Part shown: positions 1 to 64,000 of the stretch, in pieces
Layout: every line of letters begins with the position of its first letter
How positions within the stretch are numbered: the first letter of the stretch is position 1
Source of the DNA: Verrucomicrobiales bacterium
GTDB taxonomy: Bacteria; Verrucomicrobiota; Verrucomicrobiia; Limisphaerales; CAIMTB01
Length of the DNA stretch: 64,000 nt
Direction: 5' to 3'
Assembly (NCBI GenBank): GCA_016795425.1
Contig: JAEUHG010000265.1
Location: forward strand, 1 to 64,000
The notes under the pieces: generated by a model
What the model was told of the DNA's origin: nothing
Databases searched by the model: none
Seen by the model: only the letters and a program-made list of their open reading frames with translations
Translations under genes and position numbers: made by a program

Positions 1-365
1 CCGACGGTCTGGGATCGCGCGTGGAGTGTCATCCAAGACAGCACCATGGCAAGAAACCAACGACTGAAACGCGTGAACTCGGACATGTGCCCGCAAGTTC
101 CCGCTTTTTGTTCAAATGACAAGGTTCCGGGAAGAGGCGAAATCATAGGTCATGGGAGCGGCATACGAGGTTCCCGGCATCTTCGCCGGCCGATTCAGAG
201 GTTGATACATGCCAGCATCAAGGGGCCTCCCTAGATAACGTCCCAAAATGACCCTTCCTTAAGCGAACCTGCTAGGTGCGCTCCCGCCGGGCAACGACTC
301 CCCAGGGAAGGCCACCGGCTTCTGGCGTTGCACAACCGGAGTTTCGCCGCCAATTTGAGGGTCCG
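1..365. other. Leading non-coding stretch
   Basis: No convincing gene is visible before the first CDS. A 62-codon open frame at 46-234 has no family resemblance and no good ribosome binding site, so I read the stretch as intergenic and upstream control sequence. The gene to its left is outside the window. Confidence 0.5.
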
Positions 366-2336
366 ATGTTTATGCCACGCCGATTTTCCGCCGCAGGGCG
401 GCTCGCGCTCCTGGGAGTTTCGTTGTCCTTGGCGAGCCCCGTTGCGAAACCGGCCGAACCGTCCCTCGGCATCGAGCGAAACGGCGACGCCGTCCAACTC
501 AACCTGCTCGGGGAGCAGGGGGCCGAGTATTCCCTGGAAGCCGTCGAGGCCCTCCTTAACCAAGGCCAGACCAGCACCAATTCCTGGCGTCCGATCGCCA
601 CCGTCACGCCGCGCTCGACCCCCTTCACACTCTTCGATCCGATCTGCACCACCAAACCGCAGAATTTCTATCGCCTGCGCGTCCTACAAAACACTCGTCC
701 CGTCGAGGTCGCGAACTTCCGACTTCTGGATCTCGACGGCCGGGCCCACGAGTTGTTTTACCAGAGCGACGCCAAAGCGGTGGTTCTGGTGTTCGCCGGC
801 CAAGACTTAGGCGCGCTGCAGGATCTCGGGCCGACACTTCAGAACCTGGTCACACGGTTCGGGCCGCAAGGGGTTCGATTTTGGACACTCGCGACTCCCA
901 CCCACTCGGTCACACCCAGCGTTCCATGGAAGGCGCAGGCGGCTTCACTGGGTCTGACAACGGCGATCCTCATCGATGAAGGGGGCGCCGTGACACGTGA
1001 GTTTCGTCCGACGAACCTACCGGAGACGGTGGTTCTCGATCCGGCGACGTGGGCGATCCGTTACCGCGGCCGGATGGCGGATGTTATCAACAAGGACACG
1101 ACCAAGACCGAACAACCGCTGTTGGCAACGGCGCTGACCGAACTCCTCGCTGGCGAGAAGGTTTCCGTGGCGTTCACCCTGAGCGCGGGTACGCCCCCGG
1201 CTCAGACGGACTTCGCCAACCGCACCTACGCCCAGGACATCGCGCCGCTCCTTCAGAAGCACTGTGTCCGCTGCCATAGCCCGGGCAACATCGCACCCTG
1301 GGCGATGACCAATTACACCGTCATTCAGGACTACAGCGCCTTGATCAAGGACGAGGTGTTGAGCCGACGCATGCCGCCCTGGCACGCGGACCGCCAGACC
1401 CAGCACTACAGCAACGATGAGATGTTGAGTGGTGACGATCTCGCCATGCTTACCGACTGGATCAACCGCGGCGCGCCACGGGGAGAGGGTGGCGATCCGC
1501 TGGCCGCATCCATCCCGCCAACGCCCGCCGACTGGCCGTTAGGCACGCCCGACCGCGTTGTCACGGTCGATCGCCAGAACATTCCGGCGTCCGGCACCGT
1601 CGATTACCGCTACGTCGTCCTGCGAAACCCCTTTCCCAATGACGTCTGGTTGCGAGCTGCGGTGGTCAAACCTGGCAATCGAAGAGTCCTCCATCACGTG
1701 CTGGTCTTTGGTGCCACGAGCTTCACGGACATCCTCCAGATCCAGGCCGGACTGGGAGGCTATTTCGCCGCCTACGTGCCCGGCATGGAGCAAGTCGCCT
1801 TTCCCGAAGGCACCGGCAAACTGCTGAAGCGCGGGGCATTCCTGGTCTTTCAGATTCATTACACCGCCACCGGCCAACCCGAGACGGATGCCACCGAACT
1901 CGGGCTCTATCTCTCGGCGAAACCGCCCAGCCGTGAACTGAATACGGCCGCCGCATACAACACGCTCTTCACCATTCCGCCCGGCGCCGAAGATCACCCC
2001 GCCACCGCCGAATTCGTCCTGCCCAAGGACGGCACGGTCTACGAATTCAGTCCCCACATGCATTACCGCGGAAGGTGGTTCCGATTCGATGCCATCAAGC
2101 CGGATGGCCAACGCGAAACACTCCTGCACGTGCCGTTCTATCGGTTTGATTGGCAAACCCTCTACCGTCTCGCCGAACCCAAACGGCTGACCGCGGGAAC
2201 CCGCATCGTCGTGACCGGTGGTTGGGACAATTCCAGCAAGAACCCCTACAACCCAGATCCAGGGGCGTCGGTGCGCTTCGGCGAACAGAGCTGGGAAGAG
2301 ATGTTCATCGGATACTTCAATTGGGCCCCCGATTGA
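366..2336 (+). CDS. Exported redoxin / cytochrome c / copper monooxygenase-like fusion
   Basis: A 656-residue secreted protein of a type frequent in Planctomycetes and Verrucomicrobia. An N-terminal signal peptide (about residues 1-33) is followed by an AhpC/TSA-like redoxin fold (about 115-265) that lacks any CxxC pair, so it is probably not a working thiol redoxin. A heme-binding motif CVRCH follows at residues 300-304. The C-terminal half resembles the ascorbate-dependent type II copper monooxygenase (PHM/DBH) fold, with candidate copper ligands HH at 443-444, His498 (in QIHYTATG) and HMH at 564-566. The start was set at ATG 366 because it directly precedes the signal peptide; the frame is open back to 276. 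The substrate is unknown. Family membership is inferred from motifs; the redox role is inference. Confidence 0.85.
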   Translation: MFMPRRFSAAGRLALLGVSLSLASPVAKPAEPSLGIERNGDAVQLNLLGEQGAEYSLEAVEALLNQGQTSTNSWRPIATVTPRSTPFTLFDPICTTKPQNFYRLRVLQNTRPVEVANFRLLDLDGRAHELFYQSDAKAVVLVFAGQDLGALQDLGPTLQNLVTRFGPQGVRFWTLATPTHSVTPSVPWKAQAASLGLTTAILIDEGGAVTREFRPTNLPETVVLDPATWAIRYRGRMADVINKDTTKTEQPLLATALTELLAGEKVSVAFTLSAGTPPAQTDFANRTYAQDIAPLLQKHCVRCHSPGNIAPWAMTNYTVIQDYSALIKDEVLSRRMPPWHADRQTQHYSNDEMLSGDDLAMLTDWINRGAPRGEGGDPLAASIPPTPADWPLGTPDRVVTVDRQNIPASGTVDYRYVVLRNPFPNDVWLRAAVVKPGNRRVLHHVLVFGATSFTDILQIQAGLGGYFAAYVPGMEQVAFPEGTGKLLKRGAFLVFQIHYTATGQPETDATELGLYLSAKPPSRELNTAAAYNTLFTIPPGAEDHPATAEFVLPKDGTVYEFSPHMHYRGRWFRFDAIKPDGQRETLLHVPFYRFDWQTLYRLAEPKRLTAGTRIVVTGGWDNSSKNPYNPDPGASVRFGEQSWEEMFIGYFNWAPD

Positions 2337-2346
2337 ATCCGGTCGG

Positions 2347-3159
2347 CTACTCCGCCTTGAGGACCGCCAGAAGGGGGCGGTGATCCGACGCGACGGACTC
2401 CGGCAGAACCTTCGATTCGAGGGATCTCCAGCGATCGCCTGGTCGGGCCAGAATATAATCGATGCGCGACCGGGGAGCGTCGGCGGGTGAGGTTGGCGCC
2501 GACGTGGCACCAGCCGTGTCCAACCACCCCGTCCCCGTGTCCAGCATCCGACGCATCACCCGGCTGTCGGGGGTGGCGTTGAAATCCCCGGCCAGGAGAG
2601 CCGGCTCCTGAGCGTGTTCGAACTCACGCAACAAAGCCCCGACCTGCTCCCACCGATCCTTATCTTCCGAGGTGGCATCGAGGTGAACACCGCTCCATCG
2701 GATCCGGCCTAGACCCGGGACATCCACCCACGAGGTAACAGCAATTCGCGGTTCGCGCCCTGGAGTTCCCGGCAGTCGGATGACGCGGGGATCCAGCAAC
2801 GGCCAACGACTCAATAGCAGTTGCCCGTATTCTCCACCTTGAAAGGGCATGGCGGCGCCGTACCACCCCTGCATGCCGATGAGTCGGATGTATTCAGCGG
2901 ACTGATCCACCTTCCCGGTCCGTTGCGCCCTACGATCGACCTCCTGCAACGCCACCAGATCGGGTTGGGCGCTGACAACGACCTTGGCAATGCGCGCGAG
3001 ATTCACCACGCCGTCGGTCCCTTCGCCGTGGTGCAGGTTGTAGGTCAGGACTCGCAGCACTTTCGCGGTATTCACATGGTTCGTCTGACAACCGGCTACC
3101 GCCAAACTACCCATGGCCGCCATAAAGCTTCGTCGATTCACCTGGAGAGGCTGAAGCAT
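2347..3159 (-). CDS. Endonuclease/exonuclease/phosphatase (EEP) family lipoprotein
   Basis: 270 residues. The N-terminus carries a twin-arginine RRSF motif and a lipobox ending VAGC, suggesting an exported, lipid-anchored protein. The EEP fold is shown by LTYNLHHGEG, LQEVD (metal-binding Glu), the GDFNATPDSR block, SRIDYIL and the terminal SDHRPL. These are the catalytic landmarks of DNase I-like phosphodiesterases such as nucleases, sphingomyelinases and inositol phosphatases. The substrate cannot be told from sequence. ATG 3159 was chosen because it starts the signal sequence; the 32 codons upstream look non-coding. It converges on the gene ending at 2336, only 10 bp away, and diverges from the beta-helix gene at 3312. 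Confidence 0.85.
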   Translation of the reverse strand: MLQPLQVNRRSFMAAMGSLAVAGCQTNHVNTAKVLRVLTYNLHHGEGTDGVVNLARIAKVVVSAQPDLVALQEVDRRAQRTGKVDQSAEYIRLIGMQGWYGAAMPFQGGEYGQLLLSRWPLLDPRVIRLPGTPGREPRIAVTSWVDVPGLGRIRWSGVHLDATSEDKDRWEQVGALLREFEHAQEPALLAGDFNATPDSRVMRRMLDTGTGWLDTAGATSAPTSPADAPRSRIDYILARPGDRWRSLESKVLPESVASDHRPLLAVLKAE

Positions 3160-3311
3160 GCGCCCCGTCGATCCAAGTCCGCGAAACAACCCCAAGAGGC
3201 ACACGCCCCTTCCCGATCGACTCAGGCGATCCACGGCATCGGTGGATGAACTCAACAGGAGTGACCGGAATTTGCCGAAACTAGTCTTTCCATGTTACAG
3301 GTCCTCCATCC

Positions 3312-6026
3312 ATGAAGGTTTACCGAATCCTTCTCCTCGTGGTTGGGCTTCTTTACTCGGGTGTCGATTCTTCAGTTCGAGCGGCCGAACCACTCATAGT
3401 CACCGTGACCACCACCGCGGATACCGGCCAGGGTTCCCTTCGCGCGGCCATCGAGGCCGTCAACACCACCGGCGAGGGCGAGATCGACCTCCGATCCTTG
3501 ACCGGCCAGATCGCACTGGAAAGTAGTCTGCCTGAGGTGCGCGCCAACCTTCGTCTGATCGGACCCGACGAAGCCGCGGGGCGATTGCAGATCACCGGGC
3601 AGGGTTCGATTCCGATTCTCTCATTTGCCGCCGGGACCACCAGTGAGATCAGATATCTCACTCTCACCAATGCCTTGGCCACAGGTTATCGTCATGGGGC
3701 AGCCATCAGCAACGCCGGGGTCCTGCTACTTCGCGGGTGCGAGATCAGCGGCAATCGGACCCGCTATGGCTGGGGAGGTGGCATCTACAACGAGGGAGAC
3801 CTGACGATTGAAGCTTGTGCGCTGAGGAACAACGAAGCCCTCGGTGAGCAGGGTGGCGAAGCCAATTTCAATTCCCTGACTTATTCCGGCACCGGGCCCG
3901 GCGGTGGTGGCGCGGGACTCGGCGGAGCGATCTTCCATCAGTCGGGTCGATTGTGGATCGGCCATTCGACGTTCGAACAGAACCTGGCGGCGGGCGGCGA
4001 CGGACGCGATTTCCTCATGAACATTCCAGGAACTTCGCGGGGCGGCGGTCCACTCGGCGGAGTGCCACTCGCCGGTTCCTTCGCCGCCGCTTCCGGCGGC
4101 TTCGGAAGTGGCGCAAGCGGCTTTGTACCGTCCATCAACAGTTCCGGAGGAATGGGAGGTTTCGGTGGCGGTCACACCCGACCTCGTTTGATCCCAACCG
4201 ACGACAGATACTTCGGTGGCGGCGCCGTCGAATCGGGCGGCTTGACCGGGTCCGGCGCCGGCGCCGGCATGGGTGGCGCACTTTTTCTGCGGAACGGCGA
4301 CGTGCATCTGGAGCATTGCCTCTTTTCTGGAAACAACGTCAAAGGTGGCGTGGGCGGCTCGGGCGCCGGTGACACCGACGGGGCTGGAGAAGGCGGTGAC
4401 GCCCATGGCGGCGCCATCCTCATCCACGACGCCACGGTTGAAATCGCCTCCTGCCAGATCCTCGACAACCTCGCCGTAGGAGGTCTGGGAAGCCATCCGC
4501 GCGGCGATGTCAGGGTCTGGGGAGGCGCTGCCGAAGGCGCCGGCATCTATCTTTTTCACGGCAACCTGACACTCAAACTCTCGCGATTGGCACGAAACCG
4601 CGTCGAGGGCGGCGAAGGCAGCCAAGGCAAGAATGGAGGGTATGGCGCCTCCGGACGCGGCGCGGCCGTCAGTGTCCGACGAGGCGCCTGTGTCGTCGAA
4701 CAATGCCTGTTTGATGGAAATGAAGCCTACGGCGGAAAACCCGGCAGTGGCTTTCGCGTGGCCGGAAATGCCGGCTCGGGATGGGGAGGCGCGCTTTTTG
4801 TCCTCGATGGGACGACCCTCGTGGAAAACACCACCCTGACCGGCAATCGCGCCATCGGACGGAATGGCTATGGCGCGAACCTGGGTTTTCCCAATGGCGA
4901 AGTCGGCGCCTCCCGGGGCGGAGGCGCCGCCATCACGTCCCAACGGGATGGCGAGCGCAACGTCATGGTGGTCTGGGATGACTTCGTCGACGCCTACGCC
5001 TTGGGCCAACGCGTCATCGCCGCCATCGATCCGATTTCCCTGCTGATGAACCGAACCCTGGATCCCTCCGAACGAAATGTGATCTCAGGTTGGAAGGGCG
5101 GGGAACCAAACACGTCCGTTCGCGACATTCTGGTCAATGTCTGCAATGCCCTCGTCTACGAGAATTTCGCGGAGAACCAGCGTCCGCTCTGGAATTCCAA
5201 CCGATTCGCCAACGTCACCATGCGGGCCGAAACCCAGGCTTTGGCTGCGTCGAATCCGACCGGGAACGAAAGGTGGCGCCTAAACCGGATGCTTCTCGAA
5301 GACGTCTTCAGCCGGGAACTCGCCCGCCTGCCCTTCGTCACGTCGACCCAACCGTCGCTGACCTTCCGCTTTTGCACGATCACCTCCAACGAAGTGGTCC
5401 AGGCCTACCTCGACCAACTGATGTTCCCCCGAGTGACCAACGGCGTCGTCAATGGCGGCGGCCTCTACCAGGGCGGCGGTACCCTCACGCTCGAGGCAGT
5501 CCTTTGCTCCGGGAATCGCTCGGCGACCAACGCCGACCTCGGCGGCTCCGTCGTGAGTGTCTCGATGAACCTGATCGGCGATCCAGGCACCTCGGATGGG
5601 TGGCAATCCAAGGACCTGGTCGGTGTCGCCCTCAACCTCGGTCCGCTGCAGGACAACGGCGGCCCGACATGGACCCACGCCTTGGCCCGACCGAGTCCGG
5701 CCATCGACCGGCTACAACTTTTCCTAGGTCCCCGATGGGACCAACGCGGGTACGCACGGCCCATCGGCGGAAAATGGGATCTGGGCGCATTTGAGTCCGC
5801 GTCCGCGACACCAACCCAACCACGTCTTGGAAGAGCCATCCTCTCTCCCCAACACGAGCTTCAGTTCCAAATCACTGGCCTGCTCGAAATACAAACCCCA
5901 TGTCGGCTCGAATTCACCACTGACCTGAAATCCTGGGAGACGGTGCGACCGATCGGCGAAAACGAGATCGTAACCCACGCCACCCTGGGAACGGGCGGCT
6001 TCTTTCGCGTGGTCTGCTCTGAATGA
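3312..6026 (+). CDS. Secreted beta-helix protein with choice-of-anchor Q domain
   Basis: A 904-residue exported protein with a clear signal peptide (about 1-25, cleavage near VRAAEP). The start of the mature protein has the VTTTADTGQGSLRAAI block typical of CSLREA/polymorphic-outer-membrane-protein-like right-handed beta helices. The body is very rich in Gly and consists of short imperfect beta-helix turns with recurring 'CxxSGN/LxxN' strands. A choice-of-anchor Q region is visible near residues 775-850 (QDNGGPTWTHAL, SPAIDRL, DQRGYARP, LGAFE). The last 60 residues (TTDLKSW ... GFFRV) match a C-terminal module also present in the protein at 7881-10838. It is probably a cell-surface or secreted adhesin or glycan-active protein; no catalytic residues were recognised. 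Confidence 0.85.
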   Translation: MKVYRILLLVVGLLYSGVDSSVRAAEPLIVTVTTTADTGQGSLRAAIEAVNTTGEGEIDLRSLTGQIALESSLPEVRANLRLIGPDEAAGRLQITGQGSIPILSFAAGTTSEIRYLTLTNALATGYRHGAAISNAGVLLLRGCEISGNRTRYGWGGGIYNEGDLTIEACALRNNEALGEQGGEANFNSLTYSGTGPGGGGAGLGGAIFHQSGRLWIGHSTFEQNLAAGGDGRDFLMNIPGTSRGGGPLGGVPLAGSFAAASGGFGSGASGFVPSINSSGGMGGFGGGHTRPRLIPTDDRYFGGGAVESGGLTGSGAGAGMGGALFLRNGDVHLEHCLFSGNNVKGGVGGSGAGDTDGAGEGGDAHGGAILIHDATVEIASCQILDNLAVGGLGSHPRGDVRVWGGAAEGAGIYLFHGNLTLKLSRLARNRVEGGEGSQGKNGGYGASGRGAAVSVRRGACVVEQCLFDGNEAYGGKPGSGFRVAGNAGSGWGGALFVLDGTTLVENTTLTGNRAIGRNGYGANLGFPNGEVGASRGGGAAITSQRDGERNVMVVWDDFVDAYALGQRVIAAIDPISLLMNRTLDPSERNVISGWKGGEPNTSVRDILVNVCNALVYENFAENQRPLWNSNRFANVTMRAETQALAASNPTGNERWRLNRMLLEDVFSRELARLPFVTSTQPSLTFRFCTITSNEVVQAYLDQLMFPRVTNGVVNGGGLYQGGGTLTLEAVLCSGNRSATNADLGGSVVSVSMNLIGDPGTSDGWQSKDLVGVALNLGPLQDNGGPTWTHALARPSPAIDRLQLFLGPRWDQRGYARPIGGKWDLGAFESASATPTQPRLGRAILSPQHELQFQITGLLEIQTPCRLEFTTDLKSWETVRPIGENEIVTHATLGTGGFFRVVCSE

Positions 6027-6046
6027 TGGGACGTGGCGCCTCGTTC

Positions 6047-7573
6047 CTATCCCCATATCTGCCGATCCAAAGACCGAAGCTGGATCGCCTCCAGAACATG
6101 CTCGGACGAGATCCTGGCTTCACCGGCCAGGTCGGCGATGGTTCTTGAGACCTTCAGGATTCGATCATAGGCGCGCGCGCTGAGTCCAAGATCCTGCATC
6201 GCCTGCTTCAGCAGTTCCAAGGTGGCCGCCTCCAACGGGCAATGCCGGCGCACGTCGCGACTTTCCATCCGCGCATTGCAGGTCACCGAGGCCCGTCCCG
6301 GAAAACGCTTCTGTTGAAGAAACCGCGCCGCCATCACCCGGGCCCTGATCTCCCCTGAACTCTCTCCAGGTCTTGAACTGGAGATTTCGTGGAACGTCAC
6401 GGGCGGCACTTCCACGTGCAGATCAATCCGGTCCAGCAACGGTCCGCTCACCCGCGCGAGATAATTCTGAATCTGGCGGGGTGAACACTTGGATTCGTGC
6501 GGCATCTTGCCGTCCGGCGTTGGATTCATCGCCGCCACCAACATGAATTGCGCTGGGAAAGTGAACGTGCCGGCGGCGCGACTGATGGTGACCCGCCCTT
6601 CCTCCATGGGCTGCCGCAGAGTCTCGAGCACGGAGCGTTTGAACTCAGGCAATTCATCGAGGAACAGCACTCCGTGATGAGCCAGCGAGATCTCGCCGGG
6701 AGTCGGGTTCTGATTGCCGCCCAACAGGCCGGCATCACTCGCCGTGTGATGCGGCGCGCGAAACGGCCGGCGGGTAATCAATGCCTGACCCGGCCCCAAC
6801 AATCCCACCACGCTGTGAACCCGTGTCGTAGCCAGCGCTTCCTCCAGGGTCAACGGAGGCAGAATCGTGGAGAGTCGACGCGCGAGCATTGACTTCCCCG
6901 TGCCGGGCGGACCGAGTAACAGGAGATTGTGCCCACCCGCCGCGGCAATCTCGAGGGCGCGCTTCACGGATTCCTGGCCCTTGACGTCGGCGAAATCAAC
7001 CTCGTCCTCCGGCGGATGGGCGAACAACGCCTCCACGTCCACCACCACCGGCGCAAGCGCCACCTCACCTTCGAGGAATTCCGAGGCCTCGCGCAGGTTG
7101 CGGATCGGAATGACTTCCAGTCCCGAAACGACCGCCGCTTCGGCGGCGTTCTCCAGGGGCACCAACGCCCCAAGACACCCGTCCTCGCGCGCTCGCAATG
7201 CCGCGGCCAGGACGCCCTTCACCGGACGCACCGCGCCGGTCAAAGCCAACTCACCCAGGACAAGATATTGCTCCAGCCGCTCCTTTCCCATTTGTTCAGC
7301 GGCGGCGAGCATGCCCAGAGCGATCGGCAGATCGAAACTCGGCCCCTCCTTCCGAACATCAGCCGGCGCCAGATTAATGGTGGTGCGACCCAACGGGAAT
7401 TTGAACCCGGAGTTGGTCAACGCGGTGCTGACTCGATCGCGGGACTCCTTCACGGCGGCATCCGGCAAGCCAACGATCACGATCTGGGTCTCACCCCAGC
7501 CAACGTTGACTTCGACTTCGATGGAAAAAGCCTCCACGCCCTGGACAGCCGCAGAGCGCACCTTGGCGAGCAC
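6047..7573 (-). CDS. comM: YifB/ComM family Mg-chelatase-like AAA+ ATPase
   Basis: 508 residues, the normal ComM length. In order: an N-terminal Lon-protease-like ChlI domain (about 1-170), then an AAA+ Mg-chelatase core with Walker A GPPGTGKS near residues 221-228 and Walker [11 protein letters not shown] near 302-311, then the C-terminal Mg_chelatase_C helix bundle. In naturally transformable bacteria ComM is a hexameric helicase that promotes branch migration of incoming DNA during recombination. A GTG at 7573 gives the family N-terminus [10 protein letters not shown]; a TTG two codons upstream (7579) is the alternative start. It is monocistronic and converges on the beta-helix gene, with a 20 bp gap. 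Confidence 0.93.
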
Positions 7574-7880
7574 GCGCAAAGGTTAGACCGCGATCGCCCG
7601 ACCAGGCAATGGCGATTCACGGTCATCGCCACCGACAAGGGCTGACTCACTGACTTTCCTACTCCAAGACTTACCCCGATAAGACAAGTCACATAGGGAC
7701 AGACACAAAGTAGTCACTGTCGATTGCCTCTATTGCTCTGAGCACGGCTACTCCGTTGCCGCCAAAAAGGAATTCGTGGCACCCGTCGGATCCTCTGCTA
7801 CAACTTCCTTCGTCACCACCGTTCCGCTCCCTTGCGCCGGGATAGTCATGTCCCGACTCCATCGGGGCGTATCCATATCC
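7574..7880. other. Intergenic region between divergent comM and the PSFE-repeat gene
   Basis: 307 bp separating divergent genes, so it should hold both promoters. I see no clear -35/-10 pair. A GTG at 7776 preceded by AAAAAGG is a possible alternative start for the downstream gene, but it would add 35 residues ahead of a good signal peptide. No repeats or RNA structures are evident. Confidence 0.4.
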
Positions 7881-10838
7881 ATGCAACACCCCTCACATCC
7901 AATTCGACGCGCCGCGTGGCGCTGGGGAGCGGGCCTTCTCGCCTCTACCTTGATTCCAGCCGCACTCGGTCAAGCTCTGGTTAAGAACCCAAGCTTTGAA
8001 AGCAACCTCAATGATGAAACCGAACCCATCTCGCCCGGCGCTCCCCAAGGCTGGCCTTACTACGGTTCCATCGATGAATGGAACGCCGGCGGCGGCGGCG
8101 TCAACGACCTCGTCTACGATCCGGGCGGTCCCTTTCACAATTCAGGAACACCGGTCCCTGACGGCCGCCGCGTCGGTTTCAAACAAGGCAGCGGCACGAT
8201 TACCCAGGACATCACCGGCCTGATCGCCGGTAAACGCTACTGGATCCAGTTTCATTACGATGCCCGAAACGGTAGCGACCTCGACCTCGCCGTCCGCTTC
8301 TCCACCACCAGCCAGGGCGGCGCCATGGATGAATCCCTCGACGTCATCCAGAAACCACGACCCGCACGCGCCACAAGTTCGCCCTATTACACCCGCACGG
8401 TCCCGTTCACCCCAGATTTCTCCGACGGCACGCTGACTTTTGAAGTCACCGCCCGCGGCGATTCCACCGTCCTGCTGGACGCCGTCACCATCGTCCAACG
8501 CGACGAAGGCAACTTCCCAGTGCTCAATCCGAGCTTCGAGGCCAGCGGCATCGTCTTTGACGGCAACCCCTCGGCGGGTTCTGACTGGCCCGCCATCGGG
8601 GGCTGGGCCAAAATCGGTGTCGCGGGTGTGGATGACGGAACAGGCGGCAAGGCCGACAACGGTAAGCTCCCGGATCAAGCGCTCGTCGCCTTCATTGAAG
8701 GCGAGGGATCCCTGACCCAGAGCCTTTCACCCCTGGTCCCGAATGACACCTACACCGTCCAATTCGCCTACAACGCTAAGTCCGGCTCTTCGTCCCATCT
8801 GCAATTGAAGGTGGGCGGCGCCGTCATTTGGGAGCAGGACGTGTCACCGGTGGGGGGCACCGCCATCTATCGGTCAGCCTCGGCCACGTTCAAACCAACG
8901 TCGGATGCGACCGAGATCAGTTTCGTCAATACCACCGCCGGCGGCACGATTCTGCTCGATGACATCAAGGTGCTCGGCAAACTGGGAAGCCGCTTGCCAC
9001 CTCTGGAGATGGCGCCCGCCAAAATCCTTCTGCGCGGCGGTGAGGAAGGGGAGGTCGCCGTGTCGGTCCCTGCTGAACGCCTGGCCCTGGGAGCCGCAAC
9101 CATCCGATTGCGAAGCGCCAACACCGCCATCTTCACCTTGCCGGAGGCAGGAGCCGATGGAGTGGTCAGCCTTCAATACTCGGCGGGAACCACCCGCAGA
9201 ACCGTGAAGGTTCGGGCCGGAGCCGTCGGATCCGGCGCGATAGAACTCATCGACACCGCGGGACTCCTCCTGCCAACGGACATCACGACCATCTTTGTTG
9301 CCGGTTCCACTCTGGTGCTGAACCCGAGCTTCGAACTCGACAAAGACAGCAGCGTTGGCACGGCCCCAGTCACGGGTTGGACCACCGCCGGCGGCAACAT
9401 CGGCATGGCTGAAACGGGAAATCCATTCCTCGCCGCTGATGACCTTGGAATTCCTGACCGCAGCAAGGTCCTCCGCATACAAGGCGGCGGCACATTGTCC
9501 CAACGCATCGCCGGACTCCAACCCGGCCAGCTCTACGGACTCCAGTTCTTCTATAACGGCCGAACCTCCGGTTATCCCTACCAAATGGGCCTGTCCGCAA
9601 GTTTCGCGGGGAAGACGTTATGGACGAATTCAGAGGTCAAACCCGCCGCCCTGGATGCCCTGACTGAATACCGCTTCGAAGAAGTGCGATTCATTCCCAC
9701 CACCGATTCCGGCACATTGGAATTTAAGGCCACGGTCACCCAAGGCGACGCCACCGTCTTCCTCGATGCCATCTCCATCGTCCCGCGCCTCGAGGGCGAG
9801 ATCACCATCAAGAATTCCAGCTTTGAGGGCACCGGCATGGGAATCGGTTTCCCCGGCTACATCCAACCCAGCAAAGTCGCCGGTTGGGAAGCCGGCGGCG
9901 GCGGTTACGGTGTGAATGCCTACAGTCCGAAGACGTATTTCATCGAACCGTTTCTCGATAACGGCATCAACTCCGACCAGGACCACGCCTTCTTCGGCCA
10001 AGGCGCCGTCAAGATCGCCCAAACCATCACCGGCCTGACCTCCGGCCGCGAGTACACCCTTGTCTTTGACTACAACTATCGGCACGGACGTGCCCCGGGT
10101 AGCGCCATCGATCCAAGCACCGGCCAAGTGGAGGTGGCTATCGACGGGACATCCGTCCTGACCACCGACGAGGCGGTGCCCGTCGACACGGCCCTGCCTT
10201 GGGTGGGATATCGGCACACCAAGCCGTTCTACCAGGCCTACATTCCCGTCAACCCGGGAGCCGATACCATTCAACTTCAAATCGGGCACGCCGGCGTCTC
10301 AGGCGACGAAACCTATCTCATCGACAATGTGCGCCTCGTTCCGGGCAAGCGCACCCCTCCTGCGATTACGACCGATTTGGCCGGGCAATCGGTCAGCGAA
10401 TCGACCGCCGTCAGTTTCACCGTGGCCGCCCTTGGTACGAGCCTGACCTATCGCTGGTTTCTGGACGGCGTTCTACTTTCGGACCGCCCCGGGTTGAGCG
10501 GAACCACGACAGCCACCCTTAGGTTATCGGCTGCAAAACCAATCGATGCCGGGATCTACTCGGTGTTGGTGAGCGACGGACTGGGAGTGGTCGGCAGCAG
10601 TGCTGCGCTCCAAGTGGAGTCCGCCCCGGCAAGTCCATCCCTATCCATCGCCCGAGGAGCAGGCGGAGCGCTTCGACTTGCTTGGCCGACCTCAGCGGAG
10701 GGATTCATACTGACTTCCGCCGTCGCCGTGACGGGACAGTATGCCCCTGAAGCCAGTCCAACCATCATTGAGGGGCAGGAGAATGTCGTTCTCGTGACCC
10801 CGGCTGGCGCCAACCGCTTCTATCGGCTGGCGAAATAG
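7881..10838 (+). CDS. Secreted protein with four 'NPSFE' carbohydrate-binding-like repeats and an Ig-like domain
   Basis: 985 residues with a signal peptide ending near AALGQ (about residue 30). Four long repeats each begin with a variant of N(P/S)SFE, near residues 34, 213, 477 and 640, and continue with motifs of the type DGxxVGFKQGSGTITQDI and YWIQFHYDARNG. This is the pattern of DUF642/CBM-like jelly-roll domains that bind glycans. An immunoglobulin-like domain (LTYRWFLDG ... DAGIYSVLVSDGLG) lies near 830-915. The tail (AEGFILTS ... NRFYRL) is the same Verrucomicrobia-type C-terminal module as in the gene at 3312. It is likely a surface or secreted glycan-binding protein with no enzyme motif. 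A terminator follows at 10869. An upstream GTG at 7776 is a less likely start. Confidence 0.8.
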   Translation: MQHPSHPIRRAAWRWGAGLLASTLIPAALGQALVKNPSFESNLNDETEPISPGAPQGWPYYGSIDEWNAGGGGVNDLVYDPGGPFHNSGTPVPDGRRVGFKQGSGTITQDITGLIAGKRYWIQFHYDARNGSDLDLAVRFSTTSQGGAMDESLDVIQKPRPARATSSPYYTRTVPFTPDFSDGTLTFEVTARGDSTVLLDAVTIVQRDEGNFPVLNPSFEASGIVFDGNPSAGSDWPAIGGWAKIGVAGVDDGTGGKADNGKLPDQALVAFIEGEGSLTQSLSPLVPNDTYTVQFAYNAKSGSSSHLQLKVGGAVIWEQDVSPVGGTAIYRSASATFKPTSDATEISFVNTTAGGTILLDDIKVLGKLGSRLPPLEMAPAKILLRGGEEGEVAVSVPAERLALGAATIRLRSANTAIFTLPEAGADGVVSLQYSAGTTRRTVKVRAGAVGSGAIELIDTAGLLLPTDITTIFVAGSTLVLNPSFELDKDSSVGTAPVTGWTTAGGNIGMAETGNPFLAADDLGIPDRSKVLRIQGGGTLSQRIAGLQPGQLYGLQFFYNGRTSGYPYQMGLSASFAGKTLWTNSEVKPAALDALTEYRFEEVRFIPTTDSGTLEFKATVTQGDATVFLDAISIVPRLEGEITIKNSSFEGTGMGIGFPGYIQPSKVAGWEAGGGGYGVNAYSPKTYFIEPFLDNGINSDQDHAFFGQGAVKIAQTITGLTSGREYTLVFDYNYRHGRAPGSAIDPSTGQVEVAIDGTSVLTTDEAVPVDTALPWVGYRHTKPFYQAYIPVNPGADTIQLQIGHAGVSGDETYLIDNVRLVPGKRTPPAITTDLAGQSVSESTAVSFTVAALGTSLTYRWFLDGVLLSDRPGLSGTTTATLRLSAAKPIDAGIYSVLVSDGLGVVGSSAALQVESAPASPSLSIARGAGGALRLAWPTSAEGFILTSAVAVTGQYAPEASPTIIEGQENVVLVTPAGANRFYRLAK

Positions 10839-10868
10839 TCACCACTCGCAAGCACGGTCCATTATCAA

Positions 10869-10910
10869 GGCGGGTGCCCGGCCAGTTGCCGGCACCCGCC
10901 CTCTTTTTTT
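10869..10910 (+). terminator. Rho-independent terminator
   Basis: A perfect 10 bp stem (GGCGGGTGCC at 10869-10878 with GGCACCCGCC at 10891-10900), a 12-nt loop and a CTCTTTTTTT tract, 30 bp after the stop of the PSFE-repeat gene. Confidence 0.9.
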
Positions 10911-11004
10911 GGTCAGCGCCCCCCCGACCGTCCCGATCCGCACCGAGCAGAAGGCTTGCGGGACCGACGAATCGACGCCGCCACTACCGGCCGCCGAACT
11001 TCCG

Positions 11005-11203
11005 AATCAACACCGAGTGACAGGCTCAGTGAACCTTGATCCTCAGGAATCAACACCGAGTGACAGGCTCAGTGAACCTTGATCCTCAGGAATCAACACC
11101 TGGTGACAGGCTCAGTGACCCTTGGCCCTCAGAATCAACACCCGGTGCCACGCTCAGCGAATCTCGACTCCCAGAATCAACACCTGGTGACAGGCTCAGA
11201 GAG
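11005..11203. repeat. Tandem array, five units of 42-43 bp
   Basis: Units start at 11005, 11048, 11091, 11133 and 11175, each opening with AATCAACACC. The first two are almost identical and the later ones diverge. Each holds CACCGAG-TGACAGG-CTCAGTG (or a variant), a hairpin with 7-nt arms and one mismatch. The complement of the core, AGCCTGTCACTC, recurs in other intergenic regions of the window. The units are contiguous, with no unique spacers. Confidence 0.9.
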
Positions 11204-11385
11204 CATCCACCATTACCTCACCAGCCAGACCTTCGTCTTCGCCGGCATGGCGCCGCCGAACCGCCCGCGCAATCTCCGCCGTGCTCAGTGCCAGAATGGC
11301 AGAGTCAGAGAGTCTCGTTAACTGCACTCAAATCATCCTTTATCAGGCCAAATAGGGCTAATCTTTAACGATATTCTATTGTTGA

Positions 11386-11403
11386 TCACTCGAATTCTAG
11401 TGA
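11386..11403. promoter_or_regulatory. Palindrome TCACT-N8-AGTGA, candidate operator
   Basis: An 18-bp near-perfect palindrome, TCACTCGAATTCTAGTGA. Its TCACT/AGTGA half-sites recur in the next inverted repeat (11413-11436), which overlaps the -35 box. Palindromic half-sites next to a gene pair that encodes a ribbon-helix-helix protein suggest an operator; this is inference. Confidence 0.45.
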
Positions 11404-11412
11404 AGCACCAGA

Positions 11413-11446
11413 ATCACTTGACGATGTCTAAGTGATATCATAAAAA
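11413..11446 (+). promoter_or_regulatory. Sigma-70-like promoter with overlapping inverted repeat
   Basis: TTGACG (11418-11423), a 17-bp spacer and TAAAAA (11441-11446) form a plausible vegetative promoter pointing at the SPFH gene. A perfect inverted repeat, ATCACTT (11413-11419) and AAGTGAT (11430-11436), overlaps the -35 box and spacer, as an operator would. Confidence 0.55.
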
Positions 11447-11455
11447 TATCCATCA

Positions 11456-11476
11456 AAGACGGGATCCACCCGTCTT
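11456..11476 (+). promoter_or_regulatory. 5' UTR hairpin upstream of the SPFH gene
   Basis: AAGACGGG (11456-11463) and CCCGTCTT (11469-11476) make a perfect 8-bp stem with a 5-nt loop. With transcription starting around 11452-11454, the hairpin would sit at the very 5' end of the mRNA, nine bases before the ATG. It may stabilise the message or limit ribosome access. Confidence 0.45.
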
Positions 11477-11485
11477 GAGCACGCC

Positions 11486-12493
11486 ATGACTACCGAAAAT
11501 CAGACAACGAATCGCGAACGAGCAGTGCGCGTTCTCAGCGGATGGGCAGTGCTGCCTCTCCACCTCGTCTTCCTTCCAGTCTGCATTTCACTTCTGGTGT
11601 ATTCCATCGCGTCGGGGATCCGCGCTGTCGATCATCCCTATTGGGGTGCCATGGCGCTGGCCTTGGTGGGATTGGTACTCTGGATCATTGCCATCAGTGG
11701 CTTTTTCACGCTGCAGCCGAATGAAGCCCGAGTGTTGGTGCTCTTTGGAGCCTACAAGGGAACCGTTCGATCGAGCGGATTCCACTGGGCCAATCCGTTC
11801 TACAGCAATTCCAGCTACCGACCCGCCGCCTCGATGGCTGCCCTCGCCAAGGACACCGACGCCACCACCAAGAAACTCGCCACTGCGACCAATCCACATC
11901 CGCGAAACAAAGTCTCCCTGCGCACCCGCAATTTCAACAGCGAGCGCCTCAAGGTGAACGACAAGCGCGGTAATCCCATCGAAATAGCCGCCGTCATCGT
12001 CTGGAGAGTGCACGACACAGCCCAAGCTCTCTTCGACGTGGACGACTACGATAATTACGTCCGGGTCCAGAGCGAATCCGCCATCCGCCATCTCGCCAGT
12101 TGCTACTCCTACGACCATGGGGAGGACAATGAGGTCACTCTCCGCAGTGGCGTCGAGGAGGTCTCGGCGGCCCTGCGCACGGAACTTCAGCAACGGCTGG
12201 GAAAGGCAGGCGTGGTGGTGGACGAAGCCCGTCTGACTCACCTCGCCTATGCGCCAGAGATCGCCCAAGCGATGCTTCGTCGCCAGCAGGCGGAAGCGAT
12301 CATTGCCGCACGGCAGAAGATCGTGCAGGGCGCCGTTGGAATGGTGGATCTCGCCCTCCGGGAGCTTTCAGACAAGCATGTCCTGATGCTCGATGATGAG
12401 CGCAAGGCAAGCATGGTCTCCAACCTCATGGTGGTCCTTTGTGGCGAATCCGAAGTGCATCCGGTGGTCAACGCCGGAACCCTCTACACCTAG
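11486..12493 (+). CDS. SPFH/Band 7 domain membrane protein
   Basis: 335 residues. Two N-terminal transmembrane helices (about 20-43 and 53-75) are followed by an SPFH (stomatin/prohibitin/flotillin/HflK) domain ([63 protein letters not shown]) and a charged helical tail ([22 protein letters not shown]). Such proteins oligomerise on the inner membrane and act as scaffolds for proteases or membrane microdomains. The next gene, 102 bp downstream, encodes an Arc-like ribbon-helix-helix protein, a pairing I recall from many genomes; its function is not established here. The upstream DNA is unusually AT-rich and palindromic. Confidence 0.9.
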
Positions 12494-12595
12494 CCAGCGC
12501 GGTTCCCATGTGCTGCTCGCTTCATCTTCATCGCACTTCATGGAGCATCCGCCAACGCCTCGTCACCTCGGTGGAGTGCCTGAAGGTCCTACGGC

Positions 12596-12844
12596 ATGGC
12601 TGAACGCAAATCATTCCTGCTGCGAATCGATCCACAATTATGGACCGAACTGGAGTCCTGGGCTGAGTCCGAACTCCGCAGCGTCAATGGTCAAATCGAA
12701 TACCTGCTGAGGGAGGCGGTCCAGCGTCGCCGAGGTCGCCGTTCGGCAGCGCCTCCAAGGACCCCGCCAAACGGACCGAGTGCGGCTCCACCGCCGCCGG
12801 CACCGGACGCTTTTACCGGGGCCGATAGCGATCGTTCCGAGTGA
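12596..12844 (+). CDS. Arc-like ribbon-helix-helix protein
   Basis: 82 residues. Residues 1-45 fit the ribbon-helix-helix fold of the Arc/MetJ class: a short strand (KSFLLRIDP) that would contact the DNA major groove, then two helices ([29 protein letters not shown] in outline). The rest is a disordered Pro/Ala-rich tail ending in acidic residues. The ATG has a GAAGG about 9 nt upstream. Arc-type proteins usually repress their own operon by binding palindromes. The TCACT/AGTGA palindromes before the SPFH gene are the obvious candidate targets. An alternative reading is a protein partner or adaptor of the SPFH scaffold. Confidence 0.8.
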
Positions 12845-12866
12845 ATCGTTGCCTTCAGACGGTCGA

Positions 12867-14099
12867 TCAGGCCACCAGATCCGACAAAGGAAACTCCCAT
12901 TTCTCCGATTTGCGCATCATCTCCTCCCAGGTGACCTCGCCCTTCGCGTAGGCTGCGGTGCGACCCAGGATGGTGGTCAGATTGCTGCGGACGCTGGGGG
13001 CCACGGTGGGATTGGAGCAGTCCCCTTCCACAATGGCTTTGTGGAAGGATGAAATATTGTTCACCGCTCCGTCCATATAGAGGTTGGCCAGTTTGCCGCC
13101 ATTGAATCCATCCTCCTTCGACTTGACCCAAACCTCGCCAAAGTAGTGGGTGTCGGCAGTTCCCTCGAGGCCGTAGACGCGGCAAAGGATGTCGTCGTAA
13201 GCATGGCCCACCTGCTTGGAATTGAAGGTATTGATGACGCCGTTAGGGAAGGTGTAGATGACCGAAAAATGATCCCAGCAGGTGCCGAATCCGCGCGCCA
13301 ATCCTCCTGTTCCAACGGCTTTGAGGGGGGCGGCATCCAGGAACCAGGTCACCACGTCCTGGGCGTGGATATTCTGTTCGGTAATGACGTCTCCCGAAAG
13401 CACCCGATCGATCGCCCAGCACCGCAATCGCAGCTCGGGATTCTTGGGATCCTTGGCCAACTGCTGTCCCATGGCGGCGAACATGGTGCTCGTCTGGTAG
13501 TTGGATTCAACGGTCAGGACCCTTCCGATCCGGCCCTGGTGAATCCACCGTGCGACCTCCTGGTAGGCGGGATGAGCACGGGTTTGAAAATCGACCAAGA
13601 AGCATCGCTTGTTCGCGGTACTCTGACGTCCGGAAGCCTCAATGGACTGGCACCCGGGCACATCGACGGCCACCGGTTTGGCGAGGTAAACGTGTTTGCG
13701 CGCTTCCACAGCGGCAGCCGCCTGGGTCGGGTGAAAAAAAGGCGGCGTTTGAATGACCACCGCATCCAGGTTTTGTTCCAGAAGCCGTTGAAATCCTGAT
13801 AAGCCGGCAAAACGCCGCGCCGCTGGCACATCGAACTCCGCGCCGGCACTGTCCGCCCGCTCCTGAAAATAATCATGAACGGCAGCGACTTCGTATCCGC
13901 CGTGCTTGCGAAAAAGGTTGGTGATCCACCGCCCGCGGCCGCCGCAGCCCGTCAATCCAATCCGCACCTTCTCTTCGCCGGCGGCCGCCGGACTCCTGCT
14001 GGCGGCGAGCAGGGCGGCCCCCGTGGTTGTCGCCGTGGTTGCCCGCGCCAGGAACTGTCGGCGGGAGAGGTGGGACGCAGGGAATGATTCGGCGGGCAT
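12867..14099 (-). CDS. Tat-exported Gfo/Idh/MocA family oxidoreductase
   Basis: 410 residues. A twin-arginine signal (SRRQFLARATTATTTGAALL) is followed by a Rossmann NAD(P)-binding domain starting KVRIGLTGCGGRGRW and the C-terminal alpha/beta substrate domain of the Gfo/Idh/MocA family. The usual EKP signature reads AKP (in HVYLAKPVAVD), keeping the catalytic Lys. Many such enzymes in this phylum oxidise sugars or inositols after Tat export. ATG 14099 was chosen at the Tat signal; 42 upstream codons stay open but have no features. The gene stands alone and converges on the RHH gene 22 bp away. Confidence 0.9.
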   Translation of the reverse strand: MPAESFPASHLSRRQFLARATTATTTGAALLAASRSPAAAGEEKVRIGLTGCGGRGRWITNLFRKHGGYEVAAVHDYFQERADSAGAEFDVPAARRFAGLSGFQRLLEQNLDAVVIQTPPFFHPTQAAAAVEARKHVYLAKPVAVDVPGCQSIEASGRQSTANKRCFLVDFQTRAHPAYQEVARWIHQGRIGRVLTVESNYQTSTMFAAMGQQLAKDPKNPELRLRCWAIDRVLSGDVITEQNIHAQDVVTWFLDAAPLKAVGTGGLARGFGTCWDHFSVIYTFPNGVINTFNSKQVGHAYDDILCRVYGLEGTADTHYFGEVWVKSKEDGFNGGKLANLYMDGAVNNISSFHKAIVEGDCSNPTVAPSVRSNLTTILGRTAAYAKGEVTWEEMMRKSEKWEFPLSDLVA

Positions 14100-14346
14100 G
14101 GAGACTCCTTGGGTTGCGGGTGGCTTGGGTTGCGACAGGCAGTATAGCGAATGACCCAAAAATGGAAGCCCTGCCACCACCGCTCCACCCTCGCCAGACA
14201 GCAACTCACCCCAGGTTTCCAGCATTTCGCCCCCGAGTCATAGATTCGCAACATCAGGTCCGGCACAAGACGCGCCGCATTCGCCATGTTTCCCCTCGAT
14301 TCAGGGACCTTGGCGCCATGTACTATTAACACAACTGAACCTCATC

Positions 14347-15441
14347 ATGAATCCCCATCGATTCCGTTCCTACCGATACCTCGCCGCAGGTCTCGGTTCG
14401 ATGCTCTGCACCGCGGTATTCTTGCCAACGACAGCGACGGGCCAGGGGTGTGTCGCCGCTCGGCATACGTCGCTCAACCTTTCGGATTGCGGACTGCATT
14501 ATCACGAAGACGGCGAATGGACCGGCACTTTCAATTATCGATGGCTCCAGTCCGACCACCACTTCCGCGGCGACCATGACGAAGGCGACATTCGCTACGC
14601 CCGGGGCAACGAGGTGATCAATGACACCCACGGCTTCGATCTCACCGCCCTGTACGCTTTCAACGCCCGGTTCAGCGCCGCGCTGACGATTCCCTTTGTC
14701 TACAATACGCGATCGTCGCTCTACGAACACGACCGGGTGAACCGGCACGACAGCAGCGCAGGAGGACTGGCTGACATTCGTCTGATCGCTTACGGCTGGC
14801 TGCTCGAACCGACCACCCACGCCGAGGGCAACATTGCACTCGGTCTCGGCGTCAAGGCACCGACTGGAGATTACGCGGCGACCAGTCTCTTCTACACCGC
14901 CAACGGGGCCGAGGAGCGGCCGGTGGATCAATCCATCCAACCCGGCGACGGCGGATGGGGTATCGTCGCGGAAATCCACGCCGCGCAAAAAGTGACCGAT
15001 CGGGGATTTCTCTATCTGAGCGGCTCCTATCTTTCCAATCCCCGTGAGACAAATGGCACCCGCACGTACCGCGAAACCTTGAGTCCCGCTCTCGCCAATG
15101 AGGCGATCATGTCTGTCGCCGACCAATTCTTCGGCCGTGCCGGCATGTCCTACGCCCTCTGGCCCAAACGCTCGCTGTTCCTCAACTTTGGTGTACGCGC
15201 CGAGGGTGTTCCCGTCCACGACTTGATCGGCGGCGACGAGGGATTCCGTCGGCCGGGGATCATGATTTCTTTGGAGCCAGGTGTGGCCATCGACCTCAAT
15301 GGGTGGGCCTTGAACCTGACGACACCGGTGGCGGTGTACCGCAATCGCTGGCAAAGCGTTACGGACGAAGCCATGAACCGTCACGGCGATGCCGCCTTCC
15401 CCGACTGGTATTTGAACTTCAGCGTCACCCGCCGGTTCTAG
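14347..15441 (+). CDS. Outer-membrane beta-barrel protein (transporter-like)
   Basis: 364 residues with a signal peptide (about 1-33, ending near ATGQG) and an alternating aromatic/hydrophobic beta-strand pattern to a C-terminal Phe (VTRRF), the usual signal for outer-membrane insertion. Strand-like segments such as FDLTALYAFNARFSAALTIPF, GNIALGLGVKAPTGDY and LFLNFGVRAEGVP resemble the MetA-pathway/phenol-degradation 'transporter' barrel families. A His-rich segment (HHFRGDHDEGD) near residues 70-82 could bind metal. No partner genes point to a substrate. The strong stem-loop at 15613 lies between it and the convergent next gene. Confidence 0.7.
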   Translation: MNPHRFRSYRYLAAGLGSMLCTAVFLPTTATGQGCVAARHTSLNLSDCGLHYHEDGEWTGTFNYRWLQSDHHFRGDHDEGDIRYARGNEVINDTHGFDLTALYAFNARFSAALTIPFVYNTRSSLYEHDRVNRHDSSAGGLADIRLIAYGWLLEPTTHAEGNIALGLGVKAPTGDYAATSLFYTANGAEERPVDQSIQPGDGGWGIVAEIHAAQKVTDRGFLYLSGSYLSNPRETNGTRTYRETLSPALANEAIMSVADQFFGRAGMSYALWPKRSLFLNFGVRAEGVPVHDLIGGDEGFRRPGIMISLEPGVAIDLNGWALNLTTPVAVYRNRWQSVTDEAMNRHGDAAFPDWYLNFSVTRRF

Positions 15442-15612
15442 TCGGGGTTTCCCTCCGGAAAGGCAACTCCTCGGAATGCGCCCAGCACCGCCGCCGATCT
15501 CACCTTAGCGTGCTGTGGGGAAAGGCAGGCTCAGTGCGCGATGCGTACTTGTCGGTGGCGCAGGGTTTTGTGTACAAACTCCGCGCGCCGCCAAGGAGGT
15601 GGAAGACCGCCA

Positions 15613-15648
15613 CGGCAGGGGCGGACATCCTCGATGTCCCCCCTGCCG
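15613..15648. terminator. Bidirectional stem-loop between convergent genes
   Basis: A 16-bp GC-rich stem (CGGCAGGGGCGGACATC with GATGTCCCCCCTGCCG; one bulged C) with a 3-nt loop, located between the barrel gene (+) and the PfpI gene (-). A TTTT follows only at 15655 on the plus strand. Confidence 0.65.
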
Positions 15649-15682
15649 CGTATGTTTTGAACCTCAAGCGGCCTTTACCGAG

Positions 15683-16243
15683 TCACTCCCGCCAGTGGAT
15701 GCTCTTTCCGATGGTCCGGGCTTTGTCCGCACCGAAGAGCCGACTTACCAGTGCCAGACCAAATTCGATCGCGGTGCCGGCCCCTCGCGAGGTGATTAGC
15801 AGTCCATCTTCGACAACGGGCTCCCCTTCGAGCAACCCGGGCAACTCAGCCTTCACCGAACCGTGAGCGGTAAACCGTTTTCCGGTTAGCAACCCGGCGT
15901 CGGCGAGCAACGTCGGGGCCGCGCAGATCGCCGCGACCAGTTTGCCGCGGTTGTGAAGATCGCTCGCCAGACGGGCGGCCTGACCATCGGCTCGCAGAGC
16001 GGCCACTCCCGGTCCGCCAGGAATCAACAAGAGTTCGAATTCACCTCCGACGACCTCCGCCAGGGAGACATCGGCCTTCAACATCATTTGGCAACGGCCG
16101 GTGACCCAAAGCTCCCCGCGAACCGACGCAAGCGTCACGGTCGCCCCTGCCCGGCGGAGGAGGTCGACCGGAGCCACCGTTTCAATCTCCTCAAAACCTT
16201 CGATCAACAGGCACAGGACGCGAGGTGCGGCAGCGGCATTCAT
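15683..16243 (-). CDS. DJ-1/PfpI family protein
   Basis: 186 residues, the normal length of the DJ-1/ThiJ/PfpI superfamily. Landmarks are LLIEGFEEIETVAPVDLLRRAG (with the conserved acidic residue after GFEE), LLIPGGPGVAALR and VAAICAAPTLLADAGLL, where the Cys of AICAAP is the nucleophile-elbow cysteine. Family members act as glyoxalases/deglycases, chaperones or oxidative-stress sensors. It is closest in pattern to YajL/DJ-1 (single-domain, 'EGFEEIE'). ATG 16243 was chosen over an upstream extension to 16333 that lacks any homology pattern. The gene lies downstream of the pseudopilin gene on the same strand, 56 bp away. Confidence 0.88.
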   Translation of the reverse strand: MNAAAAPRVLCLLIEGFEEIETVAPVDLLRRAGATVTLASVRGELWVTGRCQMMLKADVSLAEVVGGEFELLLIPGGPGVAALRADGQAARLASDLHNRGKLVAAICAAPTLLADAGLLTGKRFTAHGSVKAELPGLLEGEPVVEDGLLITSRGAGTAIEFGLALVSRLFGADKARTIGKSIHWRE

Positions 16244-16299
16244 GTCACATGAACCTGACACAATCCGCCGGTCGTTGGCAGTCGAGATGGGGCGCCTGC

Positions 16300-17130
16300 C
16301 TATTGTCGGGCGGAACCTCGTTCCTGGAGCCAAGCCAGGTCGCGATTATTGGCGGTCGCGTAATTGTGGTCGTGCCAGCCGATGGTACGGGGCGGATTGA
16401 AGGTGCGGTTATCGACCCATCGGTTGCGTTCGGCGTGACCGTCCGCAAATGCCGAGACGGAACTGCGGTCATGATAATTGGCGGGCAGGTGGTAAAAAAA
16501 GTTCCTTCCCATGGCGATCCCGAAGAACGGCCGACAAATGCTCTCGGAATGAACTTCAATGAAGGTCAGCAGTTGCGACGGTCCGGGAATGGTGGTGTCC
16601 GACGACTTCTTATAGACGCGATACCCGACGGTGGGATTGTCGCGATAGCGATCGGGTTCGTTGGAACGCGTGTAGGGATCCCAGCCCACGAACGAATTCA
16701 AACCATAACTGCGCACGACCTGACGCTTCTTGCCTCCGACGGTGACCGTCGAACGGTCCGATGGACACCGATAAAGTTCGTAGCTTTTCAGGTAAGGCCC
16801 GAACAACGAGCGCTTCGGGTCGATCATGAGAAAGCTGTTGGTGTTATCCGCCAGTTCTCCTTCGAAGCTGCCGCCCACCCAAGTCAGCGCAGTCCCTGCG
16901 TCCCCACGCCCGTTCGAGACCAGGCGGTCGTCGTTTTCGTCGGCGTAGAGCGTCCAAATAATCGACAACTGTTTGACGTTGTTGACGCACTTGATGCCCT
17001 GCGCGCGGTTCTTGGCCTTACCCAACGCGGGAAGGAGCATACTCGCGAGAATGGCGATAATGGCGACCACGACCAACAGTTCGATCAGAGTGAAGGCGTG
17101 TTGACGCGAGGAGTGGGTCGCGGGCGGCAT
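16300..17130 (-). CDS. Type II secretion-like pseudopilin
   Basis: 276 residues. A short leader ends before the prepilin peptidase motif ([24 protein letters not shown]), followed by a large C-terminal globular domain ending with a H-X9-DG-type motif ([18 protein letters not shown]). This architecture is heavily expanded in Verrucomicrobia, Planctomycetes and Lentisphaerae. Residues after the helix ([18 protein letters not shown]) match the paralog at 38905. It probably localises to the periplasm or envelope after processing; whether it assembles into a pseudopilus is unknown. It is divergent from purN. Confidence 0.9.
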
Positions 17131-17362
17131 ATCGCCTGCATCTCGCCAATACTTGTCGCCGTCAAGCCTGCGCTGGCAAACGCACAGCGGCTTTCTCCTT
17201 TGTACTGGATCCTCCCATCGGTAGGATTGCGGCTCGTTTCGCTGGCGAACTCAAGCGCGACACCCATCAGGATCACTCGGCCAAAAGGTTTGGCAGCAGG
17301 ACTTCCGCGATGGCTGTGGGCGTTGTGTTGCTGCCAGGAGACCGACGCACCCAGCCACCGCC

Positions 17363-18031
17363 ATGAAACCCCAGCCACCCTCGTCGTCGGCTCCGCGTTT
17401 GCTGCGGTTGGGCGTTCTGGGTTCAGGGAAAGGCTCCAATTTCGTGGCGTTGGCCGACGCCTGTGCCGCGGGACAAGTGGCTGCGCAGGTGGTCAGCGTC
17501 CTTAGCGACGTGGAGGCGGCTGGGATTCTGGATCACGCGCGAACCCGCGGACTCCCCGCCACCTTCATTTCCCCGGGGAAATTCCGGACCAAACTCGAGG
17601 ACGACGCGGAGAGCGAATACGTGCGGAACCTCCAGAATGCAGGCGTTGAATGGGTGGTTCTCGCCGGCTTCATGCGAATTCTAAAAGGTGGCTTCCTCCG
17701 CTCGTTTCCCGGGCGAGTCGTGAACATCCATCCCTCCCTGCTCCCCGCATTTCCAGGACTGGAAGCCTGGCGCCAGGCCTTGGACCACGGGGTCAAAGTG
17801 ACCGGATGCACGGTCCACTTGGTGGACGAGGGTGTGGATAGCGGACCGATTCTGGGCCAAGCGACGGTGCCGGTCCTCGATGACGACACGCCCGCCTCCC
17901 TGCACGCCCGGATTCAGGAGGCCGAACGCCACCTTTACCCTGCCGTGATCGCGGCGATCGCCCAGGACCGGATTCGATTCGATGGACGTCGCACACGTGG
18001 ATTTTCGATGAACGCGCCCTCAGCCCGATGA
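17363..18031 (+). CDS. purN: Phosphoribosylglycinamide formyltransferase (GART)
   Basis: 222 residues. PurN transfers a formyl group from 10-formyl-THF to glycinamide ribonucleotide in de novo purine synthesis. Seen here: the N-terminal LGSGKGSNF phosphate-binding loop, VLAGFMRIL, the catalytic triad region [12 protein letters not shown] (Asn and His) and VDSGPILGQ, with Asp in [10 protein letters not shown] completing the site. It is the first gene of a compact plus-strand run; hisG begins within or just after its stop codon. It is divergently transcribed from the pseudopilin gene, with a 232-bp shared upstream region. Confidence 0.95.
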
Positions 18032-18057
18032 AGGGAGCAAGCCAGGTCCGTTTCCTC

Positions 18058-18948
18058 ATGAGCAAAAAGACGAACCAACCCAAGCTGCGCCTCGGTTTGC
18101 CGAAAGGCAGTCTGCAGGAGGCCACACTGGAGAAGCTCGGCCGTGCCGGCTGGAACATCCAAGTCTCCAGCCGTTCCTACGTGCCGTATGTGGACGATCC
18201 CGAACTCGAAATCCGCCTGATTCGCGCCCAGGAAATTAGCCGGTACGTGGAGCATGGCTACCTTGATGCCGGTATCACAGGCCATGATTGGGTGATCGAG
18301 AATGGCTCCGATGTCCGCGAAGTGGGTGAATTCCTGTTCAGCAAGGCGACCCGGCAACCCACCCGGTGGGTCTTGGCGGTACCCGAAGATTCCCCCATCC
18401 AAGGACCCAAGGACCTTCAGGGCAAGCGGGTGGCCACCGAGGTGGTGCACCTGACCAAAAAATACCTCCGCAAACACGGGGTGAAAGCGGAGGTCGAGTT
18501 CTCCTGGGGCGCGACCGAAGTCAAAGCCCACGAACTCGTCGATGCCATCGTCGAAGTGACGGAAACCGGGTCGTCCCTCCGCGCCAACCGACTGCGCATC
18601 GTGGACACCCTGCTCACCTCGACGCCGCGAATGATCGTCAATCACGACGCGTGGAAGGACGGCTGGAAACGGACCAAGATTGAGACGCTTTGTTTGCTCC
18701 TCCGGGGGGCCATTGATGCCGAGGCGAAGGTGGGTTTGAAGCTCAACGTGCCCCAAGAACAACTGCCAAAGGTGTTGCAAACCCTGCCCGCCTTGCGTAA
18801 TCCAACCGTCTCGTCTCTCAGCCAGCCCGGCTGGGTGGCGGTCGAGACCATCCTCGACGAGCGGGTCGTTCGGGAAATCATTCCCCAACTGAAGGCCGCC
18901 GGAGCGGAAGGCATCATCGAGTATCCGCTGAACAAGATTGTGTACTGA
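18058..18948 (+). CDS. hisG: ATP phosphoribosyltransferase, long form
   Basis: 296 residues. It catalyses the first step of histidine synthesis, ATP + PRPP to phosphoribosyl-ATP. The N-terminal catalytic half shows [23 protein letters not shown] and [14 protein letters not shown], and the PRPP loop [12 protein letters not shown]. The last 75-80 residues ([23 protein letters not shown]) are the ACT-like regulatory domain, so this is the long HisG that does not need HisZ and should be feedback-inhibited by histidine. ATG 18058 gives the family-like N-terminus [17 protein letters not shown] 18028, overlapping the purN stop as ATGA, would add ten residues and favour translational coupling. No other his genes are nearby. 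Confidence 0.95.
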
Positions 18949-18983
18949 AGCACTGAGACCGGGCGCTGGAGATCATTGATCGT

Positions 18984-19085
18984 ATGGGATCGCTGAAGAA
19001 ACGCCGCAAGGCCAAGATTAACAAACATAAGCGCCGCAAGAAGTTGCGCGCCAACCGCCACAAGAAGCGCACCTGGCAGAAGTAG
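18984..19085 (+). CDS. AURKAIP1/COX24-domain mini-protein
   Basis: A 33-residue gene too short for usual ORF cut-offs. Eighteen residues are Lys or Arg ([20 protein letters not shown] at the start, ending KKRTWQK). It matches the AURKAIP1/COX24 C-terminal motif (KKRRxKxxKHKxxKxRxxxRxxxK), a very short basic protein found in several bacterial phyla including Verrucomicrobiota and related to the small mitochondrial ribosomal protein mS38. A role as a small ribosome-associated protein is inferred from that relationship. It lies 35 bp after hisG on the same strand with a GGAG at 18967-18970. Confidence 0.85.
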
Positions 19086-19209
19086 TCTGCCGCTTCGCCC
19101 GTTCCTGTCTCCGCAGGTCCGTCTTGCCGCCCCCAATCCGTTGGGGACCGGTCGCTGATACTGCGTGCGGAGGTCGGCAATGGTGTCGTGGCTTGCCCCA
19201 CTCAAGCTT

Positions 19210-19240
19210 GGGTGCCGCCGGTTTGCAGCCGGCGGCACCC
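19210..19240. repeat. Perfect GC-rich inverted repeat before the TPR gene
   Basis: GGGTGCCGCCGG (19210-19221) and CCGGCGGCACCC (19229-19240) form a 12-bp perfect stem with a 7-nt loop, ending 16 bp before the next ATG. It could terminate the hisG/COX24 transcript (an ATTTT follows at 19246-19250) or be one copy of a dispersed REP-type palindrome. Confidence 0.6.
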
Positions 19241-19256
19241 ACGTCATTTTCAACCC

Positions 19257-20942
19257 ATGCGACGTCCGCTGGCTCTTCTCGCCGGCCTAAGCGCGGTCTT
19301 ATTGATCGCCGCCGGAGGCTGTCGTTCCGGCGATTCACGCGCCGATCCGACCCGCCCCAAGGTCTATCGGGCGGGACAACGCTGGGATGCGCGCTTGCTC
19401 GAGCTCACCCCCGACGATGAACGGCAGATCGAGGCCAATGCCCGATTCGCCGCCGGGATGATCGAAGAGCTCAACGACTCAATCGAGTCGGCACTCCCTC
19501 ATTACCAAGCCGCCATCCACAATGACCCGGATAACGAGGAACTCATCCTCGACGTTGCCCGCAAACTGATCCAACGACGGCGGTTGGAAGATGCCCGGCT
19601 CTTGCTCGAGTCGGTGGCCAACCGCCCTTCCGCACCGGGAACCCTCTGGGCGTGGCTGGGCACCATTCATTCTCTTCAGGGTAATCCCAAGGCCGCAATC
19701 GCGGCACACCAGGAGGCCATCCGCCGCGATCCCGACCAATTTCGCGGCTACCAGGGCCTGTGCCAGGTCTACTTGGAGGGCAGCCAACCGGTCCTCGCCC
19801 TGGAGACCCTGCAAACCGCCGCCCGTCGCCCCAATCCTGATGCCGCGTTCCTGCTTCAAGTTGCGGAGTCGATGGCCACCCTGCAGCGGGCCCACGAACC
19901 AGTGGTGGGGGACCTTCGGCCCGCCGTCATCGATCTGCTCCACCGTATTGAGAACCTGAAGCCCGAAAACACCCTCGAACGACTGCGCCTGGGCGATCTC
20001 TATCAGGCGCAAGGTCAGGGCCCGAAGGCGCTCGCAATCTACCGTGGCCTGTTGGAGACCCAACCCGATCTGCCCGGACTTCGCGAACGGCTCACGGATA
20101 TCTACCTGCGGGCGGATGATTCCGAAAAAGCGATTGAGCAACTGCAGGGTTTGGCGGCGAGCAATCCCACCAGTTCCTTTCCACCCTTTTGCCTCGGCCT
20201 CATTGCCCTCGAAGCCAAGCGATTCGATCAGGCGGCTCAGCACTTCAACCACGCTTTGGATCTGGACGCCGACGATGTCCAGAATCATGTCCACCTTGCC
20301 ATCGCCCTCTTGAGCCAGGAGAAGGTGGAACCCGCGCTGGAGGTGCTCGGGCGGGCGCGCGCCAAATTCCCCCATCACTTCGAAATCGAGTTCTACACAG
20401 CTTCCGCCTTGATGGAACTGAAGCGATACGACCAGGCCGTCCGCCACCTGATGAACGCCGAGATCATCGCCGGCGCCACCCTGCCCGGCAGGCTCAATTA
20501 TCTCTTTTATTTTCAGGCCGGCATCGCCAATGAACGTTCGAAGCTCTACGACGAGGCGGCGCGATATTTCGAGAAGGCGATTCAGCTGAAGCCCGACTTC
20601 GCCGAGGCCCTCAACTACCTGGGCTATATGTGGGCCGAACGCGGGGAGCACCTCGACCGCGCCCTCCAACACATCCGCAAAGCCGTCGAACTGGAACCCA
20701 ACAACGGCGCCTTCCTCGACAGCCTGGCCTGGGTCCTCTACCAGAAAGGGAAGCCCGACGAGGCCCTGTTGCATCAGCAACGCGCCATCGAACTCACCAA
20801 GGAACCCGACGCCACCCTCTACGATCATCTCGGAGACATTCTCCACAAACTGAATCGCTTCGATGATGCCCGCGACGCCTGGCGCCGCGCTTTCGAGATC
20901 GAACCCAAACCCGAACTCGAAGAGAAGCTCCGCAAACCCTAG
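19257..20942 (+). CDS. TPR-repeat lipoprotein
   Basis: 561 residues. A signal peptide (MRRPLALLAGLSAVLLIAAGGC) ends in a lipobox-like cysteine at about residue 22, so the protein is probably lipidated and periplasm-facing. The remainder is about a dozen tetratricopeptide repeats, recognisable by units such as ALPHYQAAIHNDPDNEELILDVA, AAIAAHQEAIRRDPDQF and RYFEKAIQLKPDFAEALNYLGYMW. Such lipoproteins serve as scaffolds for envelope complexes. It sits inside a biosynthetic gene run, but no metabolic role is implied. ATG 19257 was selected at the signal peptide; upstream codons to 19188 run through the palindrome and are unlikely to be coding. Confidence 0.88.
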   Translation: MRRPLALLAGLSAVLLIAAGGCRSGDSRADPTRPKVYRAGQRWDARLLELTPDDERQIEANARFAAGMIEELNDSIESALPHYQAAIHNDPDNEELILDVARKLIQRRRLEDARLLLESVANRPSAPGTLWAWLGTIHSLQGNPKAAIAAHQEAIRRDPDQFRGYQGLCQVYLEGSQPVLALETLQTAARRPNPDAAFLLQVAESMATLQRAHEPVVGDLRPAVIDLLHRIENLKPENTLERLRLGDLYQAQGQGPKALAIYRGLLETQPDLPGLRERLTDIYLRADDSEKAIEQLQGLAASNPTSSFPPFCLGLIALEAKRFDQAAQHFNHALDLDADDVQNHVHLAIALLSQEKVEPALEVLGRARAKFPHHFEIEFYTASALMELKRYDQAVRHLMNAEIIAGATLPGRLNYLFYFQAGIANERSKLYDEAARYFEKAIQLKPDFAEALNYLGYMWAERGEHLDRALQHIRKAVELEPNNGAFLDSLAWVLYQKGKPDEALLHQQRAIELTKEPDATLYDHLGDILHKLNRFDDARDAWRRAFEIEPKPELEEKLRKP

Positions 20943-21053
20943 CCGTCACGTTCCGCGTTCCCTTGCCGTCCGTCTTCTGCTCCGCAGCCGGATACGCGAT
21001 CTCATTCCACATTCCACATTCCACCTCAACTCTCCCACCTCAACGTCCATCCC

Positions 21054-21866
21054 GTGGTCATCGAATTCGTCAAAATGACTGGAGCCGGTAACGACTTCAT
21101 TCTCGCCGACAATCGGTCCGGGCACCTCCAGCTCCATCCCGATCAGGTCGCCCGCCTTTGCCACCGCCAGTTTGGCATTGGCGCCGACGGGCTCATTCTC
21201 CTCGTTCCCTCCGCCTCCGGCCGCGCGGACTGGGCCTGGCAATTCTGGAACTCGGACGGTTCCGACGCCGAAATGTGCGGCAATGGCGCGCGCTGTTTCG
21301 CGCGTTTTATTCAACGCGTCACCGGTTGGTCCCAACCCTCCCTCACGTTTGAATCCGCCGCCGGGGTGATCTCCGCCACCTTCGACGGAGACCGGGTCAC
21401 CGTCGGGCTAACGCCCCCCCGCGATTTCAGACTTGGCGCCACCGTCGCCACCCAGGCCGGACCGGTAGAGGTAAGTTCCGTCAATACGGGTGTCCCGCAT
21501 GCCGTTGTTTTCGTGCCAGACGCCGACCAGGCCATGGTCCAGGAACGCGGGCGGGAGCTCCGTTTTCATCCCCACTTCGGCCCGCGCGGCACCAACGTCA
21601 ATTTCGTGCAAATCCTGGGTCCCGGCCGGATCCGCGTTCGAACCTACGAACGCGGCGTCGAAGGCGAGACCCTGGCCTGCGGCACCGGCGTCAGCGCCAG
21701 CGCCCTGGTCTCCAGCCTCATTCACGGATTCCCGTCGCCAATCGAGGTGCGTGTTCAGGGCGGCGACCTTTTGAGGGTCGAGTTTGAGGTCCACGAGGGA
21801 CGCCCGTCCCACGTCCGGTTGAACGGACCGGCCACCTTTGTGTTCGACGGCCGGATGGAAGTCTGA
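21054..21866 (+). CDS. dapF: Diaminopimelate epimerase
   Basis: 270 residues with a GTG start (MVIEFVKMTGAGNDFIL). It converts LL- to meso-diaminopimelate for lysine and peptidoglycan synthesis. Both catalytic cysteines are visible in their conserved loops: EMCGNGARCFARF and ACGTGVSASAL. GAGNDF and the C-terminal RVQGGDLLRVEF are further family marks. It begins the dapF-dapA-dapB group. The 111-bp gap from the TPR gene contains a short tandem CATTCCA repeat near 21003-21022. Confidence 0.96.
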   Translation: MVIEFVKMTGAGNDFILADNRSGHLQLHPDQVARLCHRQFGIGADGLILLVPSASGRADWAWQFWNSDGSDAEMCGNGARCFARFIQRVTGWSQPSLTFESAAGVISATFDGDRVTVGLTPPRDFRLGATVATQAGPVEVSSVNTGVPHAVVFVPDADQAMVQERGRELRFHPHFGPRGTNVNFVQILGPGRIRVRTYERGVEGETLACGTGVSASALVSSLIHGFPSPIEVRVQGGDLLRVEFEVHEGRPSHVRLNGPATFVFDGRMEV

Positions 21867-21945
21867 CCGGCACCGAAGGCGGGTCCACTTCTTGTCCAAA
21901 AAAGCCGTTTCCCGCCGGCCTCGCTTGCCTCATGCTCCGCGTCCC

Positions 21946-22827
21946 ATGTTTACCGGGACATACACGGCCATCGTGACGCCTTTTCGCGATGGGAAGGTGG
22001 ACGAAGCTTCATTGCGGCGGCTGATCCAGAAGCAGATCAAAGGTGGCGTCGATGGCATCGTGCCCGTCGGAACGACCGGAGAATCTCCGACCCTCGATTA
22101 TGACGAGCACCTTCGCGTCATCGAGCGGTCCGTCGAATTTGCCGCCGGCAAGATCAAGGTCATCGCCGGCACGGGTGCCAATTCCACGCACGAGGCGATC
22201 TATCTCACCGGCGAGGCCGAGAAGCTGGGCGCGGACGGATCCCTTCAGGTCGCGCCCTACTATAACAAGCCCACCCAGGAAGGATTGTTCCAACACTTCG
22301 CCGCCGTGGCCCGCGCCACCAAGCTGCCCATTTTACTCTACAGCATTCCGGGTCGATGTGGCGTTGAGATCGCGATCGATACCGTCAGCCGCCTCGCCAA
22401 AGCGCACCCCCGCATCGTCGGCATCAAGGAAGCCGGTGGCAATGCCGACCGCGTCAGCCAGTTGCGGACCACATGCGGATCCAAGTTCGTCATCCTGAGT
22501 GGCGACGATGCCTTGACACTGCCTTTCATGAGTGTGGGCGCGCATGGCGTCATCAGTGTGGCATCCAACGTAGCGCCAAAAGAGGTTTCACAAATGGTCC
22601 GTGCCTACGCTTCGGGTGACCTCAAGACCGCCCTGAAGTGGCATCAACGGTTGTACCCGATCTTCAAGGATCTCTTCATCGAAACCAATCCGGCGCCCAT
22701 CAAGGCCGCGTTGGAAGCGGTTAAGACCATCGATAGCGCCGAACTTCGACTACCCCTGGTGCCGCTCTCAGCGAAAAGCCGTGAGCAACTGCTGAAATCC
22801 CTGGCCGCCTCCGGTTTCAAGAGCTGA
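21946..22827 (+). CDS. dapA: 4-hydroxy-tetrahydrodipicolinate synthase
   Basis: 293 residues, standard DapA length. It condenses pyruvate with aspartate semialdehyde. Seen: TAIVTPFRDGKVDE, GTTGESPTLDYDEH, the YYNKPTQEGLFQHF region, the catalytic Tyr in LLYSIPGRCGVEI, and the Schiff-base Lys in IVGIKEAGGNADRV. The start was set to ATG 21946 (MFTGTYTAIVTPF). The frame is open for 36 further codons upstream, overlapping dapF, without homology. It is 79 bp downstream of dapF and 84 bp upstream of dapB. Confidence 0.96.
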   Translation: MFTGTYTAIVTPFRDGKVDEASLRRLIQKQIKGGVDGIVPVGTTGESPTLDYDEHLRVIERSVEFAAGKIKVIAGTGANSTHEAIYLTGEAEKLGADGSLQVAPYYNKPTQEGLFQHFAAVARATKLPILLYSIPGRCGVEIAIDTVSRLAKAHPRIVGIKEAGGNADRVSQLRTTCGSKFVILSGDDALTLPFMSVGAHGVISVASNVAPKEVSQMVRAYASGDLKTALKWHQRLYPIFKDLFIETNPAPIKAALEAVKTIDSAELRLPLVPLSAKSREQLLKSLAASGFKS

Positions 22828-22873
22828 AGCCGACCGACGCAGGATCGCGGCATCCCATCCACGATTTACCAAT

Positions 22874-22891
22874 GCCGGCGACATCGCCGGC
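22874..22891. other. Short perfect hairpin in the dapA-dapB gap
   Basis: GCCGGCG-ACAT-CGCCGGC, 21 bp before the dapB ATG. No T-tract follows, so a role in mRNA processing or stability is as likely as termination. Confidence 0.4.
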
Positions 22892-22911
22892 CAATTCCAT
22901 CCCATCTCCGC

Positions 22912-23646
22912 ATGACCAAAGTACTGATCAACGGATCCAAAGGACGCATGGGCCAAGCCCTGCTCGGCTGCGCGGCCCGCATGCCCGACCTCCAAGTGGT
23001 GGCAGGCATCGACGTCGGCGATGATCTTAACGCCGCCATCGAAGCCTGCGACGTGGTCATCGAGTTCAGTTTTCACTCCGTGACGGCCAAGGTGGCACGC
23101 ACCTGCGCCGAACATCGCAAAGCCCTCGTGATCGGCACCACCGGCCATGCCGAGGCCGAAAAGGCCGTCATTCGCGAGGCCGCCCGATCCATCCCCATGG
23201 TCTGGGCCACCAACTTCTCCACCGGCGTGAACACCTTGTTCTGGCTCACCCGCAAAGCCACCGAGATCCTCGGGTCCGGATTCGACATTGAGGTCGTGGA
23301 GATGCATCACCGGCTCAAGAAGGACGCCCCGAGCGGCACCGCGACAACCCTGCTTGAGGTCATCGCCGAGGCTCGAAAACTGGAACTCGAGAAAGCTCTG
23401 CGTCACGGACGACAGGGCATCACCGGCGAACGGACCCAGGGCGAAATCGGCATCCACGCCCTGCGCGGAGGCGATGTCGTCGGCGATCACACCGTAATCT
23501 TCGCGGCCAACGGGGAACGTGTCGAACTCACCCACAAGGCCAGCAGCCGAGACACCTTCGCCGCCGGCGCACTGCGTGCCGCCCAATGGGTCGTGGGCCG
23601 CCCGCCAGGCATCTACGACATGCAACACGTCCTGGGTCTCAAATAG
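22912..23646 (+). CDS. dapB: 4-hydroxy-tetrahydrodipicolinate reductase
   Basis: 244 residues. NAD(P)H-dependent second step of the DAP pathway. The N-terminal nucleotide-binding loop KVLINGSKGRMGQALLG, the conserved GTTGHAEAE stretch and the catalytic EMHHRLKKDAPSGTA signature (His-His with Lys) are all present. The length is slightly below the 265-270 of E. coli DapB but typical of the shorter class found in several phyla. It lies between dapA and trpF. Confidence 0.95.
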   Translation: MTKVLINGSKGRMGQALLGCAARMPDLQVVAGIDVGDDLNAAIEACDVVIEFSFHSVTAKVARTCAEHRKALVIGTTGHAEAEKAVIREAARSIPMVWATNFSTGVNTLFWLTRKATEILGSGFDIEVVEMHHRLKKDAPSGTATTLLEVIAEARKLELEKALRHGRQGITGERTQGEIGIHALRGGDVVGDHTVIFAANGERVELTHKASSRDTFAAGALRAAQWVVGRPPGIYDMQHVLGLK

Positions 23647-23660
23647 CCGGCTCACGCCCC

Positions 23661-24281
23661 ATGTCCGTCCGGGTCAAAATCTGCGGCATCACCTCGATCG
23701 AGGATGCCGCTGCCGCCGTCGACGCCGGCGCCGATGCCCTCGGATTCATGTTCTATGCCCCGAGCCCACGCTATGTGCGGCCCGAGATCGTACGCGAGAT
23801 CACCCAGTCCCTGCCTCCTTTTGTCACCCGGGTGGGCGTCTTCGTAGATGCCCCGGAGGACCGCGTTCGCGAGGTCGTCAACGCGGCCGGACTCGATGCC
23901 GTGCAATTCCACGGCAAGGAAACACCGGACGATTGCCGCCGCTTCGATGTCCGTCGGGTCATTAAGGCCTTCCGCATGGATGGAGCGGCGGCCCTGCGCC
24001 GCTTGGAGGACTATCGCGGCATGGCCTGGCTGCTCGACAGCTATGTGGCCGGGGTGTTCGGCGGGACCGGTCAGACGTTCAACTGGGATCTGGCTTGCGA
24101 AGCGGTCCAAATGGGCGGGCAAATCCTACTCGCCGGGGGATTGACTCCCGACAATGTCGGACGCGCGGTTGCCGCGGTCCGGCCGTATGCCGTCGATGTT
24201 TCGAGCGGGGTCGAATTACAGCCCGGCAAGAAGGATCCCGCCAAACTTCGGCATTTCATCGCCGCCGCCAAGGGCGCCTAG
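23661..24281 (+). CDS. trpF: Phosphoribosylanthranilate isomerase
   Basis: 206 residues, a TIM barrel for the third step of tryptophan synthesis. The N-terminal KICGITSIEDA contains the catalytic Cys. AGADALGFMFY, the catalytic Asp loop (LLDSYVAGVFGGTGQTFNW) and the phosphate-binding LAGGLTPDNV and VDVSSGVE motifs are complete. ATG 23661, 14 bp after the dapB stop, is the natural start. No other trp genes are in the window, so the placement beside lysine genes looks like operon economy, not pathway logic. Confidence 0.95.
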   Translation: MSVRVKICGITSIEDAAAAVDAGADALGFMFYAPSPRYVRPEIVREITQSLPPFVTRVGVFVDAPEDRVREVVNAAGLDAVQFHGKETPDDCRRFDVRRVIKAFRMDGAAALRRLEDYRGMAWLLDSYVAGVFGGTGQTFNWDLACEAVQMGGQILLAGGLTPDNVGRAVAAVRPYAVDVSSGVELQPGKKDPAKLRHFIAAAKGA

Positions 24282-24318
24282 CGGGCATCCCGCCCTGCCC
24301 TTAAGCAACTGGTTGAGT

Positions 24319-25050
24319 TCAAGCCGCCGCCGGAAGCACGCGGCCCGATGGCGCCCTCTTTTCAAGAGTTTTGGCATCCCCGGCCCCGGCCGGCCGCAAT
24401 TTCTCCAAGCGCTCATGGACGTGAGCGGGCCAACCCTCGGTGAAAAACCGAAACAACCATCCCCCCTGCACGCGCAACCGCTCGTAGGCCTCCAACAGAT
24501 CCAGGATCATCGTGATGCGCCGGTTCGGGCAGTTGAGTTCCCCGGTGTCATGCGTCGCCACCGGTTTGAAGCCGAGGACGCGCGTATGGAAATTGTAGGG
24601 ACTGTGCGCCTCACCCTCAAAGATGTCGGTGACGTAATGGGTGTACCCGCGCTCCACCGTTTCGCGACTCGCTTCGCGCATCAGGGCGCCGACGACCACC
24701 ATGTGTTTGCGGTACTCGGGTAGCACCGCGAAGCGCCCAATCTCGGCGATCCGGTTCTTCCGAATAAACTCGTCCAGATCGATCCCCCCGAGCGTTTTGA
24801 ATCCATACTCCTTATACAGGTCGAGGGGCAGATCGTATAACACTCGCAGCGTGCCAACGGGGCGAGACCCCTCCAGCACCACGAACCAGGAAATCCCGGA
24901 CTTCCCCAGTTCCGACTCCGGAAACAGCTTCTCGTCCCGCGTGATCCAATTCTTCTCCTGCTTGTAGGTCGCGCCCATCACTTCGATCGCCAAGGCGCGC
25001 TCGGCATCGGTGCCAACTCGGATAACGTGAAGACGATCAGACAAGGCCAT
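24319..25050 (-). CDS. FeeM/OlsB-like N-acyltransferase (GNAT/autoinducer-synthase fold)
   Basis: 243 residues. The order of motifs (RVGTDAERALAIEVMGATYKQEKNWI, a FVVLEGSRPVGTLRVLYD strand, EIGRFAVLPEYRK, then MREASRETVERGYTHYVTDIFEG) fits the GNAT-like family that includes N-acyl amino acid synthase FeeM, acyl-homoserine-lactone synthases and the ornithine-lipid enzyme OlsB. It probably acylates a free amine from acyl-ACP. The downstream end of a PlsC-like gene overlaps its start by 14 bp, an arrangement like the olsB/olsA pair of ornithine lipid synthesis. The acceptor is unknown. An alternative is a general GNAT acetyltransferase. Confidence 0.7.
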   Translation of the reverse strand: MALSDRLHVIRVGTDAERALAIEVMGATYKQEKNWITRDEKLFPESELGKSGISWFVVLEGSRPVGTLRVLYDLPLDLYKEYGFKTLGGIDLDEFIRKNRIAEIGRFAVLPEYRKHMVVVGALMREASRETVERGYTHYVTDIFEGEAHSPYNFHTRVLGFKPVATHDTGELNCPNRRITMILDLLEAYERLRVQGGWLFRFFTEGWPAHVHERLEKLRPAGAGDAKTLEKRAPSGRVLPAAA

Positions 25051-25759
25051 GATATTTCCTCCGCGTGGATTCGGGCTCCCATTGTTTACCGCTCAATCGC
25101 CCAATCTCCCGCATGATTTCTCCGTGCCACACACGCACTTCCTCCCGGCTCGGCTCCACCTTTGGCCCGACCGGTAGCAACGGCGCCCCAATGACGACTT
25201 CCATCGGCGTCCGGTCCTGCACAGGCCGGTCCGAGGGATGCCCCGGAAATCGCACTCCCACGGGAACGACCGGACATCCCGTTCCCAACGACAGCTTCGC
25301 GGCACCATCAAAGCCTCGTAGCAGACGGGTCGGGTGCCGGTTGGTGGTCCCTTCCGGAAAAATCCCAACCGAACGCCCCGCACCGATCGCTCGCGCCGCC
25401 CGCTCGAACGCTGGACCATGCCGGGCAAACCAGGGCTTGAACACATTCAGAAACGCCGGCTTGGCCGCCTTTCGGACCAGCAGAATGGACTCCCCTTCCC
25501 GCATGATCGTCGCAATCCCGGGAATCAGCGCAAAATTCCAGTCAGCAATGAACGACACCAGCTTTCCTCGCCGATGGTAAGCGAAGAGAATCGGCAGCAG
25601 CAACGCCTCGAGACGGGTGGTGTGATTCATCACCATCACGAACGGATCTTTCTCCGGCGCAACGTGCTCCAAACCCTCGATCCGCACCACGTCGCGGCCG
25701 AACAGGCTCAGCATTGACCGCATGATGAACCGCTGCCGCCTACGCGGAAGCAATGGCAT
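25037..25759 (-). CDS. Lysophospholipid acyltransferase (PlsC family)
   Basis: 240 residues. The acyltransferase motif I reads NHTTRLE, with His46 and Glu51: the usual Asp of HX4D is replaced by Glu. Motif III, GIFPEGTTNRHPTRLL, is intact (FPEGT at 134-138). It transfers acyl chains to a hydroxyl, such as lysophosphatidate or a lyso-amino-acid lipid. ATG 25759 was chosen. An open frame runs a further 96 codons upstream to 26047, but its sequence is low-complexity and Arg/Pro-rich, without homology. It is transcribed just ahead of the FeeM-like gene with a 14-bp overlap, so the two products are likely made together. Confidence 0.85.
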   Translation of the reverse strand: MPLLPRRRQRFIMRSMLSLFGRDVVRIEGLEHVAPEKDPFVMVMNHTTRLEALLLPILFAYHRRGKLVSFIADWNFALIPGIATIMREGESILLVRKAAKPAFLNVFKPWFARHGPAFERAARAIGAGRSVGIFPEGTTNRHPTRLLRGFDGAAKLSLGTGCPVVPVGVRFPGHPSDRPVQDRTPMEVVIGAPLLPVGPKVEPSREEVRVWHGEIMREIGRLSGKQWEPESTRRKYHGLV

Positions 25760-26111
25760 CGGCTTGCCCCAAATCTCCTTCCAACCTTGTGGGCCAGAAG
25801 CGCTTCTCAAGGTCGGCGCCGCCTCCGAACCGGGATGCCCGCGGCCCCCGGAAGCCCGTCGACCTACCGCAGTGGGCACGACGGGAGAAGGCCGTCCGGC
25901 TGGTGCTGCCGCGGAGTCCGGGACGGCTCGACTCGAACGTGTGTTGGTGGTGGATGCACTCAACAAACTCGGCGCCGAGGGAATCAGAAGCCGCGCCGGC
26001 ATAGCAAGGCGGGAGTTCCTGCCGGAAAAACCCCTTGCGACCCCCAAAGGAGGTCTCTAGGTTGCGCTCCCCTTGGCCGGCGCCTCTCGCCCTGGCCAAC
26101 GGCCACCTCGC

Positions 26112-26186
26112 GGGTTGGTAGCTCAGTGGTAGAGCAGCGGCCTTTTAAGCCGTTGGCCGTGGGTTCGAGTCCCACCCAACCCACCA
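26112..26186 (+). tRNA. tRNA-Lys (anticodon UUU)
   Basis: A 75-nt cloverleaf including the encoded 3' CCA. The acceptor stem GGGTTGG/CCAACCC is perfect, the D loop is GCTCAGTGGTAGAGC, the anticodon loop is CTTTTAA with anticodon TTT, and the T arm is GTGGG-TTCGAGT-CCCAC. Encoded CCA and a perfect acceptor stem argue for a functional gene. Confidence 0.97.
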
Positions 26187-26259
26187 CTTCCCCAGGCAAT
26201 CCTTCGTCACCCAAACCGCCGAACGGGCCAATCCAGGGCGCCTCCTCCACCAAGCCCAA

Positions 26260-26283
26260 GGGGCCGGAATGAATTCCGACCCC
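26260..26283. terminator. Stem-loop between tRNA-Lys and the stress gene
   Basis: GGGG-C-CGGAAT and ATTCCG-A-CCCC with a 2-nt loop; one central mismatch and no T run. It lies between the tRNA (+) and the convergent stress gene (-). Confidence 0.4.
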
Positions 26284-26318
26284 TCTCGACCTTCGCTTAA
26301 GCCCGTCAGAATCCGGCA

Positions 26319-26909
26319 TCACGAATTCCCGTAACCCGTGGTACTCTGCGGGACCGAACGACGCGACGAAGGTGTCGCTGGCTCATTGCCGCCCGTTCCC
26401 GCCTCCCCGGCGGTGGCGATGTCCTTCGCACCGGCATCCGTGAAGATTCGCTTCGCCCTGTCGATCTCCGTGGAGTTCTCGGTGTGAACCGAGATCAGAA
26501 TACCCCCCTCCCGAACTCGGCCTTCATACCGCTTGGCTTCGAACTCCGGAATGCCCATGCCGATGAGAGCACCGGCGATCCCTCCCAAGGCCGCCCCCAT
26601 CGCGACTCCTCCCAAGGCCGCCATGATCGGACCCGCGGCAACGAAGGGTCCCACGCCAGGTATCGCGAGGGCGCCTATCCCCACCAACCAGCCCAGAGCG
26701 CCGCCCACGGCACCGCCCGTGCCCGCACCCGCCACCGCACCCTCGGGAGCCTTGGTATTCTTCTCGTGCGCAAACTCACGGGTCGTCGATTTATCGGGGA
26801 ACAGGACAGAGATGTCGTTGCTCGAGAAGCCAGATTCCCGGAGCCGATCAACAATCTCACCGGCCTGGGTCATCGTGCTGGCAATACAGAATACGGATTT
26901 GAGGGACAT
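26319..26909 (-). CDS. Heat-induced stress protein YflT-like, glycine-rich membrane-associated
   Basis: 196 residues. The N-terminal segment (SVFCIASTMTQAGEIVDRLRESGFSSNDISVLF) and the C-terminal GGILISVHTENSTEIDRAKRIF flank a long Gly/Ala-rich hydrophobic core (about 55-120) that could form glycine-zipper membrane hairpins. This layout is that of the YflT/'general stress protein 17M' class. The ATG is supported by AGAAAGGAATTCT just upstream. It forms a minus-strand stress group with the PRC/BON protein and CsbD; regulation is probably by general stress, but no specific promoter was recognised. Confidence 0.75.
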   Translation of the reverse strand: MSLKSVFCIASTMTQAGEIVDRLRESGFSSNDISVLFPDKSTTREFAHEKNTKAPEGAVAGAGTGGAVGGALGWLVGIGALAIPGVGPFVAAGPIMAALGGVAMGAALGGIAGALIGMGIPEFEAKRYEGRVREGGILISVHTENSTEIDRAKRIFTDAGAKDIATAGEAGTGGNEPATPSSRRSVPQSTTGYGNS

Positions 26910-26965
26910 AGAATTCCTTTCTTGTTCGTTGATGCTGTTTGTGGATAACCCACTCACTCTGTTCT

Positions 26966-28162
26966 CTATTTCGTCTCGGTAATGACCTCGAGTTCGTTGT
27001 TCACTTGTTCGACGCCGGCGACACCGTTGGCGATGCTTTCGATCCGTTCCTTCTCCCTCATCGCTTGGACCGGGCCGCGCAGCGTCACACGTCCGTTGAC
27101 GGTGATGACCTTGATGTTCTTTGCCGCCACCGAGAGGCCTTCTTCACGGTTGATCTTTCGCCGAATCTCGGCGGTGATCTTGATATCCGACTCACTGTTG
27201 CCCTGATCCAGAGGGGTCAGACTGGATGACTTGCGATCTCGGAGATTACGTTGCGAATTGTCGGCGGCGACGCGCGTCTCAAAGTAGGGTTTGACGCCGT
27301 AGGCTCGATAGACCTCGCCCACCTGGTCCGCGGAGTTCTGCTGCGACCAATCGGCATCCTTGAATCGAGGCGCCGATTGCACCACCTCCCGGCCAGCCTG
27401 AAGCACGAGCGTCCCACGATCCGCACCATACCGAAACACTGACGGCGGGACGGCACTCAGTTCATCCCCGATGCCCAGAAATCCTCCCGTCGAAACGACA
27501 ACCTGGATGACCCGACCTGCGCCGAGGTCGACGACCAGGTCTTCGACCTTTCCGACTTTGTCACCGGTTAAGCTGTTCACCTGCATCCCGATCAACCGGG
27601 ACGCCCGTTCGACGTAGCGTGGCGATTCCGAAACACCCTTTCCGCCCGCACGGTGATCACGGTCCAAGGTGGATGCCTGTCCCGCGGAACCGCCGGCAAA
27701 ATGACGTCGCCTGGCCTCAATCGAGGTCTGCTCGGTGCCTTCCGCCCACTGGTCGAGGTCGAAGTCCGGAGCGCTTTTCAGTTTCTCGAGATCAGTGCTC
27801 ACCTTCACCCCGCTCTCACTCCGACTTGCCAAGTCCGGGGGCAACGCCGTGAGTTTCTCCCCGACTCCGATGACCCCACCGGCAACGACGACCACCTCGA
27901 GCACGCGGCCTGCCTCGAGGTCGACCGCCAGGTCCTTGACTTTCCCCAACTTCTCGCCGCCCGGATCCACCAACGACGAAGCGATAAGCTGGCTCGCCCG
28001 CTCAAGCGTTCCAAGTTGCGACCGAGAAAGTGGGTCGCGGCGGGTGGACGGCAGTTCGGTCGCATTTCGGCGCTGGGTGTTGGTGGTTTCGTCGGCGGCC
28101 GAAACCGCAAGAGCGGAAGCGCTCACGGCAAGGGCAAGGATGATGGGATTGGTAATATTCAT
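26966..28162 (-). CDS. Exported protein with two PRC-barrel domains and a BON domain
   Basis: 398 residues. Signal peptide (about 1-23, ending AVSAADE). Two PRC-barrel-like units repeat: GEKLGKVKDLAVDLEAGRVLEVVV near residues 67-90 and GDKVGKVEDLVVDLGAGRVIQVVV near 200-222, each followed by a G(V/I)GxxLxAxPP loop. The C-terminus is a BON domain (ITAEIRRKINREEGLSVAAKNIKV ... GVEQVNNELEVI) as in OsmY, associated with osmotic and envelope stress and membrane binding. Its neighbours YflT-like and CsbD support a stress role. The second PRC unit is followed by a region without recognised homology. Confidence 0.85.
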   Translation of the reverse strand: MNITNPIILALAVSASALAVSAADETTNTQRRNATELPSTRRDPLSRSQLGTLERASQLIASSLVDPGGEKLGKVKDLAVDLEAGRVLEVVVVAGGVIGVGEKLTALPPDLASRSESGVKVSTDLEKLKSAPDFDLDQWAEGTEQTSIEARRRHFAGGSAGQASTLDRDHRAGGKGVSESPRYVERASRLIGMQVNSLTGDKVGKVEDLVVDLGAGRVIQVVVSTGGFLGIGDELSAVPPSVFRYGADRGTLVLQAGREVVQSAPRFKDADWSQQNSADQVGEVYRAYGVKPYFETRVAADNSQRNLRDRKSSSLTPLDQGNSESDIKITAEIRRKINREEGLSVAAKNIKVITVNGRVTLRGPVQAMREKERIESIANGVAGVEQVNNELEVITETK

Positions 28163-28282
28163 GACCACTCGCTTCGGTTGATAGAATGTTTGCAGGGGTA
28201 CGCTGCCGGTCATTCGGTCGGAGCCGGACTTCGGATGATGTCCTGCGTCCTTAAAAGACGGGCAGCAGATGATTCGGCTGAG

Positions 28283-28480
28283 TTAGTGACAGCCACAGGT
28301 GTCCCGGACATACTTCTCGACGTTCTCCCTGGTTTCGCCGGTCCGCTTTTGGATACGGCCCAGGAGTTCATCTTCCTTGCCTTGGACATATTGCAGATCG
28401 TCGTCAGTGAGTTGTGCCCACTTCTGCTTCAGTTTTCCTTTGGCAATGTTCCAGTCGCCCTTGATCGTAAGTTTGTTCAT
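28283..28480 (-). CDS. CsbD family stress protein
   Basis: 65 residues, typical for CsbD (MNKLTIKGDWNIAKGKLKQK, then LTDDDLQYVQGKEDELLGRIQKRTGETRE). CsbD proteins are abundant small stress-response proteins controlled by sigma-B in Bacillus and of unknown mechanism. The C-terminal CGCH is not usual for the family. ATG 28480 was chosen; a longer frame to 28717 has no homology. It is first in the minus-strand stress group. Confidence 0.9.
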   Translation of the reverse strand: MNKLTIKGDWNIAKGKLKQKWAQLTDDDLQYVQGKEDELLGRIQKRTGETRENVEKYVRDTCGCH

Positions 28481-28963
28481 GGTGTTTTTGGTTGATTGGT
28501 TTGGTTCGAGGGCAGGAAACAGCCATCCGCTCCTGACCCAACAATTGACCGTTTCTAAAAGCAGTTGACGTGCCATTCCCCATATCATCCGTTTCACCCC
28601 TAGAACCGACCGTTCGTTCGCTAACGGCGCGGCGCGGCCCTCCTGATTCGTGAAATCTGCAACGCATTCCCATGCAGTTTGCGAAGGAAGCAGCCCAAGT
28701 GCGGACGCCCCGGGCATCTCGCGAGTCTTCCGAGGCGCCCCGCTTCACCCACCCCGTGCGAAGCAGGTTCCCGGTCGCGATACGATGGCGTACAAGTCGC
28801 GCCGTACCCGGATCGGATGGCGACAGGTCGACCGGAAATCCGAGCCCCACCCGTCAGCGTCGAATCCGGACCCGTTGAGGTCTCCCCAAGCGGCCGGGAC
28901 GTTGGGTTTCACCCCTTGATCTTGCTCATTGATTCGTCCCGCCTTCTGTCGCACGCTGGCCCC
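28481..28963. other. Intergenic region between divergent csbD and DUF2007 genes
   Basis: 483 bp that must hold divergent promoters. I see no tandem repeats, RNA genes or clear terminators. Short open frames on the plus strand (for example 28650-28919) have no homology and poor start contexts. Confidence 0.4.
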
Positions 28964-29188
28964 GTGGAATTAGAAACAGTGTTCAAAACACTTAATGCCA
29001 CGGAAGCACAGCTTATCCGCTCCCGATTGGAAGCGGCGGGGCTGGAACCCGAGGTCGATCCCGAGATCGATCCCCTGTCGATCGAGGGTTTTACCCTCCC
29101 GGCCGGTGGTATTCAGATCAAAGTTCCCACCGCTCAGGCGACGGATGCCCGGGCGATTCTGGCTGCCAGCGAAGAAGGTCACGAATGA
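28964..29188 (+). CDS. DUF2007-domain small protein
   Basis: 74 residues with a GTG start (MELETVFKTLNATEAQLIRS). The N-terminal 'hhxTxxxxEAxLIRSRLEAAGLEP' pattern and the C-terminal IQIKVPTAQATDARAIL fit the ferredoxin-like DUF2007 (putative signal-transducing protein) fold. Its stop overlaps the next ATG as ATGA, so translation of the FAD oxidoreductase is probably coupled to it. The frame is open for 95 more codons upstream, but homology begins at the GTG. Confidence 0.82.
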   Translation: MELETVFKTLNATEAQLIRSRLEAAGLEPEVDPEIDPLSIEGFTLPAGGIQIKVPTAQATDARAILAASEEGHE

Positions 29189-30567
29189 GGCCGGTGCGGG
29201 CCGCGGCCGCCCTTAAACGATTGGCCGCCAGCCTGCCCGAAGGGGAACTGCGATTCGACGAAGCCACCCGCACAGCCCACGCGGGAGACAAATGGTTTGC
29301 GTCCGCGCTGCCCGACGCCGTCGCGATCCCGGCTACGACAAAATCGGTTGCCCGGATCCTGTCCTTCGCCCATCACCACCGACTTCCCATCACCCCGCGG
29401 GGTGCCGGCCACGGCTATGTCGGGGGATGCGTCCCGATCCGAGGTGGCCTCGTTCTTGCCCTCGATCAACTCAACCGAATCAAGGAAATCAGCGCCGCTG
29501 ATTTTGTCGCGGTCGTCGAGCCCGGCGTTCGCACCCTCGCCCTCCAGATGGCGGTCGAGAAGCAGGGCCTCTTTTATCCGCCCGATCCCGCCAGCCGGGC
29601 GGATTGCAGCCTGGGTGGCAACATCGCAACCAACGCGGGAGGGCCCCGGTGTCTCAAGTACGGTGTCACGAGGGACTATGTGCTGGGTTTGGAGGTTGTT
29701 CTTGCCGACGGCCGGATCCTGCGCCTCGGAAGTCGAACCCATAAGAACAAGACCGGATTCGAGCTCGCACGGATGTTCGTGGGCAGCGAGGGCCTGTTGG
29801 GGGTGGTGACCGAAGCAACCCTAAAACTCCTGCCACGCCCACCGTGGCGCGCCTGTCTGGCCACCGGTCTGCCCACCATGGCCGCCGCCGCCGCCACCAT
29901 TCGCAAGATCTTCGCCTCCGGGTTTTTACCGTGCGCCGTCGAGGTGGCCGATCGCTTTACATTGAAGGCCGCGCGCCAGCGCACGGGGGATCGGCGCCTG
30001 GAAGGCTGTGGCGCGGTGCTGATTGTTGAATTGGACGGACATGAGGCATCGGTTCGGGGCGAGTTGAAGGCTTTGGATCGGTTGCTAAAGGAGGCGAAAC
30101 CTCGATTCGTTCAACGGGCCTACGGTCCAGAAAACACTGAGAGACTCTGGCAATTGCGGCGGGAATTCTCGTATGCTTTGCGCGACACGGGCCTCACCAA
30201 GATGAATGAGGACGTGGTGGTGCCGCGGGGCCGCCTGGAAGATCTCTTCCGATTGGGGTCGCGGATCCAACGGCGCCACGGCTTCCCTGTGGCGTGCTTC
30301 GGGCACGCGGGCGACGGGAACATCCACGTGAACATCATGGTGGATGAGTCCCGCCCCGGCTACGCGCGCCGCCGCGATGCGGCACTGGATGAACTCTTCT
30401 CCGGTGTCCTGGCTTTAGGGGGGGTCATCACCGGCGAACACGGCATCGGGCTCGCCAAAAAACCCTGGTGGCGCGACGCCGTTCCTTCCGAGGTGCGCGC
30501 GCTACACGCCACCTTAAAACAGGCACTTGACCCCAACGGCGTTCTCAACCCCGGGAAGTTTGTATAA
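29185..30567 (+). CDS. GlcD/D-lactate dehydrogenase-like FAD-linked oxidoreductase
   Basis: 460 residues. An FAD-binding type 4 (PCMH) domain occupies the N-terminal half: ITPRGAGHGYVGG, PDPASRADCSLGGNIATNAGG and FVGSEGLLGVVTEATLKLLP. The C-terminal FAD-linked oxidase domain shows CFGHAGDGNIHVNI and GEHGIGLAKKPWW with the metal/substrate His residues. These features define the glycolate oxidase GlcD / D-lactate dehydrogenase family, oxidising 2-hydroxy acids. No GlcE/GlcF or Fe-S partner lies nearby, so it is probably a single-subunit D-2-hydroxyacid dehydrogenase. Its ATG overlaps the DUF2007 stop. Confidence 0.92.
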   Translation: MRPVRAAAALKRLAASLPEGELRFDEATRTAHAGDKWFASALPDAVAIPATTKSVARILSFAHHHRLPITPRGAGHGYVGGCVPIRGGLVLALDQLNRIKEISAADFVAVVEPGVRTLALQMAVEKQGLFYPPDPASRADCSLGGNIATNAGGPRCLKYGVTRDYVLGLEVVLADGRILRLGSRTHKNKTGFELARMFVGSEGLLGVVTEATLKLLPRPPWRACLATGLPTMAAAAATIRKIFASGFLPCAVEVADRFTLKAARQRTGDRRLEGCGAVLIVELDGHEASVRGELKALDRLLKEAKPRFVQRAYGPENTERLWQLRREFSYALRDTGLTKMNEDVVVPRGRLEDLFRLGSRIQRRHGFPVACFGHAGDGNIHVNIMVDESRPGYARRRDAALDELFSGVLALGGVITGEHGIGLAKKPWWRDAVPSEVRALHATLKQALDPNGVLNPGKFV

Positions 30568-30577
30568 AGGATGTGGG

Positions 30578-31222
30578 ATGAAGAAAGGGACGATGGCACA
30601 AAGTCGTAAACGCGGCGCCAAGGCGACCACGGCGGCCTCGGTGGATTCCTCCGGAATGGTCGGCGCGGGCATCACCGAAGCCGCCGTGCGCAAAGCCACC
30701 GGCAAAGGCTGGGGCGAATGGTTCAACCTCCTCGATGAAGCCGACGCACGCGAATTAACGCATCACCAAATCATGGAGGTCATCGGCCGCTATGAGGCCG
30801 GGGAATGGTGGCAGCAGATGATCACCGTGGCCTATGAACAGGCCCGCGGACTCCGCCTCCGCCACCCCAAAGATGATGGTTTCTCCGCCTCTGCCAGCAA
30901 AGCCATCAACGCCGGCGTGACCCGCGTCTATGGCGCCTGGACGGAGGACTCGATGCGCTGCGGCTGGCTCGATGCCACCGGCTGGCACATCCGCAAAGCA
31001 ACGCCCTGCAAATCCCTGCGCGCCACCTGGAAGGACGGCAAGACCCACGTCGAAGTTCACCTCTGGCCCCGCGGCGTCGGACGTACCTTGGTTCAGGTGG
31101 AACACTCGAAACTCGTATCATTCGACGACGTTTCCCGCTTCAAAGCGTTCTGGGGTGTCGCGCTCGAACGACTCCGCGAATACTTGGAATCGGCCGACCA
31201 ACCCCATTCTCTCGCCGCCTAG
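30578..31222 (+). CDS. DUF4287-like / SRPBCC-domain protein
   Basis: 214 residues. The N-terminal half (AAVRKATGKGWGEWFNLLDEADARELTHHQIMEVIGR, then WWQQMITVAYEQARGLR) resembles the DUF4287 helical domain. The C-terminal half (STRVYGAWTED-type WRKA strands, KSLRATWKDGKTHVEVHLWP, VQVEHSKLVSFDDVSRFKAFW) resembles the AHSA1/START-like (SRPBCC) fold. Function unknown; possibly ligand binding. ATG 30578 follows AAGGATGTGGG. It lies 10 bp after the oxidoreductase gene, so the two are probably co-transcribed. Confidence 0.75.
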   Translation: MKKGTMAQSRKRGAKATTAASVDSSGMVGAGITEAAVRKATGKGWGEWFNLLDEADARELTHHQIMEVIGRYEAGEWWQQMITVAYEQARGLRLRHPKDDGFSASASKAINAGVTRVYGAWTEDSMRCGWLDATGWHIRKATPCKSLRATWKDGKTHVEVHLWPRGVGRTLVQVEHSKLVSFDDVSRFKAFWGVALERLREYLESADQPHSLAA

Positions 31223-31309
31223 ACGCGGACGTGCCCATCCCCAGGTCTCGTCCCCGCGTCGGCGCCCTGACCCCAATGACCGCCCATTGAGGCCCACCGC
31301 GACCGACGC

Positions 31310-32371
31310 GTGAATCCAACCCCGGAGGCAAACCGTGGCCGCCGTGCGCGAACCTTGGCTCAGGTCATCCTGACCCTGCTCGGCTGTGCCGGCTTGGTCT
31401 GGTTCGCGTTGCAGGTCGACTGGTCCGCCACCCGCGATTTGCTGCTTCGCCTCGGCGGGTGGCTGTTCCTTCTTCCCGTTCCGTATTTGCTGGTGTACCT
31501 CGCCGACACCACCGGTTGGCTCCAGACGTTCCACACCCGCCCCGCCGTCCCCTGGCTTCGCCTGTTCCGCATCCGATGGGCGGGTGAAGCCGTGAACAAC
31601 GTCATCCCTTCCGCCTACATCGGTGGCGAAGCCCTGAAAGTACTCATGCTCCGCCGACACGGAGTGCCCGGTCCCGAAGGCACGACGGCCGCGGTGCTGT
31701 CCAAATCGCTCCAAAGTGTCGCGCAACTCCTTTTTCTCTCCTTGGCCTCGGTCGCGTTCCTTTCGCTGGGAACGGCGCCCCCCGGATTTGCCAAGGCGGT
31801 CGCCGCGGTGTTGATCGGCGGCATCACCGTGCTCACAGGATGGTTCCTGCTCCAGCGACTCGGTCTTTTTACCACGCTGGTCCGCCTGATCCGCCGGTTG
31901 CGCCTCAACCCCGGTCGCTGGCTGCCCAAGGCCGAACACCTGCGCGAAGTCGACGAGGGCATTCGTCGCTTTCATTCGCGTTACCCGGGAAGATTCTTTG
32001 GTTCCATCACCGCCTACCTTGCCGGTTGGGTGCTGGACGCCTCGGAAATCTACCTCGTGGGGCAGTTGTTGGACCTGCCGATCTCCTGGCGGCAAGCGAT
32101 TGCTGTCGAGGCCTTCACGGGAGTGGCAAAAGCGGTCGCCGTCCTTGTTCCAGGTGCCATTGGCATTCAGGAATCGAGCATCGTTTTTCTCTGTCGAATG
32201 GCGGGCGTCGCCGAACCCCTGGGCACCTTCTATGCCCTCCTGCGCCGCGCGCGCGAAGTGCTCTTCGCGGCCATCGGTTGGCAATTCCTGCTGCTGGAGC
32301 AAGTCTCCCCACGAGACCTCAAGGGCAACTCGGACACCCCCGGTGCCGGAACCCCGACGACCTTGCAGTAG
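31310..32371 (+). CDS. Flippase-like integral membrane protein (LPG-synthase TM-domain family)
   Basis: 353 residues with a GTG start. About eight hydrophobic helices and the family signatures RIRWAGEAVNNVIPSAYIGGEALK and GIQESSIVFLCRMAG identify the lysylphosphatidylglycerol-synthase transmembrane / UPF0104 flippase family. These proteins are predicted to flip lipid-linked molecules. The next gene encodes a sugar/choline-phosphate-type nucleotidyltransferase, a pairing that suggests modification of a lipid or surface glycan. The partner substrate is unknown. Confidence 0.85.
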   Translation: MNPTPEANRGRRARTLAQVILTLLGCAGLVWFALQVDWSATRDLLLRLGGWLFLLPVPYLLVYLADTTGWLQTFHTRPAVPWLRLFRIRWAGEAVNNVIPSAYIGGEALKVLMLRRHGVPGPEGTTAAVLSKSLQSVAQLLFLSLASVAFLSLGTAPPGFAKAVAAVLIGGITVLTGWFLLQRLGLFTTLVRLIRRLRLNPGRWLPKAEHLREVDEGIRRFHSRYPGRFFGSITAYLAGWVLDASEIYLVGQLLDLPISWRQAIAVEAFTGVAKAVAVLVPGAIGIQESSIVFLCRMAGVAEPLGTFYALLRRAREVLFAAIGWQFLLLEQVSPRDLKGNSDTPGAGTPTTLQ

Positions 32372-32534
32372 TCGGTGCCACCACAAGCTCCGACTCCGGA
32401 AGAATCCCAAATGATCCGGCCCTTTCGCACACGGGAAGCTTGCTTCGCCGCGGCTTAACGGCTTTGTTATGCCGCCGTTGCCGGAAGGTTACCGGACGGT
32501 TGGACTGAAGTTACAAGGTTGTTGCCCTCCCACG

Positions 32535-33308
32535 ATGACTGCCATCATTTACGCCGCAGGACGGGCCACCCGTCTGGGACCCGCTTATGCCCAGCGCCCA
32601 AAAATCATGATCGAGTTCGGAGGCCTGAGCCTGCTCGAACGTCACGTGATCTGCCTGGCCGATGTCGGCATCCAGCGCGTGGTGGTCGTCACCGGCCACT
32701 GCCGCGAAGCCATCGCCTCCGAACTTCCCCGAATCGCCCGCGAACATCGCGTCGAGGTTGTCGAATGTTTCAATCCGGATTTCGGCGAGGGAAGCGTGAT
32801 CAGCCTGGCCGTGTCGTTCCCGGAAATCGAAGCCTCCAAGGACGGCGTTCTCCTGATGGACGGCGATGTGCTGTACGATAGCCGCCTGCTCCGCAACCTC
32901 CTCGCCAGCAAACATCCGTCGGCGCTTTTGGTGGACTTCCATTACTCCACTGCGGACGACGATCCGGTCCTGGTCCCCATCACCAGGGAGCGGCCCTTTG
33001 AATTCCTCAAACGCTGGCGTGGCACGGCTGACAAAATGGGTGAGTCGGTTGGATTCTTCAAAGTCGCACCGCAGGACTTGGCCCTCCTGGCGGAGGAAAC
33101 CAGGGCCCGATCCGTCGGGCGCCGCCGCCTCGATTCAATGGACGAAGTCCTTCGTGCCCTGGTGAAAGCGGATCGATTCGGGTACGAGGACATCTCCGGT
33201 ATGCCCTGGACGGAGATCGACTTCCCGACCGATATCTCCTACGCCCGCGAGCACATTCTGCCTTCGCTGAACGATCTCCGACACGGAATCCTGCCGCGTC
33301 CACGCTAG
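32535..33308 (+). CDS. NTP transferase, phosphocholine cytidylyltransferase-like
   Basis: 257 residues. The N-terminal IIYAAGRATRLGPAYAQRPK loop is the nucleotide-binding signature of sugar/alkyl-phosphate nucleotidyltransferases. LLMDGDVLYD supplies the metal-binding Asp, and the C-terminal PWTEIDFPTDISYAREHILP matches the LicC/phosphocholine (or inositol/phosphonate) cytidylyltransferase group. It would activate a small phospho-alcohol with CTP. It stands 163 bp downstream of a flippase-like gene and upstream of a convergent deoC. The activated substrate cannot be deduced. Confidence 0.8.
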   Translation: MTAIIYAAGRATRLGPAYAQRPKIMIEFGGLSLLERHVICLADVGIQRVVVVTGHCREAIASELPRIAREHRVEVVECFNPDFGEGSVISLAVSFPEIEASKDGVLLMDGDVLYDSRLLRNLLASKHPSALLVDFHYSTADDDPVLVPITRERPFEFLKRWRGTADKMGESVGFFKVAPQDLALLAEETRARSVGRRRLDSMDEVLRALVKADRFGYEDISGMPWTEIDFPTDISYAREHILPSLNDLRHGILPRPR

Positions 33309-33341
33309 GATCCCGAGCGCCCGGGCCGGATGCCCGCCCAC

Positions 33342-34025
33342 TCAAGGCTGGGCTTCACCGCGCAGCATCCCGGCGAGAATGGCGACTCCCGCCGAGGTCC
33401 CCAGTCGGGTCGCCCCGGCTTCGATCATGGCCAGCGCAGTGGCGGTGTCACGAATACCTCCCGAGGCCTTCACGCCCATCCGGAGCGGCACCATGGATCG
33501 CAGCAACCGGACATCCTCCAGCGTGGCCCCGCCGGATCCGAACCCGGTCGACGTCTTCACCATCGCCGCACCCGCATCCATGCACGCCTGACAGGCCAGG
33601 ATCTTCTCCTCCCGGGTCAGCAGGCAACATTCGAGGATGACCTTCACCTTGGCGGCCCCAGCGACCCGCACCACCTCGGCGATCTCCTGTCGCACCGCGT
33701 CGCGGGCACCGTCCTTTAACATTCCCACCGACATCACCAGATCCAATTCATCGGCCCCATCGCCCACGCCGCTTTCCGCCTCAGCCAGTTTCGCCTTGGT
33801 ACTCATTGCGCCCAAGGGAAAGCCCACCACCGCGGCAACCTTGACGGAACTTCCCCTGACACATTGCCGCGCCAGTGCCACCCGGCCTCCATTGACACAG
33901 ACCGAATAGAAGCCCGACTGCAGGGCCTCGGCGCAAAGCTTCTCGATGTCGCGCCGGGTCGCGTCCGCCTTGAGCAACGTATGGTCAATGAACCGGGCCA
34001 TTTCCCGGGGTGAAGCGGGTTGCAT
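33342..34025 (-). CDS. deoC: Deoxyribose-phosphate aldolase
   Basis: 227 residues, class I aldolase TIM barrel. The Schiff-base lysine sits in MVKTSTGFG. HTLLKADAT, VCVNGGRVALA, AAVVGFPLGAMSTKAK and GVKASGGIRD complete the family. It cleaves deoxyribose-5-phosphate to glyceraldehyde-3-phosphate and acetaldehyde in deoxynucleoside catabolism. ATG 34025 (MQPASPREMARFIDHTLL) was chosen; ATG 34061 adds 12 residues. It ends 33 bp from the convergent nucleotidyltransferase gene. Confidence 0.94.
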   Translation of the reverse strand: MQPASPREMARFIDHTLLKADATRRDIEKLCAEALQSGFYSVCVNGGRVALARQCVRGSSVKVAAVVGFPLGAMSTKAKLAEAESGVGDGADELDLVMSVGMLKDGARDAVRQEIAEVVRVAGAAKVKVILECCLLTREEKILACQACMDAGAAMVKTSTGFGSGGATLEDVRLLRSMVPLRMGVKASGGIRDTATALAMIEAGATRLGTSAGVAILAGMLRGEAQP

Positions 34026-34204
34026 GGCGCGAGTCTTCCCAAAGGCGGCGGCGGCGTCCATGACCCAAAACCCGCCGCCCCCGCAGGGGGACACCGCCGA
34101 CGGCATGTTTCGGCCATTTCCGCATTGCGCGGAACCAGACCGCTCCTTAACGCTGAGGCACCGACTGCCACACGACCAGGTGTCCACTAATCACAGGAAT
34201 AGCT

Positions 34205-35236
34205 ATGGCCAACGTCTGTTATCATCCGTCGATTGAAGGCGCGCAACACGGTGCCAAGAGCCTGCCGGAGTTCCTCGACTACGCCAAACGAGCGGGGGCC
34301 ACCGGAGCCCAGCCCAGCAATTATATGCTCCAGGGCGGGAAACTTTTTAAATCCGCCAAGGAGATCAAAGAGACCTTCGAGTCCCGAGGCATGACTCTCG
34401 ACGGCATTTCCGCCCACTGCCCGTTCTGGGTCCACACCAGCGCCTGGACCGGCACCAAATCCGGGCACCCGTTCATCCCGCCGGAGGCGCAGGCGATGTC
34501 GCCGGAGAAGCTCGAGAAATGGGCCGAGAGTTATCTGCTCAAACTCATGGATCTCGCGGCCGACCTTGGCATCAAAGTGGTGCCGATGTTCTGGGGCGTG
34601 GCGTTCGGATGGGAACTGGCCACCGGCTATCCCTGGGGTTTCTGGAAGGGTCCCGGCTACGATCTGCTCGCCGAAGGCCAGGAGCGTTTCGTCAAAAAGA
34701 CGGCCAAATTGCGCAAGGCCGCCAATGAGCGCGGTATCAAGTTGTGCCACGAAATTCACCCGGGCACCGCCGCCATGTGCGCCGACGACTTTCACCTGCT
34801 CGTCCAGATTTGCGACGGCGATGCCTGCCTCGCGGTCAATGCCGATCCTTCCCACTGCTGGGAGGGCGAATCCTCCGAGACCCGCTTCCTTTCCGTGGCC
34901 CAGCGCATCTACGCGGCGCACGTCAAAAACCACACGGTCCGACCCGGCCTCCCCCTCCGCGCCATGCAGCCGGATTGGCCGAAGCGCGGAATGCAATTCA
35001 CCGACCTTCCCAGCGGCGACCTCAATATGTCGCGCTACGTCGAGATGCTCATCCTCGCGGGTTACCCGCGCCGCTATTGCGACCTCATGGGCACCAAAAC
35101 GGCCCCGCTGGTCGTCGAAGCGGAAAGCGCCCACCGCGATCTGGATGCCACCAGCGCCAATGGCATCGCCTTCGTCCGCGACCATCTGTGCTTCCCGGTG
35201 GCTGGCGGCTCATTTGAGGACGGCATGGGCGCATAG
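34205..35236 (+). CDS. Sugar phosphate isomerase/epimerase (TIM barrel)
   Basis: 343 residues, cytoplasmic (no signal). The xylose-isomerase-like/AP-endonuclease-2 fold is indicated by WAESYLLKLMDLAADLGIKVVPMFWG, KLCHEIHPGTAAMCADDF, VNADPSHCWWEG-type DPSHCWEG and AAHVKNHTV, supplying the Glu, Asp and His metal ligands. Enzymes of this group act on sugars, inositols or keto acids. The ATG is preceded by AGGA seven bases upstream. A terminator follows at 35272. It is divergent from deoC with about 180 bp between. Confidence 0.85.
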   Translation: MANVCYHPSIEGAQHGAKSLPEFLDYAKRAGATGAQPSNYMLQGGKLFKSAKEIKETFESRGMTLDGISAHCPFWVHTSAWTGTKSGHPFIPPEAQAMSPEKLEKWAESYLLKLMDLAADLGIKVVPMFWGVAFGWELATGYPWGFWKGPGYDLLAEGQERFVKKTAKLRKAANERGIKLCHEIHPGTAAMCADDFHLLVQICDGDACLAVNADPSHCWEGESSETRFLSVAQRIYAAHVKNHTVRPGLPLRAMQPDWPKRGMQFTDLPSGDLNMSRYVEMLILAGYPRRYCDLMGTKTAPLVVEAESAHRDLDATSANGIAFVRDHLCFPVAGGSFEDGMGA

Positions 35237-35271
35237 CCCGGCGCAGTTCCCAAAGCCCAACGGCTTTACCC

Positions 35272-35304
35272 AACCGGCGCCTGCCCATGGCGCCGGTTTT
35301 TTTT
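35272..35304 (+). terminator. Rho-independent terminator
   Basis: AACCGGCGCC (35272-35281) and GGCGCCGGTT (35289-35298) form a perfect 10-bp stem with a 7-nt loop, followed by a run of eight T's overlapping the stem end. It terminates the isomerase gene. Confidence 0.93.
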
Positions 35305-35329
35305 CCATTTTCGATCTACCATTTCCAAG

Positions 35330-36595
35330 TCAGGCCGTCCTGCCCTGCGTCGCTGCCCACGCTTTCAAGGCGCCCTCGCGCTCCACCAACGTCGGGTGCG
35401 AGTAGTGGAAGCCGCTGTACCACGGGTGCGGCGTCAAATTGGCGAGGTTCTTTTCGTGCAGCTTTCTCAACCCCGTGATTCCAGGCGCCGCATCCCCAAC
35501 CGCCGTGGCCGCGAACGCGTCCGCTTCATACTCGAACTTCCTCGACAAGACATTGCCCAAAGGTGTCAGCCAGAAGGTCCCCACGTCCGACAGGAGGCCG
35601 AACAACAGGAACGCCACCGGCATCGCCGGCGTCGCGAACCCAAAAGCCGCATAGAACCAGCTCTGTTCGGCCAGCCACGCCAGACAGGCAAAACCAGCCA
35701 ACGTCGAGAGAGTCGACCACGCCATCAGCTTGGGAACGTGTCGTAGCCGGAAATGGCCAATCTCATGAGCCAGAACGGATTCGATCTCCGCCTCGGACAA
35801 TTGGTTCATCAAGGTGTCGAATAAGACGATTTTTCGGAACCGGCCGAGCCCGGTGAAGAACGCATTGGCGTGTCGCGATCGACGACTGCCATCCATCACT
35901 TCAATGGCTCGCGCCCGAAATCCCGTTCTCGCCGCCAAGGCCAGCAAACGGTCCTTCAGCGGACCTTCCGGCAATGGCTGGAACTTGTTGAACAACGGAA
36001 GAATGACCACCGGAGCCACCACCAGCATCACCAACTGGAACACCACCAGCACGCCCCACCCCCAAACCCACCACCAACGCCCGGTCCACTCCACCAATCC
36101 CAACAGCAATGCCAACAAAGGAATGCCGATTCCCGCACCCAATACCAAACCCTTCAGCCGGTCCATCCACCACGTCGCCTGGGTCGTCGTGTTGAATCCA
36201 AACCGTTCCTCCAGGCGGAACTGCACCCACCAGTCCAAAGGCAAACCCGTCAACGACAACAGCGTCACGGCTGCAAATAGCCCCGCCGCCGATGCCCAGA
36301 TGCCGTCCCCCACCCAGGTCGTCCACGCCTGCCAACCCGCCGGCAATCCACCGCTGTACAGCACGCCCACAAGGACCACCATCGACCACCCCAACTCGAT
36401 CGCCGTCATGCGCGCCTTGGCCAAAGTGTACGCCACCGACTTCGCGTACGTGGCGGCATCGATGGTGTCGCGAAACGCCTCGGGGACCGAACTCGCGTGC
36501 GCCCGAACCGAAGCGACGTTCAGCCGCTCCAATCCATTCAGGACGAGCCAGCGCACGACCATCAACACCAGGAATAGGGTGGCAAACCAATGCAT
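35330..36595 (-). CDS. Ste24-like M48 membrane metalloprotease
   Basis: 421 residues. The CAAX-protease N-terminal region (M48_N) has several transmembrane helices, followed by the M48 catalytic core with the zinc motif HEIGH at residues 277-281 and the third ligand in the KFEYEADAFAATAVG stretch. Homologs trim isoprenylated peptides in eukaryotes; bacterial members (HtpX-like, Ste24-like) act in membrane protein quality control. ATG 36595 (MHWFATLFLVLMVV) was chosen over a longer frame to 36721 that overlaps the divergent gene. Confidence 0.92.
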   Translation of the reverse strand: MHWFATLFLVLMVVRWLVLNGLERLNVASVRAHASSVPEAFRDTIDAATYAKSVAYTLAKARMTAIELGWSMVVLVGVLYSGGLPAGWQAWTTWVGDGIWASAAGLFAAVTLLSLTGLPLDWWVQFRLEERFGFNTTTQATWWMDRLKGLVLGAGIGIPLLALLLGLVEWTGRWWWVWGWGVLVVFQLVMLVVAPVVILPLFNKFQPLPEGPLKDRLLALAARTGFRARAIEVMDGSRRSRHANAFFTGLGRFRKIVLFDTLMNQLSEAEIESVLAHEIGHFRLRHVPKLMAWSTLSTLAGFACLAWLAEQSWFYAAFGFATPAMPVAFLLFGLLSDVGTFWLTPLGNVLSRKFEYEADAFAATAVGDAAPGITGLRKLHEKNLANLTPHPWYSGFHYSHPTLVEREGALKAWAATQGRTA

Positions 36596-36672
36596 GGAAA
36601 AGCGCCATAAGCTCTGGCGCCGGACGCGACTTTGGACCTTGGCTCGGGCAGGGCGCAAGGTAACGTCCATCC

Positions 36673-37482
36673 GTGCCGCCGGCCGCAACCCACCCGCCCC
36701 TTGAACATTTTCTCGCGACACTCGCCGAGGAACGGACCTGGGGCCAAGTGCTCGTGCGGCGAGTTGGCGATGGCTTCGAACTCTGCCATCTCGACGACCG
36801 TTCCGCCGACCGTGAGTCCCTTCGCCTCGTCGAGGTTGCCGATCTCAGGGCTGTGGCGGAACGCGATGTCGATGGCGGCTTTAGGCCGCTGAAGTCGGCC
36901 CCTACCCTGGTGCGCGGCTGGCGCTGCTGTCCCGCCACACCGGACGCCTTGAAGGATGCCCTACACCATCTTTACCCCGGTTCATTGCCGGATTGGTGGG
37001 CCGCCCTCACCGGCCGCGCCGTACCCGTCCACCTCGCCGATGTGGCTCTTCGACAATTGGGTCAAGGCCGCGTGCTTTGCTCTTTGACAGGCCCAGCCCT
37101 GGCTGCGGTCATTCGCGCCGCCTGTGCGCCCACTGCATGCGTCCGGCAACGACGCTGGAACGCCGCGGGCATCTCCCCGGACGGGGCCGAAGGCAAAAGC
37201 GTCATTCCCTGCCTCGAGCCCTGCGCCCTGTGGCTTAGCTTCGCCAAACATTGCGCCCGGATTGAGGAATCCAACAAGGTGCCCTTCAGCTTGGCACCGG
37301 CCGAAATCGCCACCGCCATGGCCGCCCTGCGCCAGGCCTCGAGACAGGTCGAGAAAGGCATCCGCGCCGGCGACACCTGCCACCCCTTACACCCGCTCCA
37401 GATCGCGCGACTGCTCGATCGTCACGCCTCCGTCTGGTCGCACGCCTCAGAAATCGATAACTCCCCTCATGATGAAGCCTGA
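36673..37482 (+). CDS. Conserved hypothetical protein, possible DR2241-like [4Fe-4S] protein
   Basis: 269 residues with a GTG start. No signal peptide. Cysteines are spaced C151-x4-C156-x23-C180-x3-C184-x9-C194 (PCLEPCALWLSFAKHC), a pattern like the 4Fe-4S C-terminal domain of DR2241-family proteins. The N-terminal half is helical with no recognised motif. The TlpA-like lipoprotein gene overlaps its 3' end by 14 bp, so the two genes are probably coupled. The DR2241 assignment rests on cysteine spacing only. Confidence 0.5.
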   Translation: MPPAATHPPLEHFLATLAEERTWGQVLVRRVGDGFELCHLDDRSADRESLRLVEVADLRAVAERDVDGGFRPLKSAPTLVRGWRCCPATPDALKDALHHLYPGSLPDWWAALTGRAVPVHLADVALRQLGQGRVLCSLTGPALAAVIRAACAPTACVRQRRWNAAGISPDGAEGKSVIPCLEPCALWLSFAKHCARIEESNKVPFSLAPAEIATAMAALRQASRQVEKGIRAGDTCHPLHPLQIARLLDRHASVWSHASEIDNSPHDEA

Positions 37483-38710
37483 ATGGCCGCGGTCGATATC
37501 CGCACCCTCGTTCCAACCCTTGCTGAAACTCACGGCGGCGGTCGGCGTCGCTATCGGCATCGGCCTGATCACCGGCTGCGGGGACTCGGGCGGGCCCAAA
37601 GAGTCTGCCTCGGCGGTGACGCCAGCGACACCGGCCTCGGCGCCCATTCCCGCGCCGGGCACAGTGGCCTCGCCCAACCCCATCCCCACCAACGCTAGCC
37701 CAGCCGATAAAGCCTGGGCCGCATTCGAGGAAAAATTGCGCACCCCACCCGCGCCACCCGCAGAATGGGCCACCCAGCCGCCGGACGATGAGGCGCGCGC
37801 GAACTTTCAAAAATCCCGCGGCCAGGCCGCGGTGGCCGTCGCTGACCTCGCTCGAGATTTCTATACTCAGCACTCCACGGACGCCCGCGCGGAATCCGCT
37901 CGATGGAACGAGATGCAGCTGCTCAACGCCGCCGTCCAACTAGGCTACACCAACCCGTTGCCCCGCCTTGAGGGCCTTGAGAAGTCCCGCGCCGAAAATC
38001 CTGCCACCACCGAGGAGGAACGTTTCGGAATCGCCATGGCCTCGGCGCAACGCAGCGCCGAGATGCTCCTGCCCCAAGGTGAAAAAGTCGCCCAGGAATC
38101 GATGATCAAGGCCATGAGAGTGGTCATCACCCAGTTTCCCCAACGGCCGGAGCCGTACCAGATCATCCTCGGCGCCGCCGCCTACTCCTCGGCGGAAGAA
38201 GCACGCGCCACCGCCCAATCGTTTCTCACGAATAACGCCCCGGAAGTTGTCCAAGCGGCCGCCAAATCCCTCCTCGCCAAACTCGATCGCATCGACAAAC
38301 CGCTCGAGCTCAAGTTCACCGCGGTCGATGGAAAGGAGTTCGACCTCGCCAACCTCAAAGGAAAAGTCGTTCTGGTCGATTTCTGGGCCACCTGGTGCGG
38401 ACCTTGCATCGCCGAATTGCCCAAGGTCAAAGCCGCCTACGCCCGACTCCAACCTCTCGGTTTTGAAATCGTCGGCATCAGTTTCGACCAGGAAAAGGAG
38501 GCGCTCACGAAATTCGTCCAACGGGAGAACATGACCTGGCCTCAGTTCTTCGACGGCAAAGGCTGGGGCAACCAGTTTGGACAAGCCTTTGGAATCGAAA
38601 GCATTCCGACCATGTGGCTGGTCGATAAGAATGGCATCCTGCGCGACCAGAACGCTCGCGAAGACCTGGAAGCGAAGGTCTCCAAACTGCTGGAAGAGGC
38701 CGCCAAATAG
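37469..38710 (+). CDS. TlpA-type thioredoxin lipoprotein
   Basis: 413 residues. A lipoprotein signal (ending GLITGC, Cys about residue 36) is followed by a low-complexity Ala/Pro linker, a helical middle domain (about 80-270) and a C-terminal TlpA/ResA-type thioredoxin domain with WCGPC at Cys310/Cys313, plus GFEIVGISFD and GIESIPTMWLVD with its cis-Pro. Membrane-anchored TlpA proteins reduce cysteines in cytochrome c or copper-centre assembly. The octaheme cytochrome gene is 1.7 kb downstream. The start overlaps the upstream gene by 14 bp; ATG 37472 is equally possible. Confidence 0.9.
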   Translation: MMKPEWPRSISAPSFQPLLKLTAAVGVAIGIGLITGCGDSGGPKESASAVTPATPASAPIPAPGTVASPNPIPTNASPADKAWAAFEEKLRTPPAPPAEWATQPPDDEARANFQKSRGQAAVAVADLARDFYTQHSTDARAESARWNEMQLLNAAVQLGYTNPLPRLEGLEKSRAENPATTEEERFGIAMASAQRSAEMLLPQGEKVAQESMIKAMRVVITQFPQRPEPYQIILGAAAYSSAEEARATAQSFLTNNAPEVVQAAAKSLLAKLDRIDKPLELKFTAVDGKEFDLANLKGKVVLVDFWATWCGPCIAELPKVKAAYARLQPLGFEIVGISFDQEKEALTKFVQRENMTWPQFFDGKGWGNQFGQAFGIESIPTMWLVDKNGILRDQNAREDLEAKVSKLLEEAAK

Positions 38711-38904
38711 GCCCCGCGCGCCCCGCGCCGAGGGTCTCCGATGTGCCCGTTAAAGCACACTTCCCCCGGCCGATCCCCACGTGGTATTCCCGAACGGAAT
38801 ATCCCAGACGCTCGACCTCACCAGTCCTGTCATGCCCCGAAAATGCCGGAACCGACGTTGACGGGGTCAAACTGGGATGCTGAAGATCGTCCGATCCCAC
38901 GACT

Positions 38905-39765
38905 ATGAAGTCTGCCAACCAACTCTCCGCCTTGCCCTCGCCCGCTACAAAGGGGACGCAGCGCGCCTTTACCCTCATCGAACTGCTGGTCGTGATCGCC
39001 ATCATCGCGATCCTCGCCAGCATGCTCCTGCCAGCGCTTTCCAAAGCCAAGGACCGCGCCCAAAACACCCTCGACCTCAACAACGTCAAGCAGATCATGC
39101 TGGCGATGACGATGTATACCGGGGACAACGATGAGCTCATGCCATCGCCGGGTTGGGGTCTGACGGTCAAGTCCTGGGCGCACGGCCCCAATATGGCGAC
39201 CGCTGCTGGTGATACGCTTCCAACCCAACGGAACTACTCCAATCAGCTCGAGAAGGTGAAGACCGGGCAGCTGTACCCTTTCCTCAATACCCACCAGGTC
39301 TTCATTTGCCCCCGTGACAAGGTGGAGCAGGCAGGCCTCAAAAAGGCCCAGTTCCGCCAGCGCGACCAGAAAGTCACCAGCTACGTCATGAACGGCGCCA
39401 CCATCAGCTTCGGCGGTCTCGCCGGCTGGGATTCCCGCCTTCTCACGCACCGAATCACCGCCTTCCGCCCCACGGTCATCATCCAATGGGAAGCCGATGA
39501 AATGAAGCCGTTCTTCTTCAACGATTGCTCGAGCTACCCCGACGAAGGCATCTCGCAACGGCATGGCGGCGGCTTCGCCCCCAACGAACGCATCGATGTC
39601 AAAGGTGGCGCCGCCGCCGGCCTCATCTCCGGCACTGCCATCAATCTCAAGTACAAGAAATTCTACGAACTCGCCGGTCGCGTCGACGGCCGGGGCGCCG
39701 GTCTGAGAGACGTTCCCAACGATTTGTGGTGCGACCCGACCTCCAACCGCGGCGGAGCTCAATAA
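38905..39765 (+). CDS. Type II secretion-like pseudopilin
   Basis: 286 residues. The leader ends at a prepilin cleavage site before [20 protein letters not shown]; the helix is followed by [18 protein letters not shown], close to the paralog at 16300-17130. The large C-terminal domain carries two Cys pairs and ends in LWCDPTSN without the H-X9-DG tail. It is placed just upstream of a small lipoprotein gene on the same strand. Confidence 0.9.
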
Positions 39766-39799
39766 ACCTTCGGGTTCGGTGCCGTTTGACCTTACCCCA

Positions 39800-40243
39800 A
39801 TGAAAACCCATCACTGGTCCTATCGCACTCTCGCGGCCCTGATCTCCGCGCTCGCCCTCGCCTTGACCGCCTGTGGCAAGAAGGAAGAGGAGGTCGCTGC
39901 CACTGAAGCGCCCGCGCAGACCACGGAAGAGGCCGCCCCCGCCGAGGAAACCGCCAGCGCTCAGGAGGAGTCCACCACCGACGACCTGGTCATCTCCCAA
40001 ATCGACGTCCAGGAAACGCTCAATGCGTCCGACAAAGCCGCCCAAGCCAAAGACTGGCAGGCCGCCACGGACAACCTGCTCAAGATCCAGTTGAGTGGTT
40101 CCATGAAGAACGATTCTGAGAGCTGGCAATACAACCGCCGGATGACCGTCCTCCAAGATCAACTCATTCAGGCTGCCGATGCCGGCGATCCCAAGGCCAA
40201 GGCCGCCATCGAACTCCTCCGCAAATCGCGGCGGGTCCGCTGA
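39800..40243 (+). CDS. Small lipoprotein, Glu/Ala-rich
   Basis: 147 residues. Lipobox ALTAC (Cys near residue 24) followed by a stretch of Lys/Glu and Ala-rich linker, then a helical segment (QETLNASDKAAQAKDWQAATDNLL) of TPR-like character. No family recognised. Placed 34 bp after the pseudopilin gene, hence possibly co-transcribed, and followed by a terminator. Confidence 0.75.
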   Translation: MKTHHWSYRTLAALISALALALTACGKKEEEVAATEAPAQTTEEAAPAEETASAQEESTTDDLVISQIDVQETLNASDKAAQAKDWQAATDNLLKIQLSGSMKNDSESWQYNRRMTVLQDQLIQAADAGDPKAKAAIELLRKSRRVR

Positions 40244-40267
40244 ACCGCGCCGTCCAACATTCACGCC

Positions 40268-40298
40268 GAGGGATACCGCATGCGGTATCCCTCTTTTG
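40268..40298 (+). terminator. Rho-independent terminator
   Basis: A perfect 13-bp inverted repeat (GAGGGATACCGCA and TGCGGTATCCCTC) followed by TTTTGCT, 24 bp after the lipoprotein stop. The palindrome has no loop bases by itself, so the central 4-6 nt would open. Confidence 0.85.
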
Positions 40299-40407
40299 CT
40301 TGGCGATGAGCCCCCCAACCCCAGCCCGACCCAACCCCATCCGTTCCAACCCTGCGTCTGACGGACTGGTCGGCATTCCTATCCCAATGGGGTGCGAGGA
40401 CAACTCC

Positions 40408-42357
40408 ATGCCAACGATATTGGCCCGCGCATGGAGATCTCTCGACCGTCACGGGTCGCTCCTGGTTTTCCGGTTGGCGCTTACCGCTCTCCTGGTCGGC
40501 AACTCCGGATGCGATCCCGCTCCACCTCCCCAAACGCCCCAATTACCTCTCCACAGCACCGCCGCCCAACCCATCGCCGATGCCGCCCCCACCGTCATCG
40601 GCCTTCCCCCATCCGTCGGCGGCCCGCCTGGATACGTCACGTCCGACTCCTGCCGCGAATGCCACACTAACGAGCATTCCTCCTGGCACGCATCCTATCA
40701 TCGGACCATGACCCAGCCGGTCACCGCGCAAACCGTGCTGGCCGACTTCAACCAGGTCACCCTCGAGACCGGTGGCGAGCGTTTCACGTTGAGCCGCACC
40801 AACGACGAACATTGGGTCGCCATCGAAGATCTCGAAGAACTCGCCACCACCCCTCAAGGACAACAGCCGCCTCCCCCGGTGCGCGTTCGCCTCGCCATGC
40901 TCACCGGCTCCCATCACATGCAGGTGTTCTGGCTCCCCGCCGGCTTCGGCAACGCCCAGATCGGCTTCCCATTCACCTGGCTCGTCCATGACCAACGCTG
41001 GGCCCCGCGCAACTCAGTCTTTATCCGCGATCCCAACGCCCCCCCACCGGTCGAAACCTGGAACATGAGTTGCATCCGGTGCCATGTCACCGCCGGACAG
41101 CCTCGTCCCCGGCCGGAACAGGAAATCTTCGAAACGCGCGTCGGCGAATTCGGCATCGCCTGCGAAGCGTGCCACGGCCCGGGGGAAAACCACGTTCAGG
41201 CCATGCGACAATTCGCCGAGACCCGCCGCTCCCAGCCCCAAACCCCTAAACCCGCCGATCTCGCCATCTCCCACCCCGCCCGTCTGGATCACGTCCGTGC
41301 CAGCCACGTCTGTGCCCAATGCCACGGCATGAAATGGTTCGATCGACACGAGGGCTGGACGGAAGACGGTTTTCGATACCGGCCCGGTGATGACTTGGAA
41401 ACCACCACGCCCATCATCCGACCCTCTCGCATCAACGATCAACCCTGGGTCCAGGCTATCCTCCAAAAACAACCTCAGCTCTTCCGCGAGTTCTTCTGGG
41501 ACGACGGCATGATCCGCGTCGCCGGTCGCGAATATAACGGACTCGTCGAAACCGCCTGCTTCCAGCGCGGCAAAATGTCCTGCCTCACCTGCCATTCGCT
41601 CCACGAGTTTGACACTCCCGACGATCAGCTTCGCCCGGAAGCCAAGGGCGATCGCATCTGTTTTTCGTGCCACCAGGAAGCGCAGTTCGCCACTCCCACG
41701 CATACTCATCACCCCGCCGGCAGCTCTGGCGCCTCCTGTTACAACTGCCACATGCCGCACACCACCTACGCCCTGCTGAAAGGCATACGGCAGCACCAAA
41801 TCGATAGCCCTCGCGCCACCACCACACTCACCACCGGACGTCCCAATGCCTGCAATCTCTGCCACCTCGATCGCAGCCTCGCCTGGACGGCGGAGAAGCT
41901 CCGGGAATGGTATCAACACCCCGTTCCCAGCCTCGGTCCGGAGCATCACACCGTGTCCGCCGCCGTGCGGCACCTCCTATCCGGCGACGCCGGACAGCGG
42001 GCACTCCTTGCCTGGCACATGGGATGGGAGCCCGCCCTGAAGACTTCCGGCTCGGAATGGCAGCCTCGCCTGCTCGCACGCCTCCTCGATGATCCCTACC
42101 CTGCCGTTCGCTACATCGCCTCGAAGGCGCTGCGCCAATACCCCGATTGGTCCACGCTGGACTATGACTTTGCCGGCGACACCGAATCCCAGCGCGCCGC
42201 ACGAAACCTCGTCCAGGCCAAGACACTTCCCGTAACCACCGCCGACAACGCCCGGCGCCAAGCCCTGCTTCTAAACATCGATGGACGTACCGATGAGACC
42301 GCCGCGTCCGCCCTGGAATCGACGCGCGATCAGCGCCCGATGCACCTCCGCGAGTAG
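40408..42357 (+). CDS. Octaheme c-type cytochrome lipoprotein
   Basis: 649 residues. A signal sequence with a lipobox-like Cys (GNSGC) near residue 33 precedes eight CxxCH heme motifs: CRECH, CIRCH, CEACH, CAQCH, CLTCH, CFSCH, CYNCH and CNLCH. Distal heme ligands could come from the many His residues, for instance in HTHHPAG. The C-terminal part (about 500-649) has no heme motif and contains HEAT-like helical repeats (LLDDPYPAVRYIASKALRQYP). This resembles multiheme cytochromes (c554/NrfA-like module with HEAT or TPR extension) widespread in this phylum and used in periplasmic electron transfer. The last 87 bp overlap the convergent LysE gene. ATG 40408 was selected at the signal. Confidence 0.88.
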   Translation: MPTILARAWRSLDRHGSLLVFRLALTALLVGNSGCDPAPPPQTPQLPLHSTAAQPIADAAPTVIGLPPSVGGPPGYVTSDSCRECHTNEHSSWHASYHRTMTQPVTAQTVLADFNQVTLETGGERFTLSRTNDEHWVAIEDLEELATTPQGQQPPPPVRVRLAMLTGSHHMQVFWLPAGFGNAQIGFPFTWLVHDQRWAPRNSVFIRDPNAPPPVETWNMSCIRCHVTAGQPRPRPEQEIFETRVGEFGIACEACHGPGENHVQAMRQFAETRRSQPQTPKPADLAISHPARLDHVRASHVCAQCHGMKWFDRHEGWTEDGFRYRPGDDLETTTPIIRPSRINDQPWVQAILQKQPQLFREFFWDDGMIRVAGREYNGLVETACFQRGKMSCLTCHSLHEFDTPDDQLRPEAKGDRICFSCHQEAQFATPTHTHHPAGSSGASCYNCHMPHTTYALLKGIRQHQIDSPRATTTLTTGRPNACNLCHLDRSLAWTAEKLREWYQHPVPSLGPEHHTVSAAVRHLLSGDAGQRALLAWHMGWEPALKTSGSEWQPRLLARLLDDPYPAVRYIASKALRQYPDWSTLDYDFAGDTESQRAARNLVQAKTLPVTTADNARRQALLLNIDGRTDETAASALESTRDQRPMHLRE

Positions 42358-43095
42358 TTGGTGCTGTTGCGAGATCGATCGACAATCTCGGGAGTCAACG
42401 GTCCCCAGACGGCGTTTCTCCGCCTGTTGCTGCCGGTGCTTCGCCAGGGCCAGAACCAATCGGCCTCCCATGAACAGGCCCGCCGCAATCAACAGAATCC
42501 CTGAAACATGCGCCGTGCGCATCAGGGTCTTGGAGGAGAATTTTCCGTGCCCCAAGGACACCGCGTAGCCCAGCTTGCTGAACCACGTCAGCGCACCGAG
42601 TCCGATCCCCACGATGGCCGAAGCCTTTGACGGCCAATCCTGATCCACCCACTCGTGCGCCACCGAGGCGGCCGCGAAAGCGATCCAGAATAACAAGGTC
42701 GCCGGATTCCCCAGCACCCGCACAAACCCCGTCATGAATGCCGTGTGCGGATGCAGCCGTTGCTCCACCAACTGCAGCGCGTGCGGTGCGGAAGGCATTT
42801 CCCGGGTCATCAGATACTTCACACCCATCGCCGTCACGACCACGAAACTGACCAACTCCATGATCGCCCGCATCAGCGCGGAGGTGAACAACTGCGCGAA
42901 TCCGGCAAAGGCAATACCCGAGTAGATCATCTCCATGATCACCGCCCCAAGCCCGACGAAGAACGCGTGCCGAAACCCGCGACGCGCACCCTCGTTGATG
43001 ATCGTTACATTGACCGGACCCACGGGAATGCAGGCCAGGTAGCCGGCTAAAAATCCGGCGCCCCACGGAATCAAAAGTGTGCCGAGGTCAGTCAT
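42271..43095 (-). CDS. LysE family translocator
   Basis: 274 residues. Six hydrophobic helices in the LysE/RhtB pattern, with the N-terminal GYLACIPVGPVNVTIINEGARRGFRHAFFVGLGA signature in place. Such proteins export amino acids or related cations. The last 50 or so codons overlap the 3' end of the cytochrome gene on the other strand and look non-essential to the transporter fold. It follows pssA with an 8-bp gap, suggesting a two-gene operon. Confidence 0.88.
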   Translation of the reverse strand: MTDLGTLLIPWGAGFLAGYLACIPVGPVNVTIINEGARRGFRHAFFVGLGAVIMEMIYSGIAFAGFAQLFTSALMRAIMELVSFVVVTAMGVKYLMTREMPSAPHALQLVEQRLHPHTAFMTGFVRVLGNPATLLFWIAFAAASVAHEWVDQDWPSKASAIVGIGLGALTWFSKLGYAVSLGHGKFSSKTLMRTAHVSGILLIAAGLFMGGRLVLALAKHRQQQAEKRRLGTVDSRDCRSISQQHQLLAEVHRALIARRFQGGRGGLIGTSIDV

Positions 43096-43103
43096 CCCAG
43101 CGA

Positions 43104-43982
43104 TCAGCCCGCGTCACGACCCGTGGCTGGACCGCCCCCCTCCCGGTCGTCATCCGCATCGTATTCGATCTCCGCGCGCATCCGCCTCGATATGTGCGGA
43201 CGCACAAAGCCGTACAACAGGTACGCTGTGAAGACGATGGGTAACACCACCGGCAGCACCTTCTTCCAAAGAATGAAAAACACGCCGACCAACGCCACTA
43301 TGATCACCGTCTTGGTGAACGGCGTGCTGGTCCGCCAATTCACGTTCTTAAACGCCGGATACCGAACTTCGCTCACCATCATCACCGACAGAAAGACCAG
43401 GATCACCGGTATCAAAAACCGCCACCAACCCTGCGTGAAATCCTTCTCCTCCAGCCAAAGAATGAACAGCGTCAACGACGCCACTACCCCCGCCGCCGCA
43501 GGGATCGGGAATCCGACAAACTCCTTGCTGCCCCCCGACCCCGCATAGGTCGCGATCACATTGAACCGCGCCAAACGAAAGGCCCCGCACAGAAGATAAA
43601 TCGACGCGATGAACCAGCCGAATTCCGGATGCAGCGCGAAGACATCCGCCAATACGATCCGGTGCACCAGGAACGCCGGCGCCACCCCAAACGACACCAC
43701 GTCCGCCAACGAATCAAACTCCCGGCCAAACGGGCTCTCGAATCCTCCCATCCGCGCCACCCGCCCATCCAACAAATCGAAGATGCAGGCCAACAGAATG
43801 AAAAACAACGCCTCCCGGATCACTCCCTCGAATCCGGGAAGATTGAGATCGGCCTCCACAATCCTGGTGAGCGCCAGGAACCCGCAAAACAGGTTGCCTG
43901 CCGTCATGAGGTTGGGAAGCAGGTAGATCTTCAACCTGCTGTCGTCCTCCGCTGGACGTTCCGATGTCTCGTCGCGCGCCAT
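43104..43982 (-). CDS. pssA: CDP-diacylglycerol-serine O-phosphatidyltransferase
   Basis: 292 residues, an integral membrane CDP-alcohol phosphatidyltransferase. The catalytic motif D-G-x2-A-R-x8-G-x3-D-x3-D is complete (DGRVARMGGF, then GREFDSLAD). About seven helices. It makes phosphatidylserine from CDP-DAG and serine, the precursor of phosphatidylethanolamine; psd is not in the window. ATG 43982 (MARDETSERPAEDD) was chosen. The N-terminal residues before the first helix are charged and cytoplasmic. Confidence 0.9.
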   Translation of the reverse strand: MARDETSERPAEDDSRLKIYLLPNLMTAGNLFCGFLALTRIVEADLNLPGFEGVIREALFFILLACIFDLLDGRVARMGGFESPFGREFDSLADVVSFGVAPAFLVHRIVLADVFALHPEFGWFIASIYLLCGAFRLARFNVIATYAGSGGSKEFVGFPIPAAAGVVASLTLFILWLEEKDFTQGWWRFLIPVILVFLSVMMVSEVRYPAFKNVNWRTSTPFTKTVIIVALVGVFFILWKKVLPVVLPIVFTAYLLYGFVRPHISRRMRAEIEYDADDDREGGGPATGRDAG

Positions 43983-44115
43983 CCACCAGACCTTCGTCGT
44001 TCCGCACGGTATCAGCTCGGCAAATGCGAAGTCACGCAGCATGCCGTGCAACCTCGCGACGCCAGTTTCCATTTGTCCCCCTCTTCCTCATCCTTCCACT
44101 ATCGACCCCGCGTCC

Positions 44116-44652
44116 GTGAAGAACATCGTCTACTTCGATCTCGAAACCCAGAAATCAGCCGAAGAGGTCGGCGGCTGGCACCGCATCCGCGACATGCGCA
44201 TGAGCGTCGGGGTCACCTTCAGCACCGGACGCAACGGCTACCGCATCTACGGCGAAGCCCAGGTCAACGACCTCATCGAGGAACTCCGCCGCGCCGACCT
44301 CGTCGTCGGCTTCAACCACCTCCGCTTCGATTACGAGGTCCTCAATGGCTACACCATTCTCGACCTCACCCAGGTCCCCAACCTGGATCTGCTCGTCGAA
44401 CTTCAAAAGACGCTCAACCACCGCCTCACTCTCGATGCCGTCGCCTCCGCCACGCTCGGCGCCGAAAAGACCGCCGACGGACTTCAGGCCCTCCGCTGGT
44501 TCCGTGAAGGCAAGTTGATGGAGATCGCCGAGTACTGCTGCTACGACGTCAAAATCACCAAGCTCGTCCACGAGTTCGGACGCGACCGGAAGCAGTTGTT
44601 CTACACCAACCGCAATGGCCAGGTCCTCACGGTCCCGGTCAGTTGGTGTTGA
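44116..44652 (+). CDS. RNase H-like fold (RNase_H_2/exonuclease-type) protein
   Basis: 178 residues with a GTG start (KNIVYFDLETQKSAEEVGG). The IVYFDLETQ strand gives the D-E catalytic pair. LVVGFNHLRFDYEVLNG and IAEYCCYDVKIT supply the second and third acidic positions of the DEDD-type exonuclease fold. It is probably a 3'-5' exonuclease or RNase H-like nuclease. The upstream codons to 44041 lack homology, so the GTG is the best start. It is divergent from pssA and converges on the PQQ dehydrogenase. Confidence 0.82.
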   Translation: MKNIVYFDLETQKSAEEVGGWHRIRDMRMSVGVTFSTGRNGYRIYGEAQVNDLIEELRRADLVVGFNHLRFDYEVLNGYTILDLTQVPNLDLLVELQKTLNHRLTLDAVASATLGAEKTADGLQALRWFREGKLMEIAEYCCYDVKITKLVHEFGRDRKQLFYTNRNGQVLTVPVSWC

Positions 44653-44736
44653 TCCGGTCCGCGACGATTCACGCCCGGCAGCGCTCGGAGGCTCCCCGGA
44701 ACTGATTCCCACCCCCAACCCCGGCCTGATCTCTCC

Positions 44737-46905
44737 TCACGGGAGGGCGAAACTCCACCACCCATCCCCCGATCGGGTTCCAGGCTTCCCACCCCCGCCC
44801 GCCGCGATGACCACGTACTGACGACCGTCGACCTCATACGTCGCCGGGGTCGCGTATCCACCCGCGTCCAACACCTGCTCCCACAGCACACGACCCGTCC
44901 GCGCGTCCACCGCCCGAAAGCGTTCGTCCATCGCCGCCCCGATAAAGACCAGGCCACCCGCAGTCACCAGGGGTCCGCCGATATTGAACGTCCCCGTCGG
45001 TGGCAACCCCCGCTTCTCCAACTCGGGATAGGTCCCCAGGGGAATCTGCCAAACGATCTCGCCGCGGCGCAGATCCACCGCCGTCAAGGTGCCCCACGGC
45101 GGTGCATTCGCCGGAAATCCCTCTGCGTCCCGGAACTCAGGATGTCCGTTCGCCACCCAAGGAATCCGCCGCGCCCAGCCTTGATCCAGATCCGCGGCCG
45201 GCACCGGCGCTCCGCCTCGATCTCCGAAAAGAAAGGCCACCACCGCACGGCGTTCCACCACGCTCATCGAGGCAAACGACGGCATCTGCCCCCGCCCTGT
45301 TTCCAGCAACGTCAGGACCGCCTCGCGACTCAACCGCTGTGCCACATCCTTCAACGATTGCAGCGCCGCTGTTCGCGGAAGGTCGGGACGCCCCGCTCCA
45401 TGGCACTGGGAACAGGTGGCCCGAAACAGATGCCCTCCCAGTTCATGAGCGGTCACACCTTCCGGCAGGCGCGCCGGCAACATCTGAATCCACTCCGGTT
45501 CGTTGCTCCCGTTGACGTACACCCAGCCCCGCTTGGGATCCACCGCCGGTCCACCCCACTCCCCACCCCCGTTGAATTGCGGCATCACCACCGTGGGAAC
45601 GCGTGACGGCGGGGTGAACAAGCCCTCCGACCGCATGGTCTTCAACCGATCCTCGACGTCTTTCCGCGACGCTTCGCTCAAACGGGTCGCCTCGTCCTGG
45701 CGAAATCCCTGCCGGGCGAAAGGCGGCGGCTTTACGGGGAATGGCTGCGTCGGCCACACGGATTCACCCGGAATGTCAGACGCAGGCACCGGACGTTCCT
45801 CCACTGGAAACAGCGGTCGCCCCGTGCGCCGGTCCAACACAAACAAATGACCCATCTTGGTGCTTTGAACCAAGGCAGGCACCCGACGCCAACCTCGGCG
45901 CACATCCACCAACACGGGCGCACAGGGCAGATCGTAGTCCCACACATCATGGTGCACCGTCTGGAAATGCCATCGACGCACTCCCGTCAAGGCGTCCAGG
46001 GCCAGGATACAATTCGCGTAGAGGTTCGCCCCCGGTCGGTCACCGCCGTAGTGATCGTAGTTCGCCGAACCTGTCCCGCAATACACCACGCCTGTGCTGG
46101 GATCCAGCGTCACCCCACCCCAGGCATTCGCGCCCCCGTTGTGCTGCCAATTGTCCGGGCCCCAAGTTTCGTGCCCCGATTCGCCAGGATGCGGAATCGT
46201 GTGGAAGATCCACCGGCGCGCGCCAGTCCGTACATCGAAGGCGCGAATGTGCCCCGGCGCCGTCGGAGGCAGGGAGTCCGGAATCGACGACCCCATGATC
46301 AGCAAATCGCGGTACACCACACCCGGGGTCGGCGCACTCACCGAAAGATAGAAGGCGTCTTGGTCCAACCCTTCCCGCAAATCAATATATCCGCCGGTGC
46401 CAAACCCAGGGATGGGCCGGCCGGTACCCGCGTCGAGCGCGTACAGCTTCCAACCCGCGGCGAAAAACAATCGACGATCCCCCGCTTCCTCCCAATAGGC
46501 CAATCCGCGGTTCACCCCGCCGCCGCTTCTCCCATCCCAAGGATCAAACCGCCACCCTTCCTCCCCGGTTGCCGCGTCGACCTCCACCACCCGCAATCCC
46601 GGTGTGGTGAGATACATTCGACCTCCCAGTATCAACGGATTGCATTCAATGGTGGACCCGGAATTCGCCCGTGCGTCGCCACATCGATAAATCCACGCCG
46701 GCTGAAGTCGATGCACATTGCGACGGTGAATCTGACGAAGAGAGGAGTAATGGGTTCCCTCGGGGTCACCGTGATACACCGGCCAATCCGTGTCGGCCGC
46801 CGACGTCGCCAAATTCACCCCAAACACCAGCCCGCACACCATCCAAGCCCCCGAACGAAGGAACGGGATCCCCACTCGTTTCCACCACCATGGAGGTGCC
46901 GCCAT
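44737..46905 (-). CDS. Exported PQQ-dependent dehydrogenase with c-type heme
   Basis: 722 residues. A signal peptide (about 1-37) precedes a PQQ beta-propeller (WPVYHGDPEGTHYSSLRQI ... GVVYRDLLIMGSSI, ETWGPDNWQHNGGANAWGG, YCGTGSANYDHYGGDRPGANLYANCILALDALTG-type repeats). A heme motif CSQCH lies at residues 498-502, so this is a quinohemoprotein alcohol/sugar dehydrogenase that can pass electrons to cytochrome c. It is last in the minus-strand run sulfatase, DUF1501, this gene, with 6 bp separating it from DUF1501. Substrate unknown; PQQ synthesis genes are not in the window. Confidence 0.9.
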   Translation of the reverse strand: MAAPPWWWKRVGIPFLRSGAWMVCGLVFGVNLATSAADTDWPVYHGDPEGTHYSSLRQIHRRNVHRLQPAWIYRCGDARANSGSTIECNPLILGGRMYLTTPGLRVVEVDAATGEEGWRFDPWDGRSGGGVNRGLAYWEEAGDRRLFFAAGWKLYALDAGTGRPIPGFGTGGYIDLREGLDQDAFYLSVSAPTPGVVYRDLLIMGSSIPDSLPPTAPGHIRAFDVRTGARRWIFHTIPHPGESGHETWGPDNWQHNGGANAWGGVTLDPSTGVVYCGTGSANYDHYGGDRPGANLYANCILALDALTGVRRWHFQTVHHDVWDYDLPCAPVLVDVRRGWRRVPALVQSTKMGHLFVLDRRTGRPLFPVEERPVPASDIPGESVWPTQPFPVKPPPFARQGFRQDEATRLSEASRKDVEDRLKTMRSEGLFTPPSRVPTVVMPQFNGGGEWGGPAVDPKRGWVYVNGSNEPEWIQMLPARLPEGVTAHELGGHLFRATCSQCHGAGRPDLPRTAALQSLKDVAQRLSREAVLTLLETGRGQMPSFASMSVVERRAVVAFLFGDRGGAPVPAADLDQGWARRIPWVANGHPEFRDAEGFPANAPPWGTLTAVDLRRGEIVWQIPLGTYPELEKRGLPPTGTFNIGGPLVTAGGLVFIGAAMDERFRAVDARTGRVLWEQVLDAGGYATPATYEVDGRQYVVIAAGGGGKPGTRSGDGWWSFALP

Positions 46906-46911
46906 GCGCCC

Positions 46912-48420
46912 TCACACGCCGCGCGCAAACAAACTCTCGATCGGCTTTCCGTGACCATCGCGGGTCACATAAAAGGGACGTTGCTCGATCTCGTAAGCCA
47001 GGTCCGCCGGAATCCCCATCGCACGATACAGTGTGGCATGCAGATCCTCGATGACCACGCGGTCCTTGATCGTGCGACACGGACGCTCCTCGGCGGTCAC
47101 GCCATGGAGATGTCCTTTCTTGATCCCCCCGCCGAACATCAGCACACAGCCGGCATCGGTGAAATGCCGGTGCATCCCGTAATGCGTCAGGCTCTCGAGC
47201 TTGTCCGGCACCGGCACTTGGTCTTTCACCGGTCGGTCCGGCTTGCCCTCCTGCATCATGTCGCGGCTGAACTCGCTCGCCAGGACGATCAGTGTTCGAT
47301 CCAGCAACCCACGCGCCTCAAGATCGAGAACCAGCTGCGCGATCGCGCCATCGATCGCCTTCTTCATGTTCACCACCTTCTCGTGGCCGTGCTCATGCGT
47401 GTCCCAGTTGAGGAACGGAATGTACTCCGTTGTCACCTCGATGAAGCGCGCTCCAGCCTCCACCAGCCGTCGCGCCAACAGACAACCCAGCCCAAAACGC
47501 TGGATATTCTTCTCCTCGTAACTGCCGTCCCGCACAAAATCCCCGCCCAGCCGACGGGAAAAATCCCAGCCGCCTGGCACATACTTCGCCACGGTCTCCG
47601 GTGATTCCTGAGTCAGATCAAACGCCTTGGCCGCCGGCGAACTCAACAACCGATGCGCGTTGTCGAGCGAGCGCACCAACGATTCCTTCTGATAATCGCT
47701 GCCCAATTGACCCACCGGCGAAGCCGCCAGAAGCTTTCGATAAAATCGGTCCCGGTTCTCGAATCGCCCCGGACTCATCCCCGCCGGCGGCGTCACCACG
47801 TCCTTGGCGGCATCGGGAAACGGCACATTGAACGGTCCATATTCACTCCCCAGGAATCCTGCCGTTGTGAAGGCCTTGAGTTCCTCGCCTTCACCCACCT
47901 CAAAACGCTGTCCGATATTGATGAACGCCGGCATCGCCGGGTTCCGCGGACCCAAGGTGCGCGACACGACCGCTCCGATGTGCGGGCACGCCACGGTCTG
48001 CGGCGGCGCATATCCGGTATGCCAATGGAATTGATGGCGGGAATGCAGGATGAATCCCAGATCACCCGCTGTATACGTCCGGATCAGGGTTCCGCGATCC
48101 ATCACCCCGGCCAACCGCTCCAATCCTTCGGTAAATTGAATCCCGTCCACCCGCGTCGGAATGGCCGGGAAGGTCGACAATACCCGCGCCGGATCCAGCC
48201 CCTTTTCGAATGGAGTGTACCGCTTGGGATCGAACATTTCGGTGGCTGCCATCCCGCCTCCCATCCAAAGCACCACCAGACAGTCGGCCGTCGCTTCCAA
48301 TCGCCGCGGCGCACCGTCCTCCGCACCCCAAGCACTCGGAAATCCAGCGGACAAAGCCCCCAGCGTGCCCGCGGAGAGGGTCTTCAGAAACTCGCGGCGT
48401 GTGAAATCGGGCAAAGCCAT
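46912..48420 (-). CDS. DUF1501 domain protein with Tat signal
   Basis: 502 residues. A twin-arginine signal (FTRREFLKTLSAGTLGALSAGFPSAWG) precedes the DUF1501 domain, an alkaline-phosphatase-superfamily fold common in Planctomycetes/Verrucomicrobia. Landmarks: LVVLWMGGGMAATEMFDPK, HWHTGYAPPQTVACPHIGA, WDTHEHGHEKV and ASEFSRD. The His residues suggest metal binding, but its reaction is unestablished. Always exported and often next to DUF1549/DUF1553 proteins; here it sits between a sulfatase and a PQQ dehydrogenase. ATG 48420 was chosen at the Tat signal; a longer frame to 48609 runs into the sulfatase gene. Confidence 0.9.
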   Translation of the reverse strand: MALPDFTRREFLKTLSAGTLGALSAGFPSAWGAEDGAPRRLEATADCLVVLWMGGGMAATEMFDPKRYTPFEKGLDPARVLSTFPAIPTRVDGIQFTEGLERLAGVMDRGTLIRTYTAGDLGFILHSRHQFHWHTGYAPPQTVACPHIGAVVSRTLGPRNPAMPAFINIGQRFEVGEGEELKAFTTAGFLGSEYGPFNVPFPDAAKDVVTPPAGMSPGRFENRDRFYRKLLAASPVGQLGSDYQKESLVRSLDNAHRLLSSPAAKAFDLTQESPETVAKYVPGGWDFSRRLGGDFVRDGSYEEKNIQRFGLGCLLARRLVEAGARFIEVTTEYIPFLNWDTHEHGHEKVVNMKKAIDGAIAQLVLDLEARGLLDRTLIVLASEFSRDMMQEGKPDRPVKDQVPVPDKLESLTHYGMHRHFTDAGCVLMFGGGIKKGHLHGVTAEERPCRTIKDRVVIEDLHATLYRAMGIPADLAYEIEQRPFYVTRDGHGKPIESLFARGV

Positions 48421-48458
48421 GGGTGCGATATTAGCACCAACGATCTCGCTGCAAAGCC

Positions 48459-50099
48459 TTACTGCTGCCCAACCGCACCTTCCACCGCCTGCCGCCGGTA
48501 GACCGCCTCCAATGCCTCCCATCGAGATGTCATCTCCGAGACCCGGGCCGGATGTTCGGCCGCAACGTCGCGCGTCTCCGATCGATCGGTTCCCAGATGG
48601 TACAGGCACCAGGCATTCGTCTCCGGTCGGCCCGAAACCAGCTTCCAGTCGCCCACACGAAGAGCACGGTTCCCGTCATGATGAAAATACAGGAAGTCCC
48701 GCTCCACCGCGCCATCCTGCGCCAGGGTCGGCACCAGACTCCGCCCCGGAAAGGCCGGGGCCCGTGAATCCATCGGCGGCGATCCCGGACCACCCGATGC
48801 CAACTCATGCAAGGTGGGCACCAAATCTATGACGTGCCCGACGTTCGACCGAAGCCCGCCCCGTCGCCCGATACCGCGAGGCCAATGCAGAATCAGCGGA
48901 GTCGCCACCCCGCCCTCATGCACCCAACTCTTGTGGCGTCGAAAGGGTGTGTTCGACGCCATGGACCATCCCGGACCCAGACAAAGGTACGAACCGGCGC
49001 TTCCCGGCACCGCCCGTGCCTCATGCCCGTCGCCTCGCACGATCTGCTCCGCGCTGGCTCCATTGTCCGACATAAACAGAATCACGGTATCCTCCCATTC
49101 GCCCATGGCGCGAACTTGGTCCAGGACCCGGCCGATCTCACGGTCCATTCGATCCACCATCGCCGCGTGGATCGCCATCTTGGTGGCCTGGAACTGCCGT
49201 TGTTCCTCGTTCAACAAATTCCAGGCGACAGCGTGCCCCACCTCCCCGGCTCCCAACTGTCGGAGCAGGTTCGAAGTCTCCAGATTCCAGTACGGCACCA
49301 CCGATTCTTCCCTCGGACCCAACTCGCACGCCACCAGTCCTTCCCTGGTCAACCGACGCCAGCGCTGTTCCCGAATGTTATCCCACCCGATTCGATACCG
49401 ATGACGATACCGAGCCACGTCCCGTGACGGAGCCTGCAGGGGAAAATGGGGCACCGTGAATGCCAGGTACAAAAAGAACGGCTGATCCGCATGCTCCCGC
49501 GCGTGATCCCCCAGATACCGAATCGCGACGTCGGCGAAGTCCGTCGAAGTGTAAAAGTCCGTCCCAGGAGGAATCGCCGGCAGCGCACGATCGTTCTCGA
49601 TCCGGCGTGTCGGATGGAAATTCCGGTCGTGGTCCTCAAGTCGATAGCTGCGGTCAAAACCTCCGTCCGCCACCGATCGGGGCGCGCCAGGGATATGCCA
49701 CTTCCCCACGTGATAACTCCGATAGCCAAAGGGCCTCAGGTAATGCGGGAGGAGCCGGGTCCACGCGGGAAGCCGTTGAGTGGGCGGATCCATCCCAATC
49801 TGTTGGGGATAATAGCCCGTCAACAACGCCGATCGCGTGGGCCAGCACCGGGCGGTGTTGTAAAACTGTGTGAATCGCAGCCCTCGGCGGGCCAGGCGGT
49901 CGAGGTTCGGAGTATGAATCTCACCCCCATAACAGCCCAAATCCGAGAACCCCAGGTCGTCCGCCAGGATCACCAGGAAATTTGGCCGTCGAACTCCCGT
50001 CGAAGCCCTCGATTCAGCCGCCCATCCCTCCAACCCCAAAACCAGCAGGACCAGCAACCCCGCCACCCGCAGACTTCTGGTGAATCTCAACGCGACCAT
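48459..50099 (-). CDS. Formylglycine-dependent sulfatase
   Basis: 546 residues. Signal peptide (about 1-30). Landmarks: NFLVILADDLGFSDLGCYG (metal Asp), and the Cys-type sulfatase signature C-x-P-x-R at Cys85-Arg89 (CWPTR), where Cys85 would be oxidised to formylglycine by an anaerobic SME-type or FGE-type enzyme not present in the window. GKWHIPG and FLYLAFTVPHFP follow. It is a secreted arylsulfatase-type enzyme removing sulfate esters, probably from a sulfated polysaccharide. Its 5' end overlaps the 3' end of the DMFase-like gene by 13 bp, so translation is probably coupled. Confidence 0.93.
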   Translation of the reverse strand: MVALRFTRSLRVAGLLVLLVLGLEGWAAESRASTGVRRPNFLVILADDLGFSDLGCYGGEIHTPNLDRLARRGLRFTQFYNTARCWPTRSALLTGYYPQQIGMDPPTQRLPAWTRLLPHYLRPFGYRSYHVGKWHIPGAPRSVADGGFDRSYRLEDHDRNFHPTRRIENDRALPAIPPGTDFYTSTDFADVAIRYLGDHAREHADQPFFLYLAFTVPHFPLQAPSRDVARYRHRYRIGWDNIREQRWRRLTREGLVACELGPREESVVPYWNLETSNLLRQLGAGEVGHAVAWNLLNEEQRQFQATKMAIHAAMVDRMDREIGRVLDQVRAMGEWEDTVILFMSDNGASAEQIVRGDGHEARAVPGSAGSYLCLGPGWSMASNTPFRRHKSWVHEGGVATPLILHWPRGIGRRGGLRSNVGHVIDLVPTLHELASGGPGSPPMDSRAPAFPGRSLVPTLAQDGAVERDFLYFHHDGNRALRVGDWKLVSGRPETNAWCLYHLGTDRSETRDVAAEHPARVSEMTSRWEALEAVYRRQAVEGAVGQQ

Positions 50100-51508
50100 C
50101 GCTCCAGGAGATTGCGCGTGATCCGTTCCACCACCGGGTCGCGCCCACGCAGGCCATGGGCCCAGTCCGTCGAGCCAGCCGTGAACACCGAACCCCCGCG
50201 AGTGTAAACCCCCAGGCAGGCCTGTCCTTTGCGCCCTCGCTCCCAGCGGTCATACCATTCGCAATCGTCGGGATGCCACTGCGCCGGCGCCGTGGCCAGG
50301 ACAACAAAGTTGGTGGGAGTGCCGTCGGCGCCTGTTGGAAAGGGCAAACCTTCCCGCCACGCCAATTGGCAACCGTCGCATTCATAGCCCACGATCGTGT
50401 CGGCACCGCCGAACGATGCGCCACGCTTCAATGACGTTCCCTCGAAGAGCCAATGCTCCGGACGATGCACCTCGTAGGCGCCGCTGCCATCCATCAACTG
50501 GCCGTGGCTGCGGTGGTAGCCGCCCCACAGAAATCCCACGCCGGTCAATTGATTCTCCGGTCGGCCCACCTGGTGATGACTCCACAAAGTGGATAACAAC
50601 TTTCGATCACCAGCCGGGAACAACGGATCCTGCCCGAAGTTCTGTTTCCAGCAGACCAAGGCCTTCCCGTCCTCCTCGCTTCGCACCTGCCAACAACACG
50701 TGTTGCCACTGAAAAAAGCGACGTTGCCCCCGCCACCTATAAACGCTTCGAGATGATCGCGCATCGGCGCCGACCAATACTCGTCGTGCCCAACACTGAG
50801 AACCAACCGATAGGCGCGCAATAATTCGGGTCGAAACTCCAAGTCCGCATTCACCGCGTAGTCGAGGCGAATCCCCTGGCGTTCCGCCCATTCCGCGAAC
50901 GGCTGTTCCCAGTTCGAATACTGGCTCGCCGGCGGACGTTCGAACGACACGCGGTGCCCCTGATTCCCACCGCGTCCGTTGTAGGCGTACAGACTGAAAC
51001 CGCCCCAGTTGTTGTAGGCGTTGTAGGTGTTGGCCGAGAGTTGCAGCAGGATCTTTGAATCCCGCCCCGGATCTGCCGATCGCACCACAAAGAAGCACGT
51101 GGATTCCGCGGTCCGTCGCCCGCGCCCGGTGTACTTTCCGCCTCCATCCTCCGCTCTCAGAATCACGTGGTAATACCCGCTCTTCCAATCCGGCGGTATC
51201 CGGACCCGAAAAGCCTCCGGCCATCGGCAGCCGTGGGACGATGCCTCCTCTGGCACGGGATACTCCCGGCCTGGAATCGGCGCCGAATTGGTCCAAACCC
51301 AATCCATCGACGCCCCCCAGCGCGCGATGCGCGCCGAGAAAGAGGCAACCGTCGTCGATACGTGGATCGTCACTTCCTCACCCGGCGCATAACTTTGTCG
51401 ACCCGCATAGCCTTCGATCGTGATCGCCCCAGCCGCGTCGCCTGCATGGGTGGCCAGCGCGCGGAATACCCCCAACCACAGGAGAAGACACCATCCCCAC
51501 CTCACCAT
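50087..51508 (-). CDS. N,N-dimethylformamidase beta-subunit-like exported protein
   Basis: 473 residues. Signal peptide (MVRWGWCLLLWLGVFRALATHA). A beta-sandwich domain follows (ITIEGYAGRQSYAPGEEVTIHVSTT), then LSANTYNAYNNWGGFSLYAYN, LDYAVNADLEFRPELLRAYRLVLSVGHDEYWS and GGNVAFFSGNTCCWQVR. These match the C-terminal domain of N,N-dimethylformamidase large subunits, a fold also found in many secreted proteins of unknown function. The hydrolase assignment is by family only. It is upstream of the sulfatase in a minus-strand operon. ATG 51508 was chosen at the signal; the frame is open to 51634. Confidence 0.75.
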   Translation of the reverse strand: MVRWGWCLLLWLGVFRALATHAGDAAGAITIEGYAGRQSYAPGEEVTIHVSTTVASFSARIARWGASMDWVWTNSAPIPGREYPVPEEASSHGCRWPEAFRVRIPPDWKSGYYHVILRAEDGGGKYTGRGRRTAESTCFFVVRSADPGRDSKILLQLSANTYNAYNNWGGFSLYAYNGRGGNQGHRVSFERPPASQYSNWEQPFAEWAERQGIRLDYAVNADLEFRPELLRAYRLVLSVGHDEYWSAPMRDHLEAFIGGGGNVAFFSGNTCCWQVRSEEDGKALVCWKQNFGQDPLFPAGDRKLLSTLWSHHQVGRPENQLTGVGFLWGGYHRSHGQLMDGSGAYEVHRPEHWLFEGTSLKRGASFGGADTIVGYECDGCQLAWREGLPFPTGADGTPTNFVVLATAPAQWHPDDCEWYDRWERGRKGQACLGVYTRGGSVFTAGSTDWAHGLRGRDPVVERITRNLLERWSR

Positions 51509-51630
51509 TCGCGGACGAACATCCGAAGGCGCCCGCCCATGCTGAATCAGGGGGCGAAGGTCAGCCACACCGTTGGCCCCTCCATGCTGTTCGACGGCAC
51601 CCATCGGTACCCTCTCCTTCCGTGATTCCA

Positions 51631-52599
51631 TCACAGGCCAAAAGCGCGTTGCATTTGTTCGCGAACCACCGTGAGGCGTTGGACACCACCACCGCCCACC
51701 TCCGCCGTAGCCCAGCCTGCGTACCCGATCTCATCCAACGCCTTTCGCACATCCGCCCAGGGCAGATCATCGTCGGGACTCGTGATGTCGGTGAATTTGT
51801 TCTTGGCGCGACTGAATCCCTTGACGTCGAGTTTGACACACCGATGGCCAAAGGCCCGGATCCAATCCCCCGGCTGACCGTATTTCCAATGGTTGCCGAT
51901 GTCGTAATACATCCCGACCCATGGACTCTTGAAACCATCGACGAAGCGGATGAACTGCTCCGGTCCTTGTTCCGGCGGCGCGTCGTGGCGGTAGAACATC
52001 TGGTTCCAAACGTTCTCAATGAGAATCGGCTGACCGAGGGATGCCGCGAGGGGGATCAACTTCAGGATCTCTTTACGGCAACGCTCCTCGATCTCGGCAC
52101 TCGGACCGTCATCGCCCTTGCCGATCACGATCAGCACACCGCTGCCGCCGGCGGCGTGGGAGACACGAAGACAATGCTCGATGTTCGATCGTCCTTTGTC
52201 GCGTTCTTCGGCTTTGGCACTGGTGAGACGCTGGCCCCAATGGGCGTGATTAATCGCGTTATGGACGAATACCCCCGATTCCCGAACCGCATCCCGGGCT
52301 TGTTCGGGCGTGTACTCTCCCGCTTGATCGAAATCCACCCCATCAAATCCCGCCTCCCGGGCCATCGACAAACGATCTGACACAGAGAGTTTCTTGCCAT
52401 CCTTCTCCTGGTCGATCATCCCGAGTTTGCAGGAAAGCAGGAGTCGGCGGCCGGGTGGTGGCGTCACGACCTTGGACGCCGGGGACGGCCCATCGGCGGC
52501 TTTTGGATGGGCTGTACCCACGGCTGACGCGGTCAGACCAACGACACCGGTGGAGATGAAAGTGCGACGATCCAGTCCGGGCGAATGATGCGATTGCAT
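51631..52599 (-). CDS. Tat-exported sugar phosphate isomerase/epimerase-like TIM barrel
   Basis: 322 residues. A Tat signal (DRRTFISTGVVGLTASAVG) precedes a xylose-isomerase-like TIM barrel (LSVSDRLSMAREAGFDGVDFDQAGEYTPEQARDA ... VLIVIGKGDDGPSAEIEERCRKEILKLIPLAASLGQPILIENV ... YYDIGNHWKYG ... IGYAGWATAEV). The metal ligands are E in ENVWNQ, D in MYYDIGNHW and E in TAEVG. ATG 52599 was chosen at the Tat signal. The longer open frame to 53064 runs through the 283-bp repeat and is rejected as a start. It is transcribed away from the Hyi-like gene. Confidence 0.85.
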   Translation of the reverse strand: MQSHHSPGLDRRTFISTGVVGLTASAVGTAHPKAADGPSPASKVVTPPPGRRLLLSCKLGMIDQEKDGKKLSVSDRLSMAREAGFDGVDFDQAGEYTPEQARDAVRESGVFVHNAINHAHWGQRLTSAKAEERDKGRSNIEHCLRVSHAAGGSGVLIVIGKGDDGPSAEIEERCRKEILKLIPLAASLGQPILIENVWNQMFYRHDAPPEQGPEQFIRFVDGFKSPWVGMYYDIGNHWKYGQPGDWIRAFGHRCVKLDVKGFSRAKNKFTDITSPDDDLPWADVRKALDEIGYAGWATAEVGGGGVQRLTVVREQMQRAFGL

Positions 52600-52664
52600 A
52601 GAATGGGTGCCCAGCGCCAAAGGGAGTCCAATGGTCAAGGGCATGAATGGCTGCCGGTGAACCT

Positions 52665-52864
52665 GCCCGGTCCCGCTCGGTCGCGCAAACCCTGAACCGT
52701 GGCCCGGTCCCTCCTTGCCATCCAGGCCCGACACCCTGACAGCCTGGCACTCAGTCCCTGGAACCCGACTGCGATCCCCATCCTCCGGATCCCGGCTCAG
52801 CTCTTCAGGCCCCTTCCCCCATCGTGACGCGCACCCGCCCCGACTGCCTGGCACGCAGTGCATG
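52665..52864. repeat. Direct repeat, copy 1 (about 200 bp)
   Basis: First copy of the 283-bp-offset direct repeat; shares CCTGAAC, GGCCCGGTCCCTCCTTGCCA, CTGGCACTCAGTCCCTGGAA and CCCATCCTCCGGATCCCGGC with copy 2. A few substitutions and a small indel. Confidence 0.9.
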
Positions 52865-52946
52865 GTCAACCGCCGCCGGCAAACCATCAGGTACCAGGAC
52901 CGCCAAGCTTCCCGTATCCAACCAGCCTGGCACCCAGTACCTCTTG

Positions 52947-53147
52947 GCCGGTCTTCCGCTCGGTCGCTCATACCCTGAACGGTGGCCCGGTCCCTCCTTG
53001 CCATCCGGGCCCGACTCCCCGACAGCCTGGCACTCAGTCCCTGGAACCCGACTGTGATCCCCATCCTCCGGATCCCGGCTCAGCTCTTCAGGCCCCTTCC
53101 CCCATCGTGACGCGCACCCGCCCCGACAGCCTGGCACGCAGTGCGGG
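52947..53147. repeat. Direct repeat, copy 2 (about 200 bp)
   Basis: Second copy. It ends at the AGCCTGGCACGCAGTGC motif, just as copy 1 does (TGCCTGGCACGCAGTGC), so the repeats are bounded by the same motif. Confidence 0.9.
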
Positions 53148-53188
53148 CGCGGGATTGCACCGGCGGCGCGGGTGTGGAGCATGGCGGG

Positions 53189-54160
53189 ATGATGGCGAAC
53201 CCACCGCAGCCAAACCGACTCCCCCACGCCACGACCGCAGCAGACCGGCGGTCCTGGATCCAAAACTGCGCCTTCGGTTCCATTGCTCTAGCCTCGACGA
53301 TAAGGACTGCAGCCGCCGATTCCGCAAGGTCCTCCGACCCTCGGCTTGGTCCCGAGCTCGTCGAACCCACTTTTCGGGTCAGCCAGCGACGCATCCGACA
53401 ATCCATCATGGGTTGGACGTACAGCCCTATGCCCGTCCCCGAACTCGCCCGCCTATGCCGCGACATCGGCCTCGTCGCCATGGAGGGGATCGATCCGAAG
53501 TTCTATCCGGAAATCCAGGAACTCGGCCTGGAGATCTCCCTCGTCGGCAGCCATGGATTCGCCAAAGGTCCCTGTAACCCGGCTCACCACGATCATGTCG
53601 TGGAGAAACTTCGTGAAGGCATCGATCTCGCCGCCCAGATCGGATGTCGGCGGGTGATCACCTTTACCGGGATGCGCGAGCCGGGGATGGATAACGCGTC
53701 CGGAGCGCGCCATTGCGTCGAGGCGTGGAAGCGTGTGATGGGCCAGGCGGAGAAGAAGAACGTCCTGCTGTGCCTCGAACACCTCAATAGCCGGGACAAC
53801 TCCCATCCCATGAAAGGGCACCCAGGTTACTTCGGCGATGACGTCGATTTCTGCGCGGAACTGATCCGGCAGGTGGGATCCCCCAACATGAAACTGCTCT
53901 TCGACATTTACCACGTCCAGATCATGAACGGCGACGTGATCCGCCGGCTCCGCCAATACAAGGACATCATCGGTCACATCCACACCGCCGGCGTTCCCGG
54001 TCGAGGTGAGCTCGATGATCGCCAAGAAATCAATTACCCGGCCGTCATGCGCGCCATCCTCGACATCGGATACACGGGCTATGTGGCTCAGGAGTTCCTG
54101 CCGACCTGGCCGGACCGTGCTCTGGCTCTTCGTCACGCCGCCAAAGTCTGCGACGTGTAG
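53189..54160 (+). CDS. Hydroxypyruvate isomerase-like protein, probable Tat export
   Basis: 323 residues. A possible twin-arginine type signal (AADRRSWIQNCAFGSIALAS) precedes a xylose-isomerase-like TIM barrel. The hydroxypyruvate isomerase family motifs are complete: VLLCLEHLNSRDNSHPMKGHPGYFGDD, LLFDIYHVQIMNGDVIRRL, GHIHTAGVPGRGELDDRQEINY and YTGYVAQEFLPT. Family enzymes equilibrate hydroxypyruvate with tartronate semialdehyde, but Tat-exported members usually act on unknown sugars. Start at ATG 53189; the next ATG 53192 is equally possible. A plus-strand operon with a cupin, a deacetylase-like protein and the fusion protein follows. Confidence 0.83.
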   Translation: MMANPPQPNRLPHATTAADRRSWIQNCAFGSIALASTIRTAAADSARSSDPRLGPELVEPTFRVSQRRIRQSIMGWTYSPMPVPELARLCRDIGLVAMEGIDPKFYPEIQELGLEISLVGSHGFAKGPCNPAHHDHVVEKLREGIDLAAQIGCRRVITFTGMREPGMDNASGARHCVEAWKRVMGQAEKKNVLLCLEHLNSRDNSHPMKGHPGYFGDDVDFCAELIRQVGSPNMKLLFDIYHVQIMNGDVIRRLRQYKDIIGHIHTAGVPGRGELDDRQEINYPAVMRAILDIGYTGYVAQEFLPTWPDRALALRHAAKVCDV

Positions 54161-54244
54161 CCTCCCTCTCTCATCGGGAGGCAACCACTCCGAGAACGCC
54201 GTGATTTTGTGTCGGCTCGGGTGTGCATCGTGTGAACTTCTGTG

Positions 54245-54261
54245 GGAGCGGCCTCCGCTCC
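54245..54261. repeat. Short perfect palindrome GGAGCGG-CCT-CCGCTCC
   Basis: A 7-bp arm hairpin in the gap between the isomerase and the cupin genes. A second imperfect hairpin (GGAGCG with CGCTC) follows at about 54301-54320, immediately upstream of the cupin start. Both resemble REP-type elements. Confidence 0.45.
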
Positions 54262-54324
54262 GACAACAAGCCGGCGATGACTCGAAGTGTCGCCAGACGC
54301 GGAGCGACATGCCACGCTCTCCTC

Positions 54325-54666
54325 ATGCCCCCTTTCGCTGTTGCCCAGCTCGACCAACTACCCGGCATTCCGTGCCCTTGCGGCACCGCAAGGCGAGCCT
54401 TCGGCGACCAGCCTCACTCCCCGGCCTCCCTCCATCTCGTGGAAATCAAGGCGGACGCCGAACGCCACTTCCACCGTCGAACGACGGAGATCTATCTGGT
54501 CTTGGAAGGCACGGGTTTTCTGGAGATCGATCAAGACCGCGTTCCGGTTCGTCCTTTGACGGCGGTCATGATCCCCGCCGGATGCCGCCATCGGGCGGTT
54601 GGCAACCTGCGCCTCGTGAACATCGTGATTCCACGGTTCGATGCCAGTGATGAGTTCATCGACTAA
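54325..54666 (+). CDS. Single-domain cupin
   Basis: 113 residues, one cupin fold. The core (HLVEIKADAERHFHRRTTEIYLVLEGTGFLEI, then PAGCRHRAV) contains the G(X)5HXH(X)3,4E(X)6G-like motif 1 (HFHRRTTEIYLVLEG) and the second His motif. A metal-binding beta barrel; possible roles are sugar isomerase, dioxygenase or ligand sensor. It stands 164 bp downstream of the Hyi-like gene and 20 bp upstream of the deacetylase-like gene. The open frame continues to 54223 without homology, so ATG 54325 is chosen. Confidence 0.8.
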   Translation: MPPFAVAQLDQLPGIPCPCGTARRAFGDQPHSPASLHLVEIKADAERHFHRRTTEIYLVLEGTGFLEIDQDRVPVRPLTAVMIPAGCRHRAVGNLRLVNIVIPRFDASDEFID

Positions 54667-54686
54667 CCCTCCAAAGTCTCCCGCTT

Positions 54687-56084
54687 ATGGAATACGCCCA
54701 TGGCCGCCGCCAATTCCTTAAATCCACCGCTCTGGCAGCGCCACTCATCGCTTCGGTGGCCCGCGAAGCCCTGGCCCAAGTGCCCGGCGATCGCCCCGTT
54801 CGACCAAAATCCGCCGAAGTGCTTAATCCCCGGGAACGCGTGCCGGTGTCGTTCATCATTGATGACTCCACCTGCTTGGTGAACCTCAACAAGTTCGCGA
54901 TGCCCCAATTTGATGCCGCGTTCGAGGGCGCCAATGCGACTTACCACCGAAACTGGCGCGAGTGGTCCGATGAGATCCCCGATGATTTCGTCCGCAAGTT
55001 CGGCTCCTGGTGCGGCGAACATGGGGTCAAAGGGAAATACAGCATCGTCCCCTATCCAGCCTGTGTCGGTCGTCTCGACCGAGAGCTGCCGGGTTGGAGC
55101 CCACGCGATCTCCAATCCAGTCTTGAACTGGTTCGCACTCTGATGACTCCCAACTGGGATATTCATCCGGAGATGGTCACTCACACCCGGGTCATTGACC
55201 TCCGAACGGGTCACCCTTTCCCTGATCGAAGTCTCAAATTCATGGAGAACTGGGAATGGACCACCGGCCGATCGACCGATGAAATCGCGGATTACCTTCG
55301 CTACGCATTGACCATCCTAAAAAACGTCGGCCTGAACTGCGAAGGCATCACGACCCCAGGCGGCTTTGGTACCCGCGCACTTCCCCAACTTGCCCAGGCC
55401 TCCCTAGTCGCCCTGCGCGACATTTTTGGCACCGAGATCCCTCATTACTTCCGGCACCTTTACGATGAAGGAACGGAAAGCGTGGCTCCGCGAGTCGAAT
55501 ACGCATCGGGTCTCGACGGCGCCGATCCCCGATGTGTGGTCAGTATCATCGCTTGCACCGGCGATTGGACCGGCGGTTGGGACAACTCCCCGCCGGAGGG
55601 CGTCGATAGGTTCATCACTGCGGACGGCAGCAGGGGGCGATTGGTCGACGTCATTCGGCGCGGAGAACCCGCCTGTTTGCTCGCCCATTGGACGGGAATT
55701 TGGTTCAATGGAGAGGAGACTGGGTTTCGCGTCTTCCAGGAGGTCGTCCACCGACTCCACCAACGCTTCGATCACCTGGAGTGGATGAAGCTTGCCGAGA
55801 TCGCGCGTTATTGGGCAGCCCGCGAACTCACCCGGATCGAAAGCACTGACAAGCCCAATGTCATGCGCCTGACGGCCCCCTTTTCGTGCCCTGGATTCAC
55901 CGTGCGTTTCGACAGACGGACCGAGGAAGCCCCCCGCCTTTTGAATTCGGCGTCGCCCCAAGGCCTGGCCCTCAGTGAGGTTGCCTCGTCGCGGTCCCTG
56001 CGCAGCGGAACCTGGAGACGTGAAGGAAACGGTGCGGTCCTTTGCTGGGACCTGGCGAAAGGGATTAACACCGTGCTGTTGTGA
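54687..56084 (+). CDS. Tat-exported polysaccharide-deacetylase-like protein (uncertain)
   Basis: 465 residues. A Tat signal (HGRRQFLKSTALAAPLIASVAREALAQ) is followed by VPVSFIIDDSTCLVNLNKFAMPQF, where FIIDDS has the TxDD-like metal motif of carbohydrate deacetylases. CGEHGVKGKYSIVPYPACVG and HPEMVTHTRVID (His ligands) continue that fold. I do not recognise a named family with certainty. Its stop overlaps the GTG of the three-domain fusion (GTGA), so the two are translationally coupled, implying a joint pathway. Confidence 0.6.
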   Translation: MEYAHGRRQFLKSTALAAPLIASVAREALAQVPGDRPVRPKSAEVLNPRERVPVSFIIDDSTCLVNLNKFAMPQFDAAFEGANATYHRNWREWSDEIPDDFVRKFGSWCGEHGVKGKYSIVPYPACVGRLDRELPGWSPRDLQSSLELVRTLMTPNWDIHPEMVTHTRVIDLRTGHPFPDRSLKFMENWEWTTGRSTDEIADYLRYALTILKNVGLNCEGITTPGGFGTRALPQLAQASLVALRDIFGTEIPHYFRHLYDEGTESVAPRVEYASGLDGADPRCVVSIIACTGDWTGGWDNSPPEGVDRFITADGSRGRLVDVIRRGEPACLLAHWTGIWFNGEETGFRVFQEVVHRLHQRFDHLEWMKLAEIARYWAARELTRIESTDKPNVMRLTAPFSCPGFTVRFDRRTEEAPRLLNSASPQGLALSEVASSRSLRSGTWRREGNGAVLCWDLAKGINTVLL

Positions 56085-59000
56085 CCGGTATTCGAACACG
56101 TGCCGGCGGTCGAGGGGCTGCGGTCCTGATCAGCTTTGCTCTTTGGCTGGCCCCCTATCTCCCAGCCTCAGCTGTTCCGTGGCCAACCGCTGCACCCGCC
56201 GATGTCGGACTCGATGCCGAGCTCCTCACTGTGTTTAGCAATCACATCGGCGGACACGGTTGTGTCGTCCGCCATGGACGGCTCGTCCACAGCTGGGGGG
56301 ATCCCATCACCCCCCGGGATGTGGCGTCGGCCTGCAAGCCCATCTTCACCCATTTCCTCCTCACCGCACTGGCTGAGGGTCTCTTGCCGTCACTCGACCA
56401 GCCCTTGGCCGATTGGGAGCCCCTCCTGCGCGACCTGAATCCCGAATTTCAATTCAAGGACCGAGGCATCCAATGGCGGCACCTGATTCAACAGACCTCC
56501 TGCTACGGACTCGCCGAAATTCCAGGAACAGCCTTCGCCTACAACGATTGGCAAATGGCCCTGTTCGTCGACACCTTGTTTGGCAAGGTGTATGGGGCGT
56601 CCTGGGCCGAAGTGGATCGTCTCGTGCTTCACCCTCGGCTCACGGAGCCTCTCGGCTGCGAGGATCACCCCACCCTGATCGGCTTCGGACCTGGCGACCG
56701 TCCCGGACGCCTGAAGATTTCGCCCCGCGACTTCGCGCGGTTTGGTCTGCTCTACCTCCGACAGGGCCAATGGGGTCAGGAACGACTCCTCGGAAGCGAT
56801 CTCGTGCGATTCGCGACGCGAACGCCCTTACCAGCCACCTTGCCTCGCGCCAGCACCAATGCCTCGTCGATGATTCCAGCGCAACGAACCCTGGGATCCA
56901 CCCGAATCCCGGACAACCAAACCGAGCATTTTGGCAGTTATAGTCATCTGTGGTGGATTAATGGACTGGATTCCAATCACCGTCGGCATTGGTCCAATGC
57001 GCCGGCCGATACCTTCGCCGCTCTCGGACACGGCGGGATTCGGGCGCTCGCGGTCATCCCCACCCTCGACCTGGTGGTCTCGTGGAACGACGCCAATGTC
57101 CGAACACCCATCGAGGAGAATCGGGCCCTGCAATTGCTTTGCGCTGCCGTTCGCGCTCGGTCGCCCGACCAGGGCACGTCCACCCCGCGGCACGAAGCGG
57201 CCCTGCATGCTGCGGTGCCAACCCCCTCATGGCCGCCGCGAGTCGCCCCGGCAAAGCGCCGAGTCATCATCGAAACCGATGCCGGCGGTGACCCGGATGA
57301 TGAGCAATCCCTGGTCCGATTCCTCCTCTATGCCAATGCGTGGGACATCTCAGGGATCATTGCCAATCGACCCCATGCCAGGAATGGAGAGAACCTGAAT
57401 CCTGCTCGAACCGGCCTCGACATCGTCCTACGGCTGCTCGAAGCCTACGAGAGTTGTTGGACCAACCTGGTAACCCACGATCCAGCCTATCCCGATGCCA
57501 AGTCGTTACGAAGCAAGGTGGTTGCAGGCTATGATGACACGAACGACGGGGTCCAACTCCTGATCGCCGCGGCCGATGACTCGGATCCGCGACCGATCTG
57601 GTATTCCGATTGGGGAAGCGACCGCGGCTCGGCCACCAACAACTTCCGTCGAGCGCTCGACCGAGTTCTGCGCACCCGAGGTCACGCAGCCTACAAGGCA
57701 TTCAAAACGAGATTCCGGCTCGTCACAGGCGACCAATTCGGCCCGCATACGTATGAAATTGCACCGGCGTTTTCGCTTTGGGTCGACACCTGGCGACCAG
57801 AAGTGGACGGCCGACGCTGGTACCATCGATTCTCCGCTCTCACCGCCCAAGCAGGGGGCTTCAATCTGGCCCGCGACGTCCTGACCGGTCACGGACCGCT
57901 CGGTGCACTCTATCCCACCAACACCACCCTTCCGCAGAAGGAAGGGGATTCCCTGAGCTTCCTGTACCTCGTACCCACGGGGATGGACGTTCCGGAAGCA
58001 CCAGGCTGGGGGGGCTGGGGTGGCCGACTTGGTCCGCGCGCCATCCCGGCCAATGGCGGAAACCGCTCATCCTCCATTCCATCGGCGCCAGATGCCCCAT
58101 CGCATCAACGCGATCGAGACGATCGCTTTACCGAACGCTACTTCTGGGCGAACCAAGCGGACCGTTGGCGCAACACCGTTCATCGAGACCACACCCTGGC
58201 CCGCTGGGCCGAGGACCTGCAGAATGACTTTCGAGCGCGACTCGACTGGTGCGTTCAACCCAGGTCCAAGGCCAATCACCATCCACAAGCCCTCGAACTC
58301 TGCCCAACCCGCGTTTCATTGGTACCCGGCGAATCACGAAGGCTCTCGACGTCTTGGGAGGACCCCGACGGTGATGCTCTCGAATTTGAGTGGATTTACT
58401 ACCCCGAAGCCGGATCCCAGCAGGGGACGCTCCAATGGTCGGCCAAAGGTCCCGACCTGACGATTTCTGCCGCGGATGGACTCGGTCCGGGGGCCTTTCA
58501 TTTCATCCTCCGGGTCATCGACCACGGATCACCGCAATTGGCGCGCTACCACCGCGTGGTGGTTGGCGTTGATCCCAGCATTGCGGATTGGTCAGAACCC
58601 CCGCCGAACCTGGCTGGGATGACCGAGGGTTATGATTCATTGCTGAGAATGAAGGGTGGAGGGTCCGTCGATAGCGCCGACCGCTGGCCGATTCGAAGAA
58701 AAGAAATCCTCGAAGATTGGAACCGGGCCCTCGGACCTTGGCCACCCGTGCTGGAACGAGCCGAGATCGAGATACTGGAAGCAAAACCGCGGGAAAACTT
58801 CACACAGATCCTGTTGCGATTTCCGATCGCTCCTCAACAAACCGCCGACGGTTACCTCCTGATACCGACGGGCGACGGTCCATTTCCGGCGGTACTGGTC
58901 GTGTTCTATGATCCCGAAACGAGTGTTGGGTTGAGGAAAGACCGTCCGAACCGAGACTTTGCACTTCAACTTTCGAGGCGCGGTTTCGTAACCCTTTCCT

Positions 59001-59629
59001 TGGGAACCCCAGGAGGCGATGCGCGAAGGCCCGATCTCGCCGGGGCGCAGTGTCAGCCCCTGGCTTACCACGCCTACGTCGCCGCCAATGCGTGGAGGGT
59101 TCTGGCCCAACGCCCCGAGGTGGATGCCAAGCGAATCGGCGTTCTTGGGCACTCCTACGGAGGCAAATGGGCTCTGTTCGCCGGCGCCTTCTGGGAACCG
59201 TTTGCCGCAATCTGCGTGAGTGATCCGGGGATTGTCTTCGATGAGAGCCGGCCCAACGTCAATTATTGGGAACCCTGGTATTTGGGATTCGATCCATCTC
59301 ACGAGCGCAAGGCCGGAGTGCCGACGCCACAGAATCCTCGAACAGGCGCCTATGCCGCGTTGATCGCCGAGGGCCGAAACCTCCATGAGGTGCAGGCACT
59401 GATCGCCCCTCGTCCTTTCTTGGTGTCCGGGGGAGCCGAAGACCCCCCAGAGCGATGGAAAGCGCTCAACCGGGTTGCCGAAGTCTACCGTTTGCTCGGG
59501 TTCCGTCAGCACCTTGGCTTCACGTCGCGCCCCGGTCACGATCCGACCGAGGCCAGCAATTCCCAGATCCTTTCCTTCTTCGACTTTCACCTCCGACCGC
59601 CACCGGTTGTTCCGCCCTTGAAAGACTGA
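56081..59629 (+). CDS. Three-enzyme fusion: class C beta-lactamase-like hydrolase + DUF1593 nucleoside-hydrolase-like + alpha/beta hydrolase
   Basis: 1182 residues, GTG start overlapping the preceding stop. Signal peptide (about 1-32). Module 1 (about 35-360) is a serine hydrolase of the beta-lactamase/DD-peptidase class C fold: S83-A-C-K86 (SxxK), Y154-N-D as the YxN equivalent, and GHGG as the KTG equivalent. Module 2 (about 393-740) begins IIETDAGGDPDDEQSLVRF, the aspartate-rich signature of the DUF1593/Sde182 nucleoside-hydrolase-like family; the Ig-like domain of the same family follows (LSTSWEDPDGDALEFEWIYYP). Module 3 (about 860-1175) is an alpha/beta hydrolase with nucleophile Ser1025 in GHSYGG, and oxyanion/His loops typical of acetylxylan or glucuronoyl esterases. 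All three are exported and probably work on one glycan substrate. A frameshift or assembly fusion cannot be excluded, but the frame is uninterrupted. Confidence 0.85.
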   Translation: MTGIRTRAGGRGAAVLISFALWLAPYLPASAVPWPTAAPADVGLDAELLTVFSNHIGGHGCVVRHGRLVHSWGDPITPRDVASACKPIFTHFLLTALAEGLLPSLDQPLADWEPLLRDLNPEFQFKDRGIQWRHLIQQTSCYGLAEIPGTAFAYNDWQMALFVDTLFGKVYGASWAEVDRLVLHPRLTEPLGCEDHPTLIGFGPGDRPGRLKISPRDFARFGLLYLRQGQWGQERLLGSDLVRFATRTPLPATLPRASTNASSMIPAQRTLGSTRIPDNQTEHFGSYSHLWWINGLDSNHRRHWSNAPADTFAALGHGGIRALAVIPTLDLVVSWNDANVRTPIEENRALQLLCAAVRARSPDQGTSTPRHEAALHAAVPTPSWPPRVAPAKRRVIIETDAGGDPDDEQSLVRFLLYANAWDISGIIANRPHARNGENLNPARTGLDIVLRLLEAYESCWTNLVTHDPAYPDAKSLRSKVVAGYDDTNDGVQLLIAAADDSDPRPIWYSDWGSDRGSATNNFRRALDRVLRTRGHAAYKAFKTRFRLVTGDQFGPHTYEIAPAFSLWVDTWRPEVDGRRWYHRFSALTAQAGGFNLARDVLTGHGPLGALYPTNTTLPQKEGDSLSFLYLVPTGMDVPEAPGWGGWGGRLGPRAIPANGGNRSSSIPSAPDAPSHQRDRDDRFTERYFWANQADRWRNTVHRDHTLARWAEDLQNDFRARLDWCVQPRSKANHHPQALELCPTRVSLVPGESRRLSTSWEDPDGDALEFEWIYYPEAGSQQGTLQWSAKGPDLTISAADGLGPGAFHFILRVIDHGSPQLARYHRVVVGVDPSIADWSEPPPNLAGMTEGYDSLLRMKGGGSVDSADRWPIRRKEILEDWNRALGPWPPVLERAEIEILEAKPRENFTQILLRFPIAPQQTADGYLLIPTGDGPFPAVLVVFYDPETSVGLRKDRPNRDFALQLSRRGFVTLSLGTPGGDARRPDLAGAQCQPLAYHAYVAANAWRVLAQRPEVDAKRIGVLGHSYGGKWALFAGAFWEPFAAICVSDPGIVFDESRPNVNYWEPWYLGFDPSHERKAGVPTPQNPRTGAYAALIAEGRNLHEVQALIAPRPFLVSGGAEDPPERWKALNRVAEVYRLLGFRQHLGFTSRPGHDPTEASNSQILSFFDFHLRPPPVVPPLKD

Positions 59630-59954
59630 ACCGCGACTCTCAGGCACCCGCCTGATTCGTCCAAAAGCAGGCTTCGACCATCGTTGCGGCGCTACCAGCC
59701 TGTCACTCAGTCATCATTTCGAAGGCAGAATCCAATGAGCCTGGCACGCAGTGCCTCGCGCCCCGTCCAATTCCAACTCGACTGGTTCCAGGTTCGTTTT
59801 CCATGGACTTCGCCATGGTGGCGCAGTCCGTTCTTCAACCATCCGATGCAGAAGACAGTCCTTGACCAGACGCCAATCCGGGACAAAACCAAGGAGGGAT
59901 TTCGCTTGCCGGATTACGGGCCAAACCGGCGAGATCCCCGGTCGGAGATTAAGC
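59630..59954. other. 325-bp region upstream of the exosortase gene
   Basis: Holds two more copies of the repeat motif (CAGCCTGTCACTCAGTC at 59696-59712 and GAGCCTGGCACGCAGTGC at 59737-59754) and then a leader with several short inverted repeats (for example ATCCGG and CCGGAT near 59877-59917). No T-rich terminator for the fusion gene was found. I looked for, and did not find, a c-di-GMP or cobalamin riboswitch core. Confidence 0.6.
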
Positions 59955-61733
59955 ATGATGACCATCCAAGCCGGGGAGGCACCCTCGCCGTCCGTCCACG
60001 CACGGGCCCACTGGCACTGGGTTACCGTCGCGATGTTGATTCTCGGTCTTTGGACCTGGGCCATCGCCGGTTGCGCCGACGAGTGGTACGACAACCCAAT
60101 GTATTCCTATGGGTGGTTCGTGCCTCCACTGATGGTCTTCTTCGCCTGGCGGCGACTTGATGAACCGTTCGCAGGCATTGTTCCTTTCGAGGCACCCAGA
60201 GTTCCCCGCTTTTCCCTGGCTCTCGCGATCGCGGCCACGGTCCTCGCCTTCCTAACGCTCCCTGTCGAACTGCTGCGCAACGAACTCCCTGATGACCGGC
60301 TGAATAACTGGGGGATAGCCATTTGTGCCGTCGTGGCCACTCTCTGGGTTGCCTACTGCGCTGGAGGTCCACGCCTCTTGCTGACCCTGGCATTCCCCAT
60401 CGCTTTCTTCCTGACGGCGGTCGCCTGGCCGAAACGATACGAAACACCCGTCACTGTCGGACTTCAGAAGATGGTGGCCGTTGTCATCGTGGAGATCATG
60501 CACATCCTGGGAATCCATGCGGAACCGCATGGAACCACGATTTATTTGCGGAATGGACCCGTCGGCATCGCCGAGGCCTGCAGTGGTATTCGATCCCTTC
60601 AAGCGAGTCTCATGATCAGCCTGGCGGTCGGAGAGCTCTTCTTTCTAAGACTCTTTAGACGTCTCGGCATCATCGTTCTGTGTGCGCTGGTCGCTACCGT
60701 GTTGAACCTGGGCAGGACGCTCGCCCTGTGCTTGATCACGGAATACCAGGGTGCGGACGCCATGCACAAGGCGCACGACCTGATCGGCGACGCCGTCCTG
60801 GTGGTGCTCCCCCTTATTGCCTGGGGCGTCGGCAAACTTCTCACCTTCGGCGACGGCTCGGTGCCCACCGCCCCGCTCCCGCGACGCGCTGCCGAGGATG
60901 GCACACCGCCCCCAACGCCCTACTGGAAGCGCCTCTGGCTGCAAGTTCGCGAATTGGAGTGGCGCCGAATGCCCAACTTCGCTCCCGCGATCGCCATCGG
61001 CCTGGCAGGAGTCGCCACCTACCACGCGTGGCTGATGGTTCTGGATCGAAGGGATCCCCCTCAGGATGCCCCCTACTTCACCGTTCGCACCGGTGAAGGC
61101 TCGAAGACCACTCAGGAAGAGATGAGTCCTGACATTTGGGCCGCCCTCTCGCCTTCCTCGGGCGGAACCTACATCCATCGCCAACCTTCCGTGCCCGGCG
61201 GTCGAATCAGTCTCTACCATTTCTTCTGGAAGCCCGCCGCCGCCAACCGCTGGGTGACTGGCCACCGACCTGACGTCTGCATGCCGGCCGGCGGCTGGAA
61301 GAAGGATGGCGAAGTCCAACCGATCGACATCAGCTTCGACGGCCAGGTTCTGCGCCTCCACGTCTTCCGTTTTGCCGGTGTCGGCCAAAGGGCACTTCAG
61401 GTCTGGGGTATCTGGCGAAATGGCGAGGCCATTCAAATGGATTTCTTCAACAATCCCACCCTTGAATGGTCACTCCTGACTGGAAAGAGCCGTTCCGCGG
61501 TCGAGGTGGTCTCGTGCGTCGTGCCCTACCTCGATGAGCAGCCGCCGCTGGACCTTGCCCAACAGATTATGACGTCGGTGTTTGAGTATCGTCGCCCACA
61601 AAAGGTGCCAACAGAAGCAGCTTCCGCACGCGCCCCGATCAAGATGGCGACGCAATCCCTCGACGCATCGAACGCCATCCTGCCGCCTAACTCGAATTCA
61701 AGCCCGTCGCCCCGCGCGCCAACGCTACCTTAG
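59955..61733 (+). CDS. Exosortase fused to EpsI-like domain
   Basis: 592 residues. The N-terminal half (about 1-300) is a multi-spanning exosortase (Xrt) membrane protease/transpeptidase with the catalytic triad Cys209 (GIAEACSGIRS), Arg254 (NLGRTL) and His274 (KAHDLIGD). The C-terminal half (about 340-560) contains the EpsI-type/DUF3485 pattern (EEMSPDIWAALSPSSGGTYIHR ... GHRPDVCMPAGGW), which accompanies exosortases in EPS-producing bacteria. The exosortase would cleave and process PEP-CTERM-type sorting signals; no such substrate protein is recognisable in the window. The ATG has GGAG eight bases upstream. ATG 59958 is an equally likely start. Confidence 0.88.
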   Translation: MMTIQAGEAPSPSVHARAHWHWVTVAMLILGLWTWAIAGCADEWYDNPMYSYGWFVPPLMVFFAWRRLDEPFAGIVPFEAPRVPRFSLALAIAATVLAFLTLPVELLRNELPDDRLNNWGIAICAVVATLWVAYCAGGPRLLLTLAFPIAFFLTAVAWPKRYETPVTVGLQKMVAVVIVEIMHILGIHAEPHGTTIYLRNGPVGIAEACSGIRSLQASLMISLAVGELFFLRLFRRLGIIVLCALVATVLNLGRTLALCLITEYQGADAMHKAHDLIGDAVLVVLPLIAWGVGKLLTFGDGSVPTAPLPRRAAEDGTPPPTPYWKRLWLQVRELEWRRMPNFAPAIAIGLAGVATYHAWLMVLDRRDPPQDAPYFTVRTGEGSKTTQEEMSPDIWAALSPSSGGTYIHRQPSVPGGRISLYHFFWKPAAANRWVTGHRPDVCMPAGGWKKDGEVQPIDISFDGQVLRLHVFRFAGVGQRALQVWGIWRNGEAIQMDFFNNPTLEWSLLTGKSRSAVEVVSCVVPYLDEQPPLDLAQQIMTSVFEYRRPQKVPTEAASARAPIKMATQSLDASNAILPPNSNSSPSPRAPTLP

Positions 61734-61753
61734 GGCGCCAACCTTGCCGGCGC

Positions 61754-63514
61754 GTGACCAATCCCGAAGAACTTCGCAAGGAATTCGAACGCTCCCATCG
61801 GCGCGTCCGATGGATTGCCATCGTCGTGCTCGTCGTCGGAGCGTCCATTGTCATCCCAACGGCTCGTCCCGCCTGGCAGACCATCAAAAACTGGCGGGCA
61901 TCGCAGTTCCTCAGGGAAGCTGAAACCCTCCTCGCCGATCAACAGGTCGCCCTCGCTTTCGAACGAGCCCGCGCGGCCATCCAACTTGTCCCCCAACGAC
62001 CGGATGCGATGCGGCTGAACGCCCGAATTCTCGCGTCCATCGGCAGTGAATCGAGCCTCCTTATTTGGAAACGACTGGTAGAGGCCGGGCAAGCATCGGT
62101 GGAGGACCTGGAAACATTTCTGGAAACCGCCCTCATCTTCGATCGCACCGACCTTGCGGAATCCCTCATCCAGCCACTGACGGCACAACCAACACCGAGC
62201 GATCGCAATTGTCGGCTGATCGCTCTTTACCAGCTTCAAACCGGAAAACCGTCCCTCGCCCTGCCCCGGGCTCGAGCCGCCTATCAACGGGCGCCTTCCA
62301 ATCCCACCAACGCGCTCCTCTTCGCCTCAATTCTCTCCACCGACCCGTCGCCGGATGCCCGCCAAGAAGCACGCCGGATCCTTTGGACCCTGGCCACCTC
62401 CGGCTCTTCCCAGGATATCGAAGCCCTCTTCCGTCTGACCCAACCTTCGCTGGGTGAACGCGCAGATCGGGAGCGGGTCGTGGAAATTCTTTCACAACGT
62501 TCCAATCGCAAGGCGGCTGAGGAAGTCCTGCTCACCGAGGCTCGAATACTCCTCAGTCCAGCCGATGCCTCCACCCTCGCCGCAGAGGCTCTCACGCGTA
62601 TGCCACGCGAGGATTGGGAACACCTAACCCTCCTCTCCGAAGCCTTTGCCCGCCTCGGACGCTACGAAGAGGTCCTGCGCCTGACCGCTTCAGGCAAGAG
62701 CTTCGTGAATCGGCGACTCTTCCTGGCCCGGTACGAGGCCCTGCTCGCACTCGGCAAACCCGACGAAGCCTACCGCCACCTTCTCCACACCGAAGCGCCG
62801 CTCCCCGCCTTCGAGCTCGAGTTGGCCAGGATCCGCGGCGCCCAGGAAGCCGGTGACATGAAGGGTCGAGACGCCCATCTCCAAAGCCTCCTCGATATCG
62901 CCGCCGACCATCCCGTCCGCATTCGAAAGGTCGCCGCTCTCGCCGAATCCAGCACGACCCCTGGCGCTACCCGCGTCGCCACGGAGGCGTGGTCGCGACT
63001 CGCCGCCCGATCGGAAGCCGGCGCCCGCGACGCTTATCGCCGACTTCAACGTCTTGCCGACAGGCAGGGCGACACCTGGACCGCCCGGGATTTCGCCAAG
63101 AAGGCGGCTCGCATCCAGACCAACGATGCCAATCTGCGGCTCGAAATCGCCCGCTACGATCTCCTGCTCGGCGACGACCTGGAGCGGGCCCTTCGCGTCG
63201 CTGAGGAAGTCGCGAAGTCCCGGACCAACGATCTTTCCGCCCGTGCGATCGCGGCCCTGGGGCAGTTGCGTCTTGGACACCCCGAGAATGCTCGCCACCT
63301 TCTCGACCGCCTGGTTCTGCCCGATGCACCGCCCGCCGATACCCTGGCTATCGTGGTTGCAACGCTGGGCTCCAATGGTTTGGAATCGCGGGCACGTGAC
63401 TTGGCCCGGCAGATTCCCATGAACAGCCTCCGCCCGGAAGAGCGTGAATTGATCCGGCCCTGGGTGGTCCCCGCCCCCCTTGGGGCCGAACTCCCACAAA
63501 GCCCTGCTCCCTAA
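61754..63514 (+). CDS. Membrane-anchored TPR protein, exosortase-associated
   Basis: 586 residues with a GTG start. One N-terminal transmembrane helix (RWIAIVVLVVGASIVIPTA, about residues 18-36) followed by helical tetratricopeptide-like repeats (FLREAETLLADQQVALAFERARAAIQLVPQRPDAMRL and many more) to the C-terminus. It lies 20 bp downstream of the exosortase gene, so it is probably co-transcribed and may scaffold the export/sorting machinery. The N-terminal 100 residues are clearly paralogous to the following gene, implying tandem duplication. Confidence 0.85.
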   Translation: MTNPEELRKEFERSHRRVRWIAIVVLVVGASIVIPTARPAWQTIKNWRASQFLREAETLLADQQVALAFERARAAIQLVPQRPDAMRLNARILASIGSESSLLIWKRLVEAGQASVEDLETFLETALIFDRTDLAESLIQPLTAQPTPSDRNCRLIALYQLQTGKPSLALPRARAAYQRAPSNPTNALLFASILSTDPSPDARQEARRILWTLATSGSSQDIEALFRLTQPSLGERADRERVVEILSQRSNRKAAEEVLLTEARILLSPADASTLAAEALTRMPREDWEHLTLLSEAFARLGRYEEVLRLTASGKSFVNRRLFLARYEALLALGKPDEAYRHLLHTEAPLPAFELELARIRGAQEAGDMKGRDAHLQSLLDIAADHPVRIRKVAALAESSTTPGATRVATEAWSRLAARSEAGARDAYRRLQRLADRQGDTWTARDFAKKAARIQTNDANLRLEIARYDLLLGDDLERALRVAEEVAKSRTNDLSARAIAALGQLRLGHPENARHLLDRLVLPDAPPADTLAIVVATLGSNGLESRARDLARQIPMNSLRPEERELIRPWVVPAPLGAELPQSPAP

Positions 63515-63651
63515 CGACCACCCGAGGCCGTGTGGAACTCGGGCGATCGCACCGACAAACCCAACGCTCCTTATCTCACTTCGGAACCCATTTTTTCGTG
63601 TTTCTTACGCCTTGAGTTCCCGCAGACTGACCTTGTCTTCCGCCCAGCATC

Positions 63652-64000
63652 ATGAACTCCGATCGACCCTCGTCCCCGGTTCCCGGTCCCGGCTCGCGCA
63701 GCGGAAATCCCACCAACCCGCGCCGGCCCAGTACTCGCCGCCGCCGCCCTTGGCTTTGGATTGTCCTCGGAATCATCGTGACCCTCGGCGTCATCGGCGC
63801 CTTCACCGCCCGACCGGCTTGGCGTGCCTTCAAGGCCATGCGCGCCAACAGTTTCATCCAGGAGGCGGAAGAATTTGCGCGTAAGGAAGAATGGTCCTCG
63901 GTGTTCCAACGCCTGCGATCCGCGCTGCAACTCGCCCCCACCAATCCAAACGTGCTTCGGTATGCCGCCCAGATGCACGGCCGCGTTGGCGCGGAAACCT
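63652..64000 (+). CDS. Second membrane-anchored TPR protein, 3' truncated by window end
   Basis: The first 116 codons are visible. An arginine-rich N-terminus (NPRRPSTRRRRPWLW) precedes one transmembrane helix (WIVLGIIVTLGVIGAFTA), then the first TPR-like helices (FIQEAEEFARKEEWSSVFQRLRSALQLAPTNPNVLRY). It aligns along its whole visible length with the preceding protein (RPAW..K..RA..F..EAE; R.RSA.QLAP/R.RAAIQLVP). It continues beyond the window. Confidence 0.88.
   Translation, partial: MNSDRPSSPVPGPGSRSGNPTNPRRPSTRRRRPWLWIVLGIIVTLGVIGAFTARPAWRAFKAMRANSFIQEAEEFARKEEWSSVFQRLRSALQLAPTNPNVLRYAAQMHGRVGAET

Follow-up and report, generated by a model that had tools for sequence, protein, structure and literature searches.

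A rare single-chain fusion of an SxxK hydrolase, an Sde182-type domain and a CE15-like hydrolase in Verrucomicrobiota

As shown in Table 1, the window (the whole 64,000-nucleotide stretch of DNA analysed here) encodes a protein in which an SxxK hydrolase (module A), an Sde182/DUF1593 domain with its Sde0182_C tail (modules B and Bc) and an alpha/beta hydrolase (module C) follow one another in that order. The preliminary description had reported an uninterrupted frame with SACK at residues 83-86 and Ser1025 within GHSYGG; the frame was indeed open over its 1182 codons and both motifs lay at these places. The GTG start codon overlaps the TGA stop codon (GTGA) of an upstream ORF of 465 aa (54687-56084), which is of twin-arginine type, has the look of a secreted enzyme and gave no Pfam or PDB match. 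Directly downstream of the fusion gene are an exosortase gene and then a TPR gene (59751-63514), an arrangement that is syntenic in SJ352 (L041). At the N-terminus of the fusion protein, a basic n-region (RTRAGGR), the hydrophobic stretch AAVLISFALWLAPYL and ASA ahead of V32 were recognised by eye, and the protein is predicted to be exported.

Table 1. Features of the fusion gene and its product, with positions in the window.
Feature	Residues	Position	Strand	Basis
Fusion ORF	1182 aa	56081-59629	+	single open frame, no interruption
Signal peptide (putative)	1-31	56081..56173	+	judged by eye
Module A, class-C beta-lactamase-fold SxxK serine hydrolase	33-365	56177..57175	+	PF00144, AF2, Foldseek
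SACK motif	Ser83-Lys86	56327..56338	+	Ser and Lys invariant in homologues
YND motif, YxN-type general base motif	Tyr154-Asp156	56540..56548	+	invariant in alignment
GHGG motif, incl. H317, KTG/HGG-type third motif	316-319	57026..57037	+	conserved
Module B, Sde182/DUF1593 nucleoside-hydrolase-like	394-649	57260..58027	+	PF07632, 8e-41
DAGGDPDDE acidic cluster, putative Ca2+/sugar site	400-408	57278..57304	+	kept in homologues
Module Bc, Sde0182_C beta-sandwich tail	685-832 (Pfam core 760-829)	58133..58576	+	PF21027, 2e-14
Module C, CE15-related alpha/beta hydrolase	833-1176	58577..59608	+	AF2, Foldseek, profile
Nucleophile in GHSYGGKW	Ser1025	59153..59155	+	invariant
Putative acid	Asp1121	59441..59443	+	invariant
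Putative catalytic histidine	His1153	59537..59539	+	invariant; aligns with CE15 histidine region of 7nn3

When the whole 1182-aa protein was searched against Pfam, only Sde182_NH-like (8e-41) and Sde0182_C (2e-14) exceeded their gathering scores, and no CBM was found. Beta-lactamase (PF00144, 1e-7) exceeded its own score only when the N-terminal part was cut out, and the C-terminal part, likewise cut out, matched GCE_fung at 1e-6, also above the gathering score. Since the catalytic motifs are kept across dozens of homologues, all three modules are under selection.

The AF2 model of module A had a pLDDT of 90.5, and its best Foldseek match was EstG (7u1c, TMq 0.70, E 5e-14). Its nearest solved folds were EstG, Lsa45, macrolactin acyltransferase, NylB and EstB, mainly esterases or acyltransferases. 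By its SxxK, YxN and HGG motifs and its fold, module A belongs to the superfamily of beta-lactamases, DD-peptidases and family VIII esterases (PF00144). The earlier label of DD-peptidase-like is only one option for module A, its fold neighbours being mainly esterases. The module is similar to the SxxK esterases EstG, EstB and Lsa45 in fold and in the Ser/Lys/Tyr-Asn and HGG motifs. However, it shares only 14-17% sequence identity with them, forms a subfamily of its own with invariant SAxKP and YND and, unlike them, is found fused to glycosidase-like modules.

Module B scored 140.8 bits against PF07632 (gathering score 26.8) and carries the acidic DPDD cluster of Sde182 domains. Its closest solved relative was PDB 2yhg (7e-44), which is Sde_0182 of Saccharophagus degradans, and DAGGDPDDE of module B aligned with DMGADPDDE of 2yhg. 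A cluster of this type was present in 20 of the 23 close B copies; the remaining three are truncated at their 5' ends. The Bc tail scored 54.2 bits (gathering score 27) and was also aligned in 2yhg. Sde_0182 and the B-Bc part are thus alike in having an NH-like domain, then a beta-sandwich tail, and the DPDDE cluster, whereas Sde_0182 has carbohydrate-binding domains in front (PMC8910321) and B of the window has an SxxK hydrolase before it and an esterase-like module behind it. According to a review, the NH domain of Sde_0182 was inactive on purine and pyrimidine nucleosides, retains Ca2+ and was proposed to be a furanose-interacting module, so Sde182-type domains such as module B may, by analogy, be non-catalytic and serve for binding only (PMC8910321). 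A search of the open literature for 'DUF1593' found no paper. Sde182/DUF1593 proteins are not known to catalyse any reaction.

For module C, the AF2 model had a pLDDT of 92.6, the best 26 Foldseek matches in the PDB were all CE15, and the profile match to PDB 7nn3 reached E 4e-17. Judged by position, Ser1025, Asp1121 and His1153 would form the Ser-His-Asp/Glu triad of CE15. GHS[Y/F]GGKW was found in 81 of 82 C copies, one copy being without the motif. In CE15, the oxyanion arginine after the nucleophile is reported to be present in 26 of the 27 characterised members and has been described as unique to them within the alpha/beta hydrolases (PMC6937553, PMC11096219). This arginine was absent from all 81 motif-bearing C copies, which have Tyr (75) or Phe (6) instead. 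A plain CE15 assignment was ruled out by this test, and module C is therefore described as CE15-like and not filed as CE15. Module C is similar to the CE15 esterases OtCE15A, Solibacter CE15 and MZ0003 in fold (TMq about 0.7), in its Ser-His-acid residues and in the lysine at Ser+4, which binds sugar in OtCE15A and is retained in the C copies, but Tyr/Phe replaces the oxyanion arginine and the identity is about 20%. In this CE15-like subfamily, the oxyanion hole must work by another route.

When 84,980 species genomes were scanned with peptide seeds, an approach that could miss distant copies, A-B-C was seen in one frame at two further loci: KLAP45 (L036, 1230 aa), from the same genus as the window genome, and WY5.bin88 (G153, L037, 1848 aa), from another family of the same taxonomic order. 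Both proteins were 54% identical to the window protein. Among the matches listed for 320 sampled genomes of the order and for 388 from the phylum, no more A-B-C chains were present, and literature searches for the same three-module fusion found nothing. The A-B-C fusion is rare. These two MAGs bear out the claim of a real but uncommon fusion of three hydrolase-type modules, with its order conserved in independent genomes, and it also holds that each domain alone is common, for A and C in Verrucomicrobiota and Planctomycetota, and for B.

It had been stated beforehand that the fusion would be refuted if its closest relatives carried the modules as separate genes. In SJ352 (L041/L155), of the same genus, the gene encodes A-B alone (837 aa) and ends about 34 bases ahead of an exosortase ORF whose identity to the exosortase of the window (59751-61733) is 68%; the same TPR gene then follows. 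These shared neighbours make the locus syntenic, so that either the window lineage acquired C or SJ352 lost it. The refuting case was thus encountered in part, as a relative with A-B and no C at the same place, but it reflects modular gain or loss of C and not an artefact, and C is a detachable module. In a third genome of the genus (L225), the exosortase was present without A-B.

In the tree of module C, the KLAP45 and WY5.bin88 modules joined a free-standing C (99%), and the C of the window stood elsewhere. A single clade of all fused C modules was rejected (AU p=0.007), but one clade of the three C modules of A-B-C chains was not (AU p=0.095), so independent capture of C in these chains is no more than likely. 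The A modules of A-B(-C) chains clustered together in the A tree (86/99), and the branching of the B tree was unresolved. The trees suggest that A and B were likely joined once and that capture or exchange of C may then have happened on more than one occasion. As the closest relatives show, the three-module chain is one outcome of extensive shuffling and not a fixed architecture.

Besides A-B in SJ352, B-C fusions were found in eight genomes and X-B in L188. Module A was joined to X in L118, L121 and L199, to Y in L120 and, outside the class, in L229, and to both (A-X-Y) in L117. The chains that combine an SxxK hydrolase with clan-A-like barrels (L117:5588-8653, L118:4209-6374, L120:4293-6338, L121:400-2436, L229:2600-4624) come from at least two classes of the phylum. 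As judged by eye, X and Y have the N-E motif and the further conserved glutamate that are usual in clan-A glycosidases, and they gave weak GH5/Cellulase matches, with little or no Pfam match in WY5.bin88; they look like clan-A glycosidase barrels. Module Z, which matched Apiosidase at 5e-10, was joined to A in L066, L092 and the distant L123 (A-Z) and in reverse in L119 (Z-A, 184-2493, apiosidase-like domain ahead of the SxxK hydrolase). L066:852-3125 and L092:7884-10157 come from Planctomycetota MAGs, and their apiosidase-like domain is of GH140 type. The WY5.bin88 protein (L037:6819-12365) reads X-A-B-Bc-C-Y, five catalytic-type modules in one frame of 1848 codons. Divergent beta-lactamase-type modules (A') were joined to B both ways (A'-B in L116, B-A' in L227) and to C in L018. 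In L135, a free-standing X gene overlapped a B gene that was likewise free-standing. In the same-genus genome G001, a Y-like gene was followed by a B-like match and then by an apiosidase gene, and Y-like and B-like genes were about 2 kb apart in the window's own genome.

We propose, with a probability of roughly 0.55, that the window encodes a multicatalytic carbohydrate-active enzyme, secreted as a single chain, that strips decorations from a glycan. Module A would remove an acyl (ester) decoration by means of Ser83/Lys86, and module C would hydrolyse another ester, one probably carried by a sugar or uronic acid, with Ser1025/Asp1121/His1153 by a CE15-like route in which the oxyanion is stabilised without the CE15 arginine. 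Module B and its beta-sandwich tail would bind, and perhaps cleave, a furanosyl side group via the acidic Ca2+-type site. Several decorations would be stripped from the same glycan by one exported chain, and once they are gone, glycosidases of the X, Y and Z type, fused or encoded elsewhere, would cut the glycan. That A and C are esterases and that the modules have a glycan substrate in common is what we infer; what was observed is one frame, three separately folding modules, intact catalytic residues and recurrent fusions.

It is chiefly the repeated joining of the same modules that speaks for a shared process. The multicatalytic glycan reading draws on these recurrent pairings together with the rejected single origin of fused C, on the B-like, Y-like and apiosidase genes lying close together in the same-genus genome, and on the CE15 fold neighbours of C and the esterase neighbours of A. 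Against it count the lack of a consistent polysaccharide-utilisation locus among the neighbours, SJ352, which manages with A-B alone at the locus, the M14 (before B) and M23 (with C) partners, whose chemistry is not obviously that of carbohydrates, and the inactivity on nucleosides of Sde_0182, the sole studied relative of B (PMC8910321). At about 20 loci, the 75 neighbouring proteins included no recurrent family that gave a clue to the substrate, and only scattered rhamnosidase, sulfatase and apiosidase genes were seen. The idea that the fused enzymes may act on successive bonds of one substrate has become likelier through recurrent, partly independent fusions that include glycosidase-like modules. 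A bolder and rather doubtful extension is that X, A, B, C and Y are a hitherto undescribed Verrucomicrobiota enzyme set for a single ester-decorated, furanose-containing glycan and that Sde182/DUF1593 is active as a novel kind of furanosidase; the set would be assembled in different combinations, with all five joined in WY5.bin88.

The alternative that survives best, although we consider it improbable, is that A and C are the sole enzymes and that B and its tail form a targeting module, which would bind furanose without catalysis and put the two enzymes onto the polymer, as proposed for Sde_0182 (PMC8910321). The similarity of B to this Ca2+-retaining protein, at 7e-44, and the place of B between catalytic modules in most fusions are consistent with it, but almost all B copies retain both motifs, the acidic cluster and EGD, which goes beyond what binding alone may need, and B genes of the same clade exist free-standing. 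Less likely is envelope or peptidoglycan remodelling, in which A would serve as a DD-peptidase or as an envelope esterase, and the target of the chain would be the cell's own envelope or exopolysaccharide. The SxxK fold is common to DD-peptidases, EstG and Lsa45 are among the best fold matches, the exosortase gene lies directly downstream and is syntenic in one relative, and M14-B-C and M23-PKD-C fusions occur; however, most partner modules in the A/B network resemble glycosidases (X, Y and the apiosidase Z), module C is nearest to plant-wall CE15 esterases, the exosortase locus of another same-genus genome is without the gene, and the other fusions are not beside an exosortase.

Slightly less likely again is a neutral fusion, by which co-transcribed genes for unrelated steps were joined and the chain would carry no information on a shared substrate. 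The free swapping of modules and the missing C at the same locus in a same-genus genome fit such an origin, but the same few modules rejoin repeatedly, a single origin of fused C was rejected, and even different beta-lactamase-type modules pair with B in both orders. An assembly or frame error joining three genes has a negligible probability: although the assembly is fragmented (301 contigs), the gene is interior to a 68-kb contig and clear of its ends, codon-position GC stays uniform through the ORF and does not shift at the module junctions, and an assembly join or frame break was ruled out by the identical one-frame order in KLAP45 and WY5.bin88.

The multicatalytic glycan reading has precedents among CE15 fusions, of which the known multicatalytic ones act on xylan (PMC8417218, PMC8280721). 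Like the window protein, CkXyn10C-GE15A and BeCE15A-Rex8A are exported single chains in which a CE15-fold esterase is joined to other carbohydrate-active modules (PMC8280721, PMC8417218). In those proteins the partners are a xylanase and CBMs or GH8, whereas in the window protein they are an SxxK hydrolase and an Sde182-type domain, and the C module is without the CE15 arginine. The recurrent gluing of the same domains suggests joint trimming of side groups from one sugar polymer. Through the fusion network, Sde182/DUF1593 is connected with an SxxK hydrolase, with a CE15-like esterase and with two or three glycosidases of clan-A-like type. This narrows the partners to a few that can be tested, and the pattern hints at a decorated glycan that bears furanosyl groups. 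Such natural multi-enzyme chains are ready-made for biomass work.

Further chains were also observed. L040:512-4198, one of the eight B-C fusions, has an M14 zinc carboxypeptidase in front of the Sde182 NH-like and CE15-like modules, an odd peptidase partner for carbohydrate-type modules. The CE15-like module C stands behind M23 peptidase and PKD domains in L114:1615-4221 and behind a heparinase II/III-like domain in L110:5871-9038, and L124:4054-6312 encodes two SxxK hydrolase domains in tandem in one chain.
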